Source of the DNA: an uncultured bacterium
GTDB lineage: Bacteria; Armatimonadota; HRBIN16
Assembly: GCA_938027655.1 (NCBI GenBank)
Contig: CALJAP010000180.1
Span: 1-35,684 of the forward strand
Direction of reading: 5' to 3'
Length of the DNA stretch: 35,684 bases
The position numbers were made by a program, and so were the translations under genes. The notes beneath the pieces are model-generated. The model saw only the letters and a list, made by a program, of their open reading frames with translations, ran no database searches and was not told where the DNA came from. Below are positions 1 through 35,684 of the stretch, piece after piece (position 1 is the stretch's first letter; each line of letters opens with the position of its first letter).

Positions 1-10
1 CCGTCCCACG

Positions 11-109
11 ATTGAAATCACAGGCTATGGGGGAGTGCCAATCCGCCTGCCCGGATTGGGGGAAACCTGCGAAGGCAGGTTTGCTTCTTGCATAGCCCAT
101 CATTTCAAT
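11..109. repeat. Structured multi-stem element (three-way-junction fold)
   Basis: Four nested or adjacent perfect inverted repeats can be read by eye. The outer stem is ATTGAAAT (11-18) with ATTTCAAT (102-109). The second stem is GGCTATG (23-29) with CATAGCC (91-97). Two inner hairpins follow: CCAATCCG (38-45) with CGGATTGG (52-59), and AAACCTGC (63-70) with GCAGGTTT (75-82) around a GAAG loop. Together they give a compact branched fold of about 99 nt with no coding potential. It could be a dispersed palindromic repeat (MITE or REP-like) or a structured RNA. I do not recognise a named family. Confidence 0.5.
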
Positions 110-352
110 GGTGGGGGAGTTGTTCATGGTTCGTTTTTTTGAAAAGCCGTCACAAGAGTTTCAGAACACTGCGGGAACTGTGCTGTCGGTTCCACTATAC
201 TACGCACCGGCGAAGCTGTCAAGCATTTTTGCGGGGTGTGGGGGAAAATTTGTGATAAACCTCACCCCCAGCCCCTCTCCTACGAGCAGAGGGGAGCCGC
301 GCATCGAACGCCCCCCACCCCCGACACCTCTCCCGAAGTTCCTTTTGCTAAA
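110..352. other. Intergenic stretch with a CCCCTCT/AGAGGGG hairpin
   Basis: No convincing gene is seen between the structured element and the kinase gene. A hairpin pairs CCCCTCT (272-278) with AGAGGGG (288-294). Its left arm belongs to a ten-base string, AGCCCCTCTC (270-279), that recurs in the hairpin at 2263-2289, so both are probably members of a dispersed hairpin family. The short open frame on the plus strand here has no recognisable protein features. Confidence 0.4.
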
Positions 353-375
353 CGCAGGCTAAAGCCTGCGGCTAC
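353..375. repeat. REP-like palindrome, copy 1
   Basis: This 23-bp sequence contains the palindrome GCAGGCTAAAGCCTGC followed by GGCTAC. The exact reverse complement of all 23 bases occurs at 12322-12344, about 12 kb away. On the minus strand it begins at the TAG stop of the kinase gene (372-374), so the last codon overlaps the repeat. The stem-loop followed by GTTTAGC could also act as a weak terminator for the kinase transcript. Confidence 0.7.
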
Positions 376-1283
376 AGGCTATGGATAGTGATGTCTTTCA
401 GCGCAAGGCGCGCCAGCCCGACTGCTGGCGAAACATCGGGCAGGATAACTTGCGCTTTAGGGTACTCCGCCAGCACCCGCTCGCGCAGAGGGGCGATTAC
501 CCACTCGCCCGCCCGAAATACCCCGCCACCCAGCACCACCGGAAACGCCTCCTCCGGGCTGAACAGCTTCCGCGCCACCACCAGCACGTCATTGCCCAGC
601 GTCTCGCCCGCCTCGCGCAGGATGCGTTGTGCTACCCGGTCGCCTGCATCCGCTGCCCGACTAACACGAACCGCAAAACCCGCCAGCACGTGACGAGGTA
701 GGTTGTCTCGGTAAACCCGTTGGATGATGTCCCATAGATGCTTTAATCCGAAATAGTCCATCATCTCCTCGCGCAAGATAGTGCTTTCGCCACGTCCGTC
801 CGCCGCGCGAATCACCGCGCGCAGAGCGTGCAGTGCGATGTCGGTCGCGCTGCCTTCATCTCCCAGTAGCATTCCCCAGCCGCTGACGACAGCATGTTTT
901 CCCTCTCCACGCCAGCCCACCGTGCTGGAACCCGTGCCCGCTACCACACCGATGCCGTACGGCTCCAGCACACCGCCCGCCGCCAGTACCGCCCGGTGCT
1001 CGTACGCACCTCGCCACTCTGCATTGGGGAACGCCTGCTGGATATAAGTGCGAAGAGAGGGAATATCCGCCAGCATCACCGAGTAAATCCGTACCACTTG
1101 ATTGCAGTCCACTGCTTCTGCAAGCTGAGTCAATACCTCCTCAACAGACCGCTCGCACTCCTCCAGAGACACGAAGTTGAGATTAACACCCCCGCTCCGT
1201 GCGCAAGCGACCACCTCGCCCGCCTCGTTCAAGATAACGCCCTCAGTCTTGCTACCGCCGCCGTCTACCCCCGCGACTAGCAT
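372..1283 (-). CDS. BadF/BadG/BcrA/BcrD-type ATPase, N-acetylglucosamine kinase-like
   Basis: A 303-residue protein of the ASKHA (actin-like ATPase) fold. The N-terminus carries the phosphate-1 motif VAGVDGGGSKTEG. The middle carries GVVAGTGSSTVGW and then GWGMLLGDEGSATDIA, which fit the phosphate-2 region and hinge of the BadF/NagK group. Such proteins usually phosphorylate amino sugars such as N-acetylglucosamine for recycling, although the family also includes activators of 2-hydroxyacyl-CoA dehydratases. No dehydratase gene is nearby, so sugar kinase is favoured by inference. The start at 1283 is chosen because GGAGGTG lies about 8 nt upstream and the ORF extension beyond it runs into the preceding gene. 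The upstream gene stops one base before this ATG, so the two are probably translationally coupled. The stop codon lies inside a dispersed palindrome. Confidence 0.85.
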   Translation of the reverse strand: MLVAGVDGGGSKTEGVILNEAGEVVACARSGGVNLNFVSLEECERSVEEVLTQLAEAVDCNQVVRIYSVMLADIPSLRTYIQQAFPNAEWRGAYEHRAVLAAGGVLEPYGIGVVAGTGSSTVGWRGEGKHAVVSGWGMLLGDEGSATDIALHALRAVIRAADGRGESTILREEMMDYFGLKHLWDIIQRVYRDNLPRHVLAGFAVRVSRAADAGDRVAQRILREAGETLGNDVLVVARKLFSPEEAFPVVLGGGVFRAGEWVIAPLRERVLAEYPKAQVILPDVSPAVGLARLALKDITIHSL

Positions 1284-1284
1284 G

Positions 1285-2052
1285 TCAGTACACCTCCGAC
1301 TGTGGCAGATACGCGCTCCATGGGGAAAGCATCTTGCCCTCGGCATCCCGCTGTACAGCGATTACGCTGGCAGGTACCTCGCCAACATGTCCATCCGCGA
1401 ACAGCATGTTAATCGTATTGCCATGTCGGGTGCGCAGCTGACGATAGTCGTCCCAGCGACCGTTTCTCGAGAAAATAGCCAGCCTCTGCACATACCGCGC
1501 GTCTTTATCGCTCCGGTTGTCCGGCGTGTCAAAACCGATGAACAGAGCCTGCTGCTCGGCGGGAACGTCGGGCAGGGGATGTGTGTTCAACCCATCTAGC
1601 GCGCTGTCCGCGAGCACTGCCAGCTGCGAACCGGCGGCGGGTAGCCTGCCAGGGCGTGCCCCGGATGCGGGTAAGAAGAAGCCGTACGAGACGTGCCGCT
1701 TTTGCTCTGAATCGGGGTCTATATACGGTGGCTCCTGCTTCGCGGGGTCTGCCGGACAGTATAGCCGCTTGGCATCCAGGTACCCCCCGATGAGCATCGG
1801 CCAGGTGACCAGCTTGTTATCCCGCTGCTTGTCGCGGTAATACGCCAGAGGGAGGGTTTCGTCCCAGTCCAGCATGTACGTGCGCAGCGCGCTGGACATT
1901 TCGCGCATGTTGCTCAGGCAGCTGGCGTTCAGCGACCGCCGACGCAGGTCTAAATAGCCCGGCACCAGCACCGCCAGCACTGCCAGCGCAATGCCTATCA
2001 CCCATAATCGTTCCCGAAAGGTTGGACCCTGTTTCCGCTGTTCTTCCTCCAA
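1285..2052 (-). CDS. Prepilin-like (type II secretion/DUF1559-like) protein with H-x-DG motif
   Basis: A 255-residue protein with one N-terminal hydrophobic helix (about residues 14-30: LWVIGIALAVLAVLVPGY). It is followed by the pseudopilin-like segment LNASCLSNMREMSSALRTY. The C-terminal part has RHGNTINMLFADGHVG, the H-G-N...ADGH motif of the prepilin-like proteins abundant in Armatimonadota and Planctomycetota. It is expected to be membrane-anchored and exposed outside the cytoplasmic membrane. Its ligand is unknown. The start is a TTG at 2050-2052, supported by a strong AAGGAGGT about six bases upstream; no ATG fits. It lies directly upstream of the kinase gene (1-base gap), so both are likely on one transcript. 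A TATACT -10-like hexamer is present at 2172-2177 on the minus strand, without a clear -35. Confidence 0.75.
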   Translation of the reverse strand: MEEEQRKQGPTFRERLWVIGIALAVLAVLVPGYLDLRRRSLNASCLSNMREMSSALRTYMLDWDETLPLAYYRDKQRDNKLVTWPMLIGGYLDAKRLYCPADPAKQEPPYIDPDSEQKRHVSYGFFLPASGARPGRLPAAGSQLAVLADSALDGLNTHPLPDVPAEQQALFIGFDTPDNRSDKDARYVQRLAIFSRNGRWDDYRQLRTRHGNTINMLFADGHVGEVPASVIAVQRDAEGKMLSPWSAYLPQSEVY

Positions 2053-2262
2053 GTGATACCTCCTTACTGAAGGCTATGGCTTATCATGAACCTCTCAATC
2101 GGTTGTCGCCCACAGTGCAGAGATGGGCTGTGCCCATAACCCCTCGCCGAACGGTAGCGACCGCTCACCCCAGTATAATACGATGCCGCGCACGAAACGG
2201 TTGCCCGCTGCCTTTTGCAGACTCTGTGGTGGATTTTCCACCGGTAACGCAAACCTGTGTGA

Positions 2263-2289
2263 AGCCCCTCTCTCGCGCGGAGAGGGGCT
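2263..2289. repeat. Perfect 10-bp stem hairpin between korB and the prepilin-like gene
   Basis: AGCCCCTCTC (2263-2272) pairs with GAGAGGGGCT (2280-2289) around a 7-nt loop. A T7 run follows on the plus strand, six bases away. No plus-strand gene ends here, and the minus-strand side (downstream of korB) has no T-run. It is therefore better described as a dispersed hairpin sharing its left arm with 270-279 than as a clear terminator. It may still stabilise the 3' end of korB mRNA. A second small hairpin, GGTGGA/TCCACC, lies at 2228-2242. Confidence 0.5.
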
Positions 2290-2313
2290 GAAAGGTTTTT
2301 TTGTCTTGGACGC

Positions 2314-3195
2314 CTACTGATACCTCTTGAACAGCTGTTCCACGCTGGAGTTCTCGGTGTATGCCTGCTGTTTGATCGTCGCTACCTGTTCGTCCAACGT
2401 AGGGCGGTCTACCCGATACAGGATGCCAATAGGAAACACGCCGTCCTCTTCTGCCAGGCGCAGCGCGGCGAACTTGTCCGTGGGGTCGTGTGTATCGGGT
2501 ATCTCGGTCACCTTGCCTTTGTAGTAGTCGTAGGTTTGTACCTTGTTGAAAGTGACGCAAGGGCTGAATACGTCCACCAGTGCAAAGCCGGGGTGCCTGA
2601 TTGCTTCGGCGATAATCTTCGCCAGCTGGTTGGGCATGCTGGAGTAACCGCGCGCCACAAAGGTAGCCCCTGATACAATGGCGATTTGCAGCGGGTTCAG
2701 GGAACCCTCTATGTTGCCGAAGGGGGTGGTTTTTGTTTGAAACCCGATGGAACTGGTGGGTGAGGTTTGTCCCTTCGTCAAGCCGTAAATCTGGTTGTTC
2801 ATCACGATGTAGGTGATGTCGATATTGCGCCGCGCGGCGTGTGGGAAGTGTCCTAACCCGATGGAATAGCCATCGCCGTCGCCTCCTACGCCGATAACCG
2901 TCAGGTCTGGACGAGCCAGCTTGATGCCTGTCGCTACAGGCAGCACGCGCCCGTGCACGCCGTGAAAGCCGTATGTTACCACGAAGCCCGGCAGTCGGCT
3001 GGAACATCCAATGCCGGATACCAGTACCGTCTTGTCGGGATCCAGGTTCAGCTGGCTCATCGCTTTGAACAGCGCGTTCAATACGCCGTAGTCGCCGCAG
3101 CCGGGGCACCAAATGGGTTCCAGGTCGCTTTTGTAGTCCTTCGGCTGTCGCTGAACAGGCTGGGTTTCTATGCCCAGAGTCTGGATTTCTGCCAT
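2314..3195 (-). CDS. korB: 2-oxoacid:ferredoxin oxidoreductase, beta subunit
   Basis: A 293-residue TPP-binding subunit of the 2-oxoglutarate/2-oxoacid ferredoxin oxidoreductase family. With the alpha subunit it oxidatively decarboxylates a 2-oxoacid to acyl-CoA with reduction of ferredoxin, or runs in reverse for carboxylation. Visible features are WCPGCGDYGVLNAL near the N-terminus (Fe-S cysteines and TPP contact), GIGCSSRLPGF, the GDGDGYSIG...MNNQIYGLTKGQ TPP/Mg site, and a later cysteine in SPCVTFN. The start at 3195 (MAEIQTL) has GGAGGA about 8 nt upstream. The longer ORF would begin inside the end of korA. It follows korA after 16 bases, so the pair is one operon. Exact substrate (2-oxoglutarate or another 2-oxoacid) cannot be set from sequence alone. 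Confidence 0.93.
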   Translation of the reverse strand: MAEIQTLGIETQPVQRQPKDYKSDLEPIWCPGCGDYGVLNALFKAMSQLNLDPDKTVLVSGIGCSSRLPGFVVTYGFHGVHGRVLPVATGIKLARPDLTVIGVGGDGDGYSIGLGHFPHAARRNIDITYIVMNNQIYGLTKGQTSPTSSIGFQTKTTPFGNIEGSLNPLQIAIVSGATFVARGYSSMPNQLAKIIAEAIRHPGFALVDVFSPCVTFNKVQTYDYYKGKVTEIPDTHDPTDKFAALRLAEEDGVFPIGILYRVDRPTLDEQVATIKQQAYTENSSVEQLFKRYQ

Positions 3196-3211
3196 CTTGC
3201 TTCCTCCTGCC

Positions 3212-4951
3212 TCACATCCGGGCAACGCGGATGATTTGCTCTTTTATCTCTTCGGGGTCAAACGGCAACCCTGTGTCCTTCGCGTAGGAGACAGGGTGGA
3301 CGTTCGTTTGCGAGCGTAGATACGCGGCAAACTCGCCGGTGAAGTTTCTCTCCGGCACCAGCACCTTCTTCACCTTGCTGGCGAACTCTTCTATCATCTT
3401 TACCGGCAAGGGCATCAGCATCTTGGGGTAGAGCGCGGCAGCTCTGACGCCTTCCCGCTCTGCGAGTTGCATCGCCTCACGAATAACGCCCTCGGACGAC
3501 CCCCAGCCGATGATGCCTACCTCTGCACCTTCGGGTTCGCCCCAGATGCGCACAAACTGTTCCGCGTAGTGCTCACCCAGATGCTGCAACTTGCGGAACC
3601 GCTTGCTCTTCATCGCCTGCAGGTTTTCGGGCGTGTAGGTGGGGTCGCTGAACTCGTTATGCTCGATGCCGGTAGCGGTATAGGCTAAACCGGGCATACC
3701 CGGTATCGCCATCGGAGAGATGCCCGTCTCGGTAATAGCGTAACGAGCATACTCGCCGTTAGTGCCCGCTTCAGGGGTAATGCGCTCCCAGCGAGGCACC
3801 AGCGCTAAATCGGGCTTAGGGATAGTGCACCGGCGATGCGCCAGCGACTGGTCAGAAAGCACAATCACCGGCAGCTGGTACCGCTCGGCGATGTTCAGGG
3901 CGTGCTGTATCAGGTAGAAGCAATCTTCCACGCTGGTAGGCGCCATTACCACACGCGGTGATTCGTTGTGCACGCCGTAGAGGGCGATGTTCAGGTCGCC
4001 CTGGGAGGTCTTGGTGGGCAATCCGGTGCTTGCTCCACCGCGCTGTACATCCACGATGACCGCCGGAATCTCCGCTTGCGCCGCCAGGTTGATTTGCTCC
4101 ACCATCAACGAGAGCCCGGGACCGGATGTGGCGGTCATCGCCCGTTTGCCCGCATACGCCGCGCCCAGCACCATGCCCAGCGCCGCGATTTCGTCTTCCG
4201 CCTGCACCACTACCCCCCCGAAGCGCGGCAACACCGGCGCAAGAGCCTCCATGATGTCGGTGGCGGGGGTGATGGGATAGCCTGCATAGAAGCCCAAACC
4301 GCCGTGTAACGCTCCAAGCGCCATCGCTTCGTTACCGTTGATAATCAGGCGGTTGGGATTGACCTCTTCTATTCCGCCGAGCAAAGGCTGGAGGCACTCC
4401 GTATACTGCGAGACGTAGTTGTAGCCTGCATGAAGCGCCTGATAGTTCTTCTGCACGACCTCCTCGCCCTTGCGCTTAAAGGTCTGCTCGGCAATTTGTT
4501 CTCCCGCTTCCACCGGCGCGCCGACATAGCGCAGCAGAGCCCCCAGCGCTACCACGTTCTTGGTCAACACCGAGCCGATCTCTTTCTTGGCTATTGTGCC
4601 GATGGGGATAGGGATGACGCAGGTATCGGGTAGTTCGGGGACGGACACGCTGTCGCTGTCGTAAATCAGTGTGCCACCCGCACGCAGCGAGCCGATATTA
4701 TCGCGGTAGCCCTCTTCATTGAGCGCAACGAAAACGTCTACGCGACTGCCGTAGGAAAGAAGTACGTGGTCTGCGACACGTACCTGGTACAGGACGGTGC
4801 CCCCTTTGATTTCTGCAGGATAGGTGCGGAAGGTGTATACCTCATAGCCCAGCCTGGCCAGTGCTGTCGTCAGCATTTCGCCCAGGCTCAACACCCCTTC
4901 GCCGGACTCTCCCGCAAGGCGCACCACAAAGTCTGTCCGCGAGCCTTCCAT
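3212..4951 (-). CDS. korA: 2-oxoacid:ferredoxin oxidoreductase, fused gamma-alpha subunit
   Basis: A 579-residue protein joining a gamma domain (about residues 1-190, beginning VVRLAGESGEGVLSLGEML) to the alpha domain (about 200-579). The alpha domain carries FYAGYPITPATDIMEAL with the YPITP motif, then QAEDEIAALGMVLGAAYAG and TATSGPGLSLM. The alpha subunit binds the 2-oxoacid/CoA side, and the gamma domain is the usual partner in two-subunit KorAB enzymes. The start at 4951 (MEGSRTDF) is preceded by AAGGGGTGG. The upstream in-frame extension of 45 residues is unlike the family and overlaps the promoter. A perfect TATAAT at 5075-5080 (minus) and an inverted repeat at 5043-5060 lie in the leader. 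Product confidence is high; substrate is less certain. Confidence 0.93.
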   Translation of the reverse strand: MEGSRTDFVVRLAGESGEGVLSLGEMLTTALARLGYEVYTFRTYPAEIKGGTVLYQVRVADHVLLSYGSRVDVFVALNEEGYRDNIGSLRAGGTLIYDSDSVSVPELPDTCVIPIPIGTIAKKEIGSVLTKNVVALGALLRYVGAPVEAGEQIAEQTFKRKGEEVVQKNYQALHAGYNYVSQYTECLQPLLGGIEEVNPNRLIINGNEAMALGALHGGLGFYAGYPITPATDIMEALAPVLPRFGGVVVQAEDEIAALGMVLGAAYAGKRAMTATSGPGLSLMVEQINLAAQAEIPAVIVDVQRGGASTGLPTKTSQGDLNIALYGVHNESPRVVMAPTSVEDCFYLIQHALNIAERYQLPVIVLSDQSLAHRRCTIPKPDLALVPRWERITPEAGTNGEYARYAITETGISPMAIPGMPGLAYTATGIEHNEFSDPTYTPENLQAMKSKRFRKLQHLGEHYAEQFVRIWGEPEGAEVGIIGWGSSEGVIREAMQLAEREGVRAAALYPKMLMPLPVKMIEEFASKVKKVLVPERNFTGEFAAYLRSQTNVHPVSYAKDTGLPFDPEEIKEQIIRVARM

Positions 4952-5042
4952 CGATTCCACCCCTTCGTGTTGTTGCAGTGCGACATCGCACCTGTGCCTT
5001 TCATTATTCTGTAGCCGTGCGGGTCGCACGAACTTGGCTATA

Positions 5043-5060
5043 CAAAAGATTACTCTTTTG
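5043..5060. promoter_or_regulatory. Inverted repeat in the korA leader, possible operator
   Basis: CAAAAGA (5043-5049) and TCTTTTG (5054-5060) are perfect 7-bp arms around TTAC. On the minus strand the repeat sits just downstream of the expected korA transcription start, a typical place for a repressor site. Seen directly; the operator role is inferred. Confidence 0.4.
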
Positions 5061-5074
5061 CTACACCTCGAAAT

Positions 5075-5080
5075 ATTATA
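5075..5080 (-). promoter_or_regulatory. korAB promoter, -10 element
   Basis: A perfect TATAAT on the minus strand in an AT-rich stretch, about 125 nt before the korA ATG. No good TTGACA-like -35 is found at 16-18 nt, so either activation or a weak -35 is implied. It is the only strong -10 match between korA and the divergent riboswitch promoter. Confidence 0.5.
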
Positions 5081-5306
5081 CCTCAATAATTAACTTTTTG
5101 CTCCGATTATCAATACATCTGTCCCCTCGCGGGGGCAAGTGGTCCGTTAAGCTTCGCCTGCGGCGGGCGACGTTTCCACTGAGCGGTTCTCCTCTCATTC
5201 TGGACGTTAGCGGCGAGAGAAGGGGGCTCCCCTGCTGGGCCAATCCTTCACGATAGCGCATTTGCAGCAGAGCAGCTGAGTCTTGCAACTTTTTCACCGC
5301 TTTGCA
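5081..5306. other. Divergent intergenic region between korA and the fluoride-riboswitch operon
   Basis: About 225 bp between two divergent promoters. It holds GC-rich imperfect hairpins, for example CCCCTCGCGGGGG near 5125-5137, and no credible coding frame. I see no further recognisable signal in it. Confidence 0.35.
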
Positions 5307-5315
5307 TGGTATAAT
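5283..5315 (+). promoter_or_regulatory. Extended -10 promoter of the riboswitch operon
   Basis: TGGTATAAT at 5307-5315 combines a perfect TATAAT with the upstream TG of an extended -10 element. A TTGCAA at 5283-5288 is 21 nt away, too far for a standard -35, so the extended -10 probably carries recognition. Transcription would start near 5322, about 15 nt before the aptamer. Confidence 0.7.
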
Positions 5316-5337
5316 GGAAATAGCAAACAATCGCAAA

Positions 5338-5405
5338 GGCGATGGAGGTCCGCCTGCCCTTCGCTAGAGGGGCGAACCGCCCGAAGGAGGCTAATGGCTC
5401 CTGTT
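5338..5405 (+). promoter_or_regulatory. Fluoride riboswitch (crcB motif) aptamer
   Basis: The sequence matches the crcB/fluoride architecture. Stem P1 is GGCG (5338-5341) with CGCC (5351-5354), closing the loop AUGGAGGUC. A linker with an extra hairpin (GCCCTT with AGGGGC) follows. Next comes a short stem, GCC (5379-5381) with GGC (5389-5391), and then the conserved-type tail CUAAUGGCUCCU. The loop GGAG can pair with tail CUCC (5398-5401) to give the long-range pseudoknot of this class. The Pseudomonas-type aptamer has the same spacing: GAUG, six bases, then the closing P1 strand, with a GCUGAUG-type 3' segment. The tail reads CCUGU instead of the more usual CCUAC, and the inner stem is short. 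Fluoride binding with Mg2+ would stabilise the pseudoknot and allow read-through of the overlapping terminator. Confidence 0.85.
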
Positions 5406-5428
5406 CGGATGAACAGTGAGCCGTTTTT
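5396..5428 (+). terminator. Intrinsic terminator, riboswitch expression platform
   Basis: GGCTCCTGTTC (5396-5406) pairs with GAACAG-T-GAGCC (5411-5422): eleven base pairs with one bulged T and a GGAT loop, followed by G and T5 (5424-5428). Its 5' arm contains the pseudoknot strand CTCC of the aptamer, so pseudoknot and terminator are mutually exclusive. This is the textbook layout of a switch that turns transcription on when ligand is bound. The first gene begins 20 nt downstream. Confidence 0.88.
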
Positions 5429-5448
5429 GCGTTTATAGGGGTTCAACC

Positions 5449-6081
5449 ATGCATCTGCCGGAGATAGCGCTGGAAGAGGCACTGCAGGAAGGCGAATGCG
5501 CTCTGTGCTGGCTGGCGCAGAAGCAACTGTTGCGTCGAGTGGATACGCTCTTTGCCGAACATGTCAACGATCCGCAGTGGCGACAGTTGCTGCGGGAAGG
5601 CAAAGGTTTCTGTGCCTATCACGCCCACCTGGTGCTATCCCGAGCAGATGTGCTTTCTCTATCGATTATCGCTGAAGACCTGTTAACGCATATCTCGATA
5701 ACTGCTTCAACGAAACGGGCACGCAGCGCGTGGCATTGCCAGTTGTGCGAGGCGCAGGCGCATGACATGGAGCAAATGGCGAAGCTGCTGGCACAACTGC
5801 TACGTCAGGCGGAATGGCGCGTACGCTACGAGGCAGGCAAAGGGCTTTGTCTGCCCCACCTGCGACAGGTGCTCATGAATGCCTGCCCGGAGGTGCAGAC
5901 CTGGCTCACCGCCAACGAGAGCCAGCGATGGCAAGCCCTGCGCAAGCAGCTGCAGGAGGTTATTCGCAAGCACGACTACCGCTTCCAGCATGAGCCGTGG
6001 GGCGAGGAGATAGGCAGCTGGCGACGGGCGATGCACAAGCTCTACGGCGTCTTTGCTGAGGAGGTTCACAATGAACGATAG
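5449..6081 (+). CDS. DUF6062 family protein, zinc-ribbon-like
   Basis: A 210-residue cytoplasmic protein that I assign to DUF6062 from its internal pattern. It has two similar halves, each with a C-x2-C and a C-x2-H pair: GECALCWL and GFCAYHAHL in the first, WHCQLCEAQAH and GLCLPHLRQVL in the second. The residues suggest two metal (zinc) sites. The segment EHVNDPQWRQLLREGKGFCAYH is typical of the family. No biochemical function is established that I know of. The start at 5449 (MHLPEIAL) has AGGGGTT upstream and lies just after the riboswitch terminator; an earlier in-frame ATG at 5416 falls inside the terminator and is rejected. It is the first gene of the fluoride-switched operon. Its last 11 bases overlap the next gene. 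Confidence 0.75.
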   Translation: MHLPEIALEEALQEGECALCWLAQKQLLRRVDTLFAEHVNDPQWRQLLREGKGFCAYHAHLVLSRADVLSLSIIAEDLLTHISITASTKRARSAWHCQLCEAQAHDMEQMAKLLAQLLRQAEWRVRYEAGKGLCLPHLRQVLMNACPEVQTWLTANESQRWQALRKQLQEVIRKHDYRFQHEPWGEEIGSWRRAMHKLYGVFAEEVHNER

Positions 6082-6526
6082 CCACCGAAGACACCTGTTC
6101 GCGCTACTGGTGCAGATGGAAGATACGGTCAGCCGTATCACTCAGGCAGGCTGGATGGGCATTTCGCCGTCCGGTGGGGGACAGCGATTGACCCCTTTGC
6201 CCCCCTCACAATGGCGGATGCTTCAAGAAGCTCTGGAAAGACTGGTGGACAGCTACCACGATGCGCTCAACCGCCTGGTGCCTGAACTGACGCAGCAACA
6301 CGAGCAGCCAGAACCCATTGAAACCACTTACTACTGGCTACGGCTGCTGCTGGGTAGCCTGCACGACTCGCTCCTGCCTGAGCTGGACCCCGAACGGTTT
6401 GAGAAGCGGTACGGCAGTCTGAGTGAGGAGGAACGGGAGTCGCTACGTCGGTTACAACGCACCATCGAGCGCGAGCTGAAACATGTGCAGGACATCGCGC
6501 AGATGCACTTTCTGCCAAAACGATAA
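6071..6526 (+). CDS. Hypothetical protein in the fluoride-riboswitch operon
   Basis: A 151-residue hydrophilic protein with no signal peptide, membrane segment or family that I recognise. It is predicted mostly helical. The C-terminal third (SEEERESLRRLQRTIERELKHVQ split by few turns) is rich in Glu, Arg and Leu and could form a coiled coil. The start at 6071 (MNDSHRRH) has GAGGAGG seven bases upstream, inside the end of the DUF6062 gene, and the two genes overlap by 11 bases, so they are likely translationally coupled and may act together. It is followed by the antiporter gene after 18 bases. Confidence 0.65.
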   Translation: MNDSHRRHLFALLVQMEDTVSRITQAGWMGISPSGGGQRLTPLPPSQWRMLQEALERLVDSYHDALNRLVPELTQQHEQPEPIETTYYWLRLLLGSLHDSLLPELDPERFEKRYGSLSEEERESLRRLQRTIERELKHVQDIAQMHFLPKR

Positions 6527-6544
6527 GGAGGTTTCCACAGAAGA

Positions 6545-7720
6545 ATGAACGTCTGGTGGACGGCGTTTGTCTGGATCGCTCTGGCGCTAGCCGCATCGGT
6601 GGTTTCCGTTCGTCTGGCGTTGAGCGTTGCGCTGGCGGAAATCCTGTTCGGCGTGCTGGGAGGCAACCTGCTACACATCCAGCCCAACGAGTGGATCAAC
6701 TTTCTGGCAGGGCTGGGCGGTGTGTTGCTCACCTTTCTGGCAGGCGCGGAGATTGAGCCTGCAGCGATGCGACAGCACTGGAAGGCAGCGCTGGTGATTG
6801 GCTTCGTTTCGTTCCTGGCGCCGTTCCTTGGGGCGATGGCGTATGCCTACTATCTCGCAGGTTGGGAACCCAACGCGGCGAAGATTGCCGGCGTTGCCCT
6901 GTCTACCACATCGGTCGCCGTGGTGTATGCGGTGATGATTGAAACCGGCATGAACCGCACCTCGCTGGGCAAGCTGATACTTGCCGCCTGCTTCGTCACC
7001 GATTTGGGCACGGTGGTCGCACTAGGGTTGCTGTTTGCTCATGCGAATATCTGGTTGCTGGTGTTCATCACCGTACTGGCGGTCACGCTGGCGATAGCAC
7101 CGAGCCTCACCCGCTGGTTTTTCCGTGTGGTTGGCGCGCATACCAGCGAGCCACAAATCAAGTTCGTCCTGCTGATGTTGCTACTGCTTGGTTCGCTGGC
7201 GGTGAAAGCAAACAGCGAAGCGGTGCTGGGCGCCTACCTGCTGGGGCTGGTGCTGGCGGGTACGATGGAGAAAAACAGAGATTTTATGCACCGCATCCGT
7301 GCAATGACCTTCACCCTGCTGACGCCCTTCTACTTCTTGAAGGCAGGCTCTTTCATCTCCTTGTCTGCCCTGTGGGGTGCAGCGGGGGTCATCACCGTGC
7401 TGCTGGGCGTGAAGATGGCTACCAAGATTGCCGGGTGCTACCCGCTGTGCCGCGCTTTCCGAATGCCTCATCGGGAAGCCACCTACACTACCCTGTTGAT
7501 GAGCACCGGACTGACCTTTGGTACCATCTCCTCGCTGTTCGGTTTAACACACGGATATATCACCCAGTCCCAGTACACGGTGCTGGTCACAGTGGTTATC
7601 GGTAGCGCGCTGGTACCGACCCTCATCGCGCAGACCTTTTTTAAGCCGTCGGTGCAGGAGGAGATGCAAGCACACGCGCCCATGCGGCGCGAATCCAGTC
7701 CTGCTTACGAGGAGGGATGA
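6545..7720 (+). CDS. CPA2-family monovalent cation/proton antiporter
   Basis: A 391-residue polytopic membrane protein with roughly 11-13 hydrophobic segments across its length. It resembles the membrane domain of KefB/NapA-type Na+(K+)/H+ antiporters without a C-terminal TrkA-N domain. Landmarks are FLAGLGGVLLTFLAGAEIE in the N-terminal third, the unwound-helix region AGVALSTTSVAVVYAVM, and the ion-site helix AACFVTDLGTVVALGLLF, in which the pair before GTV is Thr-Asp rather than the Asp-Asp of electrogenic antiporters. NHA-type antiporters are among the known gene classes behind fluoride riboswitches. AAGGAGG lies about 13 nt before the ATG. The next gene follows after 3 bases. Ion specificity cannot be read from sequence. 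Confidence 0.88.
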   Translation: MNVWWTAFVWIALALAASVVSVRLALSVALAEILFGVLGGNLLHIQPNEWINFLAGLGGVLLTFLAGAEIEPAAMRQHWKAALVIGFVSFLAPFLGAMAYAYYLAGWEPNAAKIAGVALSTTSVAVVYAVMIETGMNRTSLGKLILAACFVTDLGTVVALGLLFAHANIWLLVFITVLAVTLAIAPSLTRWFFRVVGAHTSEPQIKFVLLMLLLLGSLAVKANSEAVLGAYLLGLVLAGTMEKNRDFMHRIRAMTFTLLTPFYFLKAGSFISLSALWGAAGVITVLLGVKMATKIAGCYPLCRAFRMPHREATYTTLLMSTGLTFGTISSLFGLTHGYITQSQYTVLVTVVIGSALVPTLIAQTFFKPSVQEEMQAHAPMRRESSPAYEEG

Positions 7721-7723
7721 CCT

Positions 7724-8146
7724 ATGTATACACGCATTCTGGTCGGTTTTGACGGTTCGGAGGGGGCAGAGCGTGCGTTAAACGCGGGACTCGCGCTGGC
7801 AAAGGCACTCGAAGCCGAACTGCATGTGATTATGGTGGAGGAGGACCTGCCCAAATATGCCGCCACTATCGGCGAATACGACGAGGTGAAACAACAGCGC
7901 GACGCCTACTTCGCGCAGCTGGAGAAACAGGTGCACCTCGCTGCGCAGCTGGCAGGTGTATTGGTGCAAACGCATATCGTTGCAGGACATGAGGTGTGGT
8001 CTATTGTGGATTTCGTGAAGCACCATCAGGTAGACCTGGTGGTTATCGGGCACCAGGGGCATTCCACCCTGCACGAGCGGGTGTTCGGCAGTACCGCCTC
8101 CTCTATCGTGGCGCATGTGCCCTGTCATGTGCTGGTGGTAAAGTAG
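7724..8146 (+). CDS. Universal stress protein, UspA family
   Basis: A 140-residue single Usp domain. It begins YTRILVGFDGSEGAERAL, where the Asp at position 10 is the nucleotide-contacting residue. It ends with the ATP-binding signature VIGHQGHSTLHERVFGSTAS, matching G-x2-G-x9-G-(S/T), followed by IVAHVPCHVLVVK. It is therefore expected to be an ATP-binding member (the MJ0577-like group). It lies 3 bases after the antiporter gene, and Usp/antiporter pairs of this kind are common. UspA genes are also known downstream of fluoride riboswitches. It may regulate or protect the neighbouring transporter, but this is inference. Confidence 0.93.
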   Translation: MYTRILVGFDGSEGAERALNAGLALAKALEAELHVIMVEEDLPKYAATIGEYDEVKQQRDAYFAQLEKQVHLAAQLAGVLVQTHIVAGHEVWSIVDFVKHHQVDLVVIGHQGHSTLHERVFGSTASSIVAHVPCHVLVVK

Positions 8147-8177
8147 CGAGCGCAATCTTTCTCTGGAGGTGTGCAGG

Positions 8178-9971
8178 ATGCTTACCAGCTTCTCGGCTGC
8201 CCGACAACAGGTAACCAGTGCTCTGGATGTTCTCGTTCGCCTTGCCTCCGAATGTGGGGTAAAACAGGCGCAGCTGGTGGCTTCCGATGCGCTGCATCGC
8301 TTGTCCGAAAATCGCTTCAACCTGGTCGTGTTCGGCGAGTTCAAGCGAGGCAAGAGTACCTTCCTTAACAGCCTGCTGGGGCGTGACGTGCTGCCCACAG
8401 CGGTGATACCGCTTACCTCCATTGTCACCATTGTGCAGCATGGGCAACAGGAGCACGCGGTAGTGCGCTTCCTCAGGGGCGAAGAGGTGACCGTTCCCCT
8501 CGAACAGATTGAAGACTATATCACGGAGACCGCCAACCCCGAAAACCGCAAGGGGGTTGCACGGGTAGAAGTGTTTTTGCCTGCCCCCCTGTTGCGCGAT
8601 GGGGTCAGGCTGGTGGATACACCCGGCGTCGGCTCTGTGTACGAGCACAACACCCAAGTCGCGCAGGAGTTTCTGCCTCACGCGGATGCAGCGGTGTTCC
8701 TGGTCGCCGCCGACCCACCGATCAGCAAAACAGAACGCGAGTTCCTGCGGCTGGTGCGCGACTATGCGGTGAAGCTGTTCGTTGTGCAGAATAAGATCGA
8801 TAACCTCACCGATGAAGAGCTGAACCAGTCTCTGCAGTTTACCCGATCGGTCATCGCCCAGGAGTTGGGAGGGGATTCGGTACGCATCTATCCGCTGTCA
8901 GCCAGGCAGGCATTGATAGCGAAGCTGCGCGGCGACGAAAAGAGGCTGGAAGAGAGCGGGTTGCCTGAGTTCGAACGAGATTTGGACGATTTTCTGACCC
9001 GCGAGCGAGGTAATGTCTCCCTGCTTTCCGCTATCAACACCGCCCTGCTCACGGCAGACGCTGTCCGTGCCAGTATTGACCTAGAGATGCGCGCTGTGCA
9101 GATGCCGCTGGAAGAGCTGGAGCGTCGGCTGTCAGAATTTCAGATGCGGCTGACTACTCTGCGCAAACAGCGTGAACAACATCTCTTCCTGCTTAAGAAG
9201 CTCGTGCACCAGCAGGTTCTAGAGCAACTGGACGCACACCTTGCCAGCATGCAATCGGCGAACCACCGTCCGCTGTATGAGAAGCTTGCCGGGGTCTGCC
9301 GCGATGGGCGATCCTCTCCGCTCAAGCTGATCGAAGAACTGAACCGCCTGATGCCCCGGTGGGTAGAGGAGACGGTCGCGGAGTGGCAGCAACATGAGGC
9401 AGAGCGCCTCTCCGCGACTCTGAGCGAGAAGCTGCAGCCTTTCACGGAAGAGGTAAACGCCTTTGTTGAGCAGGTGCAACGCCTTTCCGAAGACGTCTTC
9501 GAGGTGCGCTGGCAGACGCTCGCTCACGAAACGGCTCTGGCGGACTGGAGCCGCTTCTATGTGCGCGTGTGGGAAGTGCGTGTGAAGTTTGATTTCACCG
9601 TGATGCCGATGTTGATGCTGCTGCCACGCCGCTGGGTGTGTGAATGGGTGAAACGCGCCGCGTGGCATCGGCTGTGGGAACAGTTCCATATCCACTGCGG
9701 GCAGGCGCGGTATGACCTCGCCCGCCGAATCGAGGAGGCGATTGGCGAATACATACGCGCTCTGGACACACGTGTCGAAGAGACCGCTCAAACCATCGAA
9801 ACGGTGGTGCGCCAGGCGATCCAGGCAAAAGCAGAGGGCGAGGCAGTTGCTAATGCCACTCTTGCCCGGCTACAGGAACAGCAACAGCAGGTGGAAACGC
9901 TGGCAGAGGAACTGGTCTACCTCCACGAGAAACTAACCTCGCCTTTCACTGAGGGAGCGTATGCATCGTGA
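8178..9971 (+). CDS. Dynamin-like GTPase family protein
   Basis: A 597-residue large GTPase. The G domain occupies about residues 45-260: P-loop FGEFKRGKSTFLNSLLG, switch threonines around TAVIPLTSIVT, DTPGVGSVYEHN (G3), and NKID (G4). A long helical region follows (about 300-470), with heptad-like Leu/Glu/Arg stretches. A hydrophobic patch near residues 475-490 (FTVMPMLMLLPRRWV) could be a membrane-touching paddle, and the C-terminal part is coiled-coil-like. Bacterial dynamin-like proteins bind and reshape membranes or repair them under stress. The start at 8178 is set by GGAGGTG; the ORF's earlier GTG is part of that Shine-Dalgarno. It overlaps the MFS gene by GTGA (4 bases). Membership in a fluoride-switched operon is unusual. 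Confidence 0.85.
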   Translation: MLTSFSAARQQVTSALDVLVRLASECGVKQAQLVASDALHRLSENRFNLVVFGEFKRGKSTFLNSLLGRDVLPTAVIPLTSIVTIVQHGQQEHAVVRFLRGEEVTVPLEQIEDYITETANPENRKGVARVEVFLPAPLLRDGVRLVDTPGVGSVYEHNTQVAQEFLPHADAAVFLVAADPPISKTEREFLRLVRDYAVKLFVVQNKIDNLTDEELNQSLQFTRSVIAQELGGDSVRIYPLSARQALIAKLRGDEKRLEESGLPEFERDLDDFLTRERGNVSLLSAINTALLTADAVRASIDLEMRAVQMPLEELERRLSEFQMRLTTLRKQREQHLFLLKKLVHQQVLEQLDAHLASMQSANHRPLYEKLAGVCRDGRSSPLKLIEELNRLMPRWVEETVAEWQQHEAERLSATLSEKLQPFTEEVNAFVEQVQRLSEDVFEVRWQTLAHETALADWSRFYVRVWEVRVKFDFTVMPMLMLLPRRWVCEWVKRAAWHRLWEQFHIHCGQARYDLARRIEEAIGEYIRALDTRVEETAQTIETVVRQAIQAKAEGEAVANATLARLQEQQQQVETLAEELVYLHEKLTSPFTEGAYAS

Positions 9972-11137
9972 AAACACTCTCACGTTCGGTGCTTTTTGTG
10001 GTGCTGTTGGGGCTGGTAAGCCTCTGTGCGGATATGACCTACGAAGGCGCGCGCAGTATCACCGGTCCTTTTCTCGGCACGCTGGGCGCGAGCGGAGCAG
10101 TGGTGGGCGTCGTGTCCGGGCTGGGCGAGCTGGTCGGGTACGTACTGCGTCTGGTCTCCGGTTACCTCAGCGACCGCACACGGCGTTACTGGTTGCTCAC
10201 CTTTACCGGCTACACGGTCAACCTGCTGGCGGTTCCTCTGCTTGCCCTGACAGGGCACTGGCTGTGGGCGTCCACGCTGATTGTGATAGAACGGCTCGGC
10301 AAAGCCATCCGAACACCTGCCCGCGACGCGATGCTTTCCCATGCCACCAAACAGATAGGGCATGGATGGGGTTTCGGTTTGCACGAGGCGATGGACCAGA
10401 TAGGCGCGGTGCTGGGACCGCTGATTGTTTTCGCTACCCTCTCTGTCCACAACGATTATCGTCTGGGGTTTGCGGTTCTGCTTGTCCCTGCGCTACTGGC
10501 GTTGATCGCCCTCACTGTCGCACGGTTCCAGTTTCCTCGCCCGCAGGATTTAGAGGCGAAGGCGGTTACGCTGCAGACACGGGGGTTTACCCCCACCTAC
10601 TGGCTGTACCTGGGGGCGGTGGGGCTGGTGGCTGCAGGCTATGCGGACTTTCCGCTGATGGCGTATCACTTCGGCAAACAGCAGCTGGTCTCTTCCAATC
10701 AGATTGCCCTGTTCTATGCGCTGGCGATGGGTGTGGACGCCGTGGGCGCGCTCGTGCTGGGGCGGTTGTTTGACCGCATCGGCTTCGGTACGCTGGTGCT
10801 GGCAACGCTGGTTTCCGCCGGATTCGCACCGCTGGCGTTTCTGGGCGGCTTCTTCGGAGCGGTGACCGGAGCCATCCTGTGGGGTCTTGGCATGAGCGCG
10901 CAGGAATCGGTGATGCGTGCAGCGGTCGCGCGTCTCATCCCCTCCGAGCGTCGCGGCACGGGCTATGGAGTCTTTCATACTGGCTACGGGTTCGCATGGT
11001 TCGCCGGTAGTGCACTCATGGGGTGGCTATACGACCGCTCGGTGGTGGGGTTGGTCGCGTTTTCGGTGCTGACGCAGATGGCGGCGCTGGCGGTGTTCAT
11101 GGTACTGGCGCGAAAACACAATCGCCACCTACTTTGA
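9968..11137 (+). CDS. MFS transporter
   Basis: A 389-residue polytopic protein with about 12 hydrophobic segments, of the major facilitator superfamily. The loop between helices 2 and 3 has the MFS signature-like GYLSDRTRRYW. The centre of the N-terminal half has GKAIRTPARDAMLSH and GFGLHEAMDQIGAVLGPL, typical of a widespread uncharacterised MFS group. The second-half A-like loop is LGRLFDRIGFGTL. The substrate is unknown; export of a toxic anion or metabolite would suit the operon but is not shown. The GTG start at 9968 overlaps the stop of the dynamin-like gene (GTGA), so the genes are coupled. Its 3' end overlaps the convergent bioY gene by 9 bases, and no terminator is visible between them. 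Confidence 0.88.
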   Translation: MKTLSRSVLFVVLLGLVSLCADMTYEGARSITGPFLGTLGASGAVVGVVSGLGELVGYVLRLVSGYLSDRTRRYWLLTFTGYTVNLLAVPLLALTGHWLWASTLIVIERLGKAIRTPARDAMLSHATKQIGHGWGFGLHEAMDQIGAVLGPLIVFATLSVHNDYRLGFAVLLVPALLALIALTVARFQFPRPQDLEAKAVTLQTRGFTPTYWLYLGAVGLVAAGYADFPLMAYHFGKQQLVSSNQIALFYALAMGVDAVGALVLGRLFDRIGFGTLVLATLVSAGFAPLAFLGGFFGAVTGAILWGLGMSAQESVMRAAVARLIPSERRGTGYGVFHTGYGFAWFAGSALMGWLYDRSVVGLVAFSVLTQMAALAVFMVLARKHNRHLL

Positions 11138-11728
11138 TAGCGGTGGTGAAGCCGTACGGACGCCAATTCGGTGCAGCAGTTTCCACCCTGCGGGCAGTAT
11201 CGCCGTTGCCAGCAGCAGCTTGAACAGGTCACCGGCTACGAACGGGAGAAGCCCCAACGCTATGACCCTATCTGTCCCGACGAAATACGCCAGCCATGCC
11301 AATCCCACCAAGTAGATAACCAGATTGCTTAACAGCATGGCAGCAAAGGCGGTGTGAAGACGCCTGTCCCAGCCCCGCTCCGCTAGCCATCCTGCAAGAA
11401 AGGCGGCGGGCACAAACCCCAACAGGTAGCCACCGGTTGGTCCAAGCAGGTAGGCGGTGCTCCCTTTTGCCCCTGCAAACACGGGTAACCCCGCGCTTCC
11501 CTCCGCTAGATACAACAGCAGACACAAACCGGCGCGACGACTGCCCAACAGAACCCCTGTCAAGAGCACCGCAAAAGTTTGTCCCGTGACGGGAACAGGG
11601 GTAAAGGGAAGCGGGATGGCGACCTGCGCAGAGAGTGCGATGAACAGCGTCCCGCTCAGTACAGATAGGAGATCATAAATGAGGGCGTATGTCGCGGTAA
11701 CCGGTCGAAACAGGTCGGCGTACGTCAT
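11129..11728 (-). CDS. bioY: Biotin transporter S component BioY
   Basis: A 199-residue membrane protein with six hydrophobic segments. It shows the BioY hallmarks VAIPLPFTPVPVTGQTFAVL after the first helix and then LLGPTGGYLLGFVPAAFLAGWLAERG. BioY binds biotin and works alone or with the energy-coupling factor modules (EcfA/A', EcfT). No ECF ATPase or T component is in the window. It starts with an ATG at 11728 whose bases overlap the stop of the hydrogenase-protease gene (ATGA), so it is translated from the same mRNA, an odd partner for a hydrogenase. No BirA box or other biotin operator was recognised. The 3' end overlaps the convergent MFS gene. Confidence 0.93.
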   Translation of the reverse strand: MTYADLFRPVTATYALIYDLLSVLSGTLFIALSAQVAIPLPFTPVPVTGQTFAVLLTGVLLGSRRAGLCLLLYLAEGSAGLPVFAGAKGSTAYLLGPTGGYLLGFVPAAFLAGWLAERGWDRRLHTAFAAMLLSNLVIYLVGLAWLAYFVGTDRVIALGLLPFVAGDLFKLLLATAILPAGWKLLHRIGVRTASPPLSK

Positions 11729-12249
11729 GGCGTCATTTCCTCCTCCTTGTTTCTCTGAGGGGCGGTAAGCATTGCAGCCCCCTCAGCACAAAACGCCCCT
11801 ATTCGCTTGAGTGCTACCTCGATCGCCTTTTCTACCTCGGGTGATAGCTCTTTACCGAGTTCGAAGTGGGTGCTGCGGACGGTAAGCAGATACGCTTGCG
11901 CGGGAGCGGACCCGTACAGCGTCTGCGCCAGAAGGCACAGGTCGGCGGGACCGGCAGAGTGGGTGAAAGAGGCGTTCCCAGACGGTACGGCACAGACGGT
12001 TTCCCACTCCAGTTGTCCTGCGGGTTCTCCCTCGCGTGCATCCACAAAGAGGGCGATGCGGCAGCGGCTGAGTGGTTCGGCAAGCTCGGGAGTCAGCTGA
12101 TGACATGCGATGACCTGCATGCCCTCGGTGGCTTCCTGCTGTAGACGCTCTGCGACCCACCAGCCAAAACCGTCATCTTGCCGAAGAGTATTACCGTAGC
12201 CGATGACCAGCACGGAATAAGATATGGCAAACCTCTCTTGTTCTCCCAC
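11725..12249 (-). CDS. hoxW: [NiFe]-hydrogenase maturation endopeptidase (HoxW/HyaD type)
   Basis: A protein of up to 174 residues of peptidase family A31. After the large hydrogenase subunit receives nickel, such proteases remove its C-terminal peptide. Visible signature elements are VLVIGYGNTLRQDDGFG, with the first nickel-sensing acidic residue, LFVDAREGEPAG with the second, and FTHSAGPADLCLLA with the histidine. The start is not settled. GTG at 12249 has no clear Shine-Dalgarno, and a second GTG at 12213, beginning at VLVIGYG, has GAGAGG somewhat far upstream. It sits 164 bases after hoxH, separated by a strong hairpin and palindromic repeats, and overlaps bioY by ATGA. Its proximity to hoxH argues that HoxH is its substrate. 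Confidence 0.88.
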   Translation of the reverse strand: MGEQERFAISYSVLVIGYGNTLRQDDGFGWWVAERLQQEATEGMQVIACHQLTPELAEPLSRCRIALFVDAREGEPAGQLEWETVCAVPSGNASFTHSAGPADLCLLAQTLYGSAPAQAYLLTVRSTHFELGKELSPEVEKAIEVALKRIGAFCAEGAAMLTAPQRNKEEEMTP

Positions 12250-12284
12250 GTCAAGAGTCCTGCTCCGTCGTGACCATAGCAGGT

Positions 12285-12308
12285 CAGGGTGCGCCCGAGC
12301 GCACCCTG
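12285..12308. repeat. Perfect hairpin between hoxH and the protease gene
   Basis: CAGGGTGCGC (12285-12294) and GCGCACCCTG (12299-12308) form ten uninterrupted base pairs around a 4-nt loop. There is no T-run on either side in the direction of transcription, so it is not a standard intrinsic terminator. It could set mRNA stability, lowering protease and bioY expression relative to the hydrogenase subunits. Confidence 0.6.
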
Positions 12309-12321
12309 GTATGCTGATATG

Positions 12322-12373
12322 GTAGCCGCAGGCTTTAGCCTGCGCAATAGACTTGCAACCTGAAGGTTGCGGC
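12322..12373. repeat. REP-like palindrome pair, copy 2
   Basis: The first 23 bases (12322-12344) are the exact reverse complement of 353-375. A second, related palindrome, GCAACCTGAAGGTTGCGGCT, follows at about 12354-12373 in the opposite orientation, so the ends AGCCGCA and TGCGGCT can also pair across the pair. This resembles a bacterial interspersed mosaic (BIME-like) arrangement placed between two genes of one operon. Confidence 0.65.
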
Positions 12374-12413
12374 TTGGGCTCGGCGGGAGCCTTTCCCCAC
12401 GCAGCTGGCGAAC

Positions 12414-13835
12414 CTACCGCCTCACCTCATCCAGCACCTCGCCCGTTGGCGATAACAGCTGAATATGCAGGGGCATCTGCCCCACAGCGTGTGTGGAGCA
12501 GCTCAGGCAGGGGTCGAAGCAGCGTATCACCGCTTCTACGCGATTAAGCATTCCTTCCTGAATCTGCTCGCCCTTCACGAAGTGCTTCGCCGCCTGCAGG
12601 ATGCCCCGATTCATCGCCAGGTTATTGTGCCCCGTCGCGATAATCAGGTTCGCCCATGTAATGAGCCCATCCTTATCGATACGGTAGTGGTGGATGAGCG
12701 TACCGCGAGGCGCTTCTGCCACGCCGATGCCCTCGCTGCGGTTCGGTCCCGCTACCGCCTGCACGCGCGTATCCAGAATATCCGGCTCGTTCAGCAGCTG
12801 CTGGATGCGCTCCAGCCCGTACAGTATCTCGACCAGCCGAGCATAGTGGTAGTGGAACGAGCTGAGCACCGCGCCTCGCTCCAGCGTACGAAACTCTGAC
12901 CACGCCTCGTCCGCGCGCGGGGTACCGCAACGGTCTACCAGGTTCAGCCGCGCCAGCGGTCCCACGCGATAGACTCCCTCCGGATAGCCAATCGGCTTGT
13001 AGTAGGGGAACTTCAGGTACGTCCACGGCTCCACCGCCTCGCCGATGTAGTCCTGATAATCGTTGGGGTCTAACTTGTCGGCGATGACGTTACCGGCGGA
13101 ATCCACCACGCGGAGCACCCCATCGTAATGCTCCAGCGCACCCGTTTCGGTTACCAATCCCATGAACAGCGAGGGGAAGTTCGCGAAAGTCTGTATCTCC
13201 TCGCTGAACTGGCGGAGCGTCGTTTTGAACCACTCGATAGCGCGCTCGGCGATGTCAATGCCTTCGGGGATACTGGCTAGCATCTGCTCGCGTTTCTCTG
13301 CGCTGAGCGGCTGCGCCACCCCGCCCGGCACAATCCACGAGGGGTGAATGCGCTTGCCAGCCAGCCACTCAATCATCTGCTGACCAATCTGGCGCAGGCG
13401 GATACCGTCGCGTGCCATCTGCGGGTTCGCCTGAATGACGCCCACGATGTTGCGCACGGCGGGGTCGGCGTCCATGCCCAGCAGGAAGTCGGGCGAGGAG
13501 AGGTGGAAGAAGCTGAGCGCGTGTGACTGCACCAGCTGTGCCAGATTGAAAATCCGGCGCAGCTTCTCCGCCGTTTCCGGAATGCGTACTGCCAGCAGGG
13601 CATCGCACGCCTTGCCGGAAGCGATGAGGTGGCTGACGGGACAGATACCGCAGATACGCGCCGTCAGCGCAGGCATCTCACTGAAGCGTCGTCCTTCGCA
13701 AAGCTTCTCAAAGCCGCGAAACTGGGTGATATGGATACGCGCATCGCGCACGATGCCCTGGTCATCCAGCTGGATGGTGATTTTGGCGTGTCCCTCGATG
13801 CGCGTGACAGGGTCTATAGTGACCGTATGTGCCAT
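12414..13835 (-). CDS. hoxH: NAD-linked [NiFe]-hydrogenase large subunit HoxH
   Basis: A 473-residue catalytic subunit. The N-terminal nickel motif is [10 protein letters not shown] (about residues 60-70) and the C-terminal one is DPCLSCSTH (about 441-449), together giving the four cysteine ligands of the Ni-Fe centre. The family N-terminus [12 protein letters not shown] is intact. Beyond the last His there are 24 residues (AVGQMPL onward) that fit the peptide removed by the maturation protease encoded next in the operon. With HoxEFUY upstream, this is a group 3d bidirectional NAD(H)-linked hydrogenase. It starts at 13835 with GGAGGGAGCA before the ATG, 12 bases after hoxY. No hyp maturation genes are in the window. 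Confidence 0.95.
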
Positions 13836-13847
13836 GTTGCTCCCTCC

Positions 13848-14381
13848 TCAGGCTCCAAAGCGCGTCAGCATCGCCATGTCCGGCATCCGGTCTGCCAGCA
13901 GGTCGCTGAGCACGAGGAAAATGGTCTGTGCCGAAGGCGGACATCCGGGAATGAACACATCCACCTTCACCACCTCGTGCACCGGGCGTGCCTTCTCGAT
14001 GAGCGCGGGAACGACCTCACGAGGCACCTGCGGGTGCAGTGTTACGTTCTCCAGATACGCCCGTTGCAGAACCGCATTGACCCCAAACGGGTTGCGCATC
14101 GAGGGCACATTGCCGGTTACCGCGCAATCGCCAAAGGAGACCAGTATCTTCGTGCGCTCGCGCACCATCTGGATCTTATGCAGGTCTTCCTCGCTGCTGA
14201 CCGCGCCTTCCACGAGGGTGATGTCCACCCCCTCGGGGAACTCTTTCAGGTCTACTAGGGGGCTATATACTAAATCCGCCTGCTGGAACAGCTCCACCAA
14301 TCGCTCGTCCATGTCCAGGAAGGACATGTGACACCCGGAGCAGCCGTCCAGCCACACGGTGGCTATTCGTTTCTTGCTCAT
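13848..14381 (-). CDS. hoxY: NAD-linked [NiFe]-hydrogenase small subunit HoxY
   Basis: A 177-residue electron-transfer small subunit. [17 protein letters not shown] near residues 10-26 and later cysteines in [10 protein letters not shown] and IPGCPPSAQ give the four ligands of the proximal [4Fe-4S] cluster. It has no Tat signal and no C-terminal cluster domain, as expected for the short cytoplasmic HoxY of group 3 enzymes. The start at 14381 (MSKKRIATV) overlaps the hoxU stop as ATGA, with GGGAGGAACG upstream. The longer ORF reading back into hoxU is a frame artefact. Confidence 0.95.
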
Positions 14382-15097
14382 CGCCGTTCCTCCCGCATCA
14401 TGGTAAGGTAGGGCAGAAATTGCCGTTTCTTCAGTCGTTCTGAGACCGGCTTGCCCTTCTCGAACAACGCGCCGGTGGGGCATACGTTCACGCACTTGCC
14501 GCAGCTGGTGCATGTTTCCGATTCACCCCACGCTTGGTTCAGGTCGGTGATGACCCGGCTATCGATCCCGCGCCCCATTACATCCCACGTGTGCGCGCCT
14601 TCGATCTCGTCGCATACGCGCACGCACCGCGTGCACAAGATGCACCGGTTGTGGTCCACCACGAACCGCTCGTGACTGGCGTCTACAGGCAGTCGCGGGA
14701 ACCGATAAGGTACGCTCACATGCGTCATGCCCAGCACCTGTGCCATACTCTGCAGTTCGCAGTGTCCGTTCACCACGCACACCGAGCAGATGTGGTTGCG
14801 CTCGGAGAAGAGCAGCTCCAATACCATCCGGCGGTACTTCTGCAGCCGCTCCGATTGGGTATACACCTCCATCCCCTCTTCGACCCGCGTCACGCACGCA
14901 GGCAGCAGGCGCGACACCCCCTTAATCTCCACCAAACACAGTCGGCACGCGCCGATGGGGGTCAGGCCCTGCAGATTACACAGCGTGGGGATGAAGATGC
15001 CGTTTTGCCGGGCGATCTCCAGGATGGTCTCGTCCTCGCGACCGCTCACGTCCCGGTCGTCTATCTTCAGCGTTTTAACGCGAACTGGCTGATTCAT
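14378..15097 (-). CDS. hoxU: NAD-linked hydrogenase diaphorase subunit HoxU
   Basis: A 239-residue iron-sulphur protein related to the N-terminal part of NuoG. The first 80 residues are a [2Fe-2S] ferredoxin-like domain with [24 protein letters not shown] His/Cys cluster segment follows ([19 protein letters not shown]). It ends with two [4Fe-4S] motifs, [13 protein letters not shown] and [16 protein letters not shown]. It carries electrons between the HoxEF NADH-oxidising part and HoxY. The ATG at 15097 (MNQPVRV) has AGGAGGAGC directly upstream, 11 bases after the hoxF stop; the 15-residue ORF extension overlaps hoxF and is rejected. Confidence 0.95.
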
Positions 15098-15108
15098 CCA
15101 TGCTCCTC

Positions 15109-16740
15109 CTACTGACGCATCTGACATACCCCGGCGGGGCACTGCTTATCCACGATGTGGGCAACATACTCATCGCGGAAGTACTGGAGTGTGCTCAGCA
15201 CGGGGTTGGGGGCAGTTTGTCCCAGTCCACACAGGCTGGTGTACTTCACCATGTCGCATAGCTCCTCCAGCAGGGCGAGGTCTTCCATCGTCGCCTCGCC
15301 GGAGGTAATCCTGTTCAGGATGTTGTACATCTGCACCGTACCAACGCGGCAGGGTACACACTTGCCGCAAGACTCGGAAACGCAGAAGTCCATGAAGAAC
15401 TTCGCCACGTCCACCATGCAGGAGGTTTCGTCCATGACGATCATGCCTCCCGAGCCCATGATGGAGCCGACTTTCGCCAACGACTCGTAGTCTACGGGCA
15501 TATCGAGGTACTGTTCGGGAATGCATCCACCCGATGGACCGCCGGTTTGCACCGCTTTGAACCGGTGTCCGTCGGGAATACCCCCGCCGATGTCGAAAAT
15601 AATCTCGCGCAGGGTGATCCCCATCGGCACCTCAATCAAGCCAGTATTCTTCACCCGTCCTGCCAGCGCGAAGACCTTCGTTCCCTTGCTCTTCTCCGTG
15701 CCGATACTGGCGAACCAGTCGCCGCCGTTACGGATGATGGGCGCGATGTTGGCGAAGGTCTCCACGTTGTTAATCAGAGTGGGATAACCCCACAAGCCGT
15801 ACTCAGCGGGGTAGGGTGGACGAGGACGTGGCTGCCCGCGCTTGCCCTCGATGGAAGCAATCAGAGCCGTTTCCTCGCCGCACACGAAAGCGCCCGCGCC
15901 GAGGCGGATGTCCACATGGAAGCTGAAGGTGGTTCCGCAGATATTGTTACCCAGCAGACCGAGGCGTTCTGCCTGTCGGATAGCCGTGCGCAGACGCTTT
16001 ACCGCCAGCGGATATTCGGCGCGCACGTACAGGTATCCCTGGCTTGCACCGACGGCATAGGCGGCAATAGCCATGCCTTCCAGCACGCGGTGTGGGTCGC
16101 TCTCCAGCACGCTGCGGTCCATGAAGGCGCCCGGGTCGCCTTCGTCAGCGTTACAGATGACGAATTTGCGAGTGCCGCCCGCCTTGGCGACGGTGCTCCA
16201 CTTCAAGCCCGTGGGATACCCTGCGCCACCGCGCCCACGCAGCCCACTGCGAGTAATCTCGTCGATAACGTCCTGGGGCGACATATCCTCCAGCACACGA
16301 GCCAGCGCGGTATATCCATCGCGTGCGATGTAGTCTTCTATTTTCTCGGGGTCAATGACCCCGCTGTTTTCCAGTACAATCTTGTACTGCTTGGTGAAGA
16401 AGGACATGTCGGAGGGGCAAACCAGTTGCTCTACCGGCTTCTTGCCCAGACTCTCCACGATGGCGGCGGCGTCGGACTCTGTTACGTTCTGATACATCAC
16501 GCCGTCGGGCTCTACAAGCATCAGCGGGCCCATCGTACACAGACCAAGGCAACCGACGCCCTGTACTTCGCACTCGTTTTCCAGCCCGCGCCGAGTGACC
16601 TCATTCTGCAGTGCGTCGCGGACGCGGTCACTACCAGCAGACAAACAACCCGCCGCCACGCATATCTTGATACGATGCCGAGGTGCAGGACGAGCTTCCT
16701 CCTGGGACTCAGCCAGCTTACGCAGTTCCTCTGGTGTCAT
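15109..16740 (-). CDS. hoxF: NAD-linked hydrogenase diaphorase subunit HoxF
   Basis: A 543-residue flavoprotein of the NuoF type that oxidises or reduces NAD(H). The N-terminal thioredoxin-like [2Fe-2S] domain has Cys27, Cys32, Cys64 and Cys68 ([12 protein letters not shown] and [11 protein letters not shown]). The NADH/FMN domain has [31 protein letters not shown] and [14 protein letters not shown]. The C-terminal [4Fe-4S] motif is [16 protein letters not shown]. The start at 16740 (MTPEEL) overlaps the hoxE stop as ATGA, with GGAGG about 11 nt upstream. A GTG 12 bases earlier lies inside that Shine-Dalgarno, so the shorter start is preferred. Confidence 0.95.
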
Positions 16741-17231
16741 TGCGCCGTCCACCTCCCAATCCGTTCTAATGCCTCTTCGGGTGTCACTTTTCCTGCCACT
16801 TCACCGTCAAAGACCACTGCAGGCGCCAACCCACACGCACCGATACAACGTGCAGTTAACAGCGACAGTTTGCCATCGGATGTGGTCTCGCCCGGTTGAA
16901 CCTGATACTTCTCGGAAATGGCAGACACCACGTGAGGCGCGCCTTTGATGTAGCAGGCGGTTCCCATGCATACCACGCAGGTATGTTCGCCTTGAGGTTT
17001 CAGGGTGAAAAAGTGGTAAAAGGTGGCCACTCCGTACACCTTACTTAAGGGCACCCGAAGTGCTTTTGCCACATATTGCAACGCCTCTGTCTCCAGATAC
17101 CCGAAGGTCTGCTGAACAGAGTGCAGTGTTTCAATCAGCGCATAGGGGTCGTAGCCATGCCGACGCATGGTGGCTTCCACAATACGCCACCGCTTGTCGT
17201 CCGAAGGCGGAGACGGTTTGGTGAAATGCAT
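16737..17231 (-). CDS. hoxE: NAD-linked hydrogenase subunit HoxE
   Basis: A 164-residue NuoE-like [2Fe-2S] subunit. The helical N-terminal part includes [20 protein letters not shown] and the family motif [12 protein letters not shown]. The thioredoxin-like part has cysteines in [14 protein letters not shown] and [13 protein letters not shown]. It is the first gene of the hox operon, so the full HoxEFUYH complement is present. GGAGGAAGCG precedes the ATG, and a promoter is seen about 250 nt upstream. Confidence 0.94.
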
Positions 17232-17483
17232 CGTTGACGCTTCCTCCGTCTATCTATTGTTGTGTTGTTCTCAGGGGAGAAGGGGAAAGCTGCAGCGGTG
17301 CTGAACAGCACACACAGGTCTCTACCACCAAAGAAAGGTGTCCTCTCAGGCAGCATTTCGACCACATGTTTCTCCCTTCCACGCCCCTTGCCGAACACAG
17401 CCCCCCTGCCTCCCAAAATCTAAATGAGATTGCACCGAGGTGCTGTGCTCTCACTATTTTGATATACTGCATTTTACATCTTT
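17232..17483 (-). other. Long untranslated leader of the hox operon
   Basis: About 245 nt between the predicted transcription start (near 17477) and hoxE. It contains small hairpins such as GCACCTCGGTGC and GCTGTTCAGC but no riboswitch I can name and no ORF with protein features. No clear FNR-like TTGAT-N4-ATCAA site was found. Confidence 0.35.
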
Positions 17484-17512
17484 AGTATACCACACAAACT
17501 GATGCGCCGCAA
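17484..17512 (-). promoter_or_regulatory. Sigma-70-type promoter of the hox operon
   Basis: On the minus strand: TTGCGG (17507-17512), a 17-bp spacer, and TATACT (17484-17489) preceded by TGG, giving an extended -10. Spacing is optimal. The -35 lies 35 bases past the stop of the upstream gene, so the hox genes need not depend on read-through. Confidence 0.7.
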
Positions 17513-17546
17513 GTTGCGCGCGGGTTTTTCGACCGCTCTGTTGAAT

Positions 17547-18821
17547 TCACTGCAACCACAGGGGTTCTCCTCTTTCTGCTCCCCTTCCCGCAACGCGCGA
17601 ACGCCCTATGAAAGGCAAGAGGGAGAGGTCCCCATCTCCGCCGAGCCGCTCCGGCATCCGCCAGCCACCATCGTCTTGACCGTTTTCGCCCACGCTGTAC
17701 AGCAAGAATCCCTTTTGCGAAGGTTTGTAGACGAACCGTCCGCCTGTGAAGGGGTCGTGGTCCAGGTCAGATACCCCCGCTTCGTTCAACGTGGCGGGAT
17801 AGAAACCGTGCTTCAGCCGATAGGCGCGCACCGCCGCAGCGCAGCCGATCAAGCGAATACGGCTTACCGTGTATCCTGTCGTACGTCCCATTGCAGCAAA
17901 CACCGGCACAAGCAACCTTGCCACAGGGTGACGGGGTTCGTCTATACGAGCTTGCTGGTTAATCGGCTTGGACAGTTCTTTTTCTGCCCGCTGGAAGTAA
18001 TCCACTCCCTCGCGGGCAGCGCGTCTCAGATTCAGCCATTTAGGGTTCCAGCTGATGATAGGTCGCCGCTCCGCGAACACTCGCGCTGCTTCGTATCTGC
18101 CGGCGTAAAGGTCATGAAGGAGGGTCAGGTAAGAGTCGCGCTCGATGGCAACTACCTGCGTGGGCGGAACATGCTGCTTTTCCCACTCTCGCACCACCTT
18201 CACCAGCTGCTCGCACTGCCGGGCAGGCAATAGCTGAAGCACCTCACCCATTCTCCTGTTCACCGTCGCCTGCATAGTGGAGCCGACCAGATAATGCATG
18301 AGGCTCCCCTGGTTCCGGAGCTGCTCCGAGAGCAGCAAAACCGTCCGATAGTCCTCCACCGCCCGCGAGTAATCGCCTTCCTGTGCTGCCATCGCCATAT
18401 CCAGCGATTCGACGTTCGCCCAGCGGCGAAACTCTGCCAGCTCGGGAAAATGCCATGCGGGCGTGTACTCCATAATCACCGCGCACGGTTTGTGCAGGTG
18501 GCGGCGGTACTCTAGGCGCACCGGCTGCATCTGCTGCAGCAAGTAACGTGCTAGTTCAGGGCGTTCGAGGTGTACCCTTTGAGGCAGGGGAAACAGTTCG
18601 CGCTCGGCGAGGGACAGCATCGGGTCGGTTCGGAAGAGTTGAGAGGTGTACATCGCAAGGGAACGATACACGTCATACGGATTATCGGCGGGGTCAGGCG
18701 GACGCTGGGGACGTGGGATGTCAATAGGGGCGGTCCACCACCGCGCCGCCAGCACGATGGCAACAACCGCTATCAGCAAAGCGGTCAAACAGCCGATTTT
18801 GCACCCTCGCGGGGTCCGCAT
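17547..18821 (-). CDS. Membrane-anchored hypothetical protein with pseudopilin-like C-terminus
   Basis: A 424-residue protein. One N-terminal transmembrane helix (about residues 9-28: IGCLTALLIAVVAIVLAARW) leads into a large helical domain (about 40-290). The last 100 residues contain AAAVRAYRLKHGFYPATLNEAG, DPFTGGRFVYK and LLYSVGENGQDDGG, which look like the type II secretion pseudopilin (GspG-like) domain seen in large proteins of Planctomycetota and Armatimonadota. Most of the protein should lie outside the cytoplasmic membrane. Function unknown. The ATG at 18821 has only a weak GGTGAG upstream. Its stop precedes the hox promoter by 35 bases. Confidence 0.75.
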   Translation of the reverse strand: MRTPRGCKIGCLTALLIAVVAIVLAARWWTAPIDIPRPQRPPDPADNPYDVYRSLAMYTSQLFRTDPMLSLAERELFPLPQRVHLERPELARYLLQQMQPVRLEYRRHLHKPCAVIMEYTPAWHFPELAEFRRWANVESLDMAMAAQEGDYSRAVEDYRTVLLLSEQLRNQGSLMHYLVGSTMQATVNRRMGEVLQLLPARQCEQLVKVVREWEKQHVPPTQVVAIERDSYLTLLHDLYAGRYEAARVFAERRPIISWNPKWLNLRRAAREGVDYFQRAEKELSKPINQQARIDEPRHPVARLLVPVFAAMGRTTGYTVSRIRLIGCAAAVRAYRLKHGFYPATLNEAGVSDLDHDPFTGGRFVYKPSQKGFLLYSVGENGQDDGGWRMPERLGGDGDLSLLPFIGRSRVAGRGAERGEPLWLQ

Positions 18822-18915
18822 GGTTTTCTCACCGGGCGGGTCTATGCAAGCGTACGACGAACTCTCTGCCTTCTGTTTTTACATCCGCACTATGGTGTAC
18901 CGAAAGGGTAGCCGA

Positions 18916-19215
18916 TTACTCCAGCGATAAAGCAATATGGAGTCGTTTTTGTACCTTCCTCCAATCACGCACCGAGAGCCTGCCAATAACCCGTGCCTCC
19001 TCTGCTGCTATCCGATGTATGCCCGAAAAGCTGAGGGGGCATGCAAATCTGTCGCTATCCAGTCCTGAAGTATGTAATCCGTAGGTGCTACGGCTGAGGA
19101 GGTGCGTGTTGTTAGCACGCCAACAATGGATGTCAGGGCGATGGGCCGCGGGGCGTTTTTTAATCCCCGTCGCCCCAACGAAATCCACAAGAACAACCTC
19201 ACCTGGTCGTAGCAT
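18916..19215 (-). pseudogene. Decayed MazF/PemK-like toxin gene
   Basis: The frame opens with LRPGEVVLVDFVGATGIKKRPA, the typical MazF/PemK start. It then lacks about eight residues of the usual VVLSSDLYH-type strand. After codons for RPDI the family sequence continues one base out of frame: IVGVLTTRTSSAVAPTDYI, then LQDWIATDLHAPSAFRAYIG. It returns to the first frame for ARVIGRLSVRDWRKVQKRL. So there is one internal deletion and two compensating frameshifts. The reading frame is open throughout, but the middle third is nonsense, so endoribonuclease activity is unlikely. It begins 17 bases inside the antitoxin-like gene, as in intact modules. Confidence 0.7.
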
Positions 19216-19423
19216 CGTCGTCCTCTTGCAGCTGAGAAATGACGTGTCGCCACGAAGAGGTACTGAATTCGTGCAGGTCTTCCTCTGTCCACTCTTCGCT
19301 GTAGTCTACCACGCCATGTTCAGGAATGTCCCTCAAAATCATCGCGCCAAGCTGAAAACGCTCCGCCAGAGGAAGCGCCCGGATAATTTGTTTGTATCTC
19401 TCTTCGGCTGTCTGTAAAGGCAT
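19199..19423 (-). CDS. Antitoxin-like small protein upstream of a decayed MazF-like toxin
   Basis: A 74-residue acidic protein beginning MPLQTAEERYKQIIRALPLAERFQLG. A helical N-terminal half is followed by VVDYSEEWTEEDLHEFS and a very acidic tail (QEDDD). The length, acidity and the 17-base overlap with the toxin-like gene fit an antitoxin of a MazF-type module. I do not recognise a named DNA-binding fold in it. The start at 19423 is set by AGGAGGT nine bases upstream. Because its toxin partner is frameshifted, it may be an orphan antitoxin kept to neutralise related toxins or one on its way out. Confidence 0.6.
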   Translation of the reverse strand: MPLQTAEERYKQIIRALPLAERFQLGAMILRDIPEHGVVDYSEEWTEEDLHEFSTSSWRHVISQLQEDDDATTR

Positions 19424-19516
19424 TGCCGGTGACCTCCTATCCCAACCAGCTACTTCCATGCGCAAACACTGGAAGTCGCACAGTGTTTCCACCCCCACGG
19501 CAGAGAGGGTACTTTA

Positions 19517-20734
19517 TCATTTTAACTCACACGCGACGAACCTTTCCAGAAAGCGATGAGGGTTCTTGCGCTCTGCCCGTGCCAATCCCATCTCGATCAT
19601 TTTACGGTTGACAAACAGGCGGTTACTCAGGTACACATACGCGCAGACCGGCTCGCGCGGTTCGCCCTCCTCTTTAATAATGACTCGCTTGCCCTGCACG
19701 TAACGCCGAAGATACTCGACGGCTTTGTGTCTCTGCTCCGGCGGTACCGCAATTCCTAGCAGACGCACGAGCCTGCCACCCTCTATCTGTAGGGTGTGTT
19801 CGTCCACCACTGCGGTAACCTTCACAGCAGGTTGCTTCCGCTCTTTGTAATCGGCGACAGGGCGTGCGTCCTGCACGCGGGGTGTGTAACCGGCTGGCGG
19901 TTGCACGGGGGGCAATGGCTGCTCGCGGTACACAATACGGACAGATGGTTCGAAGGGAGCCTTTTCACCGCATCGCAGCTTCTCGCGGATGAGCGGTTCG
20001 AACTCGCGCTGAATCTCGTAGCCCACTGCCTGCCGACCGAGCTCTCTCGCTACCTTCAGGGTGGTGCCGCTGCCCAAAAACGGGTCCAGTACCGTCTCGC
20101 CCACGAAGGAAAACATGCGTATCAGTCGCCTCGGCAGCTCCTCAGGGAACATCGCCTCGTGTGCTGTCTGACGCGCCCCGCCGAAGCTCCAGTGCCCGCT
20201 GAAGTACTCCTTCCACTCGTCGCGGCTTAGCGCGGATGCCTGTTTGACCGCTGCAGGCACAGGCGAGACCTTGCCGGGTTTTCTGAAAAGCAGGATGAAC
20301 TCGTAGTCCAGCTCCACAATGCCGTTGGGTGGGTAAGGAAAGGAGCCCATTACCACCGCGCCGCCTGTGGTGTTCATGGTGGTCCTCTTTTGCCAGAGTA
20401 TCGCGCCCATGTAGTCAAAGCCGACCGTTTCGCACTGTGCGATGATTTCGGCGTGCAGGGGAATCACCTTGTAGCGCCCGTATACCACGCTCCGCGCGAA
20501 CTGGTCACCGATGTTGACGCACAGCCTGCGCCCAGGCGCCAACACCCGATAGCACTCGCGCCATACCCGCGAGAGGTCTATCAGGTATTCGTGCAGGCTC
20601 TGTCCGTAGCCGATTTGTCCTGCGCAACCGTAATCTTTAATGTGCCAGTAGGGCGGCGAGGTGAGGGCGAGGTGGATGCTCGCATCGGGCAGCTCCGCCA
20701 TGTTGCGACTATCGGCGAAGTAGACAACACTCAT
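19517..20734 (-). CDS. DNA methyltransferase fused to a degenerate SNase-like domain
   Basis: A 405-residue protein. Residues 1-230 are a beta-class N4-cytosine/N6-adenine DNA methyltransferase: catalytic LTSPPYW (Ser26-Tyr29) comes first, and the SAM-binding DPFLGSGTT comes later. Residues about 300-400 resemble a staphylococcal nuclease (thermonuclease) domain: VKVTAVVDEHTLQIEGGRLVRLLGI, then CAYVYLSNRLFVNRKMIEMGLARA. The usual catalytic positions are changed (GIDTPE reads GIAVPP, and the arginine before AYVYL is absent), so nuclease activity is unlikely and a DNA- or protein-binding role is more plausible. No restriction gene is adjacent. The start overlaps the thyX stop (ATGA), so the two are translationally coupled. 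Confidence 0.85.
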   Translation of the reverse strand: MSVVYFADSRNMAELPDASIHLALTSPPYWHIKDYGCAGQIGYGQSLHEYLIDLSRVWRECYRVLAPGRRLCVNIGDQFARSVVYGRYKVIPLHAEIIAQCETVGFDYMGAILWQKRTTMNTTGGAVVMGSFPYPPNGIVELDYEFILLFRKPGKVSPVPAAVKQASALSRDEWKEYFSGHWSFGGARQTAHEAMFPEELPRRLIRMFSFVGETVLDPFLGSGTTLKVARELGRQAVGYEIQREFEPLIREKLRCGEKAPFEPSVRIVYREQPLPPVQPPAGYTPRVQDARPVADYKERKQPAVKVTAVVDEHTLQIEGGRLVRLLGIAVPPEQRHKAVEYLRRYVQGKRVIIKEEGEPREPVCAYVYLSNRLFVNRKMIEMGLARAERKNPHRFLERFVACELK

Positions 20735-21516
20735 CCCGACTTCTCCACCAGTTCTCCTCTACGCCACTTCTCGTAGACCTCTATCGCCTTCGTCAGAGGC
20801 GGTCTGATTCGGCAGTGCCCGTCCTGATTGTTCAACTCGTTGCAGAAGCCCTCATGCACACAGTGCGGAACCAGCATCCTGCCGAAGAAGGGGCTGACCG
20901 CCATCACCTCTTTGCGCACCTTCTTGAAGAGACGCCGTATCTCCCACTGAGCCAGCGTGCAGAGGCGCAGTCCGCAGATATGAATCAATTCGCGAAGATT
21001 GACCGTCATGACCAGATTGGTGGTCACCGCCTGCGGGAAGAGGAAGCGAGCGTCCTCCGCAGGGATACCTAACTGCACCAGCTTCTGATATGCCTCCGCG
21101 CTCTTCGCCCGCAACTCCTCAAATAGGGCGTGCGCCTCAGGGTTCTGCGCAATGCTCTCAGGCTCCACGAAAAGGTCGTCGGTGTTCTTGAACTGTACGT
21201 AACGCTGCGACTGCTGGTCAAACGCGATGCCGATACGATGCCGAACCAGCTGATGAGAAAGCGTTCGGCTCACACCCGAAATGGAGAAGGCGAACCAGAT
21301 ATGTTCAATCGTGGAATGGTGACCGCTCGCCACTACCTTCGCGATGAGCTCTTCCATCTTCTCGTCGCGCACCTTGCCGTTCTGAATGCGCCCCCAGATC
21401 TCTTCCGGTTTCATCTCGCTGTAACAGGTGCGACAGGCGAGGTAGACTAGCTGGCGGTAGTATTGCTCCGCTATCTCCTTCGTCGGGAACAGAAGCTTCA
21501 CTTGCATTTCAGACAT
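20731..21516 (-). CDS. thyX: Flavin-dependent thymidylate synthase
   Basis: A 261-residue ThyX, which makes dTMP from dUMP using FAD, NAD(P)H and methylene-tetrahydrofolate. The signature region is HQLVRHRIGIAFDQQSQRYVQF; here eight residues separate RHR from the serine, whereas the classic signature has seven. Other family features are ASGHHSTIEHIWFAFSISGVSRT upstream and NLRELIHICGLRLCTLAQWEIR downstream. The start at 21516 has AAGGGGT five bases upstream. It is the first gene of a two-gene unit with the methyltransferase-SNase fusion. No thyA is in the window. Confidence 0.93.
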   Translation of the reverse strand: MSEMQVKLLFPTKEIAEQYYRQLVYLACRTCYSEMKPEEIWGRIQNGKVRDEKMEELIAKVVASGHHSTIEHIWFAFSISGVSRTLSHQLVRHRIGIAFDQQSQRYVQFKNTDDLFVEPESIAQNPEAHALFEELRAKSAEAYQKLVQLGIPAEDARFLFPQAVTTNLVMTVNLRELIHICGLRLCTLAQWEIRRLFKKVRKEVMAVSPFFGRMLVPHCVHEGFCNELNNQDGHCRIRPPLTKAIEVYEKWRRGELVEKSG

Positions 21517-21537
21517 GATAGACCCCTTTGGTGCAAT

Positions 21538-21662
21538 CTATGGTTGAAACCCCTGCTGGCGTAGTTTGTGCCGGACAAATGCTTTCGCCCTCTCTGCTAG
21601 CCCGCTTTTTCGACCTCTTCCGTGATGATTCGCTTGGCGCGCTGCAGGATTTCTTCGTTCAT
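21538..21662 (-). pseudogene. Short frameshifted ORF, about 41 residues
   Basis: An ATG at 21660-21662 with GGGGAG upstream opens MNEEILQRAKRIITEEVEKAG and stops at 21597-21599. Reading one base back, the adjacent frame continues LAERAKAFVRHKLRQQGFQP to a stop at 21538-21540. Both halves are amphipathic, Lys/Arg/Glu-rich and would join into one helical peptide, so a single small gene broken by one indel (or read by a -1 shift at GAAAAAG) is plausible. No family recognised. Confidence 0.3.
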
Positions 21663-21692
21663 GATTCTCCCCCCAGTAGTATACCCCGCCCG

Positions 21693-23111
21693 TTATTCCC
21701 CCTGTACCAACCTGTTCAGTATCGCATCCTGCACCGAGCGGGCAACCGCCGCCGAGCCGTTGTAGTTGTTCATCAGAATAGCAAACACCCACTCCTCGCC
21801 CGCTTGGGTGGTCAGGTAGCCCGACAGCGTGCTGACCCTGCCCAAACTGCCCGTCTTGGCGCGTACTTTGCCCTGTGCAGGGGTATTCACCATACGACCC
21901 CGCAGAGTGCCGTCCACACCTGCTATCGGCAGGGAGTCACGGAACACCTTTGCCTGTGGATGAGACGCCATGTAGCGTAACAGGGTTACCAGATTGCGCG
22001 CCGACACCTGGTTGCGCCGTGACAAGCCGGAGCCGTCTACGATGTTCAACGCGGCGAGGTCTAAACCTGCCTCCTTCAGAAACTCCAGCATCACGCGCTC
22101 GCCTGCCGCCGCGCTTCCCTCGCGATAGACCACTGCTCCCAGCGTGCGCATCAGGCACTCGGCAATCAGGTTATCGCTTGGCTTGTTCAGTAGAGGCAGT
22201 ATCTCGCCCAGTGGAGGTGAGGTATGGGTATGGAGCAAACGCGCTCCTTCCGGCACACGGTCGGGCAGGGAGGTACGGTAGCGTGTGGTAATGCCCCGTT
22301 TTTCCATCGCTTCGCGCAACAGCCACATCGCATAGCGTGGAGGTTCCTCTATCGACAGAGCCTGCCTCGCTGAATCGGGGCGGGCATCCTGCGGTATCTC
22401 TCCGCGCACGATGGCGATATTGCGTGCGTGCTCGCGTGTGATGTAGATTGTCGACGGTGTGCCTGCGGGAGAGGTGGTCGCCTCGTTGCGCACAAGCAGA
22501 TAATCGGTCGGCGGGAACAGGCGGATACGCGGCGTGTCGCCCACCTTCTCCCCCGGCGAGACGAACACGGTCACCGCGTTACGCTCCACACAGATCGCGC
22601 TCAGGCAGGGGGAATAGTAGTAGGGTTCGTCATCCCATGCCCAATCCCAACCGCGTCGGATGCCGTCAAACAGGCTTTCGTCATACAATAGATAGCCTTC
22701 CACCCGACGGATGCCCGCTTTCTCTACTGCCTCCGCCATCGCCTCAATGTCTTTTAGCAGCAGAGTCGGGTCGCCACCACCCTGCAGGATGAGGTCTCCA
22801 TGCAGCACACCCTGTGCGTCTATCTTCCCGTTCATCCACAACCGCGTGGCGAAACGGAAGTCTGCACCCAGCCGATGCAGCGCCGTCGCAGAGGTCAGCA
22901 GCTTCTGGTTGGAGGCGGGGATGAGCATCAGGTCGGCGTTCTGCTCATACAGCGTCCTGCCGTCCTTTAACGAAACCACCAGCACGCCGGTGATGCTGTG
23001 CGCCAGCGCGGGGTTCTGAAGCAGTTTGTCGATATCGGTTTTGAGGTCGGCGAAGACGGGCAGGGTTATCAGCCAGAGCCACAGCAGGCACGTGGTCAAC
23101 CTTTTGGGCAT
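21693..23111 (-). CDS. dacB: D-alanyl-D-alanine carboxypeptidase/endopeptidase, PBP4 type (peptidase S13)
   Basis: A 472-residue exported penicillin-binding protein that trims or cuts peptidoglycan cross-links. A signal peptide is visible at residues 1-21 (PKRLTTCLLWLWLITLPVFA). The active-site SxxK is SNQK (67-70) in MLIPASNQKLLTSATAL. The SxN motif is SDN in LLNKPSDNLIAECL. The KTG triad is in KVRAKTGSLGRVSTLSGY. All three catalytic motifs are intact. The start at 23111 (MPKRL) is preferred because GAGGAG lies ten bases upstream; an ATG nine bases earlier is too close to it. It is followed by the short frameshifted ORF and then thyX in the same direction. Confidence 0.93.
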   Translation of the reverse strand: MPKRLTTCLLWLWLITLPVFADLKTDIDKLLQNPALAHSITGVLVVSLKDGRTLYEQNADLMLIPASNQKLLTSATALHRLGADFRFATRLWMNGKIDAQGVLHGDLILQGGGDPTLLLKDIEAMAEAVEKAGIRRVEGYLLYDESLFDGIRRGWDWAWDDEPYYYSPCLSAICVERNAVTVFVSPGEKVGDTPRIRLFPPTDYLLVRNEATTSPAGTPSTIYITREHARNIAIVRGEIPQDARPDSARQALSIEEPPRYAMWLLREAMEKRGITTRYRTSLPDRVPEGARLLHTHTSPPLGEILPLLNKPSDNLIAECLMRTLGAVVYREGSAAAGERVMLEFLKEAGLDLAALNIVDGSGLSRRNQVSARNLVTLLRYMASHPQAKVFRDSLPIAGVDGTLRGRMVNTPAQGKVRAKTGSLGRVSTLSGYLTTQAGEEWVFAILMNNYNGSAAVARSVQDAILNRLVQGE

Positions 23112-23223
23112 ACGCAACATTCTCCTCTGTCGTTTGCTTGGATGTTCGCGATGGCGGCTTCGCGTCCCTGCAATTCTGGGCGTATCATGTTCCGTGGTGG
23201 GGGGAAGGAAGACGAGCTGCAGA

Positions 23224-23397
23224 CAGTTGCTCACTAAGCACCACATCGCGCGAGGTGAACCGCCCTACCCGTGGGTCGTCACAGCGTGCGCCGACGTGCA
23301 GTAAGCCCGCATCGCCGTCGTCGCGGTGGTCCCAGGCACCGGTGAAGCGATAGGGGTTGCAAGCTTCCCCTGTCTACTCGTACTTGACCACACGCGA
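23224..23397 (-). pseudogene. Remnant of an RHS-repeat-associated core domain
   Basis: Reading the minus strand gives RVVKYE, a stop, then TGEACNPYRFTGAWDHRDDG, DAGLLHVGARCDDPRVG and RFTSRDVVLSEQL. This matches the conserved RHS core region (NPYRFTG...D..TGLLHVGARYYDP..GRF.SRD), with an in-frame TAG and a further stop upstream, and no continuation downstream. It is a fragment of a large RHS/YD-repeat protein gene, most of which has been lost. Confidence 0.75.
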
Positions 23398-23762
23398 TTA
23401 TTTGGATACGGGCAAACCGGTCTCGCGTGTCTGTCGTTCTGGGCGCCAGCGAAGAATCTCGTTCTAACGACATACTGAGATGCTTCGTTATCGCTTGCAT
23501 GACCGAATAGACGAGAACGTTTTTAGTTCAGAATACCCACATCCAAAGATTGACGAGTGGTCACGTATTTAGGGGTTACGCAGTTGACGTAAACCCCGTC
23601 TTATGGGTATCAAATTACTACAACCATGCCACCTTATCAACAACGCAACTCAGCGTGAACCCGCCTAATGCGATGACTTGGACTACATCCACTCCCTTAT
23701 CACCAGTCAACGGGTGTTCACCTGCGCGGGATGCGTGCGCAACAGGTGCTACAGAAGAGACC
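23398..23762. other. Gene-poor stretch after the AddA-like helicase gene
   Basis: About 365 bp with lower GC than its neighbours and no convincing gene. A hairpin-forming inverted repeat is present, GGGGTTACG (23572-23580) with CGTAAACCCC (23588-23597), one base bulged. Together with the RHS remnant beside it, the region looks like a site of past insertion and loss. I found no recognisable transposase. Confidence 0.4.
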
Positions 23763-26486
23763 TCACCCGCTCAGCCACTGCACTAAATCTTCCACGCTAC
23801 ACTCAGTACTTCCCTGCAGCCACTGCGCCAGCTGCTCGAACCGTTTCGCTTCCATCTCGGCGGTGGATTCGTAGCCGGTCTCCCCGTTCACCTGCACCAG
23901 TACCGCACCGCCGTCGGCTATCTGCATCACGCCCTGCTGCGAGAAGGAATGGGGCAACCGCAGGGCATCCAGGAACAGGTTCCACCAGAACCCGTTTGCC
24001 CCGTCGGGTGCAACGAAGACGAGATGCTCTATGGCTCGCGTCATTGCCACGTACCACACGCGCAGCTCCTCTTCCCACTCACGTTGGCGCAACCACAGCA
24101 CCGCGGCCTGGGTCAGGGGGGATTCGTTGGTCCCCCGGGCGAACCCCTGTGCAATGAACCTCTGCGCGGGCAAGCATGACAGCAGCTTGGGTTGGGGGCG
24201 ACGATGTATCGGGCGGGCAACATCGGGCAGATAGACCACCGGAAACTGCAGTCCTTTTGCGCCGTGCACAGTGTAGATGCGCACCACATCCGCCATCTCC
24301 TCCAGCACAGGCGCTTCCCCCTCGCGCAGGGCGATGCGCTCCAGTTCGTCTACCGCCTGCACAAACTGTGCAATCGACATCTCGCGGCTCTCGGTGGCCA
24401 TCTGCAACAGTTTGCGCACGTTCGCCACACGCTGTTTGCCATCGGGGCGACACAGCAGGCGCGTCTCGTATTGCGTCCGGTGGATGAGGCTTGCCAGAGT
24501 GCGGGCGACGTGCAGCGAAGCGTGCTCCTGCTGCAACCTTTCCACCAGCGCGACGAACTCGCGTACCGCCTCCGCATCCGTTGCCGTCTCGTTGCTTTCC
24601 AACCACCGCTTGACCCCTGCCCACAGCGGCGTGCCCTTGCCCAACTTCTGCGCCTCCAGCGCACAGGCGTACAGGGTGTCCATACTCACCCCAACTATCG
24701 GGGAGCGCAGCACCGCCGCCACCGCTACATCGTTGGTGGGGGCATCTACCACCGTTAGCGCGAAGACAAGGTCGCGCACCTCGGGCTGCACAAAGTAGTG
24801 GCGTCGTGCGGTGTTGTGGAACGGCACGCCCGCCCGAGACAGTGCCTCTTCAAAAAGCGGCACCTGATTGGTCTGTCGCAGCAGAATAGCGATGTGGCGG
24901 TAACGCAGAGGCTGACCCTGTTCCGTGCCCTGCGCCGTGATGCGAACACGCTCTTCATCAACCAGCCGTCGGATATGGTCGGCAGTGGCGTGCGCCAGCG
25001 ATACCCACAAGGCGTTACCCTGCGCTGGCGGCACCACCACGAACTCCACGCTGGGCTGTTCCTTCGGGGCAAATTGCCTGGCGCTGTGTAGAGGACGGTA
25101 GTTATCCCCTCCCGGTGACGCCGACCACATGGGGCGGTAGATGCTCTCGATGAAGCGCAAAATCTCGGGGCGCGAGCGAAAGTTGCGCTGTAACCCCACC
25201 AGCAAGGCACGCTCCGGCGATTCTCGTGCCTTTCGCTCCATCCGGCGGAACAGGGTGACGTCCGCATGGCGAAAAGCGTAAATGGATTGCTGCGCGTCAC
25301 CCACCACAAACAGGTTCCTGCCGTTGCTCAACAGGCGCACCAGCTGCAGTTGCAGTTCGTTGGCGTCCTGAAACTCGTCTACCATCACGAAGCGGAAACG
25401 CCGACGGTAGTGCCGACGAACGGTCTCGTGCTCGTGCAGAAGGCGGATGGCTTCGGTCATCACATCGGCGAAATCGCACAGGTTCGCCTCTTCTTTCACG
25501 CGCTGGTACTCGTCCCATGCCTCCACCAGCAGATGCAGTACCGCGACGGTGCGCCATGCCTCCTGCACCTCCTTTTCAATTTGCTGGGCGTTGCACAGCC
25601 TCTGCCAGTCCCGAATACGGCTCAGGCACTCCGCCACCACCGGATGGTTGATGTGGCTATCGCCTTGCTGTAGCAACAGTGCGCCGCGCAGCGTGTTGAC
25701 CGCTTCCGTCAACCCGCCTTTCCCTGCGGAGAGGTTCTGCAGCACAGACTGCAGGCGACGCATCTCCCCTGCCAACAGGCTCCCCCCGGATAGTACACTC
25801 AGAGCTGCGCTAACGGCAGGTGATAGGGCGTTCTGCAGTAGCCGCACGAGCTGCCAGCCAGTGTTTTCAGGATGCTGGGCGATTTCATCCGCCCAGTGTA
25901 TCAGGTGTTCACGTCTCCACCCAAACAGGCGAACCGTTTGCATCGCCTGATACAGGTCCTGGCGAAGGGTGTGCAGGGCATCGCGCGGGTCGCTGTTAAA
26001 GCGCATCCTGCCGAAGGCTTCGTGGAGCAGTTTGCCGATAGCGCTATCGGGCTGTGCGCTGTGCTTGTCCACCACATGGTCGAAGGCACGATAGAACACC
26101 CTCTCTGCATCGTGCTCGGCGAGCTGCTCAAAAAAGGGGTCTACGGTGCTTTCAAAGGGGTTTTCGCGAATCAGGCGGGCGCACAGGGAGTCGATGGTAC
26201 TGATATACGCGCTCTCCACCTGCCAGCGCGCCTCACTCCTGCCCTCGCGTTCCAGCAGCGCAACGATTCGCTCCTTCATCTCGCGCGCCGCCTTGCGCGT
26301 GTAGGTGATGGTCAGGATTTCATCCACCTGCGCCTTGCCCGTGCTGACCAGGTAAGTGAACCGCTCTGCCAGCACCTGTGTTTTGCCGGAGCCTGCCCCC
26401 GCTGAAACCACTACCGAGCGGTCGTCCGTTTCGACGGCAAGTCGCTGCGCCTCTTCTTCTATGGAGCTGTGGGAAGAGTGCATCAT
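23763..26486 (-). CDS. UvrD/AddA-like superfamily 1 helicase without nuclease domain
   Basis: A roughly 907-residue SF1A helicase. Motif I is VVVSAGAGSGKTQVLAER. Motif Ia is ITYTRKAAREMKERI. Motif II is FVMVDEFQDANELQ. Motif III is VVGDAQQSIYAFRHAD. Motif V is IYTVHGAKGLQFPVVYLPD. Motif VI is WYVAMTRAIEHLVFVAP. The sequence style is closest to AddA. AddA continues some 250-300 residues into a RecB-like nuclease after motif VI, but here the protein ends about 100 residues later, and no addB is in the window. The start is uncertain. TTG at 26534 lies 10 bases after gltD, but a promoter-like TTGACA-18-TACCAT overlaps that part, so MMHSSHSS at 26486 is preferred. Confidence 0.85.
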   Translation of the reverse strand: MMHSSHSSIEEEAQRLAVETDDRSVVVSAGAGSGKTQVLAERFTYLVSTGKAQVDEILTITYTRKAAREMKERIVALLEREGRSEARWQVESAYISTIDSLCARLIRENPFESTVDPFFEQLAEHDAERVFYRAFDHVVDKHSAQPDSAIGKLLHEAFGRMRFNSDPRDALHTLRQDLYQAMQTVRLFGWRREHLIHWADEIAQHPENTGWQLVRLLQNALSPAVSAALSVLSGGSLLAGEMRRLQSVLQNLSAGKGGLTEAVNTLRGALLLQQGDSHINHPVVAECLSRIRDWQRLCNAQQIEKEVQEAWRTVAVLHLLVEAWDEYQRVKEEANLCDFADVMTEAIRLLHEHETVRRHYRRRFRFVMVDEFQDANELQLQLVRLLSNGRNLFVVGDAQQSIYAFRHADVTLFRRMERKARESPERALLVGLQRNFRSRPEILRFIESIYRPMWSASPGGDNYRPLHSARQFAPKEQPSVEFVVVPPAQGNALWVSLAHATADHIRRLVDEERVRITAQGTEQGQPLRYRHIAILLRQTNQVPLFEEALSRAGVPFHNTARRHYFVQPEVRDLVFALTVVDAPTNDVAVAAVLRSPIVGVSMDTLYACALEAQKLGKGTPLWAGVKRWLESNETATDAEAVREFVALVERLQQEHASLHVARTLASLIHRTQYETRLLCRPDGKQRVANVRKLLQMATESREMSIAQFVQAVDELERIALREGEAPVLEEMADVVRIYTVHGAKGLQFPVVYLPDVARPIHRRPQPKLLSCLPAQRFIAQGFARGTNESPLTQAAVLWLRQREWEEELRVWYVAMTRAIEHLVFVAPDGANGFWWNLFLDALRLPHSFSQQGVMQIADGGAVLVQVNGETGYESTAEMEAKRFEQLAQWLQGSTECSVEDLVQWLSG

Positions 26487-26495
26487 AACGCTACT

Positions 26496-26525
26496 ATGGT
26501 AGCGCAGGGGCATGTGAGCTGTCAA
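26496..26525 (-). promoter_or_regulatory. Possible promoter of the AddA-like helicase gene
   Basis: On the minus strand TTGACA (26520-26525) is followed after 18 bases by TACCAT (26496-26501). The -35 is perfect and the -10 is a 4-of-6 match. If used, transcription starts almost at the codons for MMHSSHSS, which would make the longer ORF start unusable from this promoter. Confidence 0.4.
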
Positions 26526-26544
26526 ATACTGCAATGGTGCTCGC

Positions 26545-28005
26545 TTATAACAGCTTCGCCCCAGTCAAGGGCAGGTAGGTGCGTCCCATCAGGTATTTGT
26601 CCACGTAGTGCGCTGCCTCACGCCCTTCACTGATGGCCCACACGATGAGCGATTGCCCTCGGCGCATATCACCTGCGGCGAACACGCCCGGCACGCTGGT
26701 GGCGTAGTTCACCGTCTTCACGTTACCCCGCTCGTCGTACTCCACGCCCAGCGCGTCCAGCAAGCCGTCATGCTGGGGATGCAGAAAGCCCATTGCCAGC
26801 AAGACCAGCTCCACATCCAGACTGAACTCGCTGCCGGGGATTTCGCGGAACTGCCGTCTGCCTGCGGAATCGGTGTACCATTCCAGGCGGACGGCGTGCA
26901 GCCGCTTGACGTTGCCGTGCTCATCGCCCTCGAACCATTTGGTGTTGATGCTCCACTCGCGGATGCCACCTTCCTCGTGTGCGCTGGAGGTGCGCAGAAT
27001 CATCGGATAGGTGGGCCATGGCTGGGTCAGTTCGTCGCGCTCCAGCGGTGGTTTGGGCAGCAGTTCAATCTGGTAAATCTCCTTTGCCCCCTGCCGGATG
27101 GCAGTGCCCAGACAGTCCGCACCGGTATCGCCCCCGCCAATAATCACCACCCGCTTCCCCTCGGCGGTAATACGCTGTTCAGGGGGAACATGGTCGCCCG
27201 CGTTAACGCGGTTCTGCTGGGTGAGGTATTCCATCGCGAAGTGAATACCTTTCAGCTCGCGTCCGGGTACCTTCAGGTCACGCGGAACAGTGGAGCCACC
27301 TGTAAGCAGCACCGCGTCGAAGGCGGCAAGCAGTTCGGCGGCGGTCAGGTCTACGCCGACGTTCACGCATGGCTGGAACCGGACACCCTCTGCCTCCATC
27401 AACTGCAGTCGGCGGTCCAAAATCTTCTTGTCCAGCTTGAAGTCGGGAATGCCGTATCGCAACAGCCCACCGATGCGGTCGGCACGCTCGAAGAGCGTCA
27501 CCCAGTGCCCCGCACGGTTAAGCTGTTGCGCCGCCGCCAGCCCCGCCGGTCCAGAGCCCACTACGGCAACGTGTTTGCCCGTGCGCACCGATGGAGGTTC
27601 GGGCACTACCCAGCCTTTTTCAAAGCCGTATTCGATAATATGCTCCTCAATCTGCTTGATGGTGACTGCAGGCTGATTAATGCCCAGCACGCAGGCGGTC
27701 TCGCACGGCGCGGGACACAGGCGTCCGGTGAACTCCGGGAAGTTGTTGGTCGCATGAAGCCGACGCAGCGCCTCGTGCCACCTATCGCGGTACACCAGAT
27801 CGTTCCAGTCGGGAATGATGTTGCCCAGCGGGCAGCCGAGGTGGCAGAAAGGCACACCGCAGTCCATGCACCGCGCCGCCTGTTTCTGTAAACGCTCCGG
27901 TGGCATGTGCGTATGTACCTCCAGCCAGTCGTGCTTGCGTTCTTCCACCGGGCGATACGGTGCGGTTTCGCGAGTGTATTTCAGGAAACCTTTCGGGTCA
28001 GCCAT
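26545..28005 (-). CDS. gltD: Glutamate synthase (NADPH) small subunit
   Basis: A 486-residue flavoprotein that passes electrons from NADPH to the large subunit. The N-terminal Fe-S domain has [24 protein letters not shown] and [15 protein letters not shown]. The FAD-binding fold has [17 protein letters not shown]. The second dinucleotide-binding motif is [16 protein letters not shown], and a late FAD contact is [19 protein letters not shown]. Length and order of motifs match the family. It starts 12 bases after gltB, with GAGGTGG before the ATG. Confidence 0.96.
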
Positions 28006-28017
28006 GCGTCCACCACC

Positions 28018-31000
28018 TCAGTCCATGACCATCTGTTCAGCCGATTGCTCTCGCGCCATCTCCTCCAGCACGGTCTTGTACTCTACCGAGATGACCTTCA
28101 CAAATTGAGGCAGCACCTCGCCCCATCGGTGCAGCACCTCTTTCGCACGCAGACTGCCGGTGTAGCGGTAGTGTCGCTCCACCAGGTCGCGTAGCAGGGA
28201 GACATCCTCCGGGTCCTCCACCGGTTCCAGCAGGATGGAACCGCCGCCGAAGTTGACGCGCTTGTCGAACAGCCCGTCGACGTCCCACACGAAGGCGATG
28301 CCGCCGCTCATGCCCGCGGCGAAGTTGCGTCCGGTTTTGCCCAGCACCACTACCACGCCGCCAGTCATGTACTCGCAGCAGTGGTCGCCCGCTCCTTCCA
28401 CAACCGCCCGTGCGCCGCTGTTACGCACCGCGAACCGCTCGCCGACGACGCCGCTCAGGAATACCTCTCCGCCTGTCGCACCGTAGAGCAGCGTGTTGCC
28501 CGCGATGATGTTCTCGTGCGAGGGGAAGTCGCATTCCTTCGGTGGATAAGCGATAATGCGCCCGCCGGAGATGCCCTTGCCCAGGTAGTCGTTGGCGTCG
28601 CCTTCCAGGACCAGCGTGACGCCGTTGTGCAGGAACGCGCCGAAACTCTGTCCGGCAGAGCCCTTGAAGTGGATGCGAACCGTATCGTCGGGTAAGCCCT
28701 CTTCGCCGTAGCGGCGGGCGATTTCGCCGCTGAGCATCGTGCCCACCGTGCGGTTGCAGTTGCGAATGGGTAGGCTCAGTTCCACGCGCTCGCCGCGCTC
28801 CAAGGCGGGCTTGCACAGCTCTAGCAACTGGATGTCTAACTGCTTCTCCAGCCCGTGCTCCTGCTTCTCCACGCAGCGGACAGGCAGACTGGAGTCCACA
28901 TTGGGCTTTTGCAGGAGCACGCTCACGTCCACACCCTTCGCCTTCCAGTGGTCAATCGCTTCGCGCGTCTCCAGCATGTCCACCCGACCAACCATCTCGT
29001 CGAAGGTGCGGAAACCCAGCTCCGCCATGATTTCGCGCACTTCTTGCGCCACGAAAGTGAAGAAGTTCACCACGTGCTCGGGCTTGCCAGCGAACCGCTC
29101 CCGCAGCACAGGGTCTTGCGTGGCGATGCCCACCGGACAGGTATTCAGGTGGCACACGCGCATCATGATGCACCCCAGCGCCACCAGCGCCGCGCTGGAG
29201 AAACCGAACTCCTCCGCGCCCAGCAGGGCGGCAATGACCACATCGCGTCCGGTCTTCAGCTGTCCATCCGTCTGCAACACCACACGCCCGCGCAGCCCGT
29301 TCTTCACCAGCACCTGCTGCGTCTCCGCAATTCCCAGCTCCCACGGGATACCCGCGTGCTTGATGGACGACAGCGGCGACGCCCCTGTTCCACCCTCGAA
29401 GCCGCTGATGAGGATGTGGTCGGCGTGCGCTTTGGCTACGCCAGCGGCGACGGTTCCCACACCCACCTCCGCCACCAGCTTCACCGAGATGCGTGCGTAC
29501 GGGTTGACGTTCTTCAGGTCGAAGATGAGCTGCGCCAGGTCCTCGATGGAGTAGATGTCATGGTGCGGCGGCGGCGAGATGAGCGTCACACCCGGTGTAG
29601 AGTGGCGCACCTTGGCGATGTACTTGCTCACCTTGTGCCCGGGCAACTGCCCGCCCTCGCCGGGCTTCGCACCTTGCGCCATCTTAATCTGCAGTTCGTC
29701 CGCATTCACCAGATAGTGGGTGGTCACACCAAATCGCCCGGACGCCACCTGCTTAATGGCACTGCGCTTGCTGTCGCCGTTGGGCAGGGGGATATACCGC
29801 TCAGGGTCTTCGCCGCCCTCGCCCGTGTTGCTCTTCCCACCGAGGCGGTTCATGGCGATAGCCAGAGTCTCATGCACCTCCCGGCTGATAGAGCCGAGCG
29901 ACATCGCTCCCGTTGCGAACCGCTTGACAATCGCGCTCACCGGCTCCACTTCCTCAATCGGGATGGGATTGCCCTTCTTGAACTTGAACAGTCCGCGCAG
30001 GGTGGCGAGCTGCTCGCTCTGCTTGTTCACCAGCGCGGCGTACTCTTTGTATATCTGATAGTTACCGGTGCGCACCGCGTGCTGCAGCTTGGCAATCACA
30101 TCGGGGTTCATCTGGTGGAACTCACCGCCACGCCTCCACTTGTACCAGCCGCCGGGGTCCAGGTCCAAGTTCTCCGGCACTGGCGCGGGGGGATAGGCAA
30201 AACGATGTCGCGCCAGAGTTTCCTCCGCAATCACGTCCAGCTTCACCCCACTGATACGCGAGGCGGTGTGGGTGAAGTACTTGTCGATGACCTCCTCGTG
30301 CAGACCGATGGCTTCGAATATCTGCGCGCCGCGATAGCTCTGCAGAGTGGAGATGCCCATCTTGGACATGGTTTTGAGCAAGCCCTTGTTGATGGACTTG
30401 ATGAAGTTCTTGCAGGCTTGCTCGTAGCTGAGGTTTTCAGGCAGCATGCCCTCGCGCTTCATATCCGCCAGCGTCTCGAACACCAGGTAGGGGTTCACTG
30501 CGCTTGCGCCGTAGCCGATGAGCAGAGCGAAGTGATGCACCTCGCGCGGCTCTCCCGATTCCACCACCAGTCCCACCGCCGTGCGTGTGCCCTCGCGAAT
30601 CAGGTGGTGATGTACCGCTGAAGTGGCGAGCAGAGCGGGGATGGGCGCGTGATGACGATCCACGCCCCTGTCCGACAGGATGATAATGCTTACGCCCTCG
30701 GCGACCGCCCGGCTCGCCTCCTTGCACAGGCGGGTGAGAGCCACTTCCATGCCTGCCGCGCCGGTATCGGGGTCAAACAGCATGTACAGCGTGCGTGCGC
30801 TGAATTGATTCGCCTCGATGTGGCGCAGCTTTTCCAGTTCCACGTTGGTCAGAATAGGCGTCTCGATGCGCAACTGCCGGCAGTGTTCGGGCGTCTCCTC
30901 CAGCAGGCTCCCGTCTTTGCCGATGTAGTCCGCCAGCGACATCACAATCTCTTCGCGGATGTGGTCGATAGGTGGGTTGGTCACCTGCGCGAAGAGTTGC

Positions 31001-32556
31001 TTGAAGTAGTTGTACAGCAGCTGCGGTCGCTGGGAGAGCACGGCAATAGGCGTATCGTTGCCCATCGAGCCGACAGGTTCCTCACCGTCGGTTGCCATCG
31101 GCGCCAGAATCATGTTCAGGTCTTCCAGCGTATAACCGAACACCTTCTGGCGTTCCAGAATGGTCTCGTGGTTGGGCAGGTAAACATGCGGTGGGTCAGG
31201 GAGCCTGCTCAGGTCGATACGGTTCTGAACCAGCCACTGCCGGTACGGCTTCTGATGGACGATGCGCTCTTTGATCTCCTCATCGTCGATGATTCGCCCC
31301 TCTTCGGTGTCCACCAGAAAGATTTTGCCCGGTTGCAGTCGCCACTTAGAGCGGATGTTCTCGTCGGGGATGTCCAGCACGCCCGTTTCGGATGCCATCA
31401 CCACGTGGTCGTCCTTCGTCACGAGGTAACGCGCAGGGCGCAAGCCGTTGCGGTCGAGCATCGCCCCGATCTGGCGTCCGTCGGTGAACGCCACCGCTGC
31501 CGGACCGTCCCATGGCTCCATGATGCAGGCATGGTACTCATAGAACGCCTTGCGGTCTTCGTCCATGAACTGATGATTGCCCCATGCCTCTGGGATGAGC
31601 ATGAGCATCGCGTGGGCGAGGCTGCGTCCACCACGCACCAGTAGTTCCAGCGCGTTATCCAGCGTGGCGGAGTCGCTTCCCGTCTCGGTGACCAGCGGGG
31701 TGAGCTTTTTCACGTCATCGCCGAACAGGGGAGAGCGCAGTTGCGCTTCACGGGCGCGCATCCAGTTGCGGTTGCCGCGCAGGGTGTTAATCTCCCCGTT
31801 GTGCGCAATCATGCGATACGGATGCGCCAGCGGCCAGGTGGGGAAGGTGTTGGTGCTAAACCGCTGGTGTACCAGCGCCAGCGCAGTGACCACATCAGGC
31901 TCGGCGAGGTCTAGATAGAACCGGCTTATCTGGTGCGCCAGCAGTAGCCCTTTGTACACAATCGTTCGTGAAGACAGGCTGCAGATATAGAAATACTCTG
32001 GCTGTTGGAGGTGCAGGCGAGCCACGCGGTTCTCAATCACTTTGCGGATGACAAACAGCTTGCGCTCAAACGCCTCCTGGTCGGGCAGCTCCTTCGCCCT
32101 CCCGATGAAGAACTGTTTAATGACCGGCTCCACTGCGCGTGACGCCGTACCGATAGCGGCGTTATCCACCGGAACCTCACGCCAGCCGAGAAAGGTCTGC
32201 CCTTCCTCTTTGATAACGGTTTCTATCGCCGCCTCGCACAGGGCACGGTCGCGCTCATCACGAGGCAGGAAAACCATGCCTACCCCATAGTCGCCTTCGC
32301 TGGGCAGGTTGCCGTCACGCTGGCGCAGGAAGAACTGGTGCGGTATCTGGATCAGGATGCCCGCGCCGTCGCCCGTTTCGGGGTCGCTCCCCGCCGCGCC
32401 GCGATGCACCAGGTTTTCCAGTATCTGGATGCCCTGTTCTAGGATGGCATGCGACTTCTTGCCTTTAATGTTGACCACAAAGCCCACACCGCAGGCATCG
32501 TGCTCGTGCGCCGGGTGATATAGACCATCTGGCTTTGGCAATCCGTGATAATGCAT
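28018..32556 (-). CDS. gltB: Glutamate synthase (NADPH) large subunit
   Basis: A 1512-residue enzyme making two glutamates from glutamine and 2-oxoglutarate. The class II glutaminase domain begins at Cys22 (HDACGVGF), so a 21-residue propeptide is expected to be removed. The central and FMN-binding domains follow, with [17 protein letters not shown] and the glutamate-synthase region [14 protein letters not shown]. The [3Fe-4S] cysteines are in [19 protein letters not shown]. The C-terminal beta-helix (GXGXG) domain includes [23 protein letters not shown] precedes the ATG at 32556. A promoter and a structured leader lie upstream. Confidence 0.97.
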
Positions 32557-32619
32557 ACCTCTTCATCCACTCCCTGTCGTGCGACACTACAGATGTTCTT
32601 TCTGCGCAAGACAAATAAT

Positions 32620-32662
32620 GCCCGTTGTCGCAGGTGCGTGTCTTCGCACAAACGACACGGGC
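32620..32662 (-). promoter_or_regulatory. Stem-loop in the gltB leader
   Basis: On the minus strand GCCCG-TGTCG pairs with CGACA-A-CGGGC (one bulged A), and inside it GTGCG pairs with CGCAC around AAGACA. The 43-nt structure is followed by ATTATTTGTC rather than a clean T-run, so it may be an attenuator-like or RNA-stability element. No named riboswitch (including the glutamine classes) was recognised. Confidence 0.45.
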
Positions 32663-32688
32663 GTCTTTGGAACCGTGTGCGTGTGGTT

Positions 32689-32718
32689 ATTTTACCGCAG
32701 TTTGTACGCCGTTTGCAA
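32689..32718 (-). promoter_or_regulatory. gltBD promoter
   Basis: TTGCAA (32713-32718), an 18-bp spacer and TAAAAT (32689-32694) on the minus strand, just after the stop of the GH38 gene. The leader to gltB would be about 125 nt. Confidence 0.6.
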
Positions 32719-32722
32719 GCGT

Positions 32723-35248
32723 CTACCCCCGGTGTGCCTTCGTGGTGGTCTCCACCCACACGCTGCGATAGTCGTCGAGAGGGCGGAACTGCTTCCGCGC
32801 CTTCTCCAGCAGCAGGCGCACGGTGACTATCTCATGCGGTCGGAACGAGACGGCAACGGTGTTACCCTCTACGGGCAGTGGCGTCGGTTCGCGCAGCAGC
32901 ATGTTTACCCGCTCCGCCTTTTCCACCGCACCGTAGAAGGTGAAGCGTGCCTCAGCGGGCTTGCCGTTGACCTCAAACGCCCGCAGCACACACCACTCCC
33001 CCTCGCGGTAGAAGGCGGAGAGCACCACGTCGCCCTCCACCAGCAGGAAGCTCATCGCCCCCGGCAGCTGCAGGTCGCCGGAGCTGTGGCGATACACCGC
33101 CATCACGGGTCGGTTGAAGGAGGTCGCCTCACGTAGCAGCACATCGCGGTCGGGCACGCTCTCCCACACGCGATACCCGTAGCGCAGTTCCACCTCGCGC
33201 ACCCAGTTGCCCTCATCCCATGCGTCGTACATGAACAGGATGTTGCGCACCACGTCGCCGTCGCGCAGGAAGCCCTGATTGCCCCCGTGCATGTATTGCA
33301 ACCCGCGCGTGCCGTCGGTGAGCAAGATAAAGTTCAAACCGGTGAATGGGTTGACCACCTCCTCGAAGAACTGCGGCGAGGTCATCCAGTCGCCAGTGGG
33401 GTACTTCTTGCGGTATACTCCCTCGGCGCGAATCGGCGTCACCGCAAAGGGATGGTCGTGCCAGATTTCGGTACGCTCCAGCTGGGCGGCGATGTCGGTC
33501 TGTAGAGAACGCATCATGGACGGCTCGGGTCGCTGCAGAAATCGCAAGTGGGTTTGCACTTCTACAATGGCGCTCACGGCGTTCAAGCAGATACGCGAGC
33601 GGAACCGTGCCACCTCGCCCAAGTCGCCCTCCACCAGCACGCTTGCCAAGACGGGACCGGAATGCTCCACGCGCACGGAGCGTACCCCGTCTTGCGAGCG
33701 GTATACCCTGTCGCCAACGGGGATGTGCAGGGCGTTCAACGGCACGTGCTCGCGCACGAACTCCGCCTCATCAGAAGCCGACCGCAGGCTGGTGATGACG
33801 CCCGTACGGCGGTCTATTCGAGCCTTCACGTACGGATTGGCAAGGTGTATCGCCTCCGCGCTCTCTGCCACGCTCACTTGAGGAGCGGTTCTGGTATCGC
33901 CTTCCCCAAGACGATACGCTCTGTAGCCGACGGACGGCACATCCTGCGCGGGGAAGCAGAGGGTTACCTCCCCATCGTTCGTAGCGACCACCTGCGTTGG
34001 CACCGCCTGCCCGGCATCGTCCACCACTGCCGACCTCACGCGGTCGGCGGGCACGGCGACGGTGGCGATTCCGCTCTGCACCCATCCCAGCGGGTTGAAC
34101 ACGACTACATCCGGCTCACCACTCACGCGCCCAGCGATATGTTTCAGGTTGCGCTCCAGCACCATGCGCGAGAGTTCGAGGCTATCGTGGTAATACAGCT
34201 TGCCGGTGTCGCCACACAGCCCCTCGCATTCGTCTACGTCGTGATGCTGAGCCAGCAGCAGGTTACGCCACGCCTGTCGAATCTCCCACTCCGGATACAC
34301 ATCCCACTGCGCATACGGTCTGCCCAGCATTCCCGACACCAGCGCAAAGCTTTCCGCGCTGAGCAGCCGGTTCTCCGCCCGTTTGCTGAGATAGCGCACC
34401 AGGTCGCCGTTTTTACCGATGGACATGCCGTGAAATACGTCGTCCAGCGTGTACTCCAGCACCGGCTCGTTGCCCTTCGCCTGAGCAAGAAACTCGCTCA
34501 GCGTGACCCAGCGGATATCGAAATCGGGCTGCGCGGCTATCTCTTTCATGCGGGGGGCTATCAGCTCCGCGCGGCACATCCAGTCGGGGGTGGGGAGCAA
34601 CTCCAGCCACTGGATAATCAGCGGGTCCTCCATCTGCTCTACCGCCTCATGGCGCAAGCCCTGCTCGAAGTCCTCCGGCCACTGGTGCAGGCAGAGGTCG
34701 GTTTTGGGAGCCACCAGTATCTCCGAGCCGTCCAGCCCACGCCACCGCGCCCGCGACACTCGCTCGATGGGGATATGCGGTGTGTGCCATGTCCACTGGA
34801 AGAAGAGACAGCCGTACTGGAACCCGCACCCCCGTAGAATCTGAGGCAGCTGCGGGAAGAAGTGGAACTCCTCCTCCCACCAGGTGACCGGGCGCACACC
34901 AAACAGTTTCTCGCACACCAGCACGCCCATGGCTAGCTGGCGCACATTCGCCTCGCCGCCGCAGAACAGACCGTACGGTTGACCGTACGACGCCCCCGCA
35001 ATCTCGGCGCGTCCATCCCGTATCGCCCTTTTCAAGAGTTCAAACGCCTCGGGGTCGGTGATGGCGAGCTGTTCGTAACCCACCACGTCGAAGTTCACGT
35101 TGCCCTTCGCGCCCGTTTCGTCCATCAGCAACAGCATATCCCTGACGCTGGCGGGAAGCACAAACTCTCCCCAGTTCCATACCATGTCTACCCAGTGTTT
35201 ATGATTGCCGAAGGTGTAGTGTACCGTTCGTTGTGGTGAAGGATGCAT
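32723..35248 (-). CDS. Glycoside hydrolase family 38-like (alpha-mannosidase-like) protein
   Basis: An 841-residue protein without signal peptide. The N-terminal part follows the GH38 layout. It has a metal-site-like NHKHWVDMVW, then GGEANVRQLAMG...LFGVRP, WWEEEFHFFPQLPQIL at the nucleophile position, and NLLLAQHHDVDECEG, which matches the LLLxQxHD segment. The C-terminal half is beta-rich, as in GH38 sandwich domains. Two active-site positions differ from the family: H-x-D reads H-W-V-D, and the nucleophile Asp of W-x-x-D-x-F-G reads Glu (W-W-E-E-E-F-H). It may have altered specificity or be inactive. AGGGAG precedes the ATG at 35248. It is the last gene before the divergent signal-peptide gene. 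Confidence 0.7.
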   Translation of the reverse strand: MHPSPQRTVHYTFGNHKHWVDMVWNWGEFVLPASVRDMLLLMDETGAKGNVNFDVVGYEQLAITDPEAFELLKRAIRDGRAEIAGASYGQPYGLFCGGEANVRQLAMGVLVCEKLFGVRPVTWWEEEFHFFPQLPQILRGCGFQYGCLFFQWTWHTPHIPIERVSRARWRGLDGSEILVAPKTDLCLHQWPEDFEQGLRHEAVEQMEDPLIIQWLELLPTPDWMCRAELIAPRMKEIAAQPDFDIRWVTLSEFLAQAKGNEPVLEYTLDDVFHGMSIGKNGDLVRYLSKRAENRLLSAESFALVSGMLGRPYAQWDVYPEWEIRQAWRNLLLAQHHDVDECEGLCGDTGKLYYHDSLELSRMVLERNLKHIAGRVSGEPDVVVFNPLGWVQSGIATVAVPADRVRSAVVDDAGQAVPTQVVATNDGEVTLCFPAQDVPSVGYRAYRLGEGDTRTAPQVSVAESAEAIHLANPYVKARIDRRTGVITSLRSASDEAEFVREHVPLNALHIPVGDRVYRSQDGVRSVRVEHSGPVLASVLVEGDLGEVARFRSRICLNAVSAIVEVQTHLRFLQRPEPSMMRSLQTDIAAQLERTEIWHDHPFAVTPIRAEGVYRKKYPTGDWMTSPQFFEEVVNPFTGLNFILLTDGTRGLQYMHGGNQGFLRDGDVVRNILFMYDAWDEGNWVREVELRYGYRVWESVPDRDVLLREATSFNRPVMAVYRHSSGDLQLPGAMSFLLVEGDVVLSAFYREGEWCVLRAFEVNGKPAEARFTFYGAVEKAERVNMLLREPTPLPVEGNTVAVSFRPHEIVTVRLLLEKARKQFRPLDDYRSVWVETTTKAHRG

Positions 35249-35354
35249 TGCAGACTCCCTGATACGTTGATGGTCGGTATGCTTATTCCGCTTGCGGGGG
35301 CGAATCTCCTACCGGCAGGTTGCGCAGACCTTCTGGCGCATTTACTTAAAGCCC

Positions 35355-35379
35355 TTGACTTTTTTCGACGCGGTATATT
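35355..35379 (+). promoter_or_regulatory. Possible promoter elements before the terminal gene
   Basis: TTGACT (35355-35360) and TATATT (35374-35379) lie upstream of the last gene but only 13 bases apart, so at most one of them is used in a standard sigma-70 promoter. Confidence 0.25.
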
Positions 35380-35426
35380 GCAATTGAACACGCAGAACAA
35401 GCCTGAGCAAAGGAAGGTGACCGACG

Positions 35427-35684
35427 ATGTGGAAACGCCTTTGGGGTGTAACCCTGCTGCTGGTGCTAGCGTCCAACTTGTGCTGGGCGCAATACCGCTT
35501 CAACGGAACTTTCTACCAGTTGCGCTGGGGGCAAACGGAAGGAAGCGAGGACCTGATTACGCCCGTGAACGCACTGGGCAATCCGCTGTGTGTGAAGATG
35601 GGAACCAGTTGGAGTGCATATCTGGATGGTGTAGGCAACCTGCTGGGCTGGAAGGTGAGTTATGCACGGTTGCGCAGTTTGGTG
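35427..35684 (+). CDS. Secreted protein of unknown function, 3' end outside the window
   Basis: The first 86 codons of a gene that runs off the window. The predicted protein begins MWKRLWGVTLLLVLASNLCWA, a clear signal peptide with cleavage likely after CWA. The mature part starts QYRFNGTFYQLRWGQTEG. AGGAAGGTG precedes the ATG. The visible part is too short to assign a family. It is divergent from the GH38-like gene, with about 180 bases between them. Confidence 0.75.
   Translation, partial: MWKRLWGVTLLLVLASNLCWAQYRFNGTFYQLRWGQTEGSEDLITPVNALGNPLCVKMGTSWSAYLDGVGNLLGWKVSYARLRSLV

Follow-up and report, generated by a model that had tools for sequence, protein, structure and literature searches.

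A fluoride riboswitch with an overlapping terminator precedes a likely antiporter operon in an uncultured bacterium of the Armatimonadota

Sequence comparison confirms that the window, as we call the whole stretch of 35,684 nucleotides analysed here, carries a genuine fluoride riboswitch of a well-known class, an ordinary member with a small genus-specific change in its aptamer. The aptamer overlaps an intrinsic terminator, both are conserved within the genus, and genes of the operon behind them are linked to fluoride riboswitches across the phylum. We are highly confident that the element is a transcriptional ON switch for the operon starting at position 5449. The riboswitch is one more representative of a large class, and the operon that it marks matters more.

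Results

The window belongs to a genome of 3.53 Mb in 219 contigs, and a cmscan search of its whole length returned a single RNA family, RF01734, at 5329-5410 on the forward strand. The match covers the full model (positions 1-64), and its score of 41.6 bits is moderate when set against the gathering cut-off of 34; the E value of 2.2e-8 refers to a search of the entire window with all 4227 Rfam families. A fluoride riboswitch had been called here in the initial annotation, with correct coordinates and sequence, and this significant full-length match to the Rfam crcB model bears the call out. There is one copy in the genome, where no second RF01734 match was found. We infer from the riboswitch family that fluoride is the ligand, and the predicted direction of control comes from the same source.

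In the aptamer, stem P1 (5337-5341 paired with 5351-5355, the whole hairpin spanning 5337-5355) closes a loop of nine nucleotides (5342-5350) that holds the 5' pseudoknot strand GGAG (5344-5347), which pairs with CTCC at 5398-5401. A 7-bp linker hairpin (5356-5373, -11.8 kcal/mol, z -3.0) stands between P1 and the second conserved stem (5379-5391, GCC 5379-5381 with GGC 5389-5391) and precedes the conserved AACC. The 3' pseudoknot strand is flanked by A5394 and U5402, and this whole stretch (5394-5402) is invariant in the genus alignment; the two flanking bases, which are read here as bases and not as an observed pair, match the linchpin pair A40-U48 of the Bacillus cereus fluoride riboswitch (PMC8752731). 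Four pseudoknot pairs are sure, and a fifth or sixth is uncertain. The genus loop sets GGAGGUC opposite GGCUCC and leaves at position 5 of the pseudoknot a mismatch or a bulge, presumably either a G-G mismatch or one bulged G with U5349-G5397 and C5350-G5396 bringing the pairs to six.

The element had also been described as slightly divergent, which it is, but not for the reasons named. The linker hairpin put forward as one of them exists, but it is not unusual, since 42 of the 63 phylum matches are at least 73 nt long, a length indicative of an extended linker or loop, and in several of these displayed inserts a hairpin of different sequence can be made out by eye at the linker position. The CCUGU tail, put forward as the other, is no better a sign of divergence, CCUG- tails being common in the phylum (L004, L020, L021, L023, L024, and others). 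What sets the genus apart is the P1 loop, overlooked at first, which has nine nucleotides in all four genus loci parsed versus eight in all 18 parsed from elsewhere in the phylum; two phylum relatives (L028 and L030) have a position-5 mismatch in an element with an 8-nt loop. With one more loop nucleotide than its relatives, the element could differ in affinity. One may go further and see a degenerate or retuned aptamer, made for a different ligand or responsive only to very high fluoride, a view favored by the long loop, mismatched or bulged at position 5 in every genus member seen, and by an operon that encodes neither a known fluoride exporter nor a fluoride-sensitive enzyme. However, every other conserved core base is kept, the linchpin bases included, and in other members of the phylum genes of these families follow canonical fluoride aptamers; we regard such retuning as very unlikely.

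The intrinsic terminator (5396-5428) consists of an 11-bp hairpin (5396-5422) with a bulged U5417, followed by G5423 and T5424-5428. The hairpin and its run of five T residues are thus as first annotated, except that the bulge makes the hairpin less than "perfect". Its folding energy of -18.0 kcal/mol compares with -5.8 +/- 2.1 for shuffled sequences (z -5.9). The overlap pointed out previously was verified, CTCC 5398-5401 being shared by the pseudoknot and the 5' arm of the terminator. In the consensus fold the stem is lengthened by up to three pairs into 5393-5395, so that the terminator would take up A5394 besides the pseudoknot strand. Since it uses this strand, and possibly A5394, aptamer and terminator cannot form at the same time, as in the anti-termination scheme published for fluoride riboswitches (PMC11077080, PMC8752731).

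Upstream, sequence and genus conservation point to an extended -10 promoter element, TGG-TATAAT (5307-5315, forward strand), which seven of the eight same-genus sequences share at the corresponding position, the remaining one reading TATACT; transcription would be expected to start at about 5321. A scan with consensus patterns flagged neither promoter nor terminator, the former because there is no good -35 box and the latter because the bulge breaks the search pattern, and its sole terminator-like match was on the opposite strand. In the minimum-energy fold of the leader, a 5' hairpin at 5330-5343 competes with P1; this candidate was dropped because G003, the nearest relative, is the only one to share its sequence. 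A search of the genome with the upstream region 5095-5325 gave no second copy, and a repeated mobile element can therefore be discounted.

Ten genomes of the genus were compared, the window's own included, and the eight that have the riboswitch element provided the alignment. The extended -10, P1, the pseudoknot, the linker hairpin, the second stem, the linchpin bases, the terminator, and its T run are all kept, and the DNA further upstream is poorly conserved. The outer pair of P1 occurs as A-U, G-C, or G-U, the closing pair of the linker hairpin is C-G or U-A in the eight sequences, pairing being maintained in both cases, and in G009 one terminator pair has changed on both sides, from U-A to C-G. 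Such variation is consistent with the structure, without being proof of it, as covariation did not clearly exceed a shuffle control in these eight similar sequences and the GGAG/CTCC pairing is invariant, which cannot show covariation. The stability of the hairpin by itself might suggest a plain attenuator or terminator that binds no ligand, or the likeness to the riboswitch might be accidental, but the E value given above, and aptamer bases that are invariant across the genus where loops and upstream DNA vary, leave this explanation next to no credibility.

From the spacing of the genes, the likely operon extends from 5449 to 11137 and comprises six genes, all on the forward strand and tightly spaced or overlapping. 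The first, whose ATG at 5449 lies after the terminator, encodes a DUF6062 protein with paired Cys/His motifs (5449-6081, 210 aa; PF19538, 84 bits versus a cut-off of 27), and is followed by orfB (6071-6526, 151 aa, predicted helical, no family above cut-off), a CPA2-type cation/proton antiporter (6545-7720, 391 aa; PF00999, Na_H_Exchanger, 142.2 versus 26.2 bits), a universal stress protein (Usp; 7724-8146, 140 aa; PF00582, 105 bits), a bacterial dynamin-like GTPase (8169-9971, 600 aa; PF00350, 109 bits), and an MFS transporter (9968-11137, 389 aa; PF07690, 93 bits). Against NCBIfam TIGR00932, a CPA2 subfamily, the antiporter scores 114 bits, below the cut-off of 238.3, and "CPA2" is therefore a fold-level label here that carries no tested subfamily or substrate. 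The genes stand in the same order across the genus except for G009, where DUF6062 is missing, and for the dynamin-like gene, present only in the window's own genome and as a shortened copy in G005. In most close homologues the Usp gene follows that of the antiporter, and most members of the genus have the MFS gene next to this operon.

The DUF6062 protein has two copies of a C-x2-C ... C-x2-H arrangement (C17, C20, C55, H58 and C97, C100, C134, H137), invariant in three genus members, which suggests two metal sites. AlphaFold models, made from few sequences, had a mean pLDDT of 47 for this protein and 63 for orfB. Beyond the operon, a BioY family gene (PF02632; 11132-11728, reverse strand) is transcribed toward its end. 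Further on, genes identified by their translations alone appear to encode a probable hydrogenase maturation protease (11725-12249) and, next to it on the reverse strand (12414-16752), NiFe-hydrogenase large and small subunits together with NuoG/HoxU-like and NuoF-like subunits.

Linkage to fluoride riboswitches was counted in 151 genomes of the phylum, a gene being scored when it lay on the same strand and no more than 10 kb downstream of a riboswitch. Close homologues of the CPA2 antiporter were linked at 19 of 21 loci, versus one of 37 for distant homologues. In a second, additional sample of phylum genomes, all nine further close homologues had a fluoride riboswitch just upstream, for 28/30 in both samples; the two exceptions are G075, where the gene is found on a short contig but on the opposite strand, and G007, where it starts 40 bases from a contig end. 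Linkage was found for DUF6062 at 31 of 44 loci, for orfB homologues at 18/27, for CrcB at 29/81, and for CLC at 3/74. Leaving out the window's own genus, the counts were 11/12 for the close CPA2 homologues, 24/37 for DUF6062, and 10/19 for orfB. Outside the genus, 12 of 15 relatives of the dynamin-like protein at E < 1e-45 lay downstream of a riboswitch (eight at a distance of 62-258 nt), compared with none of 18 weaker relatives. With one or two riboswitches per genome of about 4 Mb, linkage by chance should be well under 1%.

Several further loci deserve mention. An antiporter 95% identical to that of the window occurs in HRbin16 (L051), which we take to be a member of the Armatimonadota. 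In several of the phylum's families, a dynamin-like gene comes immediately after a fluoride riboswitch of its own (L054, 6521-8278; L066, 534-1769; L067, 551-1786; L070, 2461-4224). The contigs of G039, G075, and G038 (L057, L059, and L054) each have two fluoride riboswitches within a few kilobases along with multiple DUF6062 genes, which may point to expanded fluoride islands.

Neither CrcB/Fluc nor CLC genes had a match in the window's genome or in the other nine of the genus, in a search that gave matches in control genomes and in many other genomes of the phylum. Among riboswitch genomes, with the window's genus counted once, CrcB is present in four of the 13 that have the CPA2 clade versus 28 of the 41 that do not (Fisher p 0.024, a value uncorrected for relatedness and drawn from one comparison among several), and Fluc, CLC, and the CPA2 clade are all lacking in seven riboswitch genomes. 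A search of a collection of genome contigs with the antiporter found only three near relatives.

Within the genus, two types of antiporter occupy the same slot of the operon (window; L083, L084, L086). In type A, TM5 carries a T/N-D motif; type B, found in G001, G004, and G006, has A/S-N together with an Asp gained in LTFD, keeps the Lys of the ion site, and adjoins a Usp that is still >90% identical. The G007 gene (L062/L102) looks chimeric, as its identity to the window's protein is 93% over residues 1-69 and 48% beyond them, and the match contains stops. In G002 (L032) the antiporter ends near residue 171 and runs into residue 101 of the Usp, as if by internal deletion, a fusion that may be an assembly error.

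Discussion

According to the mechanism proposed here, in the absence of fluoride CTCC 5398-5401 would be drawn into the hairpin at 5396-5422 and the polymerase would halt at T5424-5428. Binding of fluoride and Mg2+ would lock the pseudoknot and the A5394-U5402 pair, the terminator would not be formed, and the operon from 5449 would be read, giving the DUF6062 protein, orfB, the CPA2 antiporter, Usp, the dynamin-like GTPase, and the MFS transporter.

Part of this gene content has precedents. Na+/H+ antiporters are the most common genes associated with fluoride riboswitches after the exporters, and have been tied to pH homeostasis under HF influx (PMC11139923), and uspA behind a fluoride riboswitch has been described (PMC5533749), so the linkage of antiporter and Usp is already published. 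Our literature search, which covered few subscription papers, returned nothing relevant on DUF6062, on a fluoride riboswitch with dynamin, on a fluoride riboswitch in Armatimonadetes, or on CPA2 with fluoride export. The fluoride regulon of the phylum would then include families for which no published link to fluoride was found, with member roles that can be proposed from context. The transporter clade, DUF6062, orfB, and the dynamin-like GTPase are marked as probably fluoride-regulated across the phylum, and two of them have no assigned role.

The lineage apparently copes with fluoride in the absence of both known exporters, Fluc and CLC, and the operon may confer its fluoride tolerance, most likely through pH and ion homeostasis by the antiporter. 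It could also be that, with the riboswitch exactly as described, the CPA2-type protein itself exports fluoride or exchanges it for protons, and thus forms a third class beside Fluc and CLC-F. This idea draws on the lack of CrcB and CLC in ten genus genomes, the near confinement of the clade to riboswitch operons (28/30, versus 1/37 for distant homologues), the rarity of CrcB where the clade is present, with the reservation on relatedness given above, and the change of the TM5 Asp to Asn in G001, G004, and G006, odd for a cation/proton antiporter. Yet all relatives of known function are cation/proton antiporters, the literature explains riboswitch-linked Na+/H+ antiporters by pH homeostasis (PMC11139923), four genomes hold both the clade and CrcB, the seven riboswitch genomes mentioned above do without Fluc, CLC, and the clade alike, and the gene is cut short in G002; we therefore consider direct export unlikely. 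We are just as doubtful of its wider form, in which the clade replaces the absent Fluc and CLC-F as a third exporter class and DUF6062 and the dynamin-like protein belong to an undescribed fluoride-defence regulon. A role in pH homeostasis appears likelier for the antiporter than fluoride export.

A distant relative of known structure is NapA, a CPA2 Na+/H+ antiporter (PDB 4bwz, 5bz2, 5bz3), to which residues 13-363 could be aligned (E 1.4e-12). As in NapA, the window's protein has Asp in second place in the TM5 motif and retains the ion-site Lys; unlike NapA, the clade has Thr or Asn as the first residue of the motif, and in G001, G004, and G006 the second Asp is Asn as well, with the Asp gained in LTFD. 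As a whole, the operon resembles the Enterobacter cloacae FRM operon in that a fluoride riboswitch precedes several genes including one for a universal stress protein (PMC5533749). However, the crcB, enolase, phosphoglycerate mutase, and pyrophosphatase genes of FRM (PMC5533749) have no counterpart in the window's operon, which has the antiporter, DUF6062, the dynamin-like GTPase, and the MFS transporter instead. The riboswitch itself is built like the transcriptional ones of Bacillus cereus and Thermotoga petrophila, with P1 and its pseudoknot loop, the second stem, the A and U of the linchpin, and a terminator sharing sequence with the 3' pseudoknot strand. It differs from them in a P1 loop one base longer, an extra linker hairpin, a very stable terminator with one bulge, and a pseudoknot in which four pairs are sure and position 5 is mismatched or bulged, compared with six pairs in the studied examples.
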